Shown here piece after piece: positions 1 through 64,000 of a stretch of DNA of 64,000 bases. Made by a program: the position numbers and the translations under genes. How positions within the stretch are numbered: position 1 is the first letter of the stretch; every line of letters starts with the position of its first letter. This DNA comes from Acidimicrobiia bacterium (GTDB lineage Bacteria > Actinomycetota > Acidimicrobiia > IMCC26256 > JAENVU01): the NCBI GenBank assembly GCA_025361725.1, contig JANYJV010000010.1:1-64000 (forward strand). Reading direction: 5' to 3'. A model generated the notes under the pieces. It did no database searches, had not been told where the DNA came from, and worked only from the letters and a program-made list of their open reading frames with translations.

Positions 1-2
1 TC

Positions 3-2453
3 GACCTCCTGGCCGAGCACGTCGCGCGCTGTGGTGGCGAGCTCGTGCGAATATGCCCACAGCTCGCGATGCGGGTGGAGACCGCTCCGGACCCGACAGT
101 GTCCGACGACGCCACCGAACGATTCCTCATGTTCGAGGCGGCGACCGATCTCTTCCGTCGCCTCGCGACGCTGCGGCCGCTCGTGCTGATGTTCGACGAC
201 CTCCAGTGGGCAGAGCCGACCGCGTTGTTGATGTTGCGTCACCTCACGCACGCGCTGGCCGACGCTCCGGTTCTCGTCGTTGCCAGCAGCCGCGAATCGG
301 ATGAACACGAGCCGGAGCAACTGCGAGCGGCGCTTGCCGATCTCGAACGCGGCGAACATCGTGGTCTGCAGCTCGCTGGTTTCGACGACGCCGAGCTCGC
401 CGCCCTGGTCGGGGTCGCCGCGCCGGTGACCGGCGACGCCGATGCGCGCAGCCTTGCCGCCGCGTTGTCCGTGGAGACCGCAGGGAACCCGCTCTACGCA
501 TCGCAGCTCATCCGGCACTGGGTGGAGTCGGGCCGCTTGGACGAGACGGGCGTCACCGCATCTGACCTGCTGGCCGCGGATGAGACCGATGTACCGCCGA
601 GCCTGCGCGATGTCGTTTGGAGCCGGGTCAACGCGCTCGGTGGTGATGCGTCGAGCATCCTGACTGCGGCGTCGGTCCTGGGTATCGAGTTCTCCGAAGA
701 CGTGCTCGTCGACATGATCGGGCTTCCGGAGTCGGTGGTGGTCGAAACGCTCGATCTGGCAACGCGCGCCGGTCTCCTGGTCGACAGCGGGTCGGTGCGG
801 CGATCGGCGCGGTTCGTGCACGCGCTCGTCGCCAATGCGTTGTACGCCGACCTGGGCCGATCGCTGCGCGTGCGCTTGCACGGACAAGCTGCCCGCTCGC
901 TCGAACAGCGCACCGAGGACATCGGACCCGATGTCGTGGTCCAGCTCGCACGGCACTGTGCACGCGCCGGCTGGCCCGGCGCAGCCCAGCGGTGGTCCAC
1001 GCTCGCCGGCGATCAGGCGTTCGAACAGCTCGCACCGACCGAGGCCTCGCACCACTACCGCGTCGCACTCGACATGGCGTTCGCAATGCATCGGCCCGAC
1101 GCCGAACGCGCCGATCTGCTCGTGCGCCTCGGCGAGGCACAACTCCGTGCCGGGAACCCACAGGCACGAGACACGATCGCGCAGGGTGCCGACCTCGCCC
1201 GCCGCAGCGGCGCGCACGACCCACTCATTCGGGCTGCGCTCGCGTCGAACATCGGCTTCATGCAGATCGATCCGCGCGCACCGGAATATCTCGCCACCGT
1301 GGAGGCGGCGATCGCGGTCGTCGACGCCGCCGATACCGCGACCTACTCCCGGCTCCTTGCGCTCTTGGCCCAGACTCTCGTCTGGACGCCGGATGCCGAG
1401 CGCCGGGTCATTGCCGCGCGCGAGGCACTCGAGCTGGCCGAAACGCATCCTGATCCGACGTTGCTCGCGCGCATCGCGCCGGGCGTGCTCTGGGGACTGT
1501 GGGAGCCGGGGAGCGCCGACGTCCGGTCGCGCGTCGCGGCCAGAGCGGTCTCGGTTGCCGAAGCATCCGGCGACCCGCGGCTCGAATTCGGCGCTCATCT
1601 CTCCGCCTTCGACATCGCGATCGAGTCAGCCGATCATGTGACGGCCGCTCGCAGCCTCGCGAAGCTGCGTGCGGCGGCGCGCACCATCGAAGAGCCACGA
1701 TTGCGCTGGACCATCGGCGTGGCCGAGACGTTCACGGCCACGATGGCGGGTCGACTCGCCGAAGCCGAGGCGACCGCGACGACGACGCTCGAGCTCGGGA
1801 TGCAGATCGGGGCGCCCGACGCCTTCACGCTCTTCGCCGGCGAGTTCTTCGTGATCGGCACGTTCGCCGGTCGCCATGACGAGCTCTTTCCGCTCGTGGA
1901 GCAGGCGACGAAGGACGACCCGGCGGGCCTCGCGTTCCGGCTCGCGTACGGCATCATCTGCACCGCCGTCGCGCGCGACGAAATCGCAGGCGAGATCCTC
2001 GACGACGGGATGGCGAGCGGCTTCGCGGAGCTGCCCGTCGACAACTTCTGGACCACCTGCACCATCGGCTACGCCATCCTCGCGATCGAGCTCGATCGCG
2101 CCGACGCCGCGGCCCAGCTCCTGCCGCTGCTCGAGCCGCACGCGAATGACGTCGCGTTCAACGGCGTGACGAGTCAGGGACCGATCGCCGCCTACGTCGG
2201 AAAGCTCGAGTCGCTCCTCGGGCGTCACGACGATGCGGACGAGCACCTGCGCGTCGCACTCGACATCGCCGAGGCGTTCGGATGGCAGTACCACCGCGCG
2301 ACCACGCTCTTCGCCCTCGCGCAGGCCAGGCGTCGCCGGCTCGGCGCGCTCGACGCCGAAGGACGGGCCTGGCTCGGCACGGCATCCGAGCTGTGCCGGA
2401 CCCTGGGATTCCGGACCTGGATCCCCCGAATCGACGATCTGGCCGACGCGTAG
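3..2453 (+). CDS. AAA-type ATPase / TPR-repeat transcriptional-regulator-like protein, 5' truncated by window edge
   Basis: Walker B-like LVLMFDDLQWAEPTALLMLRHL, long helical repeat C-terminus; frame is open to base 3 upstream of the listed start. Confidence 0.75.
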   Translation, partial: DLLAEHVARCGGELVRICPQLAMRVETAPDPTVSDDATERFLMFEAATDLFRRLATLRPLVLMFDDLQWAEPTALLMLRHLTHALADAPVLVVASSRESDEHEPEQLRAALADLERGEHRGLQLAGFDDAELAALVGVAAPVTGDADARSLAAALSVETAGNPLYASQLIRHWVESGRLDETGVTASDLLAADETDVPPSLRDVVWSRVNALGGDASSILTAASVLGIEFSEDVLVDMIGLPESVVVETLDLATRAGLLVDSGSVRRSARFVHALVANALYADLGRSLRVRLHGQAARSLEQRTEDIGPDVVVQLARHCARAGWPGAAQRWSTLAGDQAFEQLAPTEASHHYRVALDMAFAMHRPDAERADLLVRLGEAQLRAGNPQARDTIAQGADLARRSGAHDPLIRAALASNIGFMQIDPRAPEYLATVEAAIAVVDAADTATYSRLLALLAQTLVWTPDAERRVIAAREALELAETHPDPTLLARIAPGVLWGLWEPGSADVRSRVAARAVSVAEASGDPRLEFGAHLSAFDIAIESADHVTAARSLAKLRAAARTIEEPRLRWTIGVAETFTATMAGRLAEAEATATTTLELGMQIGAPDAFTLFAGEFFVIGTFAGRHDELFPLVEQATKDDPAGLAFRLAYGIICTAVARDEIAGEILDDGMASGFAELPVDNFWTTCTIGYAILAIELDRADAAAQLLPLLEPHANDVAFNGVTSQGPIAAYVGKLESLLGRHDDADEHLRVALDIAEAFGWQYHRATTLFALAQARRRRLGALDAEGRAWLGTASELCRTLGFRTWIPRIDDLADA

Positions 2454-2511
2454 CCGGACACTGCGGCTCTGCGTTGATGCCGGCGAGTCCGACGCCAGTC
2501 AGGATTTGGGT

Positions 2512-3348
2512 TCAGGATGGGGGTATCGAGGTCGCGGACACGATCTGGTCGAGGATGGACTGATCCGGCAACGTCGGCGCGTCGAGCGTCGGCAGCTCGC
2601 GGATGCGGCCGAACGCCTGCTCGATGAACGGACCCTCGATCACGGGACTGTGACAGCTCGCGATCGTCGTGATGTCGAGGTTCTGCACGCGGTCGACATA
2701 CTTGCCGTACTTGTCGATGTCGAGCATCGTCAGCCACGGGCTCACGGCGCCGAGTGCGAACATCCACAAGCCGTGGAACCAGAAGTCCTGGTCGAGGTCC
2801 GCGATCGTCATACTCGGATCAGGGAGTGGTGTCGCGAACGTGTCGACGGCCCAGTACACGCCGGTCGTCGGGTCGTACAGACCGCGGGTGGTCGGCGAAT
2901 CGAACACCGGTGGACGCAACGCGTGCAGGGTCCGGTCGCCCACCTCGAACGTCTCGCCGTCCATGACCCATCGGCAGCGATGCAGCGGGAAGTCGAAACA
3001 GTTCGTATGACGTTCCACCATCGCCCAGTTGCACACCACCGTGGCGTTGGGGCAGGCGGTCAACGCCTCGTCGAGGTTGCCCGTGTGATCGACGTCGTCG
3101 TGCGAAAGGAAGATCCAGCGAACGTCCTCGGGCTCCACGAGGGAGAAGACGTCATCCAGCCACTGCTTCCGGTTCGCCGGCGTGCCCGTGTCGACGATGA
3201 CCGGCTCCTGACCCAAGATCACCATCGAGTTGATGTACACGAAGAGCGGCTGACCCAGGGCGGGCTGCACCTGGTGGATCACGTACGTGTCGTCCGCGAT
3301 CTTCGTCGGTGCGACGTTGGTGGTCGGTGCAATCGGGGTGAACGTCAT
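2512..3348 (-). CDS. MBL-fold metallo-hydrolase
   Basis: LSHDDVDHTGNL motif, 278 aa ORF. Confidence 0.8.
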   Translation of the reverse strand: MTFTPIAPTTNVAPTKIADDTYVIHQVQPALGQPLFVYINSMVILGQEPVIVDTGTPANRKQWLDDVFSLVEPEDVRWIFLSHDDVDHTGNLDEALTACPNATVVCNWAMVERHTNCFDFPLHRCRWVMDGETFEVGDRTLHALRPPVFDSPTTRGLYDPTTGVYWAVDTFATPLPDPSMTIADLDQDFWFHGLWMFALGAVSPWLTMLDIDKYGKYVDRVQNLDITTIASCHSPVIEGPFIEQAFGRIRELPTLDAPTLPDQSILDQIVSATSIPPS

Positions 3349-3418
3349 GCTTCCTCCGTGCTCGTAGTCCGTGCCGACGACGCCGGATCTGCGCGTCCTG
3401 GACCGCGCCTACCCGCGG

Positions 3419-3682
3419 TTAGTTCCGAAGCTGCGGCGTGAGGCCGTCGACCTCCATCTCGGAGTACTCGTTATCGGCGTACGGTCCGACCGCGCCCTCA
3501 ACCACCTCGCGTACCGCCGCCACTGATTCGCCTTCCCAGATGCACATGCCGAGTCGGTGATCACGAGTTGCCGCATGCACTGGCAGCGCGACACTGGCGG
3601 GGAGTCCGGCCTCGAGTGCTTTGGCCTCAGCTTCCTGGAACCCTTCGGGGTCATGGATTCGATGAATAACCGTCACGAACAT
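3419..3682 (-). CDS. small hypothetical protein (possible dimeric alpha/beta-barrel)
   Basis: 87 aa ORF in a co-oriented cluster of small ORFs. Confidence 0.5.
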   Translation of the reverse strand: MFVTVIHRIHDPEGFQEAEAKALEAGLPASVALPVHAATRDHRLGMCIWEGESVAAVREVVEGAVGPYADNEYSEMEVDGLTPQLRN

Positions 3683-3721
3683 GGAAATCCTCCATCTTTC
3701 ATCTGGTTTGTTCGGCCTGCT

Positions 3722-3852
3722 TCAGCCCATGGACATGAACTCGAGTTGGATGTTGTCCGGGTCTCGGAACACGAGCACCGCGTCGCCGCCCTGATCGTTG
3801 ACCGGCGAGTGCTCGACTCCCAGTTCGGTGAGAGGGTGGACCCGGCGGGCGG
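3722..3852 (-). pseudogene. C-terminal fragment of a VOC/glyoxalase-family protein
   Basis: Reverse-strand translation TARRVHPLTELGVEHSPVNDQGGDAVLVFRDPDNIQLEFMSMG* resembles a VOC C-terminus; no start, follows directly after the stop of the upstream ORF. Confidence 0.55.
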
Positions 3853-4116
3853 TCAGGCCGAACCGATGACCTCGCCGAACTGGAGGGTCCCCAGCGTCAC
3901 GCCAGGAGCCTCGGCGCCTTCGGGAGGCGCTGCCGCGCGGGCCTGTTCCTCGGTCTCGAATACCTCGACCGAAACCCCGTGTGAGTCATCAACGGCCACG
4001 AAGTAGGCGCCGAGGAATCCCGGGGCTCCCTTCATCATGGGTATGACTTCCTGGTCGAGACCTCGCTTCGCCTCGGCCAGGTCGGAGATGCTGGCGTGGA
4101 TCACGATGGCGTGCAT
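3853..4116 (-). CDS. small hypothetical protein (dimeric alpha/beta-barrel / monooxygenase-like)
   Basis: 87 aa, MHAIVIHASISDLAEAKRGLDQEVIPMMKGAPGFLGAYFVAVDD. Confidence 0.55.
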   Translation of the reverse strand: MHAIVIHASISDLAEAKRGLDQEVIPMMKGAPGFLGAYFVAVDDSHGVSVEVFETEEQARAAAPPEGAEAPGVTLGTLQFGEVIGSA

Positions 4117-4180
4117 TCCTGAACTCCCTATTCGACGGTTGGTTTCATGACGTAACCCCGCTGAGATCCGAAGAGCCCCG

Positions 4181-4441
4181 CTACGACTCGACGAGCATCA
4201 CCATGGTCTCCGGGCGCACACCGTCGAACTTCATGGCATCGGCCGCGCCTTCGGTCGCCAGCGCGGTTCGTAGCGTGTCCAGATCCGGCACGGTGACAAT
4301 CAGTCCCACCCGATTCGTGTTGTCCGGATCGACGAAGGTGCGCGCGCTCATCCCGAGAGGCCCGAAGAACTCCTCGCGCTTGGGTGAGCCAAGCCAATGG
4401 TCGACATCGTCGACCTCATGGAACACCATCACTGTGGTCAT
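4181..4441 (-). CDS. small hypothetical protein (dimeric alpha/beta-barrel-like)
   Basis: MTTVMVFHEVDDVDHWLGSPKREEFFGPLG...; internal ATG chosen over the longer ORF. Confidence 0.5.
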   Translation of the reverse strand: MTTVMVFHEVDDVDHWLGSPKREEFFGPLGMSARTFVDPDNTNRVGLIVTVPDLDTLRTALATEGAADAMKFDGVRPETMVMLVES

Positions 4442-4987
4442 CGCGATCTCCTCGCCGGCCGGCCGACTGTCCATCGGCGCTGATACATGTACTCATCCGA
4501 GGACGACCATGGCAGCCGCAGCGCATCACTCGCGCATCACCTGTCATCTCGGGACCGATCGCGGGCCGACAATGCTCGCTCTCCGCGCGGATGCGACCGC
4601 TCCGAGCTCGTACGTCAGCCGGCGCGATGTACTCGAACAACGCGCTCTCTCGAGCAAACCGAACGGAGAACGGTGCTCGAACGGCGTTGTCCACGAGCAC
4701 AGGACGCGCGGACGGCGAGGTCGCGTACACCCGAACGCGCGTCCCGTATCAACGAGCTCGGGGTGGCCGCCTCACCAGCGATATGAGATGGGGGGAGGCG
4801 GAGTTCTGCGGCGCGTGTTCGGGGGGACTTGCAGCCGTGACAACTGATGCGCAGGTGATGCGCGCCGCGAAACACGATGTGCATCCGAGCGATTGTCCCG
4901 TTTGGCGTTGCCGACTGAGGAGGCACGTCGCATTGGCATACGTTCGCGCCTTCGGGGCCAGGACGGTCCTGCGATGTTGGGAGAAAC

Positions 4988-5467
4988 ATGTTGAGATCGA
5001 TGAAGTCACGCGTCGGTGTGTTCGCACTCGTCGCCATGATCGTGGGCGCGCCAGTCGTTCTCGCCGGACCTGCGGTCGCCGACAGCGTTTATCACTCGGG
5101 CCACTACAACCTCAGAGCCGTCAACGCAGCTCCGCTTCGCAGCGGCTTCGTCGAAAACATTCACGCGAACGGGCCAACCGTGTACGCACACGAGCAGTAC
5201 GTCCTGAACGGGGCCGCGTCGAATACGACGTATCACGTAATCCTCATGGTCTTCCCCGGCGACACGACGTGTTCGGGCACACCGGCGGCCGCGATTCCGA
5301 CAGCGACAATTGATACGAACGCCGCCGGCAATGGAGTCGCATACCACGTGTTCACCCCCGCCGACGTGAACGGTCTGCACGGCGCGACCGTAGGCGGGTT
5401 CTGGACCGTCTCCGCAGGTAGCACGCCCGACTACCAGACCGGGTGCGCGACCATCGTCTTGGACTGA
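4988..5467 (+). CDS. secreted hypothetical protein
   Basis: N-terminal signal peptide MKSRVGVFALVAMIVGAPVVLAGPAVADS. Confidence 0.6.
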   Translation: MLRSMKSRVGVFALVAMIVGAPVVLAGPAVADSVYHSGHYNLRAVNAAPLRSGFVENIHANGPTVYAHEQYVLNGAASNTTYHVILMVFPGDTTCSGTPAAAIPTATIDTNAAGNGVAYHVFTPADVNGLHGATVGGFWTVSAGSTPDYQTGCATIVLD

Positions 5468-5547
5468 ATCGGATCTTCGGGGGTCGGCTTCGGTCGGCCC
5501 CCGAACCGCGACCACGGCAACACTTCTTGAGCATCGGGGGACGACTT

Positions 5548-6165
5548 ATGGCACTGAAGGTCATCGGCGCAGGACTGGGGAGAACGGGGACGCACTCGTT
5601 GCAGCTCGCATTGCAGGAGCTGTTGGGCGCCCCCTGCTATCACATGCTCGAAGTGATCGCCGATCCCGAAGTCAAGGTCCCACAGTGGATGGACGCAATG
5701 GACGGCAACGCAGACTGGGACGAAATCATGAAGGGCTACGTCGCGTCCGTCGACTGGCCGGCCGCCGCGTTCTGGCGTGAACTGGCCGACGTGTATCCCA
5801 ACGCGCCCGTGCTGTTGTCGACGCGTGCGAGCACCGAGCAATGGTTCAAGAGCTTCAGCAGCACGATCTTGGAAGTAATGCTGCGCGACGCGCCCAACGG
5901 CGACTCGCCGATGCCACTGCGCATGATGGACGAGCGGTTCACGCCCGACTGGAGGAACCCCGACGCGTGCAGGGCCGCGTACGACAAGCACAATGCCGAG
6001 GTGCGGGCGACGATCCCCGCCGGCCGGCTGATCGAATGGCAGCCGGGCGACGGCTGGGGGCCGATCTGCGCCAAGCTCGGCGTGTCGGTACCGAGCGACC
6101 CGTTCCCGCACGCGAACACCACCGACGACTTTCGCGCCATGCTCGGGCTGGAGCCGACGGGTTAG
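5548..6165 (+). CDS. sulfotransferase family protein
   Basis: MALKVIGAGLGRTGTHSLQLALQELLG P-loop-like PAPS-binding N-terminus. Confidence 0.75.
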   Translation: MALKVIGAGLGRTGTHSLQLALQELLGAPCYHMLEVIADPEVKVPQWMDAMDGNADWDEIMKGYVASVDWPAAAFWRELADVYPNAPVLLSTRASTEQWFKSFSSTILEVMLRDAPNGDSPMPLRMMDERFTPDWRNPDACRAAYDKHNAEVRATIPAGRLIEWQPGDGWGPICAKLGVSVPSDPFPHANTTDDFRAMLGLEPTG

Positions 6166-6273
6166 CCGGACCGCCTCCAAGGCAGAGCGTCGGCGGGGTC
6201 GGTGAGTAGGTCAAGGCGCGTATCTGGGTCGGAGCGATTCGCTCATCTCGGACCGGCCCTGTTCTGAAGGTGC

Positions 6274-6363
6274 CGGGTCGCAAGGTCGACGACCCCGACC
6301 ATGCCGAAGTCGATCAGCGCGATCGAGCTGTCGGCGTGCACGAACAAGTTCCCTGGGTGTGGG
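6274..6363 (-). pseudogene. 90-bp fragment of an ABC1/UbiB kinase gene
   Basis: Reverse complement matches 12995-13084 at 87/90 positions; encodes HPGNLFVHADSSIALIDFGMVGVVDLAT. Confidence 0.8.
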
Positions 6364-6397
6364 AACTTCGGCCAGTTACGTCGCAACACCGACCGGT

Positions 6398-6907
6398 TCA
6401 CTGCCAGGCCCGCAACTCGGGCAGGACCGCGTCGGTGATCTTCGAAACCAACTCGGGTGAGATCTCCACCTTGTACGCATCCGCGATATGGGATCGGACG
6501 TCGCGAGTCGTCATCCCCCGCGACACCAACGAGATCACAATGTCGTTGAAGCCATCCAAGCGGCGGACGTGTTTGGGGACCAGCTTCGGTTCGAACTCGC
6601 CCAGCCGGTCGCGTGGGACATTCACGGGGATCGCGCCGGCATCGGTCAACACCTGCTTCGGTGATGTCCCGTTCCGGTTGTTGCCGCTGCCGTGGCCGCC
6701 CGGGTCGCCATGTTCGTATCCGAGGTAGTCGGTCATCTCGGTCTCGAGCGCCCGATTCATGATCCGCGAAGTGAGTTCAGTGAGGACCCCATCCGGGCCG
6801 AGGAGCTCGAGGCCCTCACGATCGACCTGGGCCATCAACCGGTCCAAGATCGCGTCGTCGATCACCACATCGTCTGGCATCGGGAAATCACTCTCTGTCG
6901 TCTTCAT
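6398..6907 (-). pseudogene. IS256 (mutator)-family transposase, N-terminal part only
   Basis: LTSRIMNRALETEMTDYLGYEHGDPGGHGSGNNRNGTSPKQVLTDAG...VPRDRLGEFEPKLV...GMTTRDVRSHI; ends at LRAWQ before the catalytic core is complete. Confidence 0.85.
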
Positions 6908-6974
6908 AGAAGTGTCCTCTCTTAGTTGGTCGGGACACCTCACACAAAGAATCCAACACCCCCCATCGAAAACT

Positions 6975-7745
6975 CCTTCGATCTCCCAACGTTGCGCTAT
7001 GACGACCGGCGTTGCCCGAGGCGCGGAGCTCGGCGAGCCACGACCCGTCCGCGAGGGTCTCGAGATACCGCGGTTTCATGTTCGACTTCGCGCGCCACAA
7101 CAGGTCCGCACCAGTCGCGACCGCCCGCCTCCACAACGGAAACCCGCAGAACCCACGATCAGCCAGGACCAACATCCCCGCCTCGAGCCGATCGATCAAC
7201 TCACGAGCCAACGTGTTCTCACCCGTCGTATAGGCACCCACGACCGCGTCGAACATCGCATGCGTCCCGCACTCAGCGACCGCGACGAACCTGGCTTGGG
7301 GAAACGCAGCCTGCTCACGCTTGCTCACACCCGGCCGCCCGAACCACTCCGCGTTCTCCGGCGTGTCTGTGACATCGAGACTCGTCCCATCGATCGCCAC
7401 CAGGCGCCGGCCCGCCAACCATCCGCCCGGCGCGCTCGCAACCGCCAACGGCACCGCGACCGCTTCGAACAACGCGGCGATCGGCTCAGCACCAAGTCGC
7501 GCGGGGCCTGGAAGATTCGCAGACTTCGACGGCAACACCACCGGCTCTGCGCCCGACACCCACGAGAGCCCGTCGGTCAGCAACCCGAGGACGACTTCGT
7601 AGGAACCTTCCGAATGCAACGCCATCCCGATCGCGAAATACGCCAGTGTCTGCGCCGGCAACGACCGATGCCCCTGCTCCCTCCGGCCCGCCTCAGCAAT
7701 CACCGCATCGACAAGCTCCGGCGGAAACCTCCGCATCAACACCCC
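6975..7745 (-). pseudogene. IS4-family transposase, truncated at both ends
   Basis: RRFPPELVDAVIAEAGRREQGHRSLPAQTLAYFAIGMAL...RLVAIDGTSLDVTDTPENAEWFGRPG...FPQARFVAVAECGTHAMFDAVVG; lacks N- and C-terminal parts; junction positions approximate. Confidence 0.8.
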
Positions 7746-7746
7746 C

Positions 7747-7983
7747 GAACATCGCCTCTTCAGTTTCATCTCGATCAACTGGCGCGGCAAGCCCCTCACC
7801 GACATCCGTACCATCGTCGAGCTCATCGCCGCGACGACCACCACGACCGGCCTCACCATCCAATGCGCCTACGACCCAGAGTGGTATCCCAAAGGCGTCA
7901 AGATCACCGACGCGCAACTCGCCGCCGTTCCCCTCACACCCCACGACTGGCACGGCGAATGGAACTACACGCTCACGTCCTGA
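7747..7983 (+). pseudogene. ISAzo13-family transposase C-terminal remnant
   Basis: Frame-1 translation EHRLFSFISINWRGKPLTDIRTIVELIAATTTTTGLTIQCAYDPEWYPKGVKITDAQLAAVPLTPHDWHGEWNYTLTS*; no start codon, absent from the ORF track. Confidence 0.75.
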
Positions 7984-8028
7984 ACCGCGCAATCAAACGC
8001 GCGTCGGGCCCGAAGCATCGCAATACCA

Positions 8029-8500
8029 TCAATCGTCGGTAAGGCCCCGGGCGTCGGCTCGTTGTAGCAGCGGCGAGCGGTTCGGGCCGGTGACGATGTC
8101 AAAGATCGTGCACTTGTTGGCGCCCGCCAGGTCGACGGGGAGATCGTCGGAGGGCGACATTCCGAGGCGGGTGGCGTTGATCGCGACATCACATCCCGCG
8201 GCGACCGCCGGCCCGATCTGTAGAGATCGAGGTCGGGATAGCGCCGAGCGATTCGCACCGCGAGATCATCGGCAACCCTCGCGGTGCGATTGGAAAGGGT
8301 CAGGCTGGCCACCCCACCCGCGGCCAAGGCGAACGCGATCGCAGAACCTGCACCCCCGCAGCCGCACACCCGCACCGATCGCTTGGGATGTCCAGCGGAA
8401 TGAGTACGCCCTCGACGCCACGAGCGGCCAGCTCGCCGTTGAAAAGTGCCGGTACCTTGGCGCGACCGATCGGGTGCCCGACAACGAACAAACACTTGGG
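8029..8500 (-). pseudogene. shikimate 5-dehydrogenase-like pseudogene (frameshifted, central region missing)
   Basis: Reverse-strand pieces in different frames: FVVGHPIGRAKVPALFNGELAARGVEGVLIPLDIP, RVCGCGGAGSAIAFALAAGGVASLTLSNRT, QIGPAVAAGCDVAINATRLGMSPSDDLPVDLAGANKCTIFDIVTGPNRSPLLQRADARGLTDD*. Confidence 0.75.
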
Positions 8501-8809
8501 TACCACCGCCGACCAGCACTCGACCCGACTCCACGACCACGATGCCTTCTTCGTCACGACCAGTATCGCTGGGCTCCGGGATCCGAACTCTCCTCAAGGA
8601 CGCAGCGCGACAAGCCGATTCCCGAGGCCAGGTCTTTTCGGCCGGCGAGGAGGAATCGTGACCGAGGCAACCCGCGGCCCGCAGGCCCAATGACACCACC
8701 GGGCACTGCTCGTCGTGCCGAGGTTTCCGCCGGCCAGTTGCAAACCCGCCAACCGACCAGGCGGTTGCCTGATGTCGTTGTCTCCGAACGCCTCGTGGAG
8801 CGTGCGGTG

Positions 8810-9742
8810 ATGGCGCGGTGGCTGGGAATCTTCTTCGCGTCGGGAGCCACACTGGCGCTGGTCGGGCTCTTCTTGTCTGACGCGCCGCATCGGCACATCA
8901 CCGCGACGGCGCTCCTCGCCGCCTCGGGCTATCCGGTCGCGGCGCTCCTGCTCGTGGATGGTCGACGCCTTCCGATGCCGCTGGTCCAGCTCCTCACCGC
9001 GGCCGGCACCCTCATCGTGACATTGGCAATCGTGATCGGAGAGCAGAGCCGACTCGCGGACGTCTCGCCGGTGTTCTACATGTGGGTGCCGATCTTCGCG
9101 TTCACGTACTTCTCGTTCCGCGCCGCGGTGCTCCAAGTCGCGTGGATCGCCGCGTCCTACGGTGCTGTACTCGGCGGTGAAGCCAGCAGATCGAGCGTCG
9201 GCCAGTGGATCGTCGTCGTCGGAGTCGTCGCGGTCACTTCCGCGGCAGTCCACGGCCTCGTCTCCCAGATCCGCCGACTTGCACGCACCGATCCGCTCAC
9301 CGGTCTTGCCAACCGGCGCGTCTTCGACGAGCGGCTTCACGCGGAGCTCACGCGCGCGCAACGGACTCGGGCTCCACTGTGTATCGCCATCATCGATCTC
9401 GACAACTTCAAGCGGATCAACGACGAACTCGGTCACCAAGCCGGCGACGAGGTGTTGATCCGGCTTGCACCCGCGTGGCTCCCCGAGCTGCGGACCAACG
9501 ATTGCCTTGCCCGCTACGGCGGCGACGAGTTCGCAGTCGTCTTGCCGAACAGCACCACCGATGACGCGAACCGCATCATCGAACGGCTCCGCGCGGCCAC
9601 GCCCGACCTTTCCTTCTCCGTCGGCATCGCGGCGTGCGAACCCACGGATGATGAGGACAACCTCGTGACTCGGGCCGACAGTCGCCTCTATCACGTGAAG
9701 CGCCACCGACGGGCCAGCCCCGGATCTCCAGATCACTCCTGA
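8810..9742 (+). CDS. membrane-anchored diguanylate cyclase (GGDEF)
   Basis: N-terminal TM segments then DPLTGLANRRVF...ARYGGDEFAVVLP. Confidence 0.9.
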   Translation: MARWLGIFFASGATLALVGLFLSDAPHRHITATALLAASGYPVAALLLVDGRRLPMPLVQLLTAAGTLIVTLAIVIGEQSRLADVSPVFYMWVPIFAFTYFSFRAAVLQVAWIAASYGAVLGGEASRSSVGQWIVVVGVVAVTSAAVHGLVSQIRRLARTDPLTGLANRRVFDERLHAELTRAQRTRAPLCIAIIDLDNFKRINDELGHQAGDEVLIRLAPAWLPELRTNDCLARYGGDEFAVVLPNSTTDDANRIIERLRAATPDLSFSVGIAACEPTDDEDNLVTRADSRLYHVKRHRRASPGSPDHS

Positions 9743-9851
9743 CCCTCTGCGTGCGGCGGTGGTCACTCATGCCCGCACCGCCGACGCGCCCATGAGGGTG
9801 ATCGACCCCAGGGTGGCGCCGCGGCCTGGTGCTATCAGACGGTACGGCCCC

Positions 9852-10019
9852 TCATGTTCGTGGGTCCGCGGCGGCTCTCGCGACAGCCTGCATCCAGGTA
9901 CAGGTCGTCCAATCGGGGGCCCGGCAGAGGAGGGCGTGTTCGAGTTGACGCCGGGCGCTCTCGATCTCGAGCTGTCGGGCGGTGAGCTCGTCGATCTTGG
10001 TCCGCACGAGTTGTTGCCA
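9852..10019 (-). pseudogene. C-terminal fragment of a MerR-family regulator
   Basis: Reverse-strand translation WQQLVRTKIDELTARQLEIESARRQLEHALLCRAPDWTTCTWMQAVARAAADPRT*. Confidence 0.5.
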
Positions 10020-10038
10020 AGCGTCCCCTTCGGTCTCC

Positions 10039-10620
10039 CCCGAGGCCTCTCAGGCCGCCTCGCCGGCCGTCTGATGGCGGCCAACCATGAACAGCAACAA
10101 GAGCTCGCGCAGCTCGTGGAGCTGCCCGAGCAAGGCTCGCTCTGTGAGGTGGGTTACGGACCAGGTGTATTGCTCCATTTGCTCCGCACTCGATTTCCCC
10201 ACGCCACCTTGTGCGGGGCAGATCCGTCGGCGCTGATGCTGCGCCATGCACTCCGGACTACGGCGGCCGACCCGGGCGACGGCGTGACCGACCTGCGCAC
10301 TGGCGCCGTCGCGGACCTGCCCTTCGACCACGAAACGTTCAACGCGACGGTATCGATCAACACCGTGCAGTTCTGGCCAGATCTCCGCACGGGCCTCCGC
10401 GAGATCCGCCGCGTGACACGTCCGGGTGGCCAGGTTCTGATCGCATGGCACGGCGGAACGGACCCTCGACGCTTCCAGCGCCGCCTGATTCTCGACGAGT
10501 CAGAACTCGCCCACATGGCATCGACCATCGAGGCACACCTCGGCGAGTTCCATCGAACGCGCCTCGCCCAATCAGAGCTCTTCACCGCCGGACTCCCGCG
10601 GAGCCTGCCGCCTGATTCGG
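10039..10620 (+). CDS. class I SAM-dependent methyltransferase; both ends uncertain
   Basis: GRLAGRLMAANHEQQQELAQLVELPEQGSLCEVGYGPGVLLHLL...LREIRRVTRPGGQVLIAW; the ORF then runs into sequence antisense to the next gene. Confidence 0.7.
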
Positions 10621-10762
10621 GCGTGAGTCCATCGCCTCTCGGTGTCCCGACATCGTCTCGGCAGGCCATCAGGAACGGTGCAGGAGCCGGAGGCGCTTCC
10701 GTGTCCCGCCGGTCCAAGCCGCCGAGAAGCCGGGGCGGGACTCGAGCGTCGGGGGTCGGGGG

Positions 10763-11386
10763 TCAGCGGAGCGCGCGGTCGAGGAAGCTGTCGAGCTCGC
10801 GGTTGTCGACATCGATGTGGAGGTGTTCGCCGTGGCGCTCGATATCGAGCGTGGGGCAGAAGAACGGGGCGCCGTCGACGAAAAAGTACGGGGAGCCGAT
10901 GACGCCGCGGCGGATGCCCTCGGCGCGATCGGCGTCGACCGCGCCGCGCGCGGTCCTCGCGTCGGGGACGCCGAGGCCGTACCCGGCGGCGATCTCCGCG
11001 AGTACTTCCGGTCTACCAATCGCCTGACCCCGTTCGAACAGCGCATCGCGAATCGCGAGGTTGAAACCTTCACCGACCTCGGTTCCGTGCTCGTACGCGA
11101 GCGTGGCGGTACCGAGGACCGCGATGGTGGTCGTCGGGAACGCCGAAGGGTCGAAGCCGGTGAACAAGTCGGGGGCGACCTGCGCGCGCAGGTCGGCGAT
11201 CTCCTCGGTGACCTTGTCGGCCGCGAGCGGCTGTCCGTTGGCCAGTTCCAGCGGCCAGGCATGGACCCGGAGCCGCACGCCATCGGCGCCGGCCCGGTGG
11301 CGCCGTTCGATGAAGCGTCGCAGACTGAAGTGCGCGAAGGGACACGACACGTCAGCGAACACGTCGATGGCCCCGGCGCCGTGGCC
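10763..11386 (-). CDS. DsbA/FrnE-like thioredoxin-fold oxidoreductase (no CXXC)
   Basis: IDVFADVSCPFAHFSLRRFIERR...GVIGSPYFFVDG; start estimated. Confidence 0.75.
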   Translation of the reverse strand, partial: GHGAGAIDVFADVSCPFAHFSLRRFIERRHRAGADGVRLRVHAWPLELANGQPLAADKVTEEIADLRAQVAPDLFTGFDPSAFPTTTIAVLGTATLAYEHGTEVGEGFNLAIRDALFERGQAIGRPEVLAEIAAGYGLGVPDARTARGAVDADRAEGIRRGVIGSPYFFVDGAPFFCPTLDIERHGEHLHIDVDNRELDSFLDRALR

Positions 11387-11447
11387 GTTCACTCCGCGAG
11401 AACCCAACGCCGGCTCCCACACGACGGGCGAGCGGCGGTCTCGGCCA

Positions 11448-11840
11448 TCAGGCGCCGCGCAACGCGTCGAGGGCTGCTTGGATCCGCACACCGGCCTCCT
11501 CGGCGATCGGCGCGAGGTCGGGATTGTCGGGCACCTCGGCGATGATCTTCGGGTCGAGCGCGTCGACGACGGTGCGTCCCTCTTTGGTGCGGACCACGAC
11601 GTTGCACGGCAGCAACGTCGCGATCCGAGGGTCGATCTCGAGCGCGCGGTGCGCGAGCTGAGGGTTGCAGGCGCCCAGGATGATCTGGGGCTCGACGTCG
11701 ATGCCGAGCTTGTCCTTGAGCGTTTGACGGACGTCGATCTCGGTGAGGATGCCGAACCCTTGATCCTTCAGCGCGTCCTTGACGCGATCGATGGCGTCGT
11801 CAAAGGAGATGTCGAGCTCGATACTGCGGGTGAAATCCAT
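11448..11840 (-). CDS. DUF302 domain protein
   Basis: MDFTRSIELDISFDDAIDRVKDALKDQGFGILTEIDVRQTLKDKLG...ILGACNPQLAHRAL...LLPCNVVV. Confidence 0.85.
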   Translation of the reverse strand: MDFTRSIELDISFDDAIDRVKDALKDQGFGILTEIDVRQTLKDKLGIDVEPQIILGACNPQLAHRALEIDPRIATLLPCNVVVRTKEGRTVVDALDPKIIAEVPDNPDLAPIAEEAGVRIQAALDALRGA

Positions 11841-12008
11841 ACGGTTCGCCTCGGTGGTGGTTGGCCAGAAGATAGCGGGCAGGACGCGGGAAGCGACGGA
11901 GAATCCAACGGCGACGATGGGAAGACGCGCACGCTCGCCACTCGGCGGCGATCGCGAGCCGCTCCCCAACCTCCCGGGATCGCCGCCTCGTTCGGTGCCA
12001 TACCCGGT

Positions 12009-13223
12009 ATGGTACGCCTCGAACCGATCGGGATCGAACGGAGGTCATGGCCGACTGGCCTCGCTGGTCGGCTGGCGATGATGGCGCGCAGGACAACCTG
12101 GTTCCGGGCCGTGCGCCTCGTGTGGTCGCGACCGCGTGGCACCGCGAAGCAGTATCGCCGGCGGCGGCGTGAGATCCTGAGCGCGGTCAGCCGCCATGGC
12201 CTCGGCGTCCTCGTCGGCCCGCGCAGGTTCGGTCGCCTGGTCCCGTTCCATTGGGGTCTCCTCGGTCATCAGCGCCGCGCGGTGCCCTACACCCGGGCGG
12301 AGCACGTACGCCTCGCGGTCGAGGATCTTGGTCCGACCTTCATCAAGATCGGCCAGATCGCGTCGACGCGCGGCGATCTGCTCCCCCCCGAATACCAGCG
12401 CGAACTCGCGCACCTCCAGGACGCCGCGCCCCCCGAGTCGCTCGACTTCATCCGTGAGACGATCGAGGCGGAGCTCGGGCGCCCACCGGAGATGATCTTC
12501 GAGCACTTCGACGCGGTGCCGCTCGCCGCGGCGTCCATCGGCCAGGCCCACGCCGCGACGTTGCCCGACGGTACCGAGGTCGTCGTCAAGATCCGCCGCG
12601 CCGGCGTCGCCGCCCACGTCGAGCGCGACCTCGAGATCCTCGGCCAGCTCGCGGAGACCGCCGCTCGCCGCTGGGACCCCGACGGGCAGTACGACATCCC
12701 GAGCCTCGCCGCCGAGTTCTGCCAGACGCTGCGCCATGAACTCGACTACTGCCGAGAAGCCCAGAACGCCGAGCGCTTCGCCGAGAACTTCGCGGCTGAC
12801 CACAAGACCATCATCCCCCGCGTGTATCCGGAGTTCTCGACGTCGCGGGTTCTCACACTCGAACGGATGCGGGGGATGAACGTCGATGACCTCGCCGTCT
12901 TGGAAGCGGCTGGAATCGACTGTTCCGAGCTCTCGCGGCGTGCCGCGGAAATCACGCTCACGATGGTGTTCGAGCACGGTTTCTTCCATGCCGACCCGCA
13001 CCCCGGGAACTTGTTCGTGCACGCCGACAGCTCGATCGCGCTGATCGACTTCGGCATGGTCGGTGTCGTCGACCTTGCGACCCGCAGAGCCCTCGCCGTT
13101 GCGCTTCTCGCGACCACGACCGGTAATACGGAGCAGCTCATCGACGCGTTCGCAAGCCTGGGTGTCACGAGCCGAAATTTCGAACGCCAGCAACTCGCGA
13201 CCGACCTCGAATGGTCGCGTTGA
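12009..13223 (+). pseudogene. ABC1/UbiB-family atypical kinase, 3' truncated at an IS remnant
   Basis: LGPTFIKIGQIASTRGDLLPPEY...PLAAASIGQAHAATLPDGTEVVVKIRRAG...GFFHADPHPGNLF...IDFGMVG; reading frame leaves kinase similarity near 13210. Confidence 0.8.
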
Positions 13224-13742
13224 GTCCACGCATGGGGCGCAGTCGGGCTTTGAGTCGGCCATGGTCACACTCCACACGGTTGTTCGCATCCTGGGCCGTG
13301 TTGTGAAACGCGGCGGGTATGAACCCCTCGATCGCCGCCCGCAACGCTGGGGTCCGATCCGTGACAACCTCAACTGGTTCACCATGGGTGCGGAGCGCTG
13401 TCGCGAAGAACCGTCGCGCGGCTCGGAGATCCCGTCGGGATGAGACGAGCACGTCGATGATCTGGCCGTACTGATCGACGGCGCGATACACGTACCGCCA
13501 CCGACCGGCGACCTTCACGTACGTCTCGTCGACAAACCAACGATCGCCGACAATGTGCCGCACGGTCCGGGCGTCGGCGAGGAGCGGTGAATCGTCGCAC
13601 CCACCGGGTAGACGGTCAAGTGGTCAACCTCGATCCCGCGCTCGCCGAGCAGTTCGTCGACGTCGCGGTAGGAGAGCCCGTACCGCAGATACCACCGCAC
13701 CGCGAGAACGATGATCTCCGGTGGGAACCGGAACCCGACAAA
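13215..13742 (-). pseudogene. IS6-family-like transposase remnant, frameshifted
   Basis: FVGFRFPPEIIVLAVRWYLRYGLSYRDVDELLGERGIEVDHLTVY, then a frame change, then RHIVGDRWFVDETYVKVAGRWRYVYRAVDQYGQIIDVLVSSRRD...NNRVECDHGRLKARLRPMRGL. Confidence 0.8.
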
Positions 13743-14040
13743 TGCTGAACTGGGAACTACGGGAACCGAACGGGAACGACGAGGCATCATCACGCGACGC
13801 TCACCGACCGGGCAACCCTCCGCCAAAGCAACAGAGCGCCCGTGCGGACGGACAGTCAGGCGGTGACCATGCTGCGGCCGCGGTCCCGTCGTCGACGAAA
13901 CTCGCCGAGGATGGGGCGCGAACATGACCGAACCCGGGGTGGTGAGGAGTGGCCGGGTTGAGCCAGATGGTGACCGACGCCCGCGTTTGCCACGGCGAAC
14001 AACGGAGTACCGGATCGGTGGGCCTTGCGCGCTCGCCCTC

Positions 14041-15120
14041 TCAGTACATGGTTTCGAGGAGGGCGACGAGGGAGTCGGCACCTCCGGTCGGGACGTACCC
14101 CGTGGCCCGCCCGGCCGCGAGTGTGGCCTCGGCGACGGCTGGGAAGTCGGACCGGTCTGCGCCCACATCTCGGAGGCGCGTCGGCAGGCCGAGCGACTCG
14201 ACCAACGTAGTGATGGCGTCCGCACCCGCATCCACGGTCGGCGCATCGAAGGCCGCCGCAACTAGCACCACACCGCCGGGGTTCTCGGCTTCGAGGTGGC
14301 GCATCACCGCAGGCAACGTGATGCCGCTCGTGAGTCCGTGCGGGACATCCCACCGCGCGCCGATCTGATGACCGAGCGTGTGCGAGAGGTGCACCCGCAC
14401 GTTCACCACTCCGGCCATGCTCATCCAGCCCGCGATCTGAGATGACTCGCGCGCGTTGAGATCACTGGGCGCGGCGAGGGTCAGCGGCAGCGTCCGGCGC
14501 AGGGTGCGGATCGCTTCGGTCGCGAGCGTGTCTGTCATGGGATGCGCACGCGGTCCCCACATCGCTTCGCACGCGTGATCGATCGCTTTCATACCGGTGG
14601 AGAGCCAGAGTTCCATCGGCGTGTTGAGCGTCACCTCGGGGTCCAGCACGATCGCGTGTGGCGCCATCCGCGGGTCCACCACGTACGTCTTCACTCCCGC
14701 GATGTCACCGGTCATCCCTGATGCAGGGGTCCACTCCCCCGACGACAGCGTGGTCGGGATGTGAATCTGGGGAATCGCGTCCGTGCCTGATCGGACGGCG
14801 ACGATCTTGGTGGCGTCGGTGACGCTCGAACCGCCGTACCCGATCAGCAGATCCGCGCCGGACGTCTGCACCATTGCGATGGCGTCGTCGACGTCGGCGC
14901 GCGGCGCATGTGCGCGCATCCGCGCGAACGTCCCGCCGTGCGCGTCTCCGAGCGCGCGTTCCAATGCAACGATCTGGTCGGTCTGCTCGGCCAGGGTGCG
15001 GCCGGTGATGATCAGCACCCGGTGCGCGCCGAGTTCCTCGACGATCGCCGGCACGTCGGCCACCGCGCCCGAGCCGTGCACGACCCGGTCGATCGCCGGA
15101 AATCGGTACGTTCGGCTCAC
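14041..15120 (-). CDS. iron-containing alcohol dehydrogenase / maleylacetate reductase-like
   Basis: GYGGSSVTDATKIVAV, IPTTLSSGEWTPASGMT, HLSHTLGHQIG; GTG start overlaps upstream stop by 4 bp. Confidence 0.8.
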   Translation of the reverse strand: MSRTYRFPAIDRVVHGSGAVADVPAIVEELGAHRVLIITGRTLAEQTDQIVALERALGDAHGGTFARMRAHAPRADVDDAIAMVQTSGADLLIGYGGSSVTDATKIVAVRSGTDAIPQIHIPTTLSSGEWTPASGMTGDIAGVKTYVVDPRMAPHAIVLDPEVTLNTPMELWLSTGMKAIDHACEAMWGPRAHPMTDTLATEAIRTLRRTLPLTLAAPSDLNARESSQIAGWMSMAGVVNVRVHLSHTLGHQIGARWDVPHGLTSGITLPAVMRHLEAENPGGVVLVAAAFDAPTVDAGADAITTLVESLGLPTRLRDVGADRSDFPAVAEATLAAGRATGYVPTGGADSLVALLETMY

Positions 15121-16529
15121 CGCCACACCGCCAACCGCGCCTCGATCTGGTCGTCGTCCTCCACTGCGCGTCCGTACTGTGCAACAACGTCCGCCGACCG
15201 GCCGGTGGCTCCGGTCCGAGCGAACTGCACCCAATCGTCCTGCATCTGGGCGGCCAAGCTGGCGGCCAGCGTCGGTTCGGTGTCAGCCCCGGTCCAGCGG
15301 CCCCAATCCAGCTGGTCCAGCGTGTCGAACGTGAACGGCAGGTCGGCCGCGTGGCACGCCCGCAGCGGCAAGCCGTCGGCCCGAGGCGACACCTCCCAGG
15401 TGAAGAGGTACCGATACGTCTCGCCGTGATGCGCGTCGGCCACCGCCACCGCAGGGAGAAGCATCTCGTGGTCGCTCATGATCGCAGCCCAGACGTCCAT
15501 CGGTTCGTCTCCGACGATCGCTTGGTACGCGCGCACGACCTCCGACCCGTCGTGTCCGAGATAACGATCGACCCGAGTGCGCATCTGCGTGTCGGCGAGC
15601 GTCGACTCCATGAGGAAGAGGCGCATCTCATCGCGTGTCGTCCCGATCATGAGGTCGACGTCGGCACCGACGCCGGTCGCGAGCGCATCGACCGGTCGAG
15701 CGAGCAACAGGGCGTCGTCGACACACGGATGGAACGGCATCCGTGCCATCTCCATCATCAGTGGCATCAAGGCCTGACCTTGGGCTTCGATGATGCGTTG
15801 CCACGGGACCGCACGCGGATCGTCGCCGTCCAATGCGTCGCAGTACATCTCGGTGACGCGATCGACCTCGGCACGGGTGCGCGTGTAGTCGGTGGCACCG
15901 CTCTGGACGATCGAGTGATGGAACAAACCGGCTGAGCTCGGCGCGGCCAAGAGGTGGAGCACGGACCCGCCGCCCGCAGACTCGCCGGCGATCGTGACGT
16001 TTCCCGGATCGCCGCCGAAGCCGTCGACGTGATCCTGGATCCACCGGAGCGCGCACTGTTGGTCCCGGAGCCCGCAGTTGGTGTCGCCGAGGCCGAGGAA
16101 TCCCAGCGCACCCACCCGGTACCCGACAGTTACGACCACCATCTCGCCGCGCGCCGCGAGGCGCGCACCGTCGATCGTCGGATCGCTCGTCGCCCCACTC
16201 AAGAACCCGCCGCCGTAGAACCACACGAACACCGGATGCGGTCCCGGTGTTGCCGGTGTCCACACGTTGAGGAACAGACAGTCCTCGTCCATCGCCGGCG
16301 GCGTGGCGTCACCGGGAACCATGCCCATCCCGGGCAACTGGGGCGCGACGGGTCCGAACGATCGGGCGTCGATCTCGCCGCGGACCTTGTGCGCCACCGG
16401 CGCCATGAACCGCTGCGGACCGATCGGCGGTTCGGCGAACCGAAGACCCAGATAGGCGTGCACACCTTCGACCGCGGCGGCGCGCCCTCGAACGGTTGCA
16501 CCATCGAGTTCGACCACCGGTGAGGACAT
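15117..16529 (-). CDS. type-B carboxylesterase
   Basis: GESAGGGSVLHLL, EDCLFLNVWTP. Confidence 0.9.
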   Translation of the reverse strand: MSSPVVELDGATVRGRAAAVEGVHAYLGLRFAEPPIGPQRFMAPVAHKVRGEIDARSFGPVAPQLPGMGMVPGDATPPAMDEDCLFLNVWTPATPGPHPVFVWFYGGGFLSGATSDPTIDGARLAARGEMVVVTVGYRVGALGFLGLGDTNCGLRDQQCALRWIQDHVDGFGGDPGNVTIAGESAGGGSVLHLLAAPSSAGLFHHSIVQSGATDYTRTRAEVDRVTEMYCDALDGDDPRAVPWQRIIEAQGQALMPLMMEMARMPFHPCVDDALLLARPVDALATGVGADVDLMIGTTRDEMRLFLMESTLADTQMRTRVDRYLGHDGSEVVRAYQAIVGDEPMDVWAAIMSDHEMLLPAVAVADAHHGETYRYLFTWEVSPRADGLPLRACHAADLPFTFDTLDQLDWGRWTGADTEPTLAASLAAQMQDDWVQFARTGATGRSADVVAQYGRAVEDDDQIEARLAVWR

Positions 16530-16581
16530 CGGCGCAGGGTACCGGTCTCCACCGGCGTGGCGTATCGGCTGCGCGCCTCGC

Positions 16582-17670
16582 CTACGACCGGATGAGCGGA
16601 TGCTTCGTGAAGAAGTCCCACATGATCTCGTCGGCGTTGATGTTCATGGTGGTGGGCCCGACGATGGACACGATCGATTGTGAGAACGGGCTTCCCGGCC
16701 ACGTGTGGCCGCCGCCCTCCACGCGGTAGAGCACCGTCTCGGACCCGGGCGAGCAGTCAAAGCTGACCTCGACCACGTCGGCGGCCACCTTCTGTTCCTT
16801 CGTTGCCGTTGTGCAACCGTTGCGCTTCGCCCAGGCTTCCATGATCTTCGGGATCGAGTCCTTGCCCCCGGCCGCCAACTGGCTCGGCGTCGCAATGTCC
16901 CTGAGCTTCTTGCCGGACCCGTCCGGCGCGGGGAGGTCGAGGCCCTTTTCTCCGAGCCCGCCGTTGAACGACACGTACCCGTCGGCGGTGCCGTGGAAGG
17001 TGACGATCGGCACCGCCCGCTTGGGGGCGCACCCTTCGATGTTGCGCACACCGGCCACCGGCGCCACTGCGGCCACCCGGTCACTGAACGCACACGCGAC
17101 GGCCGACGTCATGAACGCGCCGTTCGACAAGCCGGTGACGTACACACGGTTCGTGTCGATGCAGAGGTTCTTCTCCGCGGCGTCGAGCATCTCACCGGTG
17201 AACGTCAGGTCTTTCGAACCCAGGGTGGTGTCCCAGCGCGGCACGGGTCCGGTGCCCATGGGCGTGAGCGTGACGAAGCCCTTGGTCGCACCGAACTTGG
17301 TGAGACCGCTCATCTGGAGGTGGACATCCGCGCCCTCGCTGTAACCGTGGAAGTCCAGGACCAACGGCACCGGCGAGGTGCCGTTGTGGGCCGGCGGCAC
17401 GTCTTGGTAGTACCAGCGCGATTCACCGCTCGACGTCATCGTGGCCTTGGTCTGGCCGGCGGTCACACTCGCGCCGGCACCACTGCAACCCGCCGACTTC
17501 ACGGCCGGAACTGACGCCGGGTCGATGGTCTTTCCCGACTTCCCCGCCGTAGATGTGGACGGGGACTTCGATGAGGCCGTCTGCTTGGCGGCAGTCGAGC
17601 CATCGCTGCTGCACGCGGCGAACGCCACCAGCCCGCCTGCGAGCACGACCGACATCAGCACCTTGCGACT
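16582..17670 (-). CDS. secreted/lipoprotein PHB-depolymerase-like esterase
   Basis: Lipobox-like LVAFAACSSDG; VYVTGLSNGAFMTSAVAC; GGGHTWPGS. Confidence 0.8.
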   Translation of the reverse strand, partial: SRKVLMSVVLAGGLVAFAACSSDGSTAAKQTASSKSPSTSTAGKSGKTIDPASVPAVKSAGCSGAGASVTAGQTKATMTSSGESRWYYQDVPPAHNGTSPVPLVLDFHGYSEGADVHLQMSGLTKFGATKGFVTLTPMGTGPVPRWDTTLGSKDLTFTGEMLDAAEKNLCIDTNRVYVTGLSNGAFMTSAVACAFSDRVAAVAPVAGVRNIEGCAPKRAVPIVTFHGTADGYVSFNGGLGEKGLDLPAPDGSGKKLRDIATPSQLAAGGKDSIPKIMEAWAKRNGCTTATKEQKVAADVVEVSFDCSPGSETVLYRVEGGGHTWPGSPFSQSIVSIVGPTTMNINADEIMWDFFTKHPLIRS

Positions 17671-17757
17671 CATGGTTCTCCCCGGACGATTCAAAGCGCA
17701 GACCCTACGCGGCGGAGCGCACTCGCTCCGCTCGCTGTCTTGCCGCGTGACGCCCTC

Positions 17758-18909
17758 CTACCGGCGTTGCGCGCTCTTCACTGCGGCGGCGCCGACCTTG
17801 AGAAGGCGCTGATCACCAACGGGCGTTCCCGCCATCCGGCTACAGGTCATCGCCACGGACAATTCGAGCGTGGGGTCGGCCCACGCGCCCGACCCACCCA
17901 AACCGAAGTGGCCGTAGCCCTGAGGCCTTCCGCCGCGAGTCGTGGCGGCCATGTGGTATCCGAGCCGCCACCGCATCGGGAAGCCGAGCACGACGTCGCG
18001 CGCGGTCGTGCGTACCGTCGTCGCAGTCTTCAACGTTTCGGGCGAGATGAACGGCGTACCGTTCACGGATTCACCGGTCGCCAAGACCGAGTACATCCGG
18101 GCCAACGACCGCGCGGTGAAGCAGCCGTTCAACGCCGGAAGTTCGGCTTCGTACACCGCGCCGCTCTCGATGAGCTCGGCGACATCGTCGACGAGAAACG
18201 CGTCGAGTGACATTTGGAACCGTCCGAGCCGGTCGAGCCGCGCCACCACGCGCTGGGTGCGTTCTTCGTCCGGCCACGACGTGATGAGGGTGGCGACGCG
18301 CCCGCGCGCCGGCCCGCGTGCACCGATCGACATGCCGTCGAGTTCCAGCGGCTGCACTATTTCCGCCTGGATCACCCCGTCGACCGTGAGTCCGGTCACT
18401 CGCCGCAGCACCTCGCCGACGAGGAAGCCGAAGGTGATGGCGTGGTACCCGTGCTTGGTTCCCGGCGCGTACGCGGGTTCGGCCGCGGCGAGCGCGTCGA
18501 TCGTGCGATCCCAGTCGAGCAACTGCGCGCCGTTGTCGATGATGCCGCGCACTCGGTGCATCCCCGCCGAATGGTCCAGCAGGTTGGTGATCCGAATGTC
18601 TTCCTTGCCCGCGGCCTTGAACTCGGGCCAGTACTCGGCCACCGGCGCATTGAGATCCAGCTCGCCGCGGTCGGCCAGCCGGTGCGCGGCAGTCGCCACC
18701 ACACCCTTGCTCGTCGACCAACTCATCGCGGTCGTGTCATGCTCCCACGGCCGGCCTTCCTCATCTCGGTCCCCGGCCCAAACGTCGACCACCTTCTCGC
18801 CCCGGTGGAACACGGCGGCGGCGGCGCCTCCACCGCGTTTGTGCTTCAGCGTGGCTCGGAGCGCGGTCGCGACCTCGGCGAAATCAGGATGGACAAAGCC
18901 CTGCATCAT
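17758..18909 (-). CDS. serine hydrolase (beta-lactamase class C / EstB-like)
   Basis: MSWSTSKGVVATAAHRL (SxxK), HGYHAITFGFLVGEVLRR. Confidence 0.85.
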   Translation of the reverse strand: MMQGFVHPDFAEVATALRATLKHKRGGGAAAAVFHRGEKVVDVWAGDRDEEGRPWEHDTTAMSWSTSKGVVATAAHRLADRGELDLNAPVAEYWPEFKAAGKEDIRITNLLDHSAGMHRVRGIIDNGAQLLDWDRTIDALAAAEPAYAPGTKHGYHAITFGFLVGEVLRRVTGLTVDGVIQAEIVQPLELDGMSIGARGPARGRVATLITSWPDEERTQRVVARLDRLGRFQMSLDAFLVDDVAELIESGAVYEAELPALNGCFTARSLARMYSVLATGESVNGTPFISPETLKTATTVRTTARDVVLGFPMRWRLGYHMAATTRGGRPQGYGHFGLGGSGAWADPTLELSVAMTCSRMAGTPVGDQRLLKVGAAAVKSAQRR

Positions 18910-20087
18910 CCGGGAATCCTTCCACGACGGACCGGCAACTCGCTCATCCCACGCACGAGCGTCGATGCCGTCCACGTCGGTTCGCACTCCACCCCCCAGG
19001 TCCCCCACCGGGCCAGGAGTTCTTCGAGCAGGACCCGTGCTTCGAGGCGGGCCAGCGCGGCACCGAGACACAGGTGTTCGCCAAACCCAAACGCAAGGTG
19101 GGGCGGATCCGTCGGCCGGGTCACGTCGAACCGGTCTGCGGTCGGACCGAACGCGGCCTCGTCACGGTTCGCGGAGGCGTACAACATGATCACAAACGCA
19201 TCGGCCGGGATTGCCACGTCGAGCACCTCGACGTCCCGAGTCGCGGTGCGGCCGAACGCCTGGATCGGTGTGACCCACCGCAGACTCTCCTCGACCGCCG
19301 CCGGGATCGCGGATGCGTCCTGGGCCAGGGCACGACGTTGGTCGGGGTGCTCGGCGAGGGCGAGTGCGGCGCCCGAGATGAGATGCCGAGTGGTCTCGTT
19401 TCCGGCTACGAGCAGGGAGACACAGAACATGCGCGCCTCGGCATGGGTGAGCCGATGGCCCTGGACCTCTGCGTGCACCAGCGTCGACATCAGGTCGTCG
19501 CGAGGTGTCACCGCCCGCTCCTGCAATTGCTCGTCCAAGAACCGCCACAATTCTCCGGCGAGCGCGAACACTGCCGGGTCCGTCGTGTCCGGCGCTTCGA
19601 TCATCGCGTCGGACCACCGGCGGAAGTCGCTCCGGTCCGCGTCGCCCACGCCGAGGAGTTCCGCGATCACCTGGACCGGGAATGGTGCCGCGACCGCCTC
19701 GACGAAGTCCCCGGCGTCCTCCGGCGCGATTGCGTCGAGCACTTCGACCGCGAGTTCCCGGATACGCGCTTCGAGACCAACCACTCCCCGTGGCGTGAAC
19801 TCGCGGTTGACCAGCTTGCGGTACGCGGCGTGGTTGGGCGGGTCCATGTGCAGCACCGACCCCGACATGTCGGCCGGCGCGAACCGCAGCGGATCGTTGA
19901 CCAGCACACCGCGGCTTGAGCAAAAGTCCGCAGGGTTGCGCGAGATGGCACGCACCTCCTGGTAGCGCGCCACGGTGAACACGTCGTCGTCCAGCTGGTG
20001 CACAGGCGCGGCGGCGCGCAACTCGGCGAGGCGCTCGAAGTAGTCGGGCGCGGTGAACGTGCCGGGGATGCGCGGGTCGAGGATCAC
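18906..20087 (-). CDS. cytochrome P450
   Basis: LLVAGNETTRHL I-helix and heme motif FGFGEHLCLGAALARLEARV. Confidence 0.95.
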   Translation of the reverse strand: MILDPRIPGTFTAPDYFERLAELRAAAPVHQLDDDVFTVARYQEVRAISRNPADFCSSRGVLVNDPLRFAPADMSGSVLHMDPPNHAAYRKLVNREFTPRGVVGLEARIRELAVEVLDAIAPEDAGDFVEAVAAPFPVQVIAELLGVGDADRSDFRRWSDAMIEAPDTTDPAVFALAGELWRFLDEQLQERAVTPRDDLMSTLVHAEVQGHRLTHAEARMFCVSLLVAGNETTRHLISGAALALAEHPDQRRALAQDASAIPAAVEESLRWVTPIQAFGRTATRDVEVLDVAIPADAFVIMLYASANRDEAAFGPTADRFDVTRPTDPPHLAFGFGEHLCLGAALARLEARVLLEELLARWGTWGVECEPTWTASTLVRGMSELPVRRGRIPG

Positions 20088-20120
20088 GGTTCGCAGGGAT
20101 CGCGCATCGCGTCGGCGGCC

Positions 20121-21329
20121 CTACGCCGCGAGGCCGACGGCAGCCGTGCCCATCAGATCGAGGAAATTGTCGCAGTAGAACGCGCGGCGCACGGACTCGT
20201 CGGCATCGCCCAACGACGCCTCGAACCGTTCGAACGGTTTCCGACCACCCTCCACGTGCGGGTAGTCCGAGGAGAACATCGCCACCTCCGGACCAGCCTG
20301 CTCGATGATCCAGCCGACGTCTTCGGTGGGATAGGGCGTGAAGCGCATCTGCCGGCGCACGTACTCGGATGGCCGGAGTTCGAGGGCCTTGATCCGCTCC
20401 TCGTGGCGGTGGAACGCGTCGAACGCCGACTCCATCTGCCGCATCCACGAAGGGACCCAGATCGCACCCTGTTCGATGACCCCAACCTTGAGGTGGGGGA
20501 AACGGTCGAACACGCCGTCGAAGATCAGCGTCGCCAAGGTCTGTGCCGGCGGTCCGGGGATGCCCATGTAGTCGACGGACCGGAAGTTCTCCTCGCCGCC
20601 GTGAAAGTCCGGAGGGATCGGCAGGCCGTTGTTGAAGTAGCCGGGTTCGATGAGATCGCCGGTGCCACCGACGTGGAACACGATCGGGATACCGGCGTCC
20701 TGGGCCTGCGCCCACACCGGGTCCAAGGACCGATGACTCGGCGAATGATTCGGTGGACACCCGGACGCCACGAGCAATGCGGCCGCGCCACCGGCGATCG
20801 CCTCGCGCGCCATGGCCTTGGCGCGGTCGAAGTCCGCGAGTGGGACATAACAGGTAGGCAGCAGCCGGGCGTCGACGGAACAAAACTCGAGCATCCCGCG
20901 GTTGTGGGCGTGCGCCGTGCCGTACGCGAAGTCGAGATCGTCGCGGTGTTCCCAGTCGTGCAGTCGCCGATTGTGGAACGTGTTGAACAGCAACTGACTC
21001 GAGAACCCGAGCAGATCCAAGGCGCGTGGGCGGTCGTCGGCGATGAACGCACCCGTCGCGGCGAAGTTCTTACGAGCCATGATGTCGGTGGCTTCGGTCG
21101 CGCGGTATTCCTCGGACGCGTGCTTCGTTGCGATGCGATCGAACGCGACGGTGAGGTCACGGAGTTGCTCGTCCGGATCGCCGGTCTGTTGCAGTTCGTT
21201 CCCGCCCGAGAGCGACAACGGCGCAATGCGGTCCCTCAGATCCGGGTCCGCGTGATCACGGAGCCACGAGGGCGTCTCCATGATGTGCGCGTCCGCGTCG
21301 TGCACGATCCGACCACTCACGTACGCCAT
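20121..21329 (-). CDS. amidohydrolase-family (TIM-barrel) protein
   Basis: IVHDADAHIMETPSWL, YVPLADFDRAKAMAREAI, MFSSDYPHVEGG. Confidence 0.85.
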   Translation of the reverse strand: MAYVSGRIVHDADAHIMETPSWLRDHADPDLRDRIAPLSLSGGNELQQTGDPDEQLRDLTVAFDRIATKHASEEYRATEATDIMARKNFAATGAFIADDRPRALDLLGFSSQLLFNTFHNRRLHDWEHRDDLDFAYGTAHAHNRGMLEFCSVDARLLPTCYVPLADFDRAKAMAREAIAGGAAALLVASGCPPNHSPSHRSLDPVWAQAQDAGIPIVFHVGGTGDLIEPGYFNNGLPIPPDFHGGEENFRSVDYMGIPGPPAQTLATLIFDGVFDRFPHLKVGVIEQGAIWVPSWMRQMESAFDAFHRHEERIKALELRPSEYVRRQMRFTPYPTEDVGWIIEQAGPEVAMFSSDYPHVEGGRKPFERFEASLGDADESVRRAFYCDNFLDLMGTAAVGLAA

Positions 21330-21390
21330 CCCGGCTCCCCTCGCATCACCTCGACGACCCCAGCCCGTGACCGTACTCCGGACCCTCTCC

Positions 21391-21449
21391 CCCACACTCT
21401 GGCGTCGCTCACGCCGCTCCACGCGGCGCTGGTGACGCCAGACGGTGGG
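21391..21449. repeat. dispersed extragenic palindrome, copy 1
   Basis: CCCACACTCTGGCGTCGCTCACGCCGCTCCACGCGGCGCTGGTGACGCCAGACGGTGGG; about 54/59 identical to 47718-47776; outer arms complementary. Confidence 0.8.
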
Positions 21450-21455
21450 TTTGGG

Positions 21456-22604
21456 TCAGCGAGGTGGGGCGAAGGGTCCGCCGGGGGCGAACGCGATCGC
21501 GGCGAAGCGTTCGGCGATGCGGAGGTAGCCGTCGCCGTCGGGGTGCAAGCCGTCCAGGAGCGTCGGCGCGTCTGCTTCGCCGAAGAGTTCCAGGCCGTCG
21601 ACGTACGTGAGGTTGGCATCGCCGCTCGCCTGCCGGGCCACCACTGCGGCGCCGAGGATTGTGCGGATGCGCCGCAGCGTGAGGCTCGTGGGCACCAGCT
21701 CCTGCGGCCGGTTCGGGACGACCCGAACCCGACCGTCCGGTGTCGTCAGCGTGGGACCGGGATGGTCCTCAACCACCGGACAGACGATCGGTGACACGAC
21801 CACGATCGGCGTATCGGGCAGCTCGTCCCGCAGCGTGTCCATGAAGCCGTGGAACGCCGGAGCGAAGGTCCGATCAGTGAAGCTGTTCGCGTTCACCACG
21901 TTGATTCCGACCTTCAGACTGATGAGGTCTGGACGTTGCTCCACGATCGAGCGGGCGACGAACTGATCCAGATGACACTGGCCGGCAATGCCGAACTGGA
22001 GCAGATCCACCTCGCCGAGCTGGGCCGCCACTGCGGGCCAGATCTCAGTGGGACCGTGCGCCTCGATGCAATGGCTGATCGAACTCCCGTAGTGCGCCCA
22101 GCGGCGTTTCGTACGCGGCGCCGGCTCGACGGCCGAACCGTCGGCAACCCGCAGCGCACGGAGCTGCGTCGCCGCGTTCTGCGGCAGCCAGATCTCGATG
22201 ATCTTCATCGCGTCACCGAGATCGTCGAACCGCAACGCCACCGGCTGGCCCTGCTCGACCTGAAGGTCCAAGGTCACGAGATCGATGACCAGCCGCGTGC
22301 CGGAGGGATCCTCAGTTCTCGCAACGCGCCGACCGTCGACCACGACGTCGAAGTACATCGGACGAACCGGCGCCCCGACCACCGTGAACCCGGTGGTCGC
22401 CGCATCGAGCTCGATCCACGGCGAGTCGGTGCGCAGCATGATTCGCACACCCGACCCGAGCGTGACCATGAAGTGCATGAACACGTCAGGAATTTGCGGA
22501 CGCGTCCACGCGGGAAGCCGGCGAGGCGTGATCCCGGCATCGGCGCGATCGAAGTCCAACGCCCCCACGACCTCAACCGCCCCACCTTCGAACGAGAGCT
22601 CCAC
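21456..22604 (-). CDS. SGNH/GDSL-type hydrolase
   Basis: AHYGSSISHCIEAHGPTEIWPAVAAQLG...GIAGQCHLDQF...GLHPDGDGY; start estimated. Confidence 0.75.
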   Translation of the reverse strand: MELSFEGGAVEVVGALDFDRADAGITPRRLPAWTRPQIPDVFMHFMVTLGSGVRIMLRTDSPWIELDAATTGFTVVGAPVRPMYFDVVVDGRRVARTEDPSGTRLVIDLVTLDLQVEQGQPVALRFDDLGDAMKIIEIWLPQNAATQLRALRVADGSAVEPAPRTKRRWAHYGSSISHCIEAHGPTEIWPAVAAQLGEVDLLQFGIAGQCHLDQFVARSIVEQRPDLISLKVGINVVNANSFTDRTFAPAFHGFMDTLRDELPDTPIVVVSPIVCPVVEDHPGPTLTTPDGRVRVVPNRPQELVPTSLTLRRIRTILGAAVVARQASGDANLTYVDGLELFGEADAPTLLDGLHPDGDGYLRIAERFAAIAFAPGGPFAPPR

Positions 22605-22776
22605 CGCATTTCCTCCATCACTTCTGCGCTGCATCCGCAGCGCGGCGAGTCTCCTACGTACCCGGAATCGCTCGTCCCTCGCTCCCGGGCTACTCCGGGG
22701 ACCGCGCAGGTGCCGGTGCAGCGTACGGCCCAAGAATTCACCCCGGCTACACGCCGCAACCTGCGACGATTCCTGA

Positions 22777-23739
22777 GTGACCAACGAACCCCGACTCACT
22801 CCCGAACCGCAGCGCAGCGAAGGCGAGCCGGTCGGGAGCATCCCGACCAACCACGCGAGCACCCACACCGAGCGGACGACCAGTAGTGAAGTCGGGAGCA
22901 TCCCGACCAACCACGCGAGCACCCACACCGAGCGGACGACCAGAAGTCAAGATACCTATACCCACGGCCATCACGAGTCGGTGTTGCGGAGTCACCGATG
23001 GCGGACGGCGGAGAACTCGGCCGGATACCTGCTCCCCCACCTCACGCCGGGTCAAACGTTGCTCGACGTCGGCTGCGGACCCGGCAACATCACGATGGAC
23101 CTCGCCGCGCTCGTCGCACCCGGCCGGGTTATCGGTATCGACGCGGCTGCCGATGCCATCGACGCCGCGAACCAGGTCAACACGCAACCGGAGCAGGTCA
23201 GCTTCGCGATCGGTGACGTCTACGCGCTGGACGCGCCGGACGCGACCTTCGACGTCGTGCACGCGCATCAGGTGCTCCAACACCTCACCCGACCGGTCGA
23301 CGCGTTGCGCGAGATGCGGCGAGTCCTCCGACCGGGAGGCGTGGTAGCGGCGCGCGACAGCGACTATTCGTGCTTCTCATGGGCGCCGCTCGACCCGCGA
23401 CTCACGCGTTGGAACGAGCTGTATCACGCGCTCGCACGTCACAATCAGGCCGAACCCGACGCCGGTCGTTTCCTGCTCGGGTGGGCGCAGCAGGCCGGAT
23501 TCACCGACGTCGTTGCGAGCAGTTCGAGCTGGACCTACGCAGACCCCGAGTCGCGCGCGTGGTGGGGTGGCCTCTGGGCTGATCGCGTGCAGCAATCATC
23601 CTTCGCCACCCAAGCGCTCGAGCACCGACTCTCCGACGCTGCGGAACTCGCAGACCTCGCGGACGCGTGGCTGAACTGGGGCCAACAGCCCGATGGTTGG
23701 CTGGCCATTCTCCACGGCGAGATCCTCGCCCGCGGCTGA
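22777..23739 (+). CDS. class I SAM-dependent methyltransferase with repeat-derived N-terminal extension
   Basis: TYTHGHHESVLRSHRWRTAENSAGYLLPHLTPGQTLLDVGCGPGNIT; residues before this are repeat-encoded. Confidence 0.85.
   Translation: MTNEPRLTPEPQRSEGEPVGSIPTNHASTHTERTTSSEVGSIPTNHASTHTERTTRSQDTYTHGHHESVLRSHRWRTAENSAGYLLPHLTPGQTLLDVGCGPGNITMDLAALVAPGRVIGIDAAADAIDAANQVNTQPEQVSFAIGDVYALDAPDATFDVVHAHQVLQHLTRPVDALREMRRVLRPGGVVAARDSDYSCFSWAPLDPRLTRWNELYHALARHNQAEPDAGRFLLGWAQQAGFTDVVASSSSWTYADPESRAWWGGLWADRVQQSSFATQALEHRLSDAAELADLADAWLNWGQQPDGWLAILHGEILARG
22831..22950 (+). repeat. 60-bp in-frame tandem repeat (2 units), hairpin-containing repeat family locus A
   Basis: Units 22831-22890 and 22891-22950 match at 58/60; each contains GTCGGGAGCATCCCGAC. 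Confidence 0.95.
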
Positions 23740-23757
23740 CCAGAATCTCCGCGCCGC

Positions 23758-24771
23758 TCAGGCCGGGGTGACCACCGGGAAGCGGATGTACTCGTCGATG
23801 AGAGCGAGACCGAGATGCTCGTCGCGCTCGACACGCTCACCCCGACGCTCGCTCAGGTCAGCACACAAGGTCTCGAGGATGGCATCCAGGGTGAGATCGT
23901 CCGCGTGCGCGCGCCAGGTGTCCCGATCCGCTTCGCTCGCAAAGCAGTAGGCCTTCCACGACACCGACAGCCGCAACTCGGACCAGCGGTAGTCCGCCAA
24001 CACGGCGTCGTCCGGTCCGCGCACGATCCACCGGTCACCTTCCGCTCGGAGACCGCAACCCGGCCGGAGAGGCGGCATCGCATCCGCGCTCACGGGCGAG
24101 ACGCGATCGACACCGTGGAACACCGAGTCGGTGTCCAGCACGAGCGCGGTGTTGGTGTGTATCGGATGGTGGACCATCGGTCCGGCGGGACCATCGGGCC
24201 AGTACGCGAGCGCGCCGCCGACCAGGTCGGAGAACCAGGCAATGCCCGTCGCGATGTGCATCCGGTACTGGTCGAAGAGTCCCGAGTGGTGCATGACGAC
24301 GAGCAGCCACTGCGGAACGGTCTTGCGGCTCACACCACGGAACTCGGGAACGTCGGTATGGACGGCGAGTTCCTGACCCGGGACCATGAGGTTCGCGTAC
24401 GCGATCTGTGGCTCGACGACAGACCTGCCGTGCACCACGCGGGCCGCATCCGCGAGGCGGGATGAGAACAGGAACGGCGCGATGTCCGGCGCGATCAGTT
24501 CGCCGCCGTACGCATACTCCTCGCGGAAGTAGCTGGTGCGGGCCGCGAGGGTACGAGGCGTCTCCGCCGCACGATGCAGTCCGCCGGTGTTGACGAAGTT
24601 CATGACGCTGTCGTGGCGCTGCACGAGCCCGGGACCCTCCGGGATCTCGATCGGCTCGAGTTCGCCGTAGGTGCGATAGCGCCCGAAGTGGATGCACAGA
24701 TCGACGACCGATGCTGCATCCGTGTCGTTCAACAGCGGGTCTATCGGGACGATCGTTCGGGATCCGAGCAC
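23758..24771 (-). CDS. hypothetical protein, possibly 2OG-Fe(II) oxygenase-like
   Basis: 337 aa ORF; VPGQELAVHTDVPEFRG candidate HxD. Confidence 0.55.
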   Translation of the reverse strand: MLGSRTIVPIDPLLNDTDAASVVDLCIHFGRYRTYGELEPIEIPEGPGLVQRHDSVMNFVNTGGLHRAAETPRTLAARTSYFREEYAYGGELIAPDIAPFLFSSRLADAARVVHGRSVVEPQIAYANLMVPGQELAVHTDVPEFRGVSRKTVPQWLLVVMHHSGLFDQYRMHIATGIAWFSDLVGGALAYWPDGPAGPMVHHPIHTNTALVLDTDSVFHGVDRVSPVSADAMPPLRPGCGLRAEGDRWIVRGPDDAVLADYRWSELRLSVSWKAYCFASEADRDTWRAHADDLTLDAILETLCADLSERRGERVERDEHLGLALIDEYIRFPVVTPA

Positions 24772-24804
24772 TGCGGCAGCGTACGACGTTGGTCCGAAGA
24801 CGCG

Positions 24805-25452
24805 CTATAGGGTCAGGACGCCTGCGGCAATCAGAGCGTCGCGCGCTTCGTCGACCCCGCGCGCAATTTCAGCCGTAAACCCCGCGGCGCGCGCACCGTC
24901 GACGTTGATGACGTTGTCGTCCAGAAAGAGGATCCGTTCGGGCGCGAAACCTGCCAACTCCGCAACGCGATCGAAGAGATCTCGGTCGGGTTTCAACACG
25001 CCGAGTTCATGCGAAAGGAATCTGGGATTGAACGTGGCGAAGATCCCCCACTCAGAGAACCGCTCCTCGGTGTGCAACGAGTTCGTATTGCTCAAACAGC
25101 CCACCGCCACCACCTCCGCCACCTCAGCGACCAACGCCTCGGCGCCGGGCATCGGTCCGACCGGCCAGATGCGGAACGCTTCGAGGAACGCATCCGCCGG
25201 GACCGACAGCTTCCACTCGTCGACCATCCCCGCCGCGAACTCGGACGCGGTGCACTCCCCCCGTTCGAACGCACGGACCCACGGACAGGACAGCCAGCGC
25301 TCCCACAACTCGTCGTCGCTGCTGATGCCGGCGAGATCCCGCATGGCACCGACACCACTGAGCTCGATGAGGACACCCCCGAGATCGAAGAGCACGAGAT
25401 CGAACGGCACCGACGTCATCGCCTCATACTGCTGGGCGGGGGTCACGTTCAC
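24805..25452 (-). CDS. HAD-family hydrolase
   Basis: VLFDLGGVLIELSG; GVLKPDRDLFDRVAELAGFAPERILFLDDNVINVDGARAAG. Confidence 0.9.
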   Translation of the reverse strand: MNVTPAQQYEAMTSVPFDLVLFDLGGVLIELSGVGAMRDLAGISSDDELWERWLSCPWVRAFERGECTASEFAAGMVDEWKLSVPADAFLEAFRIWPVGPMPGAEALVAEVAEVVAVGCLSNTNSLHTEERFSEWGIFATFNPRFLSHELGVLKPDRDLFDRVAELAGFAPERILFLDDNVINVDGARAAGFTAEIARGVDEARDALIAAGVLTL

Positions 25453-25509
25453 GAAATCGGATCGAAGACCTCCGAAACGGAACGCACCCCAGCACTAACT
25501 TCGGCGGTC

Positions 25510-26523
25510 ATGGACCTCCCTTGCGTGTGGGACGCACCCCGACCGTACGTGCATCCGCTCACCACTCCCGCCGGCGCGATGCTCAGCGTGGAGGCGCCGG
25601 CGGATCACCCGTGGCATCACGCGCTGTGGTTCACGATCAAGTTCCTGAACGGCGAGAACTTCTGGGAGGAGTACGGCGAGTTCGGCACGCTGCGCACGAT
25701 CGATGTCTCGCCTGTCGAAGGCGGCGTGCGCGCCACCCTCGATTGGATTGCACCCGACGATGCGGAGGTGCGGCTGCACGAGGTACGTACGATCACCACT
25801 CATCGTGTCGACGACGACGCATACGCGATCGACTGGCACGAGTTCCTCACCGTGCCGGCCGACACCGTGCTCGATCGGACTCCGTTCACCAGGTGGGGTG
25901 GCTACGGCGGCCTGACGTTCCGCGGCGCGCCGGACTTCACCGACACCGTGATCCGCCTCGCCGACGGCACCGACCGCGACCGCGCCCTCGGCGACCCCTC
26001 CCCCTGGCTCTCCATCGAAGGCACCCCTCATACTTGGATAGCTTCCGAGCCGCAGCGCAGCGGAGGCGAGCAGGTCGGAAGCATCCCGACCAACCGCGCG
26101 AGCACCGACACCGAGCGGACGACCAGAAATGACGGAGGCGAGCAGGTCGGAAGCATCCCGACCCGCCAACACGCAGCCGACTCGCTCCCGAGCCGCAGCG
26201 CAGCGGAGGCGAGCAGCTCGGAAGGGAGCCCACGAACTCCCCAGGTCCCTCGATCGGCGACCGTACGAGCAGACAAGCAAGCGGGAATCATCATGTTCGA
26301 TCATCCGGACAATCCGCGGTCGCCGTCGCCTTGGTACGCGAGCACGAAGGCGGACACCTACGGCGAGGGATGGGCCAACTTCGTGAACGCAGCGTTCCTG
26401 TGGGACGACCCTCTCACGATCGCCGCGAACGAGGACCTCGACCTCCGGTATCGAGTGATCGTGCACGACGGGCACTGGGACACCGACCGCATCGGCGCCG
26501 AGTACGCCCGGTGGGTCGCCTGA
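25510..26523 (+). CDS. PmoA/DUF6807-like protein carrying an in-frame repeat insertion
   Basis: HPLTTPAGAMLSVEAPADHPWHHALWFTIKFLNGENFWEE; IIMFDHPDNPRSPSPWYAS; interrupted by repeat peptide. Confidence 0.75.
   Translation: MDLPCVWDAPRPYVHPLTTPAGAMLSVEAPADHPWHHALWFTIKFLNGENFWEEYGEFGTLRTIDVSPVEGGVRATLDWIAPDDAEVRLHEVRTITTHRVDDDAYAIDWHEFLTVPADTVLDRTPFTRWGGYGGLTFRGAPDFTDTVIRLADGTDRDRALGDPSPWLSIEGTPHTWIASEPQRSGGEQVGSIPTNRASTDTERTTRNDGGEQVGSIPTRQHAADSLPSRSAAEASSSEGSPRTPQVPRSATVRADKQAGIIMFDHPDNPRSPSPWYASTKADTYGEGWANFVNAAFLWDDPLTIAANEDLDLRYRVIVHDGHWDTDRIGAEYARWVA
26045..26225 (+). repeat. hairpin-containing repeat family locus B (one full and two partial units)
   Basis: CCGAGCCGCAGCGCAGCGGAGGCGAGCAGGTCGGAAGCATCCCGACCAACCGCGCGAGCACCGACACCGAGCGGACGACCAGAAATGA plus partial copies from 26133 and 26189; matches locus A. 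Confidence 0.9.
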
Positions 26524-29174
26524 TGCCGGACAGTCACGCGCTCGGCGACGAACTGCTGAGCTTCGTGACCAGCACCCTGACGCAGCTCGCCACCACCCAC
26601 TTCCCGGACTGGCGGATCCCGCGAACGTTCGCCGGCCACCGCGTCGACGCGGACGTGCGCGCCGACCTCGTCTTCACCCTCACGCACCTCGCGCAGGGCG
26701 GCGTCACCGAAGTCGCCGGCGATCCGATCGACGAGGTCATCGCCCGGCTGCTCACCGAGGTCGACGGCCGCACCACGCACACCTTCTTCTCGTATCGAAT
26801 CGCCGAGACCCTGCTGCGACGAGGTCCCTTCGCCGCCAACCCGCTGCTCGCCGACGCGACCGATGCTCAGCGCGCGGAGGTCGATCGTGCCACCGACAGC
26901 CGGGACTGGATCGAACTGCTCGACACGGACCTCCTTCCTCGCAACTACGCGGCGGTGTTGTCCCGTTGCGAACTGGCCCGCACCGACCTCGGACTGGCGC
27001 AGGACCCAGGCGTCCTCACGTCCCTCGTCGAGCGGCTCGCGACCCTCCTGAATCAGAACCCGCTCGGCGCGCTCGACGACTCGAACGACGGCTCCGGCCG
27101 ATACGACATCTACACGGCCGACATCTGGTTGTTCTGCGAACCGCTCGCGGACCGGCTCGGGGAGTTCTGGCGGCACGGCGCCCGCGCCACACTGGACCTC
27201 GTCGACGCGGTCGCCGGGCCGGACGGCGCGGCCATCCCATGGGGCCGTTCCACCGGCGTCCTCGCCACGGTGCTCACGGTCGAGCTCGCGGCGCTGGCGT
27301 TGCATTCCCAGCTCCGTGACGACCGCGCGAGCAGCTGGATCCGCCGCGGCATCGACGCGTTCCGCGCCACTCGTCATCGGTTCGACACCGACGGCGTCAT
27401 CGACGCGCACCGGCACCGGAATCAAGACGAGTACCGAGGCCCGGCGCGCCGGCTGCAACTCACGCTCGACGTGCTCGGGAAGCTCGCGTGGGCCGGCGCA
27501 GCACTCGGATCGGCGGACGCAATCGAACCAGCGTCACCACTCGAGACGTACCGACCGCGGGACGGTCGTATCGACTTCGAGGCCGATCGTCACGCGGCCG
27601 TTTGGGCGAGCGCCAACCCCGCGCGGCGGGTGGTCATCCCCTTCGTCGGGGCAACGCGCAGCCACTACTTCCCCGTCCCCCACGCGCCCGGCACGTTCGA
27701 GGCGCCCGTCGACAACGACCAGGTGGTCTGGGCGCCGCTCATCATCGACGGTGCGCGTCGTGCGACCACCGCACACCTCCCGGCGGACCTCACCACCTCG
27801 GCGCACGCCGTCACCGCGCGCTGGGACGCCCTGAAGGTCTGTGGCCTCGGTCCCGGCGGCAGCACGCCCGATCCCCTTGCCGGGTCGTGCACCACCACCT
27901 ACGAGCTCGACCGCCGGACGCTGGTCGTGACCCACGACCTCAAGTTGGCAGGCGAGCCCGACGCGATCTCGATGCTGATCCCGGAGACTGAACGCACCGA
28001 GCTCCGCGTGGAGTTCACCGCCGATGTCTCGCACGCGATCACGACGATCGAGGTCGGCGGTATCGCCGAATGGTCAACCCCGTATTCGGGGCTGCGCCGC
28101 GTCCATCAACTCGATGTCGACCCGACCACCCGGGTGCGCATGAGCGCTCGGGTCACGCCGTTGTTGCGGGTCGCGTCGACGGCGCACGGGCACTGGTACG
28201 ACCGCCTGCTGTATGCGCCGATGGCCGATCGCGTTCGAGGGATGCCCGCCCCGCTCGGGGTCCTCGCGGACCGATCGGTCGATCTCGATGATGTCGAGTT
28301 GCTCCATCTCCACTGGCCGGAGTGGTTCGGGTTCGACGATCCGTCGGTGCACGCCGAACTCATCACAACGCTGGCCGACCGCGGGATTCCGATCGTGTGG
28401 ACAGCACACAACCTGACGCCTCATGACCGTCGACCCGAGGTCTACGACCCGATCTACCAGCAGTGGGCCACCGCGGCCGACGCAGTCATCCATCACTCCG
28501 AATACGGACGGGCACGAATGCTCGCCCGCTACTCGTTCCGCCCGGTGTGCCGTCACGAGACCATCGTGCACGGTCACTTCGGCGAGCTCTGGCCGGCGGC
28601 GCACACCATGACGCGCGCTGAAGCCGAGCGAGGCCTGGGATTCGAGCCGACCAACATCCGGATCGGTCTCGTCGGCGCGCCGCGTGAGGACAAGAAGGTG
28701 CTGGAGTTCCTCGACGCCGTCACTCGTTGTACGCGTGAGGACATCCAGGTCGCGTGTTGGTCACTCCGCATCGACCAAACCGCGCCGGACGACCCGCGCA
28801 TCGTGGTCGCCGATCGCTATCGCGGCGTCGACGACGTCATCTACGCGACCCGGCTCGCGGCGTGTGACGTCCTCGCCTTTCCGTTCGACCCCGAGGGAGA
28901 CATGCTCGCGACCGGCACGATTGCCGACGCGATCGGCGTCGGCATCCCCGCGCTCGTCTCCGAATGGCCGTTCCTCACCGAGATGCTCGGCGGCGCAGGA
29001 ATTCCGTGCGGGCACACGGCGTCGACCATCGCCGCCGCGCTTGAGACCCTCACCCGCGCCGACGTCGACACCGCGGCCGCGGCGATGAAGGCGTCGCGAT
29101 CGAGCTTCGACTGGGCGCCGCTCGCACACTGCACCGCCGACCTCTTCGACCGCGTCGTCCTCGCCGAAGCCTGA
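26523..29174 (+). CDS. large protein: N-terminal helical-toroid-like (DUF2264-type?) region fused to C-terminal glycosyltransferase
   Basis: C-terminus LHWPEWFGF...IVWTAHNLTPHD...DAVIHHSEYGRARM...IGLVGAPREDKKVLEFLDAV...ACDVLAFPFDPEGDMLATGTIADAIGVGIPALVSEWPFL; ATG overlaps previous stop. Confidence 0.65.
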   Translation: MPDSHALGDELLSFVTSTLTQLATTHFPDWRIPRTFAGHRVDADVRADLVFTLTHLAQGGVTEVAGDPIDEVIARLLTEVDGRTTHTFFSYRIAETLLRRGPFAANPLLADATDAQRAEVDRATDSRDWIELLDTDLLPRNYAAVLSRCELARTDLGLAQDPGVLTSLVERLATLLNQNPLGALDDSNDGSGRYDIYTADIWLFCEPLADRLGEFWRHGARATLDLVDAVAGPDGAAIPWGRSTGVLATVLTVELAALALHSQLRDDRASSWIRRGIDAFRATRHRFDTDGVIDAHRHRNQDEYRGPARRLQLTLDVLGKLAWAGAALGSADAIEPASPLETYRPRDGRIDFEADRHAAVWASANPARRVVIPFVGATRSHYFPVPHAPGTFEAPVDNDQVVWAPLIIDGARRATTAHLPADLTTSAHAVTARWDALKVCGLGPGGSTPDPLAGSCTTTYELDRRTLVVTHDLKLAGEPDAISMLIPETERTELRVEFTADVSHAITTIEVGGIAEWSTPYSGLRRVHQLDVDPTTRVRMSARVTPLLRVASTAHGHWYDRLLYAPMADRVRGMPAPLGVLADRSVDLDDVELLHLHWPEWFGFDDPSVHAELITTLADRGIPIVWTAHNLTPHDRRPEVYDPIYQQWATAADAVIHHSEYGRARMLARYSFRPVCRHETIVHGHFGELWPAAHTMTRAEAERGLGFEPTNIRIGLVGAPREDKKVLEFLDAVTRCTREDIQVACWSLRIDQTAPDDPRIVVADRYRGVDDVIYATRLAACDVLAFPFDPEGDMLATGTIADAIGVGIPALVSEWPFLTEMLGGAGIPCGHTASTIAAALETLTRADVDTAAAAMKASRSSFDWAPLAHCTADLFDRVVLAEA

Positions 29175-29264
29175 CTCGACTCCACCTCTCTACCCTCCCA
29201 CCGCCAACCCCCTTCGACCAACTGGCGTCTGCTGACGCTCACAGCGGCCTCAGACACCAAACGC

Positions 29265-30073
29265 TGAGGGTTGGGGTGCGCGGCGGGGTCGTCGGACGCG
29301 GTCAACCAGCGGTTGAGGACGGCGGCGTCGTGGCGGAGAGCGGCGGGCGCATCGTCTCGCACGAATTCGAGGAACGCGTACCGATCCACAGTCCGCGCGC
29401 CGATCGACATCGCCGTCACACTCAAGACGGCGTCCCAACGATCCACGCCTTCGGCGAGAGGGCGGCGGTCATCGGCACTCGCCCATTCGTAGACGTGGAG
29501 ATGCGAGAGCCGTGATCCCAACTCGACGACTTCGGCGGCGTCGGCGGAAGGACCCAGGCTGTCCCGCCAATACGGCGGCTGCCAGTAGGTGAAGAGGTTC
29601 GGCGCGCCGACCGTGTCGAGCAACGACCGGGGTCCCGGCGACGGTCGCGGTCGGTGTCCCGCCATGGAATTCCAACCCGACGGTGAGCTCACGAGCGTCG
29701 GCCAGCGAACAGAACGCGGCGAGGCCATCGACGACGGCGCGGTACTGCTGCGACCTCTGCTCCACACCGAACCCGGCCCACACCCGAACGTTGGGCGCGC
29801 CGAGCGCGAACGCGGTGTCCAGCGTCACGTCCATCTCGTCGCGATCCGGTACCGACCCCGCGAACACGTACGACCCGTAGGACGCGACGACGAGACCCGC
29901 AGCCACCGACGCGGTGCGCGCCCGCGCTGCGCGGCGAGGTCGCCGGGTGGCACGTGCACGTCGCCACCCCACTCGATGCCGCCCAGTTCGCACTCCGCGG
30001 CGAGGCGAGCCACCGCGTCGACGGTCTCGGCCCGCAAGGTCACCGAACAGAGTCCGGGCCGGATGCGGGTCAC
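29265..30073 (-). pseudogene. sugar phosphate isomerase/epimerase-like, split over three frames
   Basis: MTRIRPGLCSVTLRAETVDAVARLAAECELGGIEWGGDVHVPPGDLAAQRGR | ASYGSYVFAG...LDTAFALGAPNVRVWAG...LTVGLEFHGGTPTATVAGT | RSLLDTVGAPNLFTYWQPPYW...HLHVYEW. Confidence 0.7.
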
Positions 30074-31074
30074 GCGATGCGGTCCAGGTCCTCTGCCTGC
30101 ACCGGGTACCGCGGCATTTCACCCGCAACGAATCGCTCCACTTCCTGCACCGCGAGTTCGGAGAGCCGGACCAACTCGTTTCCCATCGCCCCGGCGACGT
30201 GCGGAGTGATGAACGCGTTCGGCAACGCCAAGAGGGGATGGCCGGCGGGAAGTGGATCCGGCTCGGTCACGTCGAGCACCGCGGCCAGCCGGCCGGCAGT
30301 GAGCTCGGCAATCAGCGCGTCCTGGTCGATCAGCGCAGGACGCGCGGTGTTGAGCACGGTCACACCGTCGTTCAGGAGCGCAAGCTGCGCGGCCCCGATC
30401 ATCCCGCGTGTCGAAGGGATGTCCGGAGCATGGATTGAGAGCAGGTCGACCGACGCACACAGCTCGTCGAGATCGTCGACCTTGGTGACGCCCATCGCGG
30501 CGGCATCGGCCGCAGTAAGGAACGGATCGAACACCGAGATCACGAGATCCGTGTCACGAAGTCGTTCGATGACCAGCCGACCGACGAAGGACGCGCCGAC
30601 GATCCCGACCCGAGCGCCGCAGTTCCCAACCTTCGAGAGGTTTAGCGGCACCTTGACTCCGGGTGTGCGCACGAGTTCCCGCACGAGGAACACGCCCTTG
30701 TTCGCAAGCAGGATCGCACCGACCGCGTAGTCCGCGACCGGAACGGCGTTTGCGGCTGCTGCCGACGTCACCACGACCCCGCGCTCCCAGACCGCGTAAG
30801 TGACCTGCCACTTCACCGTGCCCGCGCCGTACGCGAACAGTTCGAGCTTCGGTGCGAGCGCCATCACCTCGGGCGTCAGGGTTGGACAGCCCCAGTGGCC
30901 GACGAGGATCTCGGCGCGGGCCAACGCGGCCGCAGCCCGATCGTCGTCGAAGTTCGAGAACGGCCGCGGGTCGAGGATCTCGCCGATCGCGGCGAGCCGG
31001 TGCAACTGATCGGGAGTGAACAAGTGCTCGACCATGCCGTCGAGCATCCCGAACACGATCGTGGGCTTCGCCAT
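30070..31074 (-). CDS. D-isomer-specific 2-hydroxyacid dehydrogenase
   Basis: ARVGIVGASFVGRLVIERL; APDIPSTRGMIGAAQLALLNDGVTVLNTARPALIDQDAL; DVTEPDPLP. Confidence 0.85.
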   Translation of the reverse strand: MAKPTIVFGMLDGMVEHLFTPDQLHRLAAIGEILDPRPFSNFDDDRAAAALARAEILVGHWGCPTLTPEVMALAPKLELFAYGAGTVKWQVTYAVWERGVVVTSAAAANAVPVADYAVGAILLANKGVFLVRELVRTPGVKVPLNLSKVGNCGARVGIVGASFVGRLVIERLRDTDLVISVFDPFLTAADAAAMGVTKVDDLDELCASVDLLSIHAPDIPSTRGMIGAAQLALLNDGVTVLNTARPALIDQDALIAELTAGRLAAVLDVTEPDPLPAGHPLLALPNAFITPHVAGAMGNELVRLSELAVQEVERFVAGEMPRYPVQAEDLDRIA

Positions 31075-31270
31075 AGAGGCCGATACTCGCGCGCCACTTC
31101 GGCTCGTCCGCTCCGTGGTTGAAAAGCGCGTGCCCTCCCGGACGCTCCCGAGCTGCTCGCTGCGCTCGTTTCGGTTCAGTCTGCTGCGCGAATTCACGCA
31201 CGTCGTCTGCCACGTTGCGTGAAGGGCAACCACCGTGAGAGGCTAATCGTTCCTTGGGAAGGGGTCCTGG

Positions 31271-33499
31271 ATGCGGAAGTCGGTTGTCGTCGCGCTCGCG
31301 TTGGCCATGGTCGCGACAAGCTGTCGTGTGCTGTTGGTGCCCGATCCGCCCGGACCGCGAAGTCGTGATGGCTTCGTCGAGGCCGGATACTGGGCCCAGC
31401 GCCAGAACTCCTACCTGGACTACGCGTCGACGCAGTTCTCTCCCGGTTCTCCCACGAACCTGATCGCCAACGCCGAGCACTCTCGGCGGACCGGCACACC
31501 GTTCAACACCGCCGGCATCAGCGCCGCCAACTACGCGAACTCGTTCTCGCGCATGGACAACTTCGTCGACACTGCGGACTTCGACCTCACCTACATCATG
31601 AACCTCTGGTACGGCTATCGCGATCTGCTCCCGGCAGATCTGAACGCCGGCATCGAGAGCCACATGCGGTCGTTCAAGTACTGGTTCACCGATGCCCAAC
31701 CCACCGGCACGGTCGACCAGCGCTACTACTGGTCCGAGAACCACCGGCTGCTGTTCCACGCCACCGAGTACCTCGCCGGTCAAGCGTTCCCGAACGACGT
31801 TTTCAGCTCGGACGGCAACACCGGCGCGTGGCACAAGGCTCGGGCGCGCGACTTCATCGACCAGTGGCTGACCGAGAAAGCCCGGTACGGCTTCACCGAA
31901 TGGCACTCGGACGTCTACTACCAGAAGACCTTCGACGCGCTGCTCACGGTAGTCGAGTGGGTCGATGACCCGCTGCTCGCGCGCCGCGCATCCATGGTCC
32001 TGGACCTCTTGCTCTTCGACATGGCCCTCAACGTGCAGAAGGGCAACTTCGGCGCCACTCACGGTCGCTCGTACATGAAAGACAAGAGCATCGCGACCGA
32101 CCAGGACGTCTTCGGCCTCAACAAGTTGCTGTTCGACGACACCAGCCTTCCCTACGACAGCACCAGTGACGCCGGCGCGGCCCTCATGGCACGCGCGCAG
32201 AAGTACCGCGTGCCGGCGGTCATCCTGCGCGTCGGCCAGTCGAAGCACACGACCGTCGACCAGGAACATATGGGCGTTCCCCTCGACGCCGGTGCGCCCG
32301 TCGACCACACCCAGACCGGCATCGACGGTCACTCCTTCACCGATCCGAAGGAAGTGGCGTTCTGGTGGGAGCGCGGCGCGCAGACGGCGTGGCAGACGGT
32401 GCCACTGACCCTGGACACCCTCGACAGCACCGGCTTGTGGGAGTCGGACTTCTTCAAACCGTTCAAGCCGATCGCCGACATCACCGGCGGCGACCGCACC
32501 GTCGCGCAGAACCTCTCGCAGCAGCTCGAGCCGATGCTCGGCTTCGCGCTCCTCACCGCAGTGGATACCTACACCTACCGCAGCGACTCGGTCATGTTGT
32601 CGACCGCGCAGTCCTACCGTCCCGGCAAGTTCGCCGAGCAGGCGCATGTCTCCCAAGCCACGCTCGACGAGAAGGCGATCGTCTTCGTCACGCATCCGAA
32701 GAACGAGCCGCAGTCCGGCACGCAATGGCCGGACAACGACGGCTACTGGACCGGGTCGGGCTCACTCCCCCGGGCCGCACAGCACGGTGCGCTCTCGATG
32801 AGTCTCTACGCGCCGGTCTTCACCAACCCGGCGCCGCCGCTCACCGCGTTCCGCTACCTGCCGTACACGCACGCGTACTTCCCGCAGGAGCGCTTCGACG
32901 AAGTGACCCAAGGCGGCAACTGGACGTTCGGACGCAAGGGTGACGGGTACGTCGCGCTCTACTCCTGGCGCCCCACGCACTGGCGCACGTATTCGGACCC
33001 GACGATCTTCACCCACGGGTTGACCCAGTCCTTCGACCTCGTCGCCGACGGTGGACCGGACAACGTGTGGCTCACGCAGGTGGGCGACGCTGCGAAGTTC
33101 GGCAACTTTGCGTCCTTCCGGAACGCGGTCCTCGCGAACCCGGTTGCCGTCACTCCTCGCCCGGCGAACGGTGAGCTCCCCGGCGGGTTCGACACCAGCT
33201 ACGCGTCTCCCACGGAAGGGACCGTCGCGTTCGGAACCACGGGGTCGCTCACGGTGAAGGGCATCGCCACTCCGCTCGCCACCGGCAAGCGCTTCGACAA
33301 CCCGTGGTCGCTCGCCAACGTCGGTTCCCAGCAGATCACCATCGCCGACGCCGCCGGCAAGCTGGATCTGGACTTTGCGACCGCGTCACGAACTGCGAGT
33401 TCGACCCGTCGTCACCGCCCGCACGATCGTCAAGGTGGGAACGGCGACGGCAATGACGACGAGCATGGGAACCACGACCAGCCGGACCGTTCTCGGTGA
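31271..33499 (+). CDS. large secreted/lipoprotein of unknown function (possible toroid-type carbohydrate-active protein)
   Basis: Signal peptide with lipobox-like MVATSC; YYWSENHRLLFHATEYLAGQ; 742 aa. Confidence 0.65.
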   Translation: MRKSVVVALALAMVATSCRVLLVPDPPGPRSRDGFVEAGYWAQRQNSYLDYASTQFSPGSPTNLIANAEHSRRTGTPFNTAGISAANYANSFSRMDNFVDTADFDLTYIMNLWYGYRDLLPADLNAGIESHMRSFKYWFTDAQPTGTVDQRYYWSENHRLLFHATEYLAGQAFPNDVFSSDGNTGAWHKARARDFIDQWLTEKARYGFTEWHSDVYYQKTFDALLTVVEWVDDPLLARRASMVLDLLLFDMALNVQKGNFGATHGRSYMKDKSIATDQDVFGLNKLLFDDTSLPYDSTSDAGAALMARAQKYRVPAVILRVGQSKHTTVDQEHMGVPLDAGAPVDHTQTGIDGHSFTDPKEVAFWWERGAQTAWQTVPLTLDTLDSTGLWESDFFKPFKPIADITGGDRTVAQNLSQQLEPMLGFALLTAVDTYTYRSDSVMLSTAQSYRPGKFAEQAHVSQATLDEKAIVFVTHPKNEPQSGTQWPDNDGYWTGSGSLPRAAQHGALSMSLYAPVFTNPAPPLTAFRYLPYTHAYFPQERFDEVTQGGNWTFGRKGDGYVALYSWRPTHWRTYSDPTIFTHGLTQSFDLVADGGPDNVWLTQVGDAAKFGNFASFRNAVLANPVAVTPRPANGELPGGFDTSYASPTEGTVAFGTTGSLTVKGIATPLATGKRFDNPWSLANVGSQQITIADAAGKLDLDFATASRTASSTRRHRPHDRQGGNGDGNDDEHGNHDQPDRSR

Positions 33500-33607
33500 C
33501 CGTGTCCCACGCGCCCCACTCGGCGCGTCGGACCGGCACCCACCACGAAGCGCGGTGAAGCTCGCCGCTATCCTCGCCGCCGTGACCCACCCGCCACGTT
33601 GCGAACG

Positions 33608-35143
33608 ATGACCCACGCCCTCGGCATCGACGTCGGCACCACCAACGCCAAGGTCGCGCTCGTCGACGACACCGGCCGCTTGGTCACCGCCGCGGCCCGC
33701 CCGATCACCACCACGCGCGACGGCGAGGTCGCCGAGCAAGACGCCGCGCAACTCTGGGTCGCGGTCTGCGATGCCGTGCGTGAGGTCGTCAGCGCCGCGC
33801 CGGACGGAGCGGCGGACATCGGACACATCGGGGTCGACAGCCAATACTCCTCGACGGTGCCGGTCGACGCGGCTGGAAATGCCGTCGGCCCGCTGATCAT
33901 GTACCTCGACCGCAGGGGCACGGACCACTGCCTGGCGATCTTCGGCCGCGATCCCGATGCGTTCATGGCGTTCGTCGAGCACCACGGCATTCCGCCCGTC
34001 GGAGGTGGGGTCTCGCTGTCTCACATGTTGTACTTCCAACACGATCGGCCCGAAATCCACGCTCGTACCCATGCGTACCTCGAACCCATGGACTTCGTGA
34101 TCGCGCAACTCACCGGCGTCGTCGCCGCCAACCAGTGCACGCAGTTCACCTCGCTGTTGTGTGACAACCGCACACTCGGCAGCACCGAGTACGACCCCGA
34201 ACTCCTGCGCATGAGCGGCGCGGATCCGGACACGCTTCCACCGCTGCGATCGTTAATCGACCCGATCGGAACCCTGCTGGCCGAGGTGGCGGCCGACCTC
34301 GGGCTGCCGGCGGGCGCCATCGTCCACGCGCCGATCAACGACAGCCACGCCGGCGCCATTGCCACCGGCGCGCGCCGCGCCGATCGCATGGGGCTGATGA
34401 TCGGCACCACCTCGGTGTTGCTCGACACCACGGACCGCCACGGCACCGACCTCGACCATGAGGTCCTGACCATGCCGAGTCCGTTCCCCGGCGAATACAT
34501 CGTGTGGGCCGAAAACGGTCTGGGCGGCAAGGTCGTCGAGCACATGTTGGAGCGGGTCGTCCACGCGTCCGACGAGCTCGGCGATCATTCGACCGCGGAC
34601 CAGTTCGCGCAACTCGATCAACTGTTGAGCGCGGTGGCGCCGGGAAGCAACGGCGCGATCTTCATGCCGTGGCTGGCGGGTTCGCTCTCACCCGTCGCGG
34701 ATACCAACATGCGCGGCGGGTTCCTCAATCTCTCGCTCGACACGGAACGTCGCCACCTGGTGCGTGCGGTGATCGAAGGCGTGGGATTCAACCTCGCCTG
34801 GCTGCTCCCGGTGGTCGAGACGTTCTCGGGCCACCCGGACCAGGAGATCATCTTCGGCGGTGGCGCGGCCCGTTCTGCGCACTGGGTCCAGACCTTGGCC
34901 GACATCTTCGACCGACCGGTGTCGGCGCTCACCGATCCCCATCAGGTGATCGCCCGAGCCACCGCAATGCTCGCATTGAATCGCGGCGGCGTCCTCACCA
35001 CCGACGATCTCGACCGCATGGTCGACGTCGCCACCAAGGTCGAGCCGCGCCCTGAACATCGGGCGACCTACGACCGCCTGCTCACCCAGTACGTCGCCGC
35101 GTTCGACGCCCTGCGCCCCATCTACGCAACCTTGAATACTTGA
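33608..35143 (+). CDS. FGGY-family carbohydrate kinase (xylulokinase-like)
   Basis: ALGIDVGTTNAKVALVDDTGRLV; FGGGAARSAHWVQTLADIFDRPV. Confidence 0.9.
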   Translation: MTHALGIDVGTTNAKVALVDDTGRLVTAAARPITTTRDGEVAEQDAAQLWVAVCDAVREVVSAAPDGAADIGHIGVDSQYSSTVPVDAAGNAVGPLIMYLDRRGTDHCLAIFGRDPDAFMAFVEHHGIPPVGGGVSLSHMLYFQHDRPEIHARTHAYLEPMDFVIAQLTGVVAANQCTQFTSLLCDNRTLGSTEYDPELLRMSGADPDTLPPLRSLIDPIGTLLAEVAADLGLPAGAIVHAPINDSHAGAIATGARRADRMGLMIGTTSVLLDTTDRHGTDLDHEVLTMPSPFPGEYIVWAENGLGGKVVEHMLERVVHASDELGDHSTADQFAQLDQLLSAVAPGSNGAIFMPWLAGSLSPVADTNMRGGFLNLSLDTERRHLVRAVIEGVGFNLAWLLPVVETFSGHPDQEIIFGGGAARSAHWVQTLADIFDRPVSALTDPHQVIARATAMLALNRGGVLTTDDLDRMVDVATKVEPRPEHRATYDRLLTQYVAAFDALRPIYATLNT

Positions 35144-35161
35144 ACCGAGGAAAGGCCCTTC

Positions 35162-36559
35162 ATGGCTTACCCATATGCCGACCGATTTCCCGTGCTGCGG
35201 GGGATGCCGTCCGAAGGACGCGACCGCAATGCGATCGTGGCCGAGCTCCGCGAGCTCGCGACCGCTGAAGACAAGACGTGGGAGACCGGCAAGTGCTCCG
35301 GCACTATGTACTGCGGCGACCACGACCACTACGACTTCATGAATGAAGTATTCGGGATGTACAGCCACATGAACGTGCTCCAGCGCGACATGTGCCCGAG
35401 CGCCACACGGTTCGAGGGTGAGATCATCGCCATGACCCTCGACCTGATGCACGGCACCGCGGCGCAGAGTGCCGACGACGGGCCGGTCGGTCTCATCACG
35501 TCGGGAGGCTCGGGCAGCATCCTCCACGCAGTGCTCGCGTACCGCGAGTGGGCACAGAACGCGAAGGGCATTGCGCACCCGAACATCATCAAGCCCGAGA
35601 CCGCGCACCCGGCGTTCAACAAGGCGTGTCATCTCGTCGGCGTTGAGCTGCGCCAAGCGCCGATCGACCCGGCCACCGCCCAAGTGGACCTCGATGCCCT
35701 TGCCGATCTGATCGACGAGAACACCGCGGCCATGATCGGTTCGGCCTGCAGCTACGGCTACGGCACCATCGACCCGATCGCGGAGATGGGACAACTCGCG
35801 CTGACCCATGACATCGGCCTGCACGTCGACGGGTGTCTCGGCGGATTCATCCTTCCGTGGGGCGAGCAACTCGGCTACGACATCCCGGCGTTCGACTTCC
35901 GCGTTCCGGGAGTCACGAGCATCTCGGCCGATACGCACAAGTACGCGTACGGACTCAAGGGCACGTCCGTTCTCTTGTTCCGCGATCGCATCCTGCGCAA
36001 CGGTCAGTACTTCTACCTGACCGACTGGACCGGCGGAAAGTACTGCTCACCGGGTATCGACGGCTCGCGGTCCGGCGGTCTCCTCGCCGCCACGTGGGCG
36101 GGCATGGTCTCGCTCGGCGCCGAGGGATACCTCCGCTACGCGCGCGCAATTTTCGAGACGGCGTTCGCAATGCAGGACGCAGTCAAGGCGCATTCGGAAC
36201 TGCGCCTCATCGGATCACCGACGTTCTGCTTCAGCTTCACGTCGGACGATTTCGATATCTACCACGTCAACGATTTCATGCGGACTCGCGGTTGGCGCTT
36301 CAACGGTCAGCAGTATCCGAACTCGATCCACATGGCGGTGACCCGACCGCAGACCCAGGACGGCGTGGCGGACGCTTTCGCCACCGACCTCGACGAGGCC
36401 GTTGCGTACGCGATCGAACACAAGGACGAGCCGGCCAAGAGCAGCGCCATCTACGGCGGAGTGGCCGGTGGCCCATCGCCCGACGCGACCACCTTCATCG
36501 AGTCGATCATGGCCTCGATGATGGACGAGCAGCAGGCCCTCCCCCCACTCACCGCCTAA
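35162..36559 (+). CDS. PLP-dependent decarboxylase / sphingosine-1-phosphate lyase-like
   Basis: GLITSGGSGSILHAVLAYREWA; SISADTHKYAYGLKGTSVLLFRD (PLP Lys). Confidence 0.9.
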   Translation: MAYPYADRFPVLRGMPSEGRDRNAIVAELRELATAEDKTWETGKCSGTMYCGDHDHYDFMNEVFGMYSHMNVLQRDMCPSATRFEGEIIAMTLDLMHGTAAQSADDGPVGLITSGGSGSILHAVLAYREWAQNAKGIAHPNIIKPETAHPAFNKACHLVGVELRQAPIDPATAQVDLDALADLIDENTAAMIGSACSYGYGTIDPIAEMGQLALTHDIGLHVDGCLGGFILPWGEQLGYDIPAFDFRVPGVTSISADTHKYAYGLKGTSVLLFRDRILRNGQYFYLTDWTGGKYCSPGIDGSRSGGLLAATWAGMVSLGAEGYLRYARAIFETAFAMQDAVKAHSELRLIGSPTFCFSFTSDDFDIYHVNDFMRTRGWRFNGQQYPNSIHMAVTRPQTQDGVADAFATDLDEAVAYAIEHKDEPAKSSAIYGGVAGGPSPDATTFIESIMASMMDEQQALPPLTA

Positions 36560-36616
36560 CTCGGGGTTAGACGGCCCATCAACGCACGAGGATCCAAAGC
36601 TCTTTTCGACCGCGAT

Positions 36617-36653
36617 TGGGATCGGCGTCACGCCTTGCGTGACGCCGATCCCA
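36617..36653. terminator. perfect 17-bp-stem hairpin between convergent genes
   Basis: TGGGATCGGCGTCACGC CTT GCGTGACGCCGATCCCA. Confidence 0.65.
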
Positions 36654-36838
36654 GACGCTGGGCAAGTATCGGACCGCACCCAAGCAGATGGCGACGTCAT
36701 TCGACGGCGGGCACGTTTTGCGGAACGTCCCGGAATCTGGCACTACCCGTAGAACCGAGAGCCAGGCGACTTCAGTGCGCTTTGGGGCGCCCTGGGCCCC
36801 GAAAGCGCGGAAAGTCGGCGTTCGAACCACGCGGCGCG

Positions 36839-37411
36839 TCAGTTCGAGGGGAGGCGGTTCCAGTGGCGGATGACGCGGTAGTCGTGTTCGTGGCCGATCA
36901 CCGAGATCGACGCCGGATCGAGCGCAACCACCCGCCCGGCCGCCGGCTCGAGGCCCACCGCGCAGGCGGTCAAGATGCGCAGGATGTGAGCATGGGCGAA
37001 CAGCAGCACCCGGCCGTCGACGGCATCGCACCGTTCAATGACCGCGGCGGCCCTTGCCGCCACCGCCGCGAGCGACTCACCCTCGGGGATCGGGTCGCTC
37101 CACACACTCCAACCGGGGATTTCCTCGCGAATCTCAGGCGTCGTGCGTCCCTCAAACACGCCGTAGTCCCACTCACGGAGATCGTCGACAACTTCCGCGT
37201 TCGCGAACCCAGCGATGCGCGCCGTCTCGCGCGCTCGGCTCAGTGGACTGGTGAAGACCGCGGCGAACGGCTGCCGATCCAGCGGGCGAAACAGCGCCGC
37301 GGCTTCGCGGCGGCCGGCGTCGGTGAGCGCAACATCAGTCCGTCCGGTGTGCTGACCCGTGGCCGTCCATTCCGTGGCGCCGTGGCGCACCAGCCACAGC
37401 TCCGGGTTCAT
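36839..37411 (-). CDS. histidine phosphatase family (PGAM-like)
   Basis: LWLVRHGATEWTATGQHTGRTDVALTDAGRREA. Confidence 0.9.
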   Translation of the reverse strand: MNPELWLVRHGATEWTATGQHTGRTDVALTDAGRREAAALFRPLDRQPFAAVFTSPLSRARETARIAGFANAEVVDDLREWDYGVFEGRTTPEIREEIPGWSVWSDPIPEGESLAAVAARAAAVIERCDAVDGRVLLFAHAHILRILTACAVGLEPAAGRVVALDPASISVIGHEHDYRVIRHWNRLPSN

Positions 37412-38094
37412 CGCGTCCGGTGCTCGACGCCGTTCTCCCGAGCGACGAGTACGTCCGTCACCAGGTTGAGGAACAGTCCGTGCTCGACGATCCCGGCGCG
37501 CCGGCTCAACATGCCCGCGAGGCGAGCCGCGTCTCGGATCGGCGGGAACGCACAATCGAGGATCCAGTTGCCTTCGTCGGTCACGTACTCAGCACCACCA
37601 CCAGCGCGCCGGACCGCGACTCCAGCGCCCATGTCGTCGAGGTACTCGGCCTCAGGACGCCAGCCGAAGATCGCGACCTCGACCGGCAGGGCGATGCGTC
37701 CACCGAGCTGATCGGTCAACTTCGACTCGTCGACGATGATCACTTCGCGCGCACTGGCCTGCGCCACCATTTTCTCGCGCCACAGTGCCCCGCCGGCGCC
37801 CTTGATGAGGTTGAAGTCCGGGTCCACTTCGTCGGCGCCGTCGATGGTGAGATCGATGGCCGGGTGCTCACCGAGGGTGGTGAGCTCGATACCCGCGGTG
37901 ATGGCCTCGGTCTCGCTGGCACGGGAGGTGGGGATGCCGAGCACGCCATGGAGTTGCCCGTCCGCGATGCGAGCACCGATGGCCCGGATTGCGTGGGCGG
38001 CGGTGGTGCCGGTACCGAGACCGACCACCATTCCGGATTCGACCCACGAGGCGGCATATTCGCCGACGGCCTGCTTCTGCTCGTCCTGATTCAT
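37408..38094 (-). CDS. rpiA: ribose-5-phosphate isomerase A
   Basis: [52 protein letters not shown]. Confidence 0.92.
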
Positions 38095-39507
38095 ACCCGA
38101 GTCTCGCTTGTGGGACGGGCGAGCACCGGATCGTGCCACCCTCCATCCTTCGTGATGAGCCGATCGGCTTCCACTGGGCCCCAGGTTCCGGGTTCGTACG
38201 GAAGGGCCGGGCTGTGCTTCGTCAACACCTTGTCGACCACCCGCCACGCCTGCTCGACGCCGTCTTCCCGAGCGAACAGCAATCCCTCGCCACGGATGGC
38301 ATCGCCGATGAGTCGTTCGTACGGCGTCATCTCGTCCGGGTACTCGTTGCAGAGGTAGAGCTCGCGCGAGCTACCGACCATGGCTTCGCCCGGGACCTTC
38401 GCCCGAGCGCCGATCGCGATCGAGATCTCGGGTGCGAATCGGAATCGGACGTAGTTGCCATGCCCTTCCGCAACGTCGGAGTCGGCGAAGACGCGCTGGG
38501 GAGGTGAATGGAGTTCCACGTGCACCTCCGTGCACTTCTCCGGCAGGCTCTTGCCGGCACGCAGATACCACGGCACCCCTGCCCACCGCCAAGAATCGAT
38601 GTGCAGCCGGCACGCGGCATACGTCTCGACGTCCGAGTCCGGCACGACGCCCGGTTCGGAGCGATAGCCGTCGAACTGACCGCGCACGAGATCTCGCGGC
38701 GTCATGGTCTCGACGGCGGCGAACACGCGCTCCTTGCCGTCGCGGAGGGCAAGGTCTCCCATCCCGAGCGGCGGCTCCATCGCGAGCAGCGCCATGATCT
38801 GGAAGAGGTGGTTCTGCACGACGTCGCGCAGCGCGCCGACTTCCTCGTAGAACGCGCCTCGGCCCTGCACGCCGAAGTTCTCGGCCATGGTGATCTGCAC
38901 GCTGGCGATGTAGTTGCGGTTCCAGATGGGCTCGAGGAACGAGTTGGCGAACCGGAAGTAGAGGAGGTTCTGTACCTCCTCCTTCCCGAGGAAGTGGTCG
39001 ATCCGAAAGACCCGATCCTCGGGAAACACCGAGTGGACGATCCGGTTCAGTTCCTGCCCGGATGCGAGGTCTCGCCCGAAGGGCTTCTCGACAATGAGGC
39101 GCGCGTTCTCCGCTGCGCCGGACGAGCCGAGCGTCTCGACCACCGGCCCGAACATGCTCGGCGGGATCGCAAGGTAGTGCGCCGGAGCCTTCGCGCCGAC
39201 CTTGTCGAGTTCACGCTTCAGTTTGGTGAACGTCGCCGGGTCGGCGTACTCGCCGTGTACGTAGTGCATGGAGTCCATGAGGTGGTCCAGCGCCTTGGCG
39301 TCAGTGACGCCGCCGTGTTCGTCGATGCTGGCCCGAATCCGCTCGTCGAACGCCACGAGTTTGAGTTCGTCTCGGGCGATACCGATGACCGGCACGTTGA
39401 GATTCCCGTGGCGCGCCATCGCGTAAAGCGCCGGGATCGTCATCTTGTAGCCGAGGTCGCCCGTCGCACCGAACCAACAGAGGGCGTCGGCCTTCCCGAT
39501 GCCTCGA

Positions 39508-39524
<17 letters not shown>
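38091..39524 (-). CDS. zwf: glucose-6-phosphate 1-dehydrogenase
   Basis: [51 protein letters not shown]. Confidence 0.95.
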
Positions 39525-40518
<994 letters not shown>

Positions 40519-40532
40519 CTCTGTACTCCTTC

Positions 40533-42158
40533 TCAGTCCCGACGATCGCGCAGCTGCCGGTACCGGCGGATGAGCGCGTTCGTCGACGAATCGTGGGTGA
40601 GCTCCGCGTCGGAATCCAGTTCCGGGACGATCCGCTGCGCGAGTTGCTTGCCGAGTTCGACGCCCCATTGGTCGAACGAGTTGATGTTCCAGATCGCACC
40701 TTGGGTGAAGACCTTGTGCTCGTACAACGCGATGAGCTGGCCGAACGTGTGGGGCGTCAGTTCGGGCATCAGGATGGTGGAACTCGGGTGGTTGCCCGCG
40801 AACACGCGTGCTTCGACTTGATCCGTCTCCACGCCGTCGGCGATCACTTCCTCCCGCGTCTTGCCGAAGGCGAGTGCCTCGGGTTGCGCAAGCAGATTCG
40901 CCACCAGCAGATCCTGATGGTCGCCGAGCGGTTGGGCGGCACGCGCCACACAGATGAAATCCGCCGGGATCAGCTTCGTGCCCTGATGAATGAGCTGGTA
41001 GTACGCGTGCTGGCCGTTGGTCCCCGCCTGACCCCAGACGATCGGGCCGGTCTGCATCCCGACCGGCTCGCCCTCGCGGGTCACGGACTTCCCGTTGCTC
41101 TCCATGTCCAACTGCTGCAGGTACGCCGGCAGATGGGCGAGGTACTGGCTGTACGGCAGCACCGCGAGCGTTTCAGCACCGAAGCAGTTGCCGTACCAAA
41201 CGCCGATCAGACCCATGAGCATCGGCAGGTTGGACTCAATCGGTGCCGTCCGGAAGTGTTCGTCCATCGCGTGGAACCCGGCCAGCATATCGCCGAACTG
41301 GTCGGCTCCGATCGCGAGCATCAACGACAGGCCGATCGCCGAGTCGAACGAGTAGCGGCCGCCGACCCAATCCCAGAACCCGAACATGTTGTCCGGATCG
41401 ATACCGAACTTCGTCACTTCGTCCGCGTTGGTGGACACCGCAACGAAGTGGCGCGCCACCGCGGCGTCGTCACGGAGTTTCGCGAGCGACCACTCGCGCG
41501 CCGAACCGGCGTTGGTCATGGTCTCGAGCGTGGTGAACGTCTTGGACGCCACGATGAAGAGCGTCGTCTCGGGATCCAAGTCCTGGGTCGCTTCACGGAA
41601 GTCCGAACCGTCGATGTTCGAGACGAACCGGTACCGCATCGAACGGTCCGAGAACGCCGCCAACGCAGTGGTCGCCATGCGCGGGCCGAGATCGCTGCCA
41701 CCGATCCCGATGTTGACGATCGCGTCGATGCGCTTCCCGGTGTGACCGGTCCACTCGCCGCTCCGCACGCGCTCGGAAAATGCCGCCATGCGATCGAGCA
41801 CGCCGTGCACCTCGGCGACAACGTTCACACCGTCGACGACGATCTCGGCATCTCTCGGTGCCCGCAACGCGATGTGCAACACCGACCGATGTTCGGTGAC
41901 GTTGATCGGATCCCCGCGGAACATCGCGTCCCGGAGTTCTTCCACGCCGGCGCGGCGCGCAACATCGGCAAGAAGCCCGATCGTGGCGCCGGTCAGCCGG
42001 TGCTTTGAGTAGTCCAGGAAGAGGTCGCCGGCCGTCGCGGTCAGGTCCTCGCCACGTTGGGGATCGTTGGAAAAGAACTCACGTAGATGCCGATCTTTGA
42101 CTTCGTCGTAGTGCGCAACGAGCGCGTTCCACTCAGAGGAATCCACCACACGCGTCAT
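40533..42158 (-). CDS. pgi: glucose-6-phosphate isomerase
   Basis: [45 protein letters not shown]. Confidence 0.95.
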
Positions 42159-42240
42159 CGGGCGAGTCTGACACGCAGCCCCACCAAAACTGGCGACCTC
42201 TCCGCCCGTCGCGACCATGCGGCCGGCGCCGGGCGCGCGC

Positions 42241-43002
42241 TCAGCCGAGGTCGACCCAGGAACTCAACCCGAGCGCATCGAGCAGATCCGTGATGCGCGC
42301 GGTGAGCCACGACAACCGGTCGAGCGCGAGGAGGAGACCGAACCCGAACAACACCGCAGCCGAGATGAACGCGATGAGACGGAGATGGCGCTTCAGCGCG
42401 TTCAGCGCGGTGGTGGACGCACCGAACGCCAGTCCGATGACCAAGAACGAGACGCCCATCCCCACCGAATACGCGGCGAGCAGACTCACCGCGCGCGCCG
42501 AGGTCTGGGTAGCGGCGACCCCGAAGACCGCGGCCAACACCGGACCGAGACACGGAGACCAACCGAAGCCGAATGCGGCGCCGACGATGGGTGCGGTCGC
42601 CCAACCGAACCGTCGGTTCACCTGGAACCGCTTCTCCGGATACAGGCGCGGCGCCCGCAACACCTGCGAGCCCACGAGGTAGAGCGCCATGACCATGACG
42701 AGGATCCCGGACGCGCGGGTCAGGGTCTCCTGGTTGTCGAACGCAGCCTGCCCGATGCCGCTGGCCGCGAGCCCGAGGATCGTGAAGACTGATCCGAATC
42801 CGAGCGTGAACAGCGCCGTCGTCACGGCAACGCGCCCGAGGTTGGCGCGCTCACCTTCTTGTAGGTCCGCCACCGAGACGCCGCTCACCACGCTGAGGTA
42901 GCCCGGAACCATGGGCAGCACACACGGCGACAGGATCGACACGATGCCCCCGCCGAACGCGACGAGCAGCCCCACGTTGTTTGCCGTCACCGCAAGAAGC
43001 AC
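42241..43002 (-). CDS. cytochrome c biogenesis protein CcdA-like membrane protein
   Basis: [36 protein letters not shown]. Confidence 0.9.
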
Positions 43003-43101
43003 GGCGCCAAGGTTACGGGGCGGCGGTCTGGCTCTCGGCGTCGCCGCCCGCGCCGACGGGTGCGAACTCGCGTGGCGGGTTGGGGATCAACTAGGATGAT
43101 A

Positions 43102-43117
43102 GCGAACGTGCGTTCGC
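43102..43117. promoter_or_regulatory. LexA/SOS-box-like palindrome
   Basis: GCGAACGTGCGTTCGC, fits CGAAC-N4-GTTCG; preceded by -10-like TAGGAT; about 60 bp upstream of methyltransferase ATG. Confidence 0.55.
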
Positions 43118-43175
43118 ACATACGCATCCCTTCGATGCCGGACGCACCTCGTGGCTTTCGGCGGAGGAGTGGTCA

Positions 43176-44651
43176 ATGCAAGAGCGTAGGAACACCGCCA
43201 CGTCGAACTTTGGCGTGTCACGTCGCGAAGGGCACGATGCGTCTGCCTTTTATGAGCGGTTCCAAGCGCCTGCAGTATCGACGCTCGACGCAGTACCCCC
43301 TCCCAAGCCGATCGACGAGCCGTTCCAAACCGGAGATGCGCGTCACATGGACTCGGTCGCGGATGGTTCCGTCGCGCTGGTCGTCACATCACCGCCGTAC
43401 TTCGCCGGCAAGCAATACGAAGAGGAACTCGAGCGAGACGGAGTCCCCGCCTCGTACCTCGAGTACCTCGACCTCCTCGAAGCGGTCTTCACGGAGTGCA
43501 AGAAGAAACTTGAACCGGGTGGTCGCATCGCGGTCAACGTTGCGAACTTGGGGAGAAAGCCGTACCGCAGTCTCTCTGCCGACGTGATTCATATTCTTCA
43601 AGACAAACTCGGCCTCTTGCTGCGCGGCGAGCTGATTTGGCAGAAGGGTGAGGGGGCGACCGGATCGTGCGCGTGGGGATCGTTTCGCAGCGCCGCGAAC
43701 CCGGTGCTGCGCGACATCACCGAACGGGTAGTCATCGCCAGCAACGGACGGTTCGACCGCGCCCGTACCGTCAAGCAACGCGAAGCTGAAGAACTGCCGT
43801 ACCAGAGCACCTTGATGACCGAAGACTTCATGGCGCTCACGCTCGACCTCTGGGAGATCCCGCCGGAGAGCGCGCGTCGCGTCGGCCACCCTGCACCGTT
43901 TCCCGTCGAGCTCCCGGAACAGTTGATCCGGCTGTACACCTTCGACAACGACCTGGTGCTCGACCCGTTCATGGGCAGCGGATCTGCGCTCGTGGCTGCG
44001 GCACGGCTCAATCGGCGCTACGTCGGTTACGACCTGGATCCCGAGTACGTGACGATCGCTCGACAACGTGTGGCGGAGGAGCTCGAGCCGACGCCGCCGG
44101 CCCCGTCGTCTCGGACGCGAAAGCCGATCACGATTCCGGCAGGCGTTGCGGACGACGAGGACTTCCAGAGCCGGGCAACACGAGAAGGCAAGGCCGCGCA
44201 GAAACTCGCCGAAGAAGTGCTCGTCGGCGCGGGCTTTGCAATCTCTGAACGGAACCGCAAGATTCGAAAGACCGGCGTGACCATCAACTTCATCGCACAG
44301 GATGCTGCCGGCGAAACTTGGTACTTCGACGTCTCCGGTGCATTCAAGTCGCACCGCGGTGGTCTGCTTCGCACCGATACCGTTTGGAAGTCACTCGGAC
44401 GCGCCAATGCGTTACGAGATCAGGTGGCAGAGGGCGTCCCACTCGTCTTCCTCACGACCCATCTCCCTCGGCGACCGAGCGAAGGTGACACGGCACTGCG
44501 GTCGGCGGGGCCGAACGCATTCTTCGATGCGATCGAAATGTTGACGGACGAGGGCAGGGCCCGACTCGAGCAGTATGGCGACGGCGGTCATACGGCAGAA
44601 CCACTGACTGGATTCTGGACCACCGGAGATCTTGATCGGCGACGGCGGTAG
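43176..44651 (+). CDS. DNA methyltransferase (beta-class motif order) with C-terminal nuclease-fold-like domain
   Basis: VVTSPPYFAGKQYEEE (motif IV) upstream of DLVLDPFMGSGSALVAAARLNRRYVGYDLDPEY (motif I); C-terminal GKAAQKLAEEVLVGAGFAISERNRKIRKTGVTINFIAQDAAGETWYFDVSGAF. Confidence 0.88.
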   Translation: MQERRNTATSNFGVSRREGHDASAFYERFQAPAVSTLDAVPPPKPIDEPFQTGDARHMDSVADGSVALVVTSPPYFAGKQYEEELERDGVPASYLEYLDLLEAVFTECKKKLEPGGRIAVNVANLGRKPYRSLSADVIHILQDKLGLLLRGELIWQKGEGATGSCAWGSFRSAANPVLRDITERVVIASNGRFDRARTVKQREAEELPYQSTLMTEDFMALTLDLWEIPPESARRVGHPAPFPVELPEQLIRLYTFDNDLVLDPFMGSGSALVAAARLNRRYVGYDLDPEYVTIARQRVAEELEPTPPAPSSRTRKPITIPAGVADDEDFQSRATREGKAAQKLAEEVLVGAGFAISERNRKIRKTGVTINFIAQDAAGETWYFDVSGAFKSHRGGLLRTDTVWKSLGRANALRDQVAEGVPLVFLTTHLPRRPSEGDTALRSAGPNAFFDAIEMLTDEGRARLEQYGDGGHTAEPLTGFWTTGDLDRRRR

Positions 44652-44966
44652 ATGCCCGACATTGTTGCGTGCGCGATCGTGCACGACGATCCGCCCGAGG
44701 TCTTCATTGCCGAGGACATCGAAACGCTCAACTGGATACTCGCGTTGAAGCTCATCGCCCAGTGTCCAGGACGAGAGGTGCCCGAAACGATCCGTGCTGC
44801 ATTGCGATCGGCGGTTCTCGACGAGCAGTGGGGACAGGCGGTCAGTCTTTGGATGGAAGTTCGTCCAGGAGCCATCGACGTGTATCCGTCGTACGAGTTG
44901 TACCGACCTGAAGATGTCGCGCTGGCCCACGAAGAGTTGCAGTTTTCGCGCCTCTTCCTCGACTGA
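44652..44966 (+). CDS. hypothetical 104-aa protein in methyltransferase operon
   Basis: ORF starting immediately after methyltransferase stop. Confidence 0.7.
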   Translation: MPDIVACAIVHDDPPEVFIAEDIETLNWILALKLIAQCPGREVPETIRAALRSAVLDEQWGQAVSLWMEVRPGAIDVYPSYELYRPEDVALAHEELQFSRLFLD

Positions 44967-45964
44967 TGCCCGGCGCGCTCACTGAAGTCACCGAGCTTTC
45001 GACTGCGCTCGGCATGCTCGTTGAAGATCTCGCTCGTGGAGTCTCTCAGCGACCCTCCCGACTCCTGCACGTCAGCGACGAAGCCTGGGAACATTTCACC
45101 GACGGCTACTACGCCGGCGACCATCGATCGATGTTCGACACCGCCTTTCAGAACGGCGTGTCGTTTCTTCGGGCAGAAGACGGGTTGCGCAATCGCCCGC
45201 CGAAGGTCGTGGAGTGGAAGGGTCCCCACCGACCACCCGGTGACGACGTCGTTCCTGCCGATCTTCGGATCGATCACGTGTACCAGGTGAGTTGTAAGTA
45301 CCTGTCGCGCATCATGCAGAACCCGGGGCCGGCGCGACTCTTCGACCGTCTACTCGTCGGCGAGGCGCGAACGAACACGAGCTGGTTCGAATCCGTCGCG
45401 CCGACCGAGTACCAAGCGTTCTATGCCGCCGCGCGCGCTGCGGTACCGCTCGAACTCCCGATGAGCGTCGGCGATATGACGATCGAGCAGCGTCACCTTT
45501 TGAGAGACGCCCTTCGACCGCGTCGACTGCCACCATCGATGCAGGTCCCCTGGGCGGACCTCTGCCGGGCGGTCTCGATCGGATCGGCTGCCCGTTGGCA
45601 AGCTCGCCTCCAATCAGATCGCGATCGTGTGCGACTGCTGTGGAGGCTCTTGCGAATCGGTGACGCTCCGTACTTCGTGCTCGGCTCAGACGAGATGCAT
45701 CACATGCGGCTCCGTGTTGCGTCGGCCTGGGATTGGGTTCAGACGTACGAACTCCGATCCTTCACCGTCGAACCGAGACGCGCCGGCCAACCAGAAGTTG
45801 CCTGGACCGCGGATGTTCGTTCGAGAGCGACGAGAGCCGTGACCACCATTGCGGGTCACGTCGAAGTGCGATGGAGCCATGGCCGATTCAACGGATCCCC
45901 CGAGGCCAAGGTGTATCTGGACACGCCGCTGTCGGGGACGCCGGGCTACTTCCCGCTCGAATAG
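44966..45964 (+). CDS. hypothetical 332-aa protein, candidate restriction nuclease or effector
   Basis: ATG overlaps previous stop; RIDHVYQVSCKYLSRIMQNPGPARLFD. Confidence 0.65.
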   Translation: MPGALTEVTELSTALGMLVEDLARGVSQRPSRLLHVSDEAWEHFTDGYYAGDHRSMFDTAFQNGVSFLRAEDGLRNRPPKVVEWKGPHRPPGDDVVPADLRIDHVYQVSCKYLSRIMQNPGPARLFDRLLVGEARTNTSWFESVAPTEYQAFYAAARAAVPLELPMSVGDMTIEQRHLLRDALRPRRLPPSMQVPWADLCRAVSIGSAARWQARLQSDRDRVRLLWRLLRIGDAPYFVLGSDEMHHMRLRVASAWDWVQTYELRSFTVEPRRAGQPEVAWTADVRSRATRAVTTIAGHVEVRWSHGRFNGSPEAKVYLDTPLSGTPGYFPLE

Positions 45965-45980
45965 AGCGCGGACCTTCTCC

Positions 45981-46817
45981 TCAGTCGAAGGGCGGCAGGG
46001 AGGGGAGGTCGCCGGCGAGGAGCTCGTCGACGCGGACCCGGAGCGCGGTGGCGTAACCGTCGCCCGTGAGTTGCAGATAGCGGTTCGAGCGCACCGCGTC
46101 CACCACCATCGCGGCGGCCTGCGCCGGCGGCATCCCTCGATCGGTGTTCTCGTCGAGCATGCGGTCGACGAACTCGGATTCCGGGCTCATCTCGGTCGCC
46201 GTCGCGGCGGGCCGGTTCCGATCCGAGGACGCAATCCCCGTCTTGACCGCGCCGGGGCACAATGCCGTCACCCCAATGGGTGCGCCCGCCGAGGCCAGCT
46301 CGCCGGCCAGGCATTCGGTCAGCCCGAGCGCGGCGAACTTCGAGGCGGTGTAGGGCGCGGAGTACGCCGAGGCGAAGAGACCTGCGGCGGAAATCGTGTT
46401 CACGATGTGACCCGGCCGGCCGCGCTCGATCATCCCCGGGACGAAGGCCTGGATCCCATGCAGGATCCCGTAGAAGTTCACCCCCATCACCCATTCGAAA
46501 TCGGCGACGGGCCGGTCCCAGGTGAGGCCGCCGGCGAACACCCCCGCGTTGTTGCACACGACGTCCGCACCGTCGAACTCGCGCTCGACGCGCGCCGCGA
46601 ACTCGTGCACCGCGTTCGCGTTGGAAACGTCGACCGTGACTGCAATCACCGTCGCGCCGGTCGAACGGAGTTGGGCTTCGGTGTCGTGCAGCGCGTCGGC
46701 CTGCACATCGGCGATGGCCACCCGCATCCCAACGGCAGCGAACGCGTGGGCGAGTGCTTGCCCGATCCCACTTCCCGCGCCGGTCACGACGGCACACTTG
46801 CCGTTGAGCTGATCCAT
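45981..46817 (-). CDS. SDR-family oxidoreductase
   Basis: KCAVVTGAGSGIGQALAHAFAAVGMRVAIADVQ; YSAPYTASKFAALGL. Confidence 0.92.
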   Translation of the reverse strand: MDQLNGKCAVVTGAGSGIGQALAHAFAAVGMRVAIADVQADALHDTEAQLRSTGATVIAVTVDVSNANAVHEFAARVEREFDGADVVCNNAGVFAGGLTWDRPVADFEWVMGVNFYGILHGIQAFVPGMIERGRPGHIVNTISAAGLFASAYSAPYTASKFAALGLTECLAGELASAGAPIGVTALCPGAVKTGIASSDRNRPAATATEMSPESEFVDRMLDENTDRGMPPAQAAAMVVDAVRSNRYLQLTGDGYATALRVRVDELLAGDLPSLPPFD

Positions 46818-46860
46818 GCGCGCAGGCTAGGTGCCGCGCAACACCGCTAACTTCGACACC

Positions 46861-47715
46861 ATGCGCGTATCGATCGGAAACACCCGCCTCTTCGTCGACG
46901 TCGAGGGACTCGGTCTCGTCCCCGACGGCGCGACCATGCGCGCCAAACCGACCCTGATCCTGCTCCACGGCGGTCCCGGGTTCGACCATTCGAGTTTCAA
47001 ACCGCATTGGTCCCAGTTCACCGACATCGCGCAGGTCGTGTACTACGACCATCGGGGCCAAGGTCGCAGCGATCGTTCGGATCCCGAAACGTGGAACCTT
47101 GAGCAATGGGCCGCCGATCTGGTTGCGCTCTGTGACGCGCTCGAGATCGTCGACCCCATCGTTTGCGGCGTGTCATTCGGCGGGATGGTCGCCCTCCAGT
47201 ACCTCGTCGATCACCCGACGCACGCGAGTCGGGTGATCCTCGATTCCACAACGGCCCGCTCTGATCCGGCGCTGATGCTCCCGGTGTTCGAACGACTCGG
47301 CGGCCCGGCCGCACGAGATGCGGCGGAAACGTTCTGGGCCGAACCCACTCCCCAAGCCATGAAGCAATATTTCGAACTCTGCATGCCGCTCTACAGCCGT
47401 ACGACCGCGCCCGACGCCGCCGACCGCATGCACCGCCAGATCGAAGTCGCGAACTACGCCCTGTTCGGCCAGTGGAGTCGAGGCGAACAACGAACCTTCG
47501 ATCTCACCGCTCGCCTCTCCCAGGTGCAACGGCCCGTGTTGCTCCTGGCCGGGGAGGACGATCCGGTCTGTCCCGTCGACGGAGCCGAAGTCATCGCGGC
47601 CGGGATCCCGCACGCACGCTTCGAGCGGTTCGACGACTGCGGCCATGGAGTCTGGCGCGACCAGCCTGACCAGGCCTTCCATCTGATTCGGGATTTCATA
47701 CTCGGCCGAGCCTGA
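46861..47715 (+). CDS. alpha/beta hydrolase (proline-iminopeptidase-like)
   Basis: LILLHGGPGFDHSSFKPHW; YYDHRGQGRSDRSDP; CGVSFGGMVAL. Confidence 0.9.
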   Translation: MRVSIGNTRLFVDVEGLGLVPDGATMRAKPTLILLHGGPGFDHSSFKPHWSQFTDIAQVVYYDHRGQGRSDRSDPETWNLEQWAADLVALCDALEIVDPIVCGVSFGGMVALQYLVDHPTHASRVILDSTTARSDPALMLPVFERLGGPAARDAAETFWAEPTPQAMKQYFELCMPLYSRTTAPDAADRMHRQIEVANYALFGQWSRGEQRTFDLTARLSQVQRPVLLLAGEDDPVCPVDGAEVIAAGIPHARFERFDDCGHGVWRDQPDQAFHLIRDFILGRA

Positions 47716-47717
47716 AC

Positions 47718-47776
47718 CCCACACTCCGGCGTCGCTCAGGCCGACCCAAGCGGCGCTGGTGACGCCAGACGGTGGG
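47718..47776. repeat. dispersed extragenic palindrome, copy 2 (between convergent genes)
   Basis: CCCACACTCCGGCGTCGCTCAGGCCGACCCAAGCGGCGCTGGTGACGCCAGACGGTGGG. Confidence 0.8.
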
Positions 47777-47785
47777 GTGAGAGGG

Positions 47786-49612
47786 TCAGGCGGTGCGGTC
47801 CATGGCGTGGGAATCCCAGGCCGCGAAGAGACGGGCGTAACGACCGCGGCGTGCCAGCAACTCGTCGTGGGTTCCGACCTCGAGCAGGCCGCCCTGGTCG
47901 ACGACCGCGACCCGGTCACACCGCTGCGCGGTCGACAGGCGGTGCGCGACCACCACAACGGTGCGACCGTCGGTGAGGCGATCGAGTGCCCGCTCGACCG
48001 CGTGCTCGGTCCCGGGATCGAGATTCGAAGTGGCTTCGTCGAGGACGAGGACCGCCGGGTCCGCGAGCGCAGCACGCGCCAGCGACACGAGCTGCTTCTC
48101 GCCCGCCGACAGCCGCGATCCGCGCTCACGCACTTCGGTCTCGAGACCATCCGGGAAGGCCGCAAACGTCGCGGTCAGCCCGAGCGCCTCAACTGCGGCT
48201 TCCACCTCGGCGTCCGTGGCGCCGTCTCGCCCGACGCGCACGTTGTCACGGATCGTTCCGGCGAAGAGGAAACCCTCTTGCGGGACCACCACGATCGTGT
48301 GGCGGAGGCTCGCCAACGTGGCGTTGCGCAGATCGACGCCGCCGTAACTCACCGTGCCGTCGCGCGGGTCGTAGAAGCGCGCCATCAACTTCGCCAAGGT
48401 GGACTTGCCGGCGCCGGTCGGGCCTACCAGCGCCACCCGCTCCCCCGCACCCACGGTGATCGAGACATCGTGCAGGACTTCGGGGCCAAGCGGATGGACC
48501 ACGCCGTCCGTGTCCGGCACGTCGGTGCCGTAGGAGAACGCGAGTCCGGTGACCGCGAGATCGCCACGATCAGGGAGATCGACTGCGCCCGGCTTCTCGT
48601 CGACGGACACCTCGGTGTCGAGCAGGAGAAACAGTTTGTGGAGCGCCGCGCCCGACGACTGCACCGTGTTGTAGAGCTGGCTCAGTTGCTGGATCGGCTC
48701 GAACAAGTTGTTGAGGTAGAGGACGAACGCGAGCACCGTCCCCACGGTCACGGCGCGGCTATCGACGAGCACGCCCCCGAGCCCGACGATCACCGCGATG
48801 CCGATGACACCAGTGAACTCGACGAACGGGAAGTACTTCGCCGAGATTCGGACCGTCTCGAGGTTCGCTTCGAACTGGTTCTCGTTCGTGGTCCCGAAGC
48901 GCCGGATCCAGCCGCGCTCGCGCCCGAACGCCTGCACGACTCGGACCCCTTCGAGACCCTCTTGCAACGTCGAGAGGGTCTCGCCGATGCGTTCACGAAC
49001 TTCGAGGTACGCCGCGTTCGACCGGCGCCGGAACCAACGACTCGCGATTAGGACCGGCGGGACGATCACCAGGACCCCAAGGCTCAGCTGCCAGCTCATC
49101 GTGCTCACGACGATGATGGCGCCGATGAAGATCAGGAAATTCTGCACGAACATCACCAGGCCCTGGCTGATGAGTTCCTGCAGCGCATCGATGTCCGACG
49201 TCATGCGCGCCACGAGGCGGCCAGTCTTCTCGCGGTCATAGAAGTCCAGCGAGAGCGCCATGAGGTGGCGGAAGACTCGTTCCCGCAAAGCCCGGAGGAA
49301 TCGTTCCCCGGTTCGGCTGACCAGCCAGATCACCAGCCGACCGAGCGCGAGTCCCAGAATCGCGACCACCAAATACGCGACGGCGATCCGATTCAACGCC
49401 GCACCGTCGTGGGCGACCAAGCCTTGGTCGACGCCGGCACGCACCAGGGCCGGTCCCGCGAGCAGGCAAGCGGTCTGTCCGATCAGGACGACGGTCGCCA
49501 CGATGATCTGGCGTCGGTAGGGGGCCAGCATGACGCTGAGGCGGCGCAGGACCTGATGCGCCGCGGCGCGGTCCAGCTTGGTGTCGTCGTCGACCGCGTT
49601 GTTCCCGATCAT
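47786..49612 (-). CDS. ABC transporter, fused permease/ATP-binding
   Basis: VALVGPTGAGKSTLAKLMARFYDP; SAGEKQLVSLARAALADPAVLVLDEATSNLD. Confidence 0.93.
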   Translation of the reverse strand: MIGNNAVDDDTKLDRAAAHQVLRRLSVMLAPYRRQIIVATVVLIGQTACLLAGPALVRAGVDQGLVAHDGAALNRIAVAYLVVAILGLALGRLVIWLVSRTGERFLRALRERVFRHLMALSLDFYDREKTGRLVARMTSDIDALQELISQGLVMFVQNFLIFIGAIIVVSTMSWQLSLGVLVIVPPVLIASRWFRRRSNAAYLEVRERIGETLSTLQEGLEGVRVVQAFGRERGWIRRFGTTNENQFEANLETVRISAKYFPFVEFTGVIGIAVIVGLGGVLVDSRAVTVGTVLAFVLYLNNLFEPIQQLSQLYNTVQSSGAALHKLFLLLDTEVSVDEKPGAVDLPDRGDLAVTGLAFSYGTDVPDTDGVVHPLGPEVLHDVSITVGAGERVALVGPTGAGKSTLAKLMARFYDPRDGTVSYGGVDLRNATLASLRHTIVVVPQEGFLFAGTIRDNVRVGRDGATDAEVEAAVEALGLTATFAAFPDGLETEVRERGSRLSAGEKQLVSLARAALADPAVLVLDEATSNLDPGTEHAVERALDRLTDGRTVVVVAHRLSTAQRCDRVAVVDQGGLLEVGTHDELLARRGRYARLFAAWDSHAMDRTA

Positions 49613-49620
49613 GCCGCCTC

Positions 49621-51453
49621 TCACGCGGTCACCTCCGGCACCGCTCGGGTTGCTGAATCGTCGGCGCGGTCGACCGCCGATGGCGCTGCCCCGGCGGCGG
49701 CGAGCACCGAGCGGTATTCGTCGCTCGTGGCCAGCAACTCGTCGTGCGTACCCGTGGCGATCACGTGACCATCGCCGATCAGCACGACGCGGTCAGCCAA
49801 CGCGATCGTCGCGGGCCGGTGGGCGATGATCAGCGTGGTCCGGCCGTCCATCACCTCGGCGAGCGCGGCGCGGATCTCGTGTTCCTTGGTGGGATCGACC
49901 GACGACGTTGCGTCGTCGAGGATCAGGATCCGCGGGTCGGCCAACACGGCGCGTGCGATCGCGATGCGCTGGCGCTGGCCGCCGGAGAGTGAGAACCCGT
50001 GCTCACCGATCACGGTGTCGTAGCCGTTCGGCAGCGCGTCGATGAAGTCGGACGCGCCGGCGAGGCGCGCCGCCCGCTCCACCTGTTCGAACGGCGCATC
50101 CGGATCCGCGAACGCGATGTTCTCTCGCACCGTGTCCGAGAAGAGGAACGTCTCCTCGAACACGATGCCCACGGCGCCGCGGAGTTCGTCCACCGCCAAC
50201 TTCCGAACGTCGACTCCGTCGAGGAGGATCTGACCCGCGTCGACGTCGTAGAAGCGCGGCACCAGACGAGCGACGGTGCTCTTTCCCGAACCGGTCGCGC
50301 CGACGATCGCGACCGCCTCGCCGCCTGCGACCTCGAGATCGAGACCGTCGAGCACGGATCGACCCGGGCCGTACCCGAAGCGGACCCCCTCGAAGCGCAA
50401 CGCACCCGCGCCCGCGCCGAGCGGCTGCGCATCGGGCGCGTCGGTGATAGCGGGATCGGTGGCCAGGATCTCGTGCACTCGCCCCGCGCCCGCCGACGCT
50501 CGCGACGCCTGCGCCACGAGCATCCCCATCATGCGCATGGGCCAGATCAGCATCAGGATGTAGAGGTTGAACGCGAGGATGTCGCCCACTTGCAGGTGGC
50601 CGTTCAACACCTGGTGACCGCCGTACCAGAGGATCGCCACCATCGAGACCGTCGGCAGGAAATCGACGAGCGGCATGAAGCCGGCGCGCAGTCGCGCCGC
50701 GGCGAGCGACCGGTCGAGGACCGAGTCGGCCTCCGCCTGTAGCCGGCGAACCTGTTGCTGCTCGGCGCCGAAGCCCTTCACGACTCGGATGCCGGAGAGG
50801 CTCTCCTCGACGACGCCGGACACGTCCGCGAGTTCCTCCTGCAACGCGAGATTGACCGGCGCGATCCGATGCGAGAACCGGGTGGCCGCAACGTTGAGGA
50901 ACGGCAGGGCACCCAGCGCGAGGACGGCGAGCACCACGTCTTTGGTCAGCATGATGACGAGCACACCACTCATCGTGAGCAGACTCGCGATCGTCAACGG
51001 GATGAGGATCACAACGGTCTGCACTTGTTGAATATCGGTGTTGGCGCGCGCCATGAGTTGACCGGTCTGGGCCTCGTCGTGGAACGCGAAGTGCAAGCGC
51101 TGAAGGTGGGCGAACAGCCGGTGTCGAAGATCGGTTTCTGTCCGGAGCGCGATGCGGAACGCCGCGTACCGGCGGAGCCCGGTACAGATGGCCTGCACGA
51201 TGCCGATCGCCATCATCACGATGGTCAGACGGATGACCTTGCCCTGATCTCCGTGACGCATGCCGTCGTCGATAGCGGCGGCCGCCAGCAGAGGGATCGT
51301 GAGCTTGGCCGCGGTCCAGATCACTCCGGCGGCAACACCACCGACCACCCACGATCGCTGCGTGGCGATCGAACGACGCATGAGCCGCCAACCGTCGCGA
51401 CGGCGCGCGTGGTCACGCTCAGCTTGGTCGGCAGTATTGACTCGGGACTCCAC
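49621..51453 (-). CDS. ABC transporter, fused permease/ATP-binding
   Basis: VAIVGATGSGKSTVARLVPRFYD; LSGGQRQRIAIARAVLADPRILILDDATSSVD. Confidence 0.93.
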   Translation of the reverse strand: MESRVNTADQAERDHARRRDGWRLMRRSIATQRSWVVGGVAAGVIWTAAKLTIPLLAAAAIDDGMRHGDQGKVIRLTIVMMAIGIVQAICTGLRRYAAFRIALRTETDLRHRLFAHLQRLHFAFHDEAQTGQLMARANTDIQQVQTVVILIPLTIASLLTMSGVLVIMLTKDVVLAVLALGALPFLNVAATRFSHRIAPVNLALQEELADVSGVVEESLSGIRVVKGFGAEQQQVRRLQAEADSVLDRSLAAARLRAGFMPLVDFLPTVSMVAILWYGGHQVLNGHLQVGDILAFNLYILMLIWPMRMMGMLVAQASRASAGAGRVHEILATDPAITDAPDAQPLGAGAGALRFEGVRFGYGPGRSVLDGLDLEVAGGEAVAIVGATGSGKSTVARLVPRFYDVDAGQILLDGVDVRKLAVDELRGAVGIVFEETFLFSDTVRENIAFADPDAPFEQVERAARLAGASDFIDALPNGYDTVIGEHGFSLSGGQRQRIAIARAVLADPRILILDDATSSVDPTKEHEIRAALAEVMDGRTTLIIAHRPATIALADRVVLIGDGHVIATGTHDELLATSDEYRSVLAAAGAAPSAVDRADDSATRAVPEVTA

Positions 51454-51576
51454 GGAGATTCGAGGGTACCCCCGAAGCTCGCGAAGCCACGATGAGATTG
51501 CTGCGATCGATCACGCCGCGGACTCCGGTCCGCGGCGAGCGACCGCCAGATGCCCCAAGTCTCAGATGCGCTCGTC

Positions 51577-53391
51577 TCAGATGTCGGCGACGGTCTTGGC
51601 GAGCCGAGCTTCTTCGAGCACGCCGGTGATCTCGTCGCCCACCAGTTCGTCGCGGACCAGCAACTCGTCACGCAATGCCTCGACGAGGTGCCGGTTCTCG
51701 TCGAGCAGCTCCCGCACGGCCTCCTTCGACCGATCCAGGATGCGCTCGACCTCCACGCGGGCGCGCTCGTCGCCGAGCACCCGAGTGACCAGTCCGCTGT
51801 CCAGGGGACCTCCGCCCGATGCCTGAAAGCTGACGAGCGAGCCGGCCATGCCGAGCGCTCCCACCATCGTGGCGGCGATAATGGTCGCCTGCATGAGGTC
51901 CGAGCCCGGCCCGGTACCCGACTCGCCGAACCACAGTTCTTCTGCCGCCATGCCGCCGAACGCGATCTGGATCTGCGACAGCAGCTCGGTCCGATTACGC
52001 AGGAAGCGCTCCTCGGTATCGGAGTGTGCCAACAGGCCGAGCGACCCGCGACGGCGGACGATCGAGAGCACTTCGAGCTTGCGTCCGACCCCCACGAGGT
52101 GAGCAACGACTGCGTGACCAGCCTCGTGCGTGGCGATGATGCGTCGCTCCTCATCCGTGTACTCGATGGGATTCGCGAGCCCGACTTCCTCGGTCAGCTT
52201 GGCCTTCTGAATGTCGTCCCATTCCATCGCGCCGCGGCCGGCACGCAGTGACCACACCAGCGCCTCGTCGAAGAGGTGCTCGATCATGACGGGCGAATAG
52301 CCGATCGTGACCGCCGCGAGCTGGTCCCGACGCTCGTCTTTGTCCAACTCCGGAACGTGGGCCTTCTTGTCGAGGTAGTGATCGATGATCTCGCGCCGAC
52401 CGGAGCGGCTCGGAAGATCGAAGTGGATCGAGCGGTCGAACCGGCCGGGACGCAGCAGCGCCGGGTCGAGCGCCGACGCGCGGTTGGTGGCGCCGATGAT
52501 CAAGATGTTCGAGGACACCGGCGGACGCTTCTTGATCTCCCACCGCGCCGGCAGCATCCGGTTGACCTTGCTGATGAACCAACCCTGCAACTTCTCGCCG
52601 CGGGTCGGCTCGTCGAAGGACTGCAGCTGGATGAGCAGCTCGTTGATCACGCCGGCGAAGCCCTCGCCGAGACCGCGGTTGATCGTGCGGACGTCATGGC
52701 GGGCTTCGGGGTCCTTCATGCCGGCCCGGGCCACCGCAATCGCGTCGATCTCCTCGATGAACCCGATGGCACCACCCTCGCGGCGAGCCGCCTTGCGCAG
52801 GTCCTTGAAGAACGTGGCGATCTTGCGGTTCGTCTGGCCGAAGTACGGCGACTGGATCGAGCTCGCAGCGACGAAATGGAACGGCACCCCGGCCTCTCGC
52901 GCCATGGCCTTGGCCATGAACGTCTTGCCGGTACCCGGAGGACCCTCGAACAGGATCGCGCGCCGCGGAGTCCCGCCCATCGTGTCGTGGAAGGTCTTGT
53001 ACGCGAGGAAGAGGTTCAGCGTCTTGATGACCTCGTCCTTGACCATCCCGAGCCCGACGACATCGTCGAGCTTCACGGGGATCTCACTCGGCCGATACAC
53101 GGTGTGAGGTGAGCGACCCATCAGCATCATCGGGACGACCAGGACGCTGCCGAGGATCAGCACGAGGACCAACGACGGCAGCATGCCCTGCCACTCGGGC
53201 GGCAGGTTCAGATTTGGGAGGCCCCACACCACAGGGTGCCCGCCGAGCAGTCGGGCCAACGGGTAATCGAGGAGCAGCGCCAACACGATCGCCATGCGGA
53301 CGAGGCGCCGACGCCGGCCCGCCTCTCGCACCCGGGCAACATCGCCTTGCGCGCCGACAACCTTCTCGCCACCGAGGAGTCCGAGATCCAT
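51577..53391 (-). CDS. FtsH-like AAA+ membrane metalloprotease (divergent)
   Basis: EGPPGTGKTFMAKAMAREAGV; ATNRASALDPALLRPGRFDRSIHFDLP; ATHEAGHAVVAHLVG. Confidence 0.88.
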   Translation of the reverse strand: MDLGLLGGEKVVGAQGDVARVREAGRRRRLVRMAIVLALLLDYPLARLLGGHPVVWGLPNLNLPPEWQGMLPSLVLVLILGSVLVVPMMLMGRSPHTVYRPSEIPVKLDDVVGLGMVKDEVIKTLNLFLAYKTFHDTMGGTPRRAILFEGPPGTGKTFMAKAMAREAGVPFHFVAASSIQSPYFGQTNRKIATFFKDLRKAARREGGAIGFIEEIDAIAVARAGMKDPEARHDVRTINRGLGEGFAGVINELLIQLQSFDEPTRGEKLQGWFISKVNRMLPARWEIKKRPPVSSNILIIGATNRASALDPALLRPGRFDRSIHFDLPSRSGRREIIDHYLDKKAHVPELDKDERRDQLAAVTIGYSPVMIEHLFDEALVWSLRAGRGAMEWDDIQKAKLTEEVGLANPIEYTDEERRIIATHEAGHAVVAHLVGVGRKLEVLSIVRRRGSLGLLAHSDTEERFLRNRTELLSQIQIAFGGMAAEELWFGESGTGPGSDLMQATIIAATMVGALGMAGSLVSFQASGGGPLDSGLVTRVLGDERARVEVERILDRSKEAVRELLDENRHLVEALRDELLVRDELVGDEITGVLEEARLAKTVADI

Positions 53392-53533
53392 AGTTTTCGT
53401 GTCCCAACGCCGAGATCGATCCGTGTGTCAATCACCCTACGTGGCAGAACTTTCGATCGCTATCACCCATAGTGGGGAGATCGCGGCTTCCGCGGCCGCT
53501 GAGCTGGCCTCGATGCGACGGTAGGGTCGAGCG

Positions 53534-53929
53534 ATGCGGCTCGTCGACGTTCGCGCGAGCCGATTCGAGCAGGCGATCGTCGTGGTGATCCTCCTGGCTG
53601 GATTCGTGTTCCGCCAGCCCTGGTGCATCCCGATCGCCGCGGTCGTCGCCGCCTCGGTTTTGGTGCTCGGTGAGCGTTCGCCGGTCGCCCGGTTCTGGCA
53701 TCGGGTCATCGAGCCCCGACGGCCGGCCGCGACCAACTTCGAGCCCCGTCCCACCGCCCAGACCCAGGCGCTGCTCCTGACCGTGGGCTTGGTGCTCGCA
53801 ACAGTGGTGTGGAGTGCTGGATCCGTCGGGCTGGCGTCGATCGTCGCGGCGGTGGCCGCAGTGGTGGCCGCACTCGGCGCCACCGGCGTGGTCAACCTCG
53901 CCGCCGAACTCCGCCGCCGTCGCGGCTGA
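53534..53929 (+). CDS. DUF4395-like small membrane protein
   Basis: RASRFEQAIVVVILLAGFVFRQPWCIPIAAVVAASVL, repeated TM segments. Confidence 0.7.
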   Translation: MRLVDVRASRFEQAIVVVILLAGFVFRQPWCIPIAAVVAASVLVLGERSPVARFWHRVIEPRRPAATNFEPRPTAQTQALLLTVGLVLATVVWSAGSVGLASIVAAVAAVVAALGATGVVNLAAELRRRRG

Positions 53930-53955
53930 GCGCCACCGGGCTCGCCTGCGCCGTG

Positions 53956-54495
53956 CTACTCGGGGACCAGATGCGCCGGAATGTCCGCGACCAGCGGGTT
54001 GGCGCGATCGCGGTCGGAAAGGATCGGGGCGTCGCCGGGCCAGTCCACGCCGAGCGCGGGATCGTCCCACGCGACACCGAGCTCGTCCGCCGGGTTGTAG
54101 TAGTTGTCGACGAGGTAGGTGATGGTGGCGTCGGTGATGGCGTAGAACCCGTGCGCCACACCACGCGGGATGTACAGGCCGCGGTGCACCACCGCGTCGA
54201 GGTCCACGGTGAGCGAAGTCCCGCGCGTCGGCGAGGACACGCGCAAGTCGTGCAGCACCGCGAGGACGCGGCCGAACGGCACGTACCAGTAGTCGGCTTG
54301 GAACCGGTGGTAGTGCAAACCGACAAGCGTGTTCGCCGAGCGGTCGGCACGATTGCCCTGCACCATCGTCGGCGACCCCTCGGGCAGCCACTCCTGGCGA
54401 AAGGTCTCTGCGAAGAAGCCCCGAGGGTCTTTCCAGAGCGTCGGCTCGACGATCACAACGCCGCCGATCACATCGGACGGCATGACATCGGCCAC
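53956..54495 (-). CDS. dTDP-4-dehydrorhamnose 3,5-epimerase-family protein
   Basis: GVVIVEPTLWKDPRGFFAETFRQEW; GLHYHRFQADYWYVPFGRVLAVLHDLR; GVAHGFYAITDATITYLVDNYYNPADE. Confidence 0.9.
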   Translation of the reverse strand: MADVMPSDVIGGVVIVEPTLWKDPRGFFAETFRQEWLPEGSPTMVQGNRADRSANTLVGLHYHRFQADYWYVPFGRVLAVLHDLRVSSPTRGTSLTVDLDAVVHRGLYIPRGVAHGFYAITDATITYLVDNYYNPADELGVAWDDPALGVDWPGDAPILSDRDRANPLVADIPAHLVPE

Positions 54496-54498
54496 GAG

Positions 54499-54996
54499 TT
54501 ACTCGCTTCCAAGGAGTCGGCCGTATCGGCCCTGATAAAAGAGGAGTGGGCCGGCGTCGGCACTGAGACCGAGTTCCTGCACCCGTCCGACGACGATGAG
54601 ATGGTCGCCGGCATCGTGTTCGGCTTCGATGGTGCAGTCGAGGTACGCGTGCACGTCTTCGAGGATCGGGCCCTGGGTGCCGAGCCGCCAACCAATTTGA
54701 CCGAACCGATCCGCGCCCGGCTTCGCGAAGAGTTGACTCACGTGCTCTTGGTGCTCGTCGAGCACGTTGACGGTGAAGTGGCCGGCGCGCTGAATCCGGG
54801 GCCAGGTACTCGACGTCTTGGCCGGGCAGAACAACACGAGCGGCGGATCGAGTGACACAGAGGAGAACGAGTTCGCGGCGAGACCGACGGGCTCGTCGCC
54901 ATCCATCGCGGTGATGACCGTGATGCCGGTGGCGAAATGGCCGAGGACGGCACGAAACGACGCAGAGTCGGGCTTGAGGACGTCGTCATCGGACAT
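54499..54996 (-). CDS. flavin reductase-like domain protein
   Basis: FRAVLGHFATGITVITAMDGDEPVGLAANSFSSVSLDPPLVLFC. Confidence 0.92.
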   Translation of the reverse strand: MSDDDVLKPDSASFRAVLGHFATGITVITAMDGDEPVGLAANSFSSVSLDPPLVLFCPAKTSSTWPRIQRAGHFTVNVLDEHQEHVSQLFAKPGADRFGQIGWRLGTQGPILEDVHAYLDCTIEAEHDAGDHLIVVGRVQELGLSADAGPLLFYQGRYGRLLGSE

Positions 54997-55014
54997 GGGT
55001 GGCTCCGCGATGGA

Positions 55015-55887
55015 TCAGGTGGGCGGGAAGCGCAGGACCATACCCTCAGACGCCGCGATGACATCGGCTCCGTTCAACTGATCCGAAACGTCGCGCGCAT
55101 CTCGCAACATCACGTCGACGTCGTCGTCGCTGTGGCCAGGATCGTGGTGGAAGAGGGCAACGGTTCGAGACCCTGCCTGCTTCGCCACGTGCACCGCGTA
55201 CTCCGCCGTGCAGTGACCCCAATGGCGCTTCTGCTCAAACTCGGCCGGCGTGTGTTGCGCGTCGTGAATCAGCAAATCCACCCCGTCGCACAGCTCAAGG
55301 ACCTCACGGGGTACGTGATCATCGGCGTGCCCGAGCCCACACCCCTGACCGTGATCGGCGAGGTACGCAACCGAGATTCCGTCCCATTCCACGCGATATC
55401 CGAGGGTCGGGCCGACGTGACGGATCCAGCGAGACCGCACCTTGGCCGTACCGACCGCGAAGTCGTCGTCGCCGGCATCCTGGAAATTGACGGTGCCGTT
55501 GAGCTGATCGGGCCGAATCGGAAAGTACGGCGGCCGCATCATTCCGGCGAACACCTCACCGATCGGGCCTTCGTTCTGGCGAGGCCCGTAGATCTCCACG
55601 AACGCATCGGGATGGTGGAGCGGGACGAAGAACGGCAGACCCTGCACGTGATCCCAGTGCAAGTGACTCAACAACACCGATGCCTGAAAGCCATCGGCCC
55701 GGCCCTCGTTGGCAAGAGCCGTTCCGTAGTTCCGCAGACCGGTGCCGAGGTCGAACACGATCGGCGGCTCGCCGGGACGTTCCACGGAGACACACGACGT
55801 ATTCCCGCCGTAGCGCGCGAGATAGTCACCGTCGCAGGGCGTCGAACCGCGCACGCCATGAAAAGTCACTGTGAGGTCCCCCGTCAC
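55015..55887 (-). CDS. MBL-fold hydrolase (cyclic-nucleotide phosphodiesterase-like)
   Basis: VTFHGVRGSTPCDGDYLARYGGNTSCVSV; LSHLHWDHVQGLPFF; start codon uncertain. Confidence 0.85.
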   Translation of the reverse strand: MTGDLTVTFHGVRGSTPCDGDYLARYGGNTSCVSVERPGEPPIVFDLGTGLRNYGTALANEGRADGFQASVLLSHLHWDHVQGLPFFVPLHHPDAFVEIYGPRQNEGPIGEVFAGMMRPPYFPIRPDQLNGTVNFQDAGDDDFAVGTAKVRSRWIRHVGPTLGYRVEWDGISVAYLADHGQGCGLGHADDHVPREVLELCDGVDLLIHDAQHTPAEFEQKRHWGHCTAEYAVHVAKQAGSRTVALFHHDPGHSDDDVDVMLRDARDVSDQLNGADVIAASEGMVLRFPPT

Positions 55888-55899
55888 GGCGGGGGACCT
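55874..55899 (-). promoter_or_regulatory. 10-bp-stem hairpin overlapping the translation start region of the MBL gene
   Basis: AGGTCCCCCG TCACGG CGGGGGACCT. Confidence 0.5.
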
Positions 55900-56143
55900 T
55901 AGCCACTAATTCACTCACCGAACAGACGCCGTTGTCACAAGGTTCAATGTTCCCGCTCATGCGACAGCGTCGCAGGCCGCTCGGGCCCCGGTTCGGGGGC
56001 GCGGACTGCCGGAAGCGCGTGCCGTGCGTCCCTCACCTTCGGTCCAGCTCATGCGACAGCGTCGAAGCGAGCCCACGGCAGATCTGAGCACCGAGATGGC
56101 GAGAGAAGGCGCCGAAGTGACGGTCGCAAGAGCGGGAAACCCG

Positions 56144-57019
56144 TTATGCGAGGACTCGTTTCCGGAAACCGGAGAGGCCGACGGCGAGGAACAACGCTGC
56201 AAAGCCTGCGACCGCGGGATAGATGGCCCAAAGGCTCATGTGCGGGCCTTTGGTCAACGCGGCGCGGAACCCTTCGCACATATACACGAGAGGGTTCACC
56301 AAGACGAGTTTTTGCAACCACGGGACGGCATGGAGCGACTGCCAGGGGTAGTAGATGCATCCCAGCATCGTGAGCGGCAGGACCACGATGCCGAAGAGCG
56401 CCGGCACCGTTCTCGGTTCGAATCGCGTCCCAAAGGCCAGCCCGAGGGAGCCGCACATGAAGCAGGCGAGCGGCGTCAGCGTCAGGAGCACTGGCCAGTC
56501 GATGTTCAGGTGCACGGGAGTGGCCGGCACGATGGTGGCAATCGGGAACACCAGCGCCGCCGAGACCGCGCCGTACAACGCGCCCGCCGTCACTTTCTCG
56601 AGGGCCACCAGCGCCACGGGCATCGGAGCCAGGACCCGATCTTCGATCTCGCGCGTGTACCCGAACTCCTGAACCATCGGCAGCGCCACCGACTGAATCC
56701 CCTGGAAGATGATGGCGAGGCCGACGACGCCGGCGACGAGTGCCGTCGAGAACTCTGCGGCGTGGCCTCCCCCACCGACACCCTGGCCGATCTTGGGGAA
56801 GACGTAGGCAAACACGAACACCAACAGCAACGGTTGGAGCAGCGTGCGCGGGATGAACTCCTTCGCGTTCTTTCGCAACACCACCAGGTCTCGCAACAAC
56901 AGGGCGAGGAACGCGACTCGGGCGGCCGCGCGTGGGGACCGTGTCGGCACGAGGTCGGCGCGGCTCGGCGGCGCTCCGGATGCCGCACCAGTCGGCTCGT
57001 GTAACGCGGTGGCGGTCAT
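56144..57019 (-). CDS. ABC-2-type transporter permease
   Basis: LLRDLVVLRKNAKEFIPRTLLQPLLLVFVFAYVFPKIGQG, six hydrophobic segments. Confidence 0.88.
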   Translation of the reverse strand: MTATALHEPTGAASGAPPSRADLVPTRSPRAAARVAFLALLLRDLVVLRKNAKEFIPRTLLQPLLLVFVFAYVFPKIGQGVGGGGHAAEFSTALVAGVVGLAIIFQGIQSVALPMVQEFGYTREIEDRVLAPMPVALVALEKVTAGALYGAVSAALVFPIATIVPATPVHLNIDWPVLLTLTPLACFMCGSLGLAFGTRFEPRTVPALFGIVVLPLTMLGCIYYPWQSLHAVPWLQKLVLVNPLVYMCEGFRAALTKGPHMSLWAIYPAVAGFAALFLAVGLSGFRKRVLA

Positions 57020-57963
57020 TCGCGCAGGTCCTTTCCGGTGAGCTGAATGAACACGGTCTCGAGCGTCGGTGCGCTGGCCGAGAGATCGGTCACGGTGAAC
57101 CCGGCGGCTTCGGCGACGTCGATGATCCGCGGCAGGATGCCATCGGTGCGCGGCGACCAGAGCCGAACGACACCGTCGGCCACCTCTACCTTGGACGCAT
57201 CCGGGACCCCGCGGCGCAAGACTGCGGCGAGTTGTTCGAGGTCGCCCACCGCCGTGATCGTGACCATCGCCTCCACCCCGACCGACTGCTTCAACGCGCT
57301 CGGCGTGTCGGCCGCGAGGAGCCGTCCGTGGTCGATGATGGCGAGGCGGTTACAAAGTTGGTCGGCCTCTTCCATGTAGTGCGTCGTGAGGAGAATCGTC
57401 TGACCGTCTCGATGCAGCTCACCGAGAATCTCCCAGAGCGCTATCCGACTCTGGGGATCGAGCCCCGCGGTGGGCTCGTCGAGGAAGAGGATGGCGGGCC
57501 GGTGCATGATCGCCCGTGCCACCATCAGCCGCTGCGCCATTCCGCCGCTCAGCGCAAGGACCGGTACGCGGGCGCGATCGGTGAGCCGAAACTGTTCGAG
57601 CAGCCGGTGCGCCTCGGCCTTCGCCGTCTTGGCGGTCATGCCGAAAAAACGTCCGTGGAAGTAGAGATTCTCGTAGACGTCGAGTGAGCGATCCAGTGTG
57701 TTGGTCTGGGGCACCACGCCAATGACTTGCTTGGCCCGCGTCGGGTGCGCCATCACGTCGACGCCGCCGACCATCGCCGTGCCGCTCGTGGGGATCACGC
57801 GAGTCGTGAGCATCCCGGCGGTGGTCGTCTTGCCGGCACCGTTCGGTCCGAGCAGACCGAAGATCTCACCCGAGCGGACTTCGAGGTCCAGATGGTCGAC
57901 GGCGAGGATGTCGCCCGGATACACCTTGGTGAGTTGCTCGGTGCGAATCACCACGTCGTCCAT
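57016..57963 (-). CDS. ABC transporter ATP-binding protein (DrrA-like)
   Basis: GLLGPNGAGKTTTAGMLTTRV; ALSGGMAQRLMVARAIMHRPAILFLDEPTAGLDPQ. Confidence 0.93.
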   Translation of the reverse strand: MDDVVIRTEQLTKVYPGDILAVDHLDLEVRSGEIFGLLGPNGAGKTTTAGMLTTRVIPTSGTAMVGGVDVMAHPTRAKQVIGVVPQTNTLDRSLDVYENLYFHGRFFGMTAKTAKAEAHRLLEQFRLTDRARVPVLALSGGMAQRLMVARAIMHRPAILFLDEPTAGLDPQSRIALWEILGELHRDGQTILLTTHYMEEADQLCNRLAIIDHGRLLAADTPSALKQSVGVEAMVTITAVGDLEQLAAVLRRGVPDASKVEVADGVVRLWSPRTDGILPRIIDVAEAAGFTVTDLSASAPTLETVFIQLTGKDLRE

Positions 57964-58018
57964 CGCGTCGAACCTACTGGCCGATTGCTCGCTCTTTTGC
58001 CTGAGTAGGTTCTCCGGG

Positions 58019-58900
58019 GTGAATCAGCCCCAGCACATCACCGTCAACGACATCGATTTCGCATACCTCGAGGCCGGTCCGGCCGACGGTCCGCTCGCGC
58101 TCTGCATGCACGGCTTCCCGGATCACGCTCCGACGTGGGACTTGCTGATGCCGCGGCTTGCGGACGCGGGGTATCACGTTGTCGCGCCGTGGTTGCGGGG
58201 CTACGCGCCAACGGGCTTGGCTCCCGACGGCAACTACCAAACCGCGTCCGTGGCGCTGGACATCCTCGGACTGGCCGATGCGCTCGCAGGCGACGGAGAT
58301 GCCGTCCTCATCGGTCACGACTGGGGTGCGATTTCTTCGTACGCGGCCGTCGGGCACCGGCCGGACCGTTTCGCGAAGTTCGTTGCGCTTGCGGTGCCAC
58401 ATACGAGCGGTCTGATGTCGACGTTCTTCTCGCCGCAGCAGCTGCAGCGGTCCTTCTACATGTTCCTCTTCCAGACGCCACTCGCAGAGATCGCCGTGCC
58501 GATGGACGACTTCGCCTTCATCGACTACCTGTGGAGCTACTGGTCACCGAACCATCCGCCGAGTGCCGAGTACATGCGCGCGCTGAAGGACACCCTCGGC
58601 TCACCCGGCAGCCTCGACGCCGCGATCGCGTACTACCGCTTCATGCTCGGAACCCTGCCGGGAGACCCCGCCCTGACGGACATCGGCGCGGCCGGCTCGG
58701 GACCGATCAACGTGCCGACCCTCTATCTTCACGGCATCGATTGCGGCTGCATGGGCGTCGAGTCCGCCAACGAGGAACTGCTGCGTCCGAACTTCCCGGC
58801 TGGTCTGGACATGCACCTGATACCGGACGCCGGCCACTTCCTGCACCGAGATCAGCCCGAGGTCGTCAACGATCTCATCGTGAACTTTCTCGCCCGCTGA
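58019..58900 (+). CDS. alpha/beta hydrolase (epoxide-hydrolase-like)
   Basis: LCMHGFPDHAPTWDLLMPRLADAGYHVVAPWLRGY; VLIGHDWGAIS. Confidence 0.9.
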   Translation: MNQPQHITVNDIDFAYLEAGPADGPLALCMHGFPDHAPTWDLLMPRLADAGYHVVAPWLRGYAPTGLAPDGNYQTASVALDILGLADALAGDGDAVLIGHDWGAISSYAAVGHRPDRFAKFVALAVPHTSGLMSTFFSPQQLQRSFYMFLFQTPLAEIAVPMDDFAFIDYLWSYWSPNHPPSAEYMRALKDTLGSPGSLDAAIAYYRFMLGTLPGDPALTDIGAAGSGPINVPTLYLHGIDCGCMGVESANEELLRPNFPAGLDMHLIPDAGHFLHRDQPEVVNDLIVNFLAR

Positions 58901-58904
58901 CGCG

Positions 58905-59684
58905 TCAGGGGGCGGCGACCTTGTGGAGTTCGGGGTAGGCCTTGTTCATGCTGGCGCCGTCGACGAAGAGCGTGTCGCCGCTGACCCAACGGCCGTCGTC
59001 GCTCACGAGGAACAGCACAGCATCCGCAACATCATCGGGTTGACCGGCGCGTCCGAGCGGCGTGGATGCAACGTACGCATCGCGGATCGCAGGAACCACT
59101 TGGGTGAAGGCCGTGAGCGGCGTGTCGATAAACCCGGGCCCGATGCCGGCTACACGGACTCCAAACGGCCCGAGTTCCATCGCTGCGCACCGAGTGAGCA
59201 TCTCGACACCGGCCTTGGCGCAGCAGTACGCGCTCATTCCCTCGGCCGGTACTCGCGCGTTGATGGACGCGATGTTCACGATCGCACCGCGTCCCGCTTC
59301 ACGCATCACTCGCGCCTCGTGCTTCACCGACAGCATCACGCCCACCAGATCGGTCTCGATCACCGCACGCCATTCGTCGACGGGATGGTCGGCGATCATG
59401 CCGAAGCCGCCGAACCCGGCCGCGTTGACCGCGGTGTCGAGGGTGCCGAACTCGCTGACTGCGCGCGCCACCATCCGTTCGACGTCCGCCTCTGAGGTCA
59501 CGTCGATCACTTCCGTCACCACTGCGTTGCCCAGTTCGGTCTGCGCCGCGATCAGCATCTCGGGATTGCGATCGGCGAGGACTGCTCGCGCGCCCTCGGC
59601 CACGAACCGGCGCGCGCATTCGAGCCCGATCCCCGATGCGCCCCCGGTGATCACTGCGACGCGACCTTCGAGTCGTCCAGACAT
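58905..59684 (-). CDS. SDR-family oxidoreductase
   Basis: VAVITGGASGIGLECARRFVAEGA; MSAYCCAKAGVEML. Confidence 0.92.
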   Translation of the reverse strand: MSGRLEGRVAVITGGASGIGLECARRFVAEGARAVLADRNPEMLIAAQTELGNAVVTEVIDVTSEADVERMVARAVSEFGTLDTAVNAAGFGGFGMIADHPVDEWRAVIETDLVGVMLSVKHEARVMREAGRGAIVNIASINARVPAEGMSAYCCAKAGVEMLTRCAAMELGPFGVRVAGIGPGFIDTPLTAFTQVVPAIRDAYVASTPLGRAGQPDDVADAVLFLVSDDGRWVSGDTLFVDGASMNKAYPELHKVAAP

Positions 59685-59766
59685 GGAGTGCTCTCCTTAT
59701 TTGCTCTTGACCTGCAAACCGCGGCGGAGCGTATCGGCACCCTGCGATACCCGGTACCGTGACCTT

Positions 59767-60702
59767 GTGCACGCGCATCACCACGGGGACGCCGACGCGA
59801 CCTCAGGGGCGCGCCGGCGGGCGCTGACCTTCGCCCTCGGCGCCAACGCAGCACTCTTCGTCGGCCAACTGATCGCAGCCCTCGCGTTCGGATCGCTCGC
59901 GCTCCTGGCCGACGCCGCCCATCTCGCCACCGATGTCGTCGCACTGGCGTTGGCGTTGGTCGCCTTGCGCCTGGCCGGTCGGCCGGCGAGCGCGCGGTCG
60001 TCCTACGGCTGGGAGCGCGCCGAGGTCCTCGCGGCGCTCGGAAACGCGGTGCTGCTCATCGCTGCCTCGGGGTGGATCGTCTGGGAAGCCGTCCATCGGT
60101 TCTCGGAGCCGGAACGGATCAACGGGACGGCCGTTGCGATTGTGGGTGCGCTCGGACTGGTGGTGAATGCCGGCAGCGCCTTCGCGGTGGCCAGAGTGCG
60201 CGGGGGAAATCTCAACCTGCGCGGCGCGTTCTTGCACCTCGCCGCGGACGCGCTCGGTTCGCTCGGCGTGATCATCGCCGGTGTGACCCTCGCGTTCACC
60301 GACGCCGATTGGATCGATCCGGTCGTCTCGTTGGCAATCACCGCGCTGGTGGTCGGCTCCACGTGGTCCCTGGTGCGAGACGCTACGAGCGTGTTGCTCG
60401 AGCGCACCCCACGTGGTGTCGACATCAGCGAGATCGAGGCCGCGCTCAGCGCCGAGTCAGATGTCGAGGCCGTGCATCACATTCACGTCTGGTCGCTCGG
60501 GTCCGAGAACGCTGCGCTCTCGGCGCACGTCGTGCTTCGTGGTGAACCGTCGCTGCACGACGCGCAGTTGGTGGGCAATCGGCTGCGCACCCAAATCCAG
60601 AATCGGTTCGGCATCACCCACGCAACGATCGAACTCGAGTGCCACGACTGCGCCGACACCGTGCACGAAACCGCACCGGCCCACGGGCCACACTCTCACT
60701 GA
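59767..60702 (+). CDS. cation diffusion facilitator (CDF) transporter
   Basis: LLADAAHLATDVVALALALVA; FLHLAADALGSLGVIIAGV; His-rich termini. Confidence 0.92.
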   Translation: MHAHHHGDADATSGARRRALTFALGANAALFVGQLIAALAFGSLALLADAAHLATDVVALALALVALRLAGRPASARSSYGWERAEVLAALGNAVLLIAASGWIVWEAVHRFSEPERINGTAVAIVGALGLVVNAGSAFAVARVRGGNLNLRGAFLHLAADALGSLGVIIAGVTLAFTDADWIDPVVSLAITALVVGSTWSLVRDATSVLLERTPRGVDISEIEAALSAESDVEAVHHIHVWSLGSENAALSAHVVLRGEPSLHDAQLVGNRLRTQIQNRFGITHATIELECHDCADTVHETAPAHGPHSH

Positions 60703-61382
60703 TGACCACGACCACCGGATCCCTCGACGCAACCGACATCGTCGGCCTGGAGACCAGCCCCCGTGCCGGACGTGGGCTTTGGGTGTTGCTCGTGGTCGTT
60801 GCGCTGGTGTTCGCCGGCGGCATCGGTTGGCGGATCGGCCGAGCCCAGGGCGAGCCGACGGTGCCGGGTCGCAGCTCCGTCGACGTCGGCTTCTTCCAGG
60901 ACATGAGCACCCATCACAACCAGGCCGTCGGCATGGCGATGACCTACCTCGCGAACGGAACTGTTCCGCTGTTGCGCCAGATCGCCGGCGAGATCGTCAC
61001 GTACCAGTCGTCCGAGATCGGTGTGATGGGCGAGTACCTCACGCGCTGGCACCAAGCCGGGACGGAAGGCTCGACGGCGATGGGTTGGATGGGGATGCGC
61101 ACGCCCCGAGACCAGATGACGGGCATGGCCACGAAGCAGGAACTCGTCGCGCTCGGCGCGGCGCGCGGCGCGGACCTCGATCAGTTGTTCACCCGGCTCA
61201 TGATCGATCACCACGTCGGGGGCGTTCAGATGGCGGAGTACGCAACGAAGCACGCGACCACGCCCGAGGTCAAGCGGTGGGCGATCTCCATGGCGGACGG
61301 TCAGCGCGGCGAGATTGCCGAGCTGAACCAATGGCGAGTCCGCAACGGATTCCCGGCCGTTCGGGTCGACCTCAGCGCTTGA
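60702..61382 (+). CDS. DUF305 domain membrane-anchored protein
   Basis: VGFFQDMSTHHNQAVGMAMTYL; FTRLMIDHHVGGVQMAEYA. Confidence 0.9.
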   Translation: MTTTTGSLDATDIVGLETSPRAGRGLWVLLVVVALVFAGGIGWRIGRAQGEPTVPGRSSVDVGFFQDMSTHHNQAVGMAMTYLANGTVPLLRQIAGEIVTYQSSEIGVMGEYLTRWHQAGTEGSTAMGWMGMRTPRDQMTGMATKQELVALGAARGADLDQLFTRLMIDHHVGGVQMAEYATKHATTPEVKRWAISMADGQRGEIAELNQWRVRNGFPAVRVDLSA

Positions 61383-61892
61383 TCAGGACTCGGAGGTGTC
61401 GTAGGGGCGTTGGCGCGGCTTCGCCGCCTCCCGCTTGGGGACCATCACCTTGCGTTTGAAGTAGCAGACCTCTTCCCCGCGCTGGTTGTAGCCGAAGGTC
61501 TCCACACTGACGATGCCGCGGTCGGGCTTGCTCGAACTCTCCTTCTTCTCGAGCACGCGCGTCTCCGCGTAGATCGTGTCGCCGTGGAAGGTCGGCTTCT
61601 TGTGTTGCAACGTCTCGATCTCGAGGTTCGCGATCGCGAGCCCGGAGACGTCCGGCACGCTCATCCCGAGCACGAGGGAGTACACGAGGTTCCCGACCAC
61701 CACGTTCTTGCCGAACTGAGTCTGGGTCTCCGCGTACCAGGCATCGGTGTGCAGCGGATGGTGATTCATGGTGATCATGCAGAACAGATGGTCGTCGTAT
61801 TCGGTGATCGTCTTGCCCGGCCAATGCCGGTAGACATCGTCCGGTTCGAAGTCCTCGTAGTACCGCCCGAAAGGTCGCTCATACACCGTCAT
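61383..61892 (-). CDS. MaoC-family dehydratase
   Basis: MNHHPLHTDAWYAETQTQFGKNVVVGNLVYSLVLGMSV; GDTIYAETRVLEKKES. Confidence 0.88.
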   Translation of the reverse strand: MTVYERPFGRYYEDFEPDDVYRHWPGKTITEYDDHLFCMITMNHHPLHTDAWYAETQTQFGKNVVVGNLVYSLVLGMSVPDVSGLAIANLEIETLQHKKPTFHGDTIYAETRVLEKKESSSKPDRGIVSVETFGYNQRGEEVCYFKRKVMVPKREAAKPRQRPYDTSES

Positions 61893-62004
61893 GGGCGTCG
61901 AGCGTACCGAGATCGGAGCGCAGCGCACCCAACCGAAGCGCGCTCGAACGGGGCCGAACCCTCGAATCGGAATAGAGCGCGGGGGCTCGGGGTTCTGGCC
62001 GCGC

Positions 62005-63021
62005 ATGAGTGATCTCGTGCTTCAGACCGTGCCGCTCGGCGACCAATGGCCGACGATCGACCCATTCCTGTTCTGCGCCCACCACAACGACAACTTTCCG
62101 GCGGGCAACGCGCAGATGGGACCGGCGGCGCCGCTCGACGGCCGCAACATCGGCATGGACTTCGACAGCATCGACGGCTGGAACATGTACCACGGCTCGG
62201 TCGTCCCCGGATTTCCCCAACATCCTCACCGCGGTTTCGAGACCGTCACCATCGTCCGCAAAGGCCTCATCGACCACTCGGATTCGATGGGCGCCGCCGC
62301 GCGCTTCGGGCGCGGCGACGTGCAGTGGCTCACGGCCGGTCGCGGCGTGGTGCATTCCGAGATGTTCCCCCTGCTTGACGACTCCGCCCCCAATCCGACC
62401 GAGTTGTTCCAGATCTGGCTGAACCTTCCCAGCGCCGACAAGCTCACGGACCCGTACTTCACGATGATCTGGGATCGGGACGTCCCGCGTGTCACGAGCG
62501 TCGACGACGCGGGACGCACAACCGAAATCGCGGTCGTCGCCGGCGCCCTCGGTGACGCCGACGTACCGACACCGCCACCGAACTCATGGGCCGCACGGCC
62601 AGAGTCGGACGTCGCGATCTGGTTGATCCGGATGGAGCCCGGCGCGCGCTACCTGCTCCCTGCGGCCGAGGGCGCGGACACGGTCCGCACGCTCTACTGC
62701 TTCGAAGGCAACGGACTGACGATCGGCGGGACCACCGTGGGTCCCAACACCGGCGCGGTGCTGGACCCGCACCAGGACGCACCGCTCACCGCGGGCGAGG
62801 AACCGGTCGAGTGTCTCGTCCTCCAGGGCCGACCCATCGGTGAACCGGTCGAACGCTACGGACCGTTCGTGATGAACACCCGTGAGGAACTCGAGCAGGC
62901 CTTCAGCGACTACCGAGCGACCCAGTTCGGTGGCTGGCCGTGGCCGACCGACGATCCCGTCCACGAACGAGACACTGAACGGTTCGCCCGTCACGTCGAC
63001 GGACGGGTCGAGTCGGCGTAG
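62005..63021 (+). CDS. pirin family protein
   Basis: PQHPHRGFETVTIVRKGLIDHSDSMG; GDVQWLTAGRGVVHSEMF; LFQIWLNLP. Confidence 0.93.
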   Translation: MSDLVLQTVPLGDQWPTIDPFLFCAHHNDNFPAGNAQMGPAAPLDGRNIGMDFDSIDGWNMYHGSVVPGFPQHPHRGFETVTIVRKGLIDHSDSMGAAARFGRGDVQWLTAGRGVVHSEMFPLLDDSAPNPTELFQIWLNLPSADKLTDPYFTMIWDRDVPRVTSVDDAGRTTEIAVVAGALGDADVPTPPPNSWAARPESDVAIWLIRMEPGARYLLPAAEGADTVRTLYCFEGNGLTIGGTTVGPNTGAVLDPHQDAPLTAGEEPVECLVLQGRPIGEPVERYGPFVMNTREELEQAFSDYRATQFGGWPWPTDDPVHERDTERFARHVDGRVESA

Positions 63022-63090
63022 TCAGGACCTGACGCGTCGATCCGCCCGCCGGAAGCCGACGGGCGGATCGAGCGCGGATATTCGTTCGGT

Positions 63091-63690
63091 TCAGGAGCCC
63101 ATGGAGTTCGGGCTGATTCCGCAGTCCGAGAAGATCTTGAACGTCTCCGAGTTGCTACTCAGCGCGTCCGACACAGCCTTGGACGTCTTGGAACTCGTGC
63201 CGACCAGCGAACTCGCGATCGCCTTCTTCACCTCGGCCTTCGAGAGGACCTTCTCGAAGAAGCAGCGAACCTTCGCCTTCGGCAGCTTGCCGAACGACGA
63301 CGAGGTGCCTGCCTGCTTCATCACGAGATCGACGAAGTTGAAGCACTTCCCGTTCGTGATCACGCCGGCAACCTTCTCGGCCTGGACCGGCGAGAGCTTG
63401 GCCCCTGCGGCCTTGAACGGACCGTCCTTCGCGGCGAAGTCCTGCGGCGTGATTCCCTTCGCCTTCAGCGTGTCCACCCCGACCGCGTCGACCATGGCGG
63501 TGATCGCGCACTTGGCCTGGGTACGGGTGAAACCGTCCTTGGTCGCGGACGACCCGTTGTCGTAACTCTTCATCGCCGCGTCGACGTAGGGCTGACCGGC
63601 GCTTCCGGATGAACCACTCGTCGACGATCCGCTACTCCCGCACGCGGCGAGCAATCCGACCAGTCCGATGACCACGCTTCGACGCAACAT
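63091..63690 (-). CDS. putative lipoprotein of unknown function
   Basis: MLRRSVVIGLVGLLAACGSSGSS lipobox; paired Cys residues. Confidence 0.65.
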   Translation of the reverse strand: MLRRSVVIGLVGLLAACGSSGSSTSGSSGSAGQPYVDAAMKSYDNGSSATKDGFTRTQAKCAITAMVDAVGVDTLKAKGITPQDFAAKDGPFKAAGAKLSPVQAEKVAGVITNGKCFNFVDLVMKQAGTSSSFGKLPKAKVRCFFEKVLSKAEVKKAIASSLVGTSSKTSKAVSDALSSNSETFKIFSDCGISPNSMGS

Positions 63691-64000
63691 TTCTCGACCT
63701 TCCAGCAGTTGAACATTGTCGTGTCCAAAAGGACTCGGCTCGTCCTGTCCACGGCTTGAGGATATGACGAATGCGGACCGGCGTCGGTCGATTCGGCGAC
63801 CGCCGAATATGCATCGGTTTCGCACGTTTTGCCTCGCACACCCATGCGCTTGCACCACCTTCGTCACGTCGCGTTCTGGGGCGGGTCGAGAGTTGCGTCG
63901 GCAAGTCGCCGGTCACCGACGGTCGGGATCATCGGAGTTAGGGTCGGTCCGTTGTCGATCCGCTCCGGGAAGCCAGTGCGATGAACCGCGCGTCTGCGGC

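Follow-up and report, generated by a model that had tools for sequence, protein, structure and literature searches.

The window, i.e., the whole stretch of 64,000 nucleotides analyzed here, carries a SAM-dependent methyltransferase gene and a DUF6807 gene, both of which contain in-frame units of a repeat of approximately 82 nt, and one further unit lies between genes. The features are as follows, with the supporting evidence in brackets:

22777..23739, + strand, SAM-dependent methyltransferase gene with two repeat units in its N-terminus (Pfam Methyltransf_31/11)
22803..22885, + strand, methyltransferase repeat unit 1, consisting of hairpin 1, hairpin 2 and tail, frame A: EPQRSEGEPVGSIPTNHASTHTERTTSS (69 bits R1; translation)
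22885..22945, + strand, methyltransferase repeat unit 2, limited to the hairpin-2 part and the tail, frame A (model matches, spacing)
25510..26523, + strand, DUF6807 gene with approximately 73 extra residues between WLSIEGT and AGIIMFDHP (Pfam PF14100; orthologues of five other genera)
26046..26128, + strand, first repeat unit of the DUF6807 gene, frame A: EPQRSGGEQVGSIPTNRASTDTERTTRN (72 bits R1, 80 bits R2)
26133..26168, + strand, partial unit (5' part) of the DUF6807 gene, frame A (model match; spacing)
26189..26273, + strand, third unit of the DUF6807 gene, subtype II (GGAAGGGAGCCC...GGCGACCGTACGAGC), frame B: SRSAAEASSSEGSPRTPQVPRSATVRAD (53 bits R1, 80 bits R2; translation)
31098..31178, - strand, intergenic repeat unit flanked by divergent genes, lying upstream of a dehydrogenase-like ORF of the - strand (57 bits R1)

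The sequence-only reading of the window had reported the repeat in the methyltransferase ORF (22.8 kb) and in the DUF6807 gene (26.05 kb), and it proved to be real at both sites. The third DUF6807 unit and the copy at 31098-31178, across which the coding-frame profile switches strand, are additions to that reading. The two units of the methyltransferase gene are spaced by 60 nt (3 x 20), and in the DUF6807 gene the spacing from the first unit to the partial one is 72 nt (3 x 24), while the third DUF6807 unit reads as SRSAAEASSSEGSP... and not in frame A.

Our analysis revealed that these units belong to a hairpin-forming repeat of approximately 80 letters dispersed in the source MAG (G000; 3.53 Mb, 151 contigs, 83.5% complete), where most copies are intergenic. 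Copies were collected by search together with the stretches around the matches. A structure-aware model recovered at least 106 copies in G000, at least 39 in G002 and at least 9 in G001, and a sequence-only model at least 78, 29 and 8, respectively; these numbers are lower bounds, since the candidates scored were limited in number (113 for the structure-aware model) and several copies lie at contig ends (C45, C67, C89, C90, C124), which are probable break points of the assembly. The three congener MAGs are 83.5, 90 and 68% complete. With the 60-nt unit as query, 30 matching places were found in G000 at E<=1, and the 17-nt core with up to two mismatches matched 35 times in the genome, compared with zero matches for the reversed control pattern. 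The two loci of the window are thus not the only copies, and the proposal of a dispersed family inserted in frame into unrelated genes was borne out, as orthologues without the segment also exist. Outside the genus, the sequence-only model gave zero to one weak matches per genome, and an exact 26-nt pattern matched, across named genomes, only in the congener MAG JAENVU01, so that the 82-nt repeat is essentially confined to one acidimicrobial genus. Hairpin 1 alone was found as exact copies in other families of the order (six in G043, three in G051, three in G023 and two in G025; zero for the reversed control), where it is embedded in different repeats. The hairpin-2 part can also occur without hairpin 1.

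The unit comprises approximately 82 nt, followed by a 3' tail of approximately 10 nt, and folds into two hairpins of different size. Hairpin 1 (columns 1-24) is formed by C1-G24, G2.A23, A3.G22, G4-C21, C5-G20 and C6-G19, with an inner part of G7.A18, N8.N17, A9.G16, G10-C15 and C11-G14. Hairpin 2 (columns 27-79) is formed by G27-C79, C28-G78, G31-C75, G32.A74, N33.N73, A34.G72, G35-C71 and C36-G70, and the pairs 29-77/30-76 are either U-A/C-G or G.A/A.G. Further inward the pairs depend on subtype (38-69, 39-68 and 40-67 in type I; 39-67, 40-66 and 41-65 in types II/III), and a variable loop closes the structure. A 3x3 internal loop, G.A / N.N / A.G, with covarying Watson-Crick pairs on either side, is present in both hairpins; its G.A/A.G positions are 96-99% conserved in both hairpins and can form on one strand only. 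The ends of the hairpin-2 part are covarying inverted repeats (GCTCG..CGAGC, GGTCG..CGACC, GGCCG..CGGCC). The 3' tail approximates AGAANTGACG, 91% of copies have G at +9, and the 5' flank profile shows CC at -2/-1.

When 124 copies were aligned by sequence only, several of the column pairs with the highest mutual information proved complementary, and the two-hairpin fold is 89.6% paired. The fold yielded 69 compensatory cells, whereas shuffles gave 11.5 +/- 3.0 and slid controls 2-21. This support is comparative, and the structure was read off the same alignment that was used for the counts. Pair states such as CG65/AT7/GC4/TA1 for columns 5-20, CG88/GC10/TA1/AT1 for 28-78 and CG68/GC14/TA12 for 36-70 illustrate the covariation. 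Shuffling of subtypes by recombination, if any, would inflate the compensatory counts; compensatory states are found across different loop-subtype backgrounds. Standard DNA folding energies give the covarying fold no advantage (z-scores from about -2.0 to +0.7), and G.A-type loops may be poorly modelled by energy-based folding. The palindrome GGTCGGGA-GCA-TCCCGACC, which the sequence-only reading had pointed out in the core, was not supported as the defining hairpin and was rejected as a conserved structure: it is paired in 64.7% of cells and the control slid by -1 shows equally high covariation.

Comparison with orthologues shows where the units sit in the two genes of the window. In eleven other genomes, the alignable part of the methyltransferase orthologues begins at about residue 55 of the window protein (mostly ~50-58). 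The DNA of G002 upstream of the gene resembles that of G000 as far as the start codon (ATG in G002; GTG at 22777 in G000), and relative to it the two units of G000 sit between the start codon and the conserved YTHGHHES. After GTG 22777 there is no further in-frame ATG, GTG or TTG ahead of this motif, so that, judging from the sequence, the insert must be translated if a complete enzyme is made. For DUF6807, eight orthologues align on both flanks of the insert and those of five other genera are insert-free. The orthologue of G001 carries another unit at the same place, read in frame B, and that of G002 retains at this site only the 3' end of the repeat, GCGAGCGGACGAGCAGAAGTGA (GAGCGGACGAGCAGAAGTGA). 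In an AlphaFold2 model based on eight orthologues, which is modest overall (58), the insert (residues 176-252; pLDDT 31-35) is predicted without secondary structure between two strands.

The sequence-only reading spoke of two unrelated genes; unrelated they are, but the number was an undercount, since five unrelated genes in G000 hold units, namely those for the methyltransferase, the DUF6807 protein, an acyl-CoA dehydrogenase, a DivIVA-like protein and a large membrane protein. The acyl-CoA dehydrogenase (L127; Pfam) has 15 residues more than its orthologues, QQLGSIPTHRASTHTERMSRQS, between KAAWLHDH and EAANMAK; AlphaFold2 (mean 84) places the insert in the C-terminal domain, at the point where two long helices join, and model confidence reaches its minimum at residues 311-318. 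The DivIVA-like protein (L092) carries four units in a linker, and its G002 orthologue two units of another subtype in the same linker. In the large membrane protein (L108), which by inspection only resembles an arabinosyltransferase, the unit lies antisense and in frame. In-frame insertion is thus evident from insert-free orthologues for the methyltransferase, DUF6807 and acyl-CoA dehydrogenase, and the inserts are predicted to be loops or disordered. Copies such as L178, L202 and L226 seemed coding at first, having flanks in one frame or an ORF running through; they were rejected as coding copies because they lie 5' of the likely start of the gene.

Concerning the reading frame, the first two units of both window genes read (E)PQRS(G/E)GE(Q/P)VGSIPT... 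without a stop (frame A), and frame A is used on the sense strand in four genes (methyltransferase, DUF6807, acyl-CoA dehydrogenase and DivIVA-like). The earlier statement that both sites share one frame therefore holds for these units but not for the third DUF6807 unit, and a single frame does not extend to the family, given frame B in that unit and in the G001 orthologue and the antisense unit of the fifth gene. Under six equal frames, four of five genes in one frame has p ~0.02 when any frame is allowed (hand arithmetic); the excess is mildly unlikely by chance and may reflect the hydrophilic nature of the sense frames, as the mean hydropathy of coding copies is -1.1 to -2.0 in sense versus -0.1 to +0.5 in antisense frames. 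The stop-free reading of the main units at both sites was confirmed; it is weak evidence by itself, because each of the six frames is open in 60-86% of the intergenic copies, and the absence of a stop codon was rejected as evidence of coding. What is informative is that the frame is kept relative to orthologues and that the spacing of units is divisible by 3: it is a multiple of 3 in six of seven neighbouring pairs inside genes versus 4 of 18 outside (one-sided exact test ~0.007 by hand, with pairs within one gene not independent).

The arrangement of copies in the genomes shows no orientation preference: among copies with orientable neighbours, tandem genes flank 22 in sense and 18 in antisense orientation, and a further 19 and 16 copies are found between convergent and divergent genes, respectively. 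Pairs of neighbouring units are head-to-tail in 25 cases and inverted 5'-5' in 15, with no inverted 3'-3' pair, and the head-to-tail arrays contain near-identical neighbours. Orthologous intergenic sites in the congeners hold units of other subtypes, which indicates that the sites persist while their content turns over. At the sites compared (methyltransferase, DUF6807 and intergenic) no consistent target duplication was seen, and in the three incomplete MAGs no transposition event, target-site duplication or mobilizing gene was found.

Taken together, we believe that the family is probably a lineage-specific, non-autonomous REP/REPIN-like repeat, recognized as a folded strand by an enzyme acting in trans, whose copies in genes are tolerated passengers. 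Mobility is what we infer, and recognition of the unit as a folded single strand is probable, since G.A loops confined to one strand, the lack of orientation bias and the inverted pairs would all fit single-stranded DNA. Units would spread in this form, and local duplication would add copies alongside. The mobilizing enzyme would not be a recognizable Y1/RAYT transposase in these MAGs; with no Y1 transposase detected in the three congeners, it may be unknown, unassembled or lost. Insertions in genes would be seen only where the frame is kept, in a terminus, loop or linker, a limitation that may follow from the repeat being nearly stop-free and its sense frames hydrophilic and disordered. The inserts themselves, as modelled, would be tolerated passengers rather than new functional domains. 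A more far-reaching proposal, that the family represents a new class of structured, mobile repeats in Acidimicrobiia, with a two-hairpin single strand bearing G.A/N.N/A.G loops, a moving enzyme not related to Y1/RAYT, in-frame peptides added to proteins and a hairpin-1 module in common with different repeats of the order, is put forward tentatively.

Other explanations have to be weighed against the REP/REPIN-like reading. Covarying stems and conserved purine internal loops are typical of RNA motifs, and the exchange of tandem G.A with U-A/C-G pairs at columns 29-77/30-76 would also suit a structured RNA that acts in transcripts (cis-regulation, mRNA end protection, protein binding) and whose hairpins are kept by selection on RNA. 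However, copies show no orientation preference to flanking genes, occur both sense and antisense within ORFs, have no fixed gene association and, in the window and in five loci, match no Rfam family, and we consider this explanation unlikely. Similarly improbable, in our opinion, is a MITE of a DDE or other IS, mobilized by a transposase that acts on the terminal inverted repeats of duplex DNA. The covarying inverted repeats that end the hairpin-2 part, and the occurrence of this part without hairpin 1, agree with it; recognition of a duplex would leave unexplained why G.A mismatches are conserved on one strand, the sites compared show no consistent target duplication, and no IS with these ends was met in a non-exhaustive look.

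Without being truly mobile, GC-rich sequence could also undergo local tandem duplication, recombination and gene conversion, which would produce the near-identical neighbours in head-to-tail arrays and the replacement of units at orthologous sites, yet the copies are spread over dozens of contigs and unrelated genes and their structure is conserved, which makes this account quite improbable. The least plausible is that a functional peptide linker was selected and copied between genes, with the DNA repeat being secondary. It would explain why four genes share one frame and strand and why copies of the coding subtype CAACCRCGCGAGYACCSACACC are found almost exclusively within genes (the top matches all fall in these four genes, plus one weaker intergenic match). 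Against this, most of the more than 100 copies lie between genes, other frames and the antisense strand are used too, orthologues manage without the insert, and it is the nucleic-acid pairs that are conserved.

With respect to known systems, no literature linking Acidimicrobiia or Actinobacteria to such repeats was found among open-access papers, and Rfam gave nothing in the window at the gathering score and nothing in five loci at E<=1. The integron attC boxes RYYYAAC / GTTRRRY are absent, the consensus ends being GCTCG/CGAGC without AAC/GTT; these ends and their covarying variants close the hairpin-2 part as terminal inverted repeats do in MITEs. The mycobacterial, hence actinobacterial, MIRU and the enterobacterial ERIC are interspersed repeats of a length similar to the 82-nt repeat; MIRU typically overlap start or stop codons within operons, and ERIC form a single long imperfect palindrome of ~127 bp. 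The best-known examples of repeats that encode protein in frame come from Rickettsia and certain REP-rich bacteria.

The family resembles REPs/REPINs in being a short hairpin repeat, mainly extragenic, with about 100 copies and inverted doublets (PMC3733652, PMC3116915), the REP doublets also being inverted pairs (PMC3116915), in having a mismatched stem on one strand (PMC8266576) and in that some copies are read in frame in proteins (PMC3733652). Known REPs are recognized strand-specifically as folded single strands, and TnpA_REP of E. coli requires the bulge or mismatches in the REP stem (PMC8266576). In contrast to REPs, each unit of ~82 nt contains two hairpins of different size, a GTAG/CGTC tetranucleotide tag is absent from the flank profiles, and the Y1/RAYT transposase PF01797 is absent from G000-G006, which are incomplete MAGs, while control genomes including E. 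coli were positive; CGTC REP families too lack a dedicated transposase (PMC3733652). The family is also actinobacterial, a phylum that the main text of PMC3733652 does not mention.

The analogy to Rickettsia palindromic elements, drawn already in the sequence-only reading, was supported: like RPE-1, RPE-4 and RPE-6 (RPE work cited in PMC3733652), the repeat is palindromic and in frame in unrelated genes, with insert-free orthologues for the methyltransferase, DUF6807 and acyl-CoA dehydrogenase. The likeness is one of features; the phylum is another, our repeat is mostly intergenic, and it lacks the CGTC tag that PMC3733652 assigns to RPE-4 and RPE-6. REPs located within ORFs have been described from other phyla, with clusters coding for 43-82 aa (PMC3733652), so that the phenomenon of in-frame insertion was known before. 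The novelty lies in the family itself, in its anatomy of two hairpins with G.A loops, in the lineage that carries it and in a series of coding sites that are empty, partly filled or differently filled. The DUF6807 site is empty in other genera, partly filled in G002 and differently filled in G001 and G000, and the three sequenced congeners thus offer an independent actinobacterial case for asking how repeats enter genes. Furthermore, the family accounts for odd hydrophilic stretches in predicted proteins and for breaks in MAG assembly, and its conserved non-canonical loops on one strand provide a concrete handle for finding the recognizing protein. Finally, its shape, its lineage and the apparent lack of the usual transposase set the family apart from both REPs and the Rickettsia palindromic repeats.

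The longest reading frame of the GDSL-esterase gene (21456-22928, minus strand) begins within the antisense of the repeats carried by the neighboring methyltransferase gene. The true start of the esterase gene is probably downstream of that position, and automatic gene calls at this overlap may therefore be wrong. The window also contains two copies of another repeat of 69 nt (21381-21449 and 47708-47776; 87% identity), which forms an imperfect palindrome (CTGGCGTC...GACGCCAG) and bears no relation to the two-hairpin family. In addition, a 90-nt segment was found as an inverted duplication (6274-6363 and 12995-13084; 97% identity). Given that the copy at 12995-13084 is located within a kinase-like reading frame (HADPHPGNLFVHADSSIALIDFGMVG), the one at 6274-6363 may be a gene fragment.

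Two copies of the two-hairpin repeat in the source genome G000, at loci L021 (contig C123) and L043 (contig C28), lack hairpin 1. Both are preceded by the same sequence, GAGTC(A/G)GGGGTCTTTCAGCTCGGGAGC, which may represent an alternative module at the 5' end. At locus L211 (G000 C3:3957-4348), three units with longer loops are arranged head-to-tail at a spacing of about 145 nt, and the orthologous site of the congener G002 (L229) carries an inverted pair as well as further units. Finally, hairpin 1 (GAGACGGAGCCTGCGGAGTCGACCAG) is also contained in a separate set of larger hairpin repeats (L235, L239, L242, and L246) in G034, a genome from a different acidimicrobial genus.
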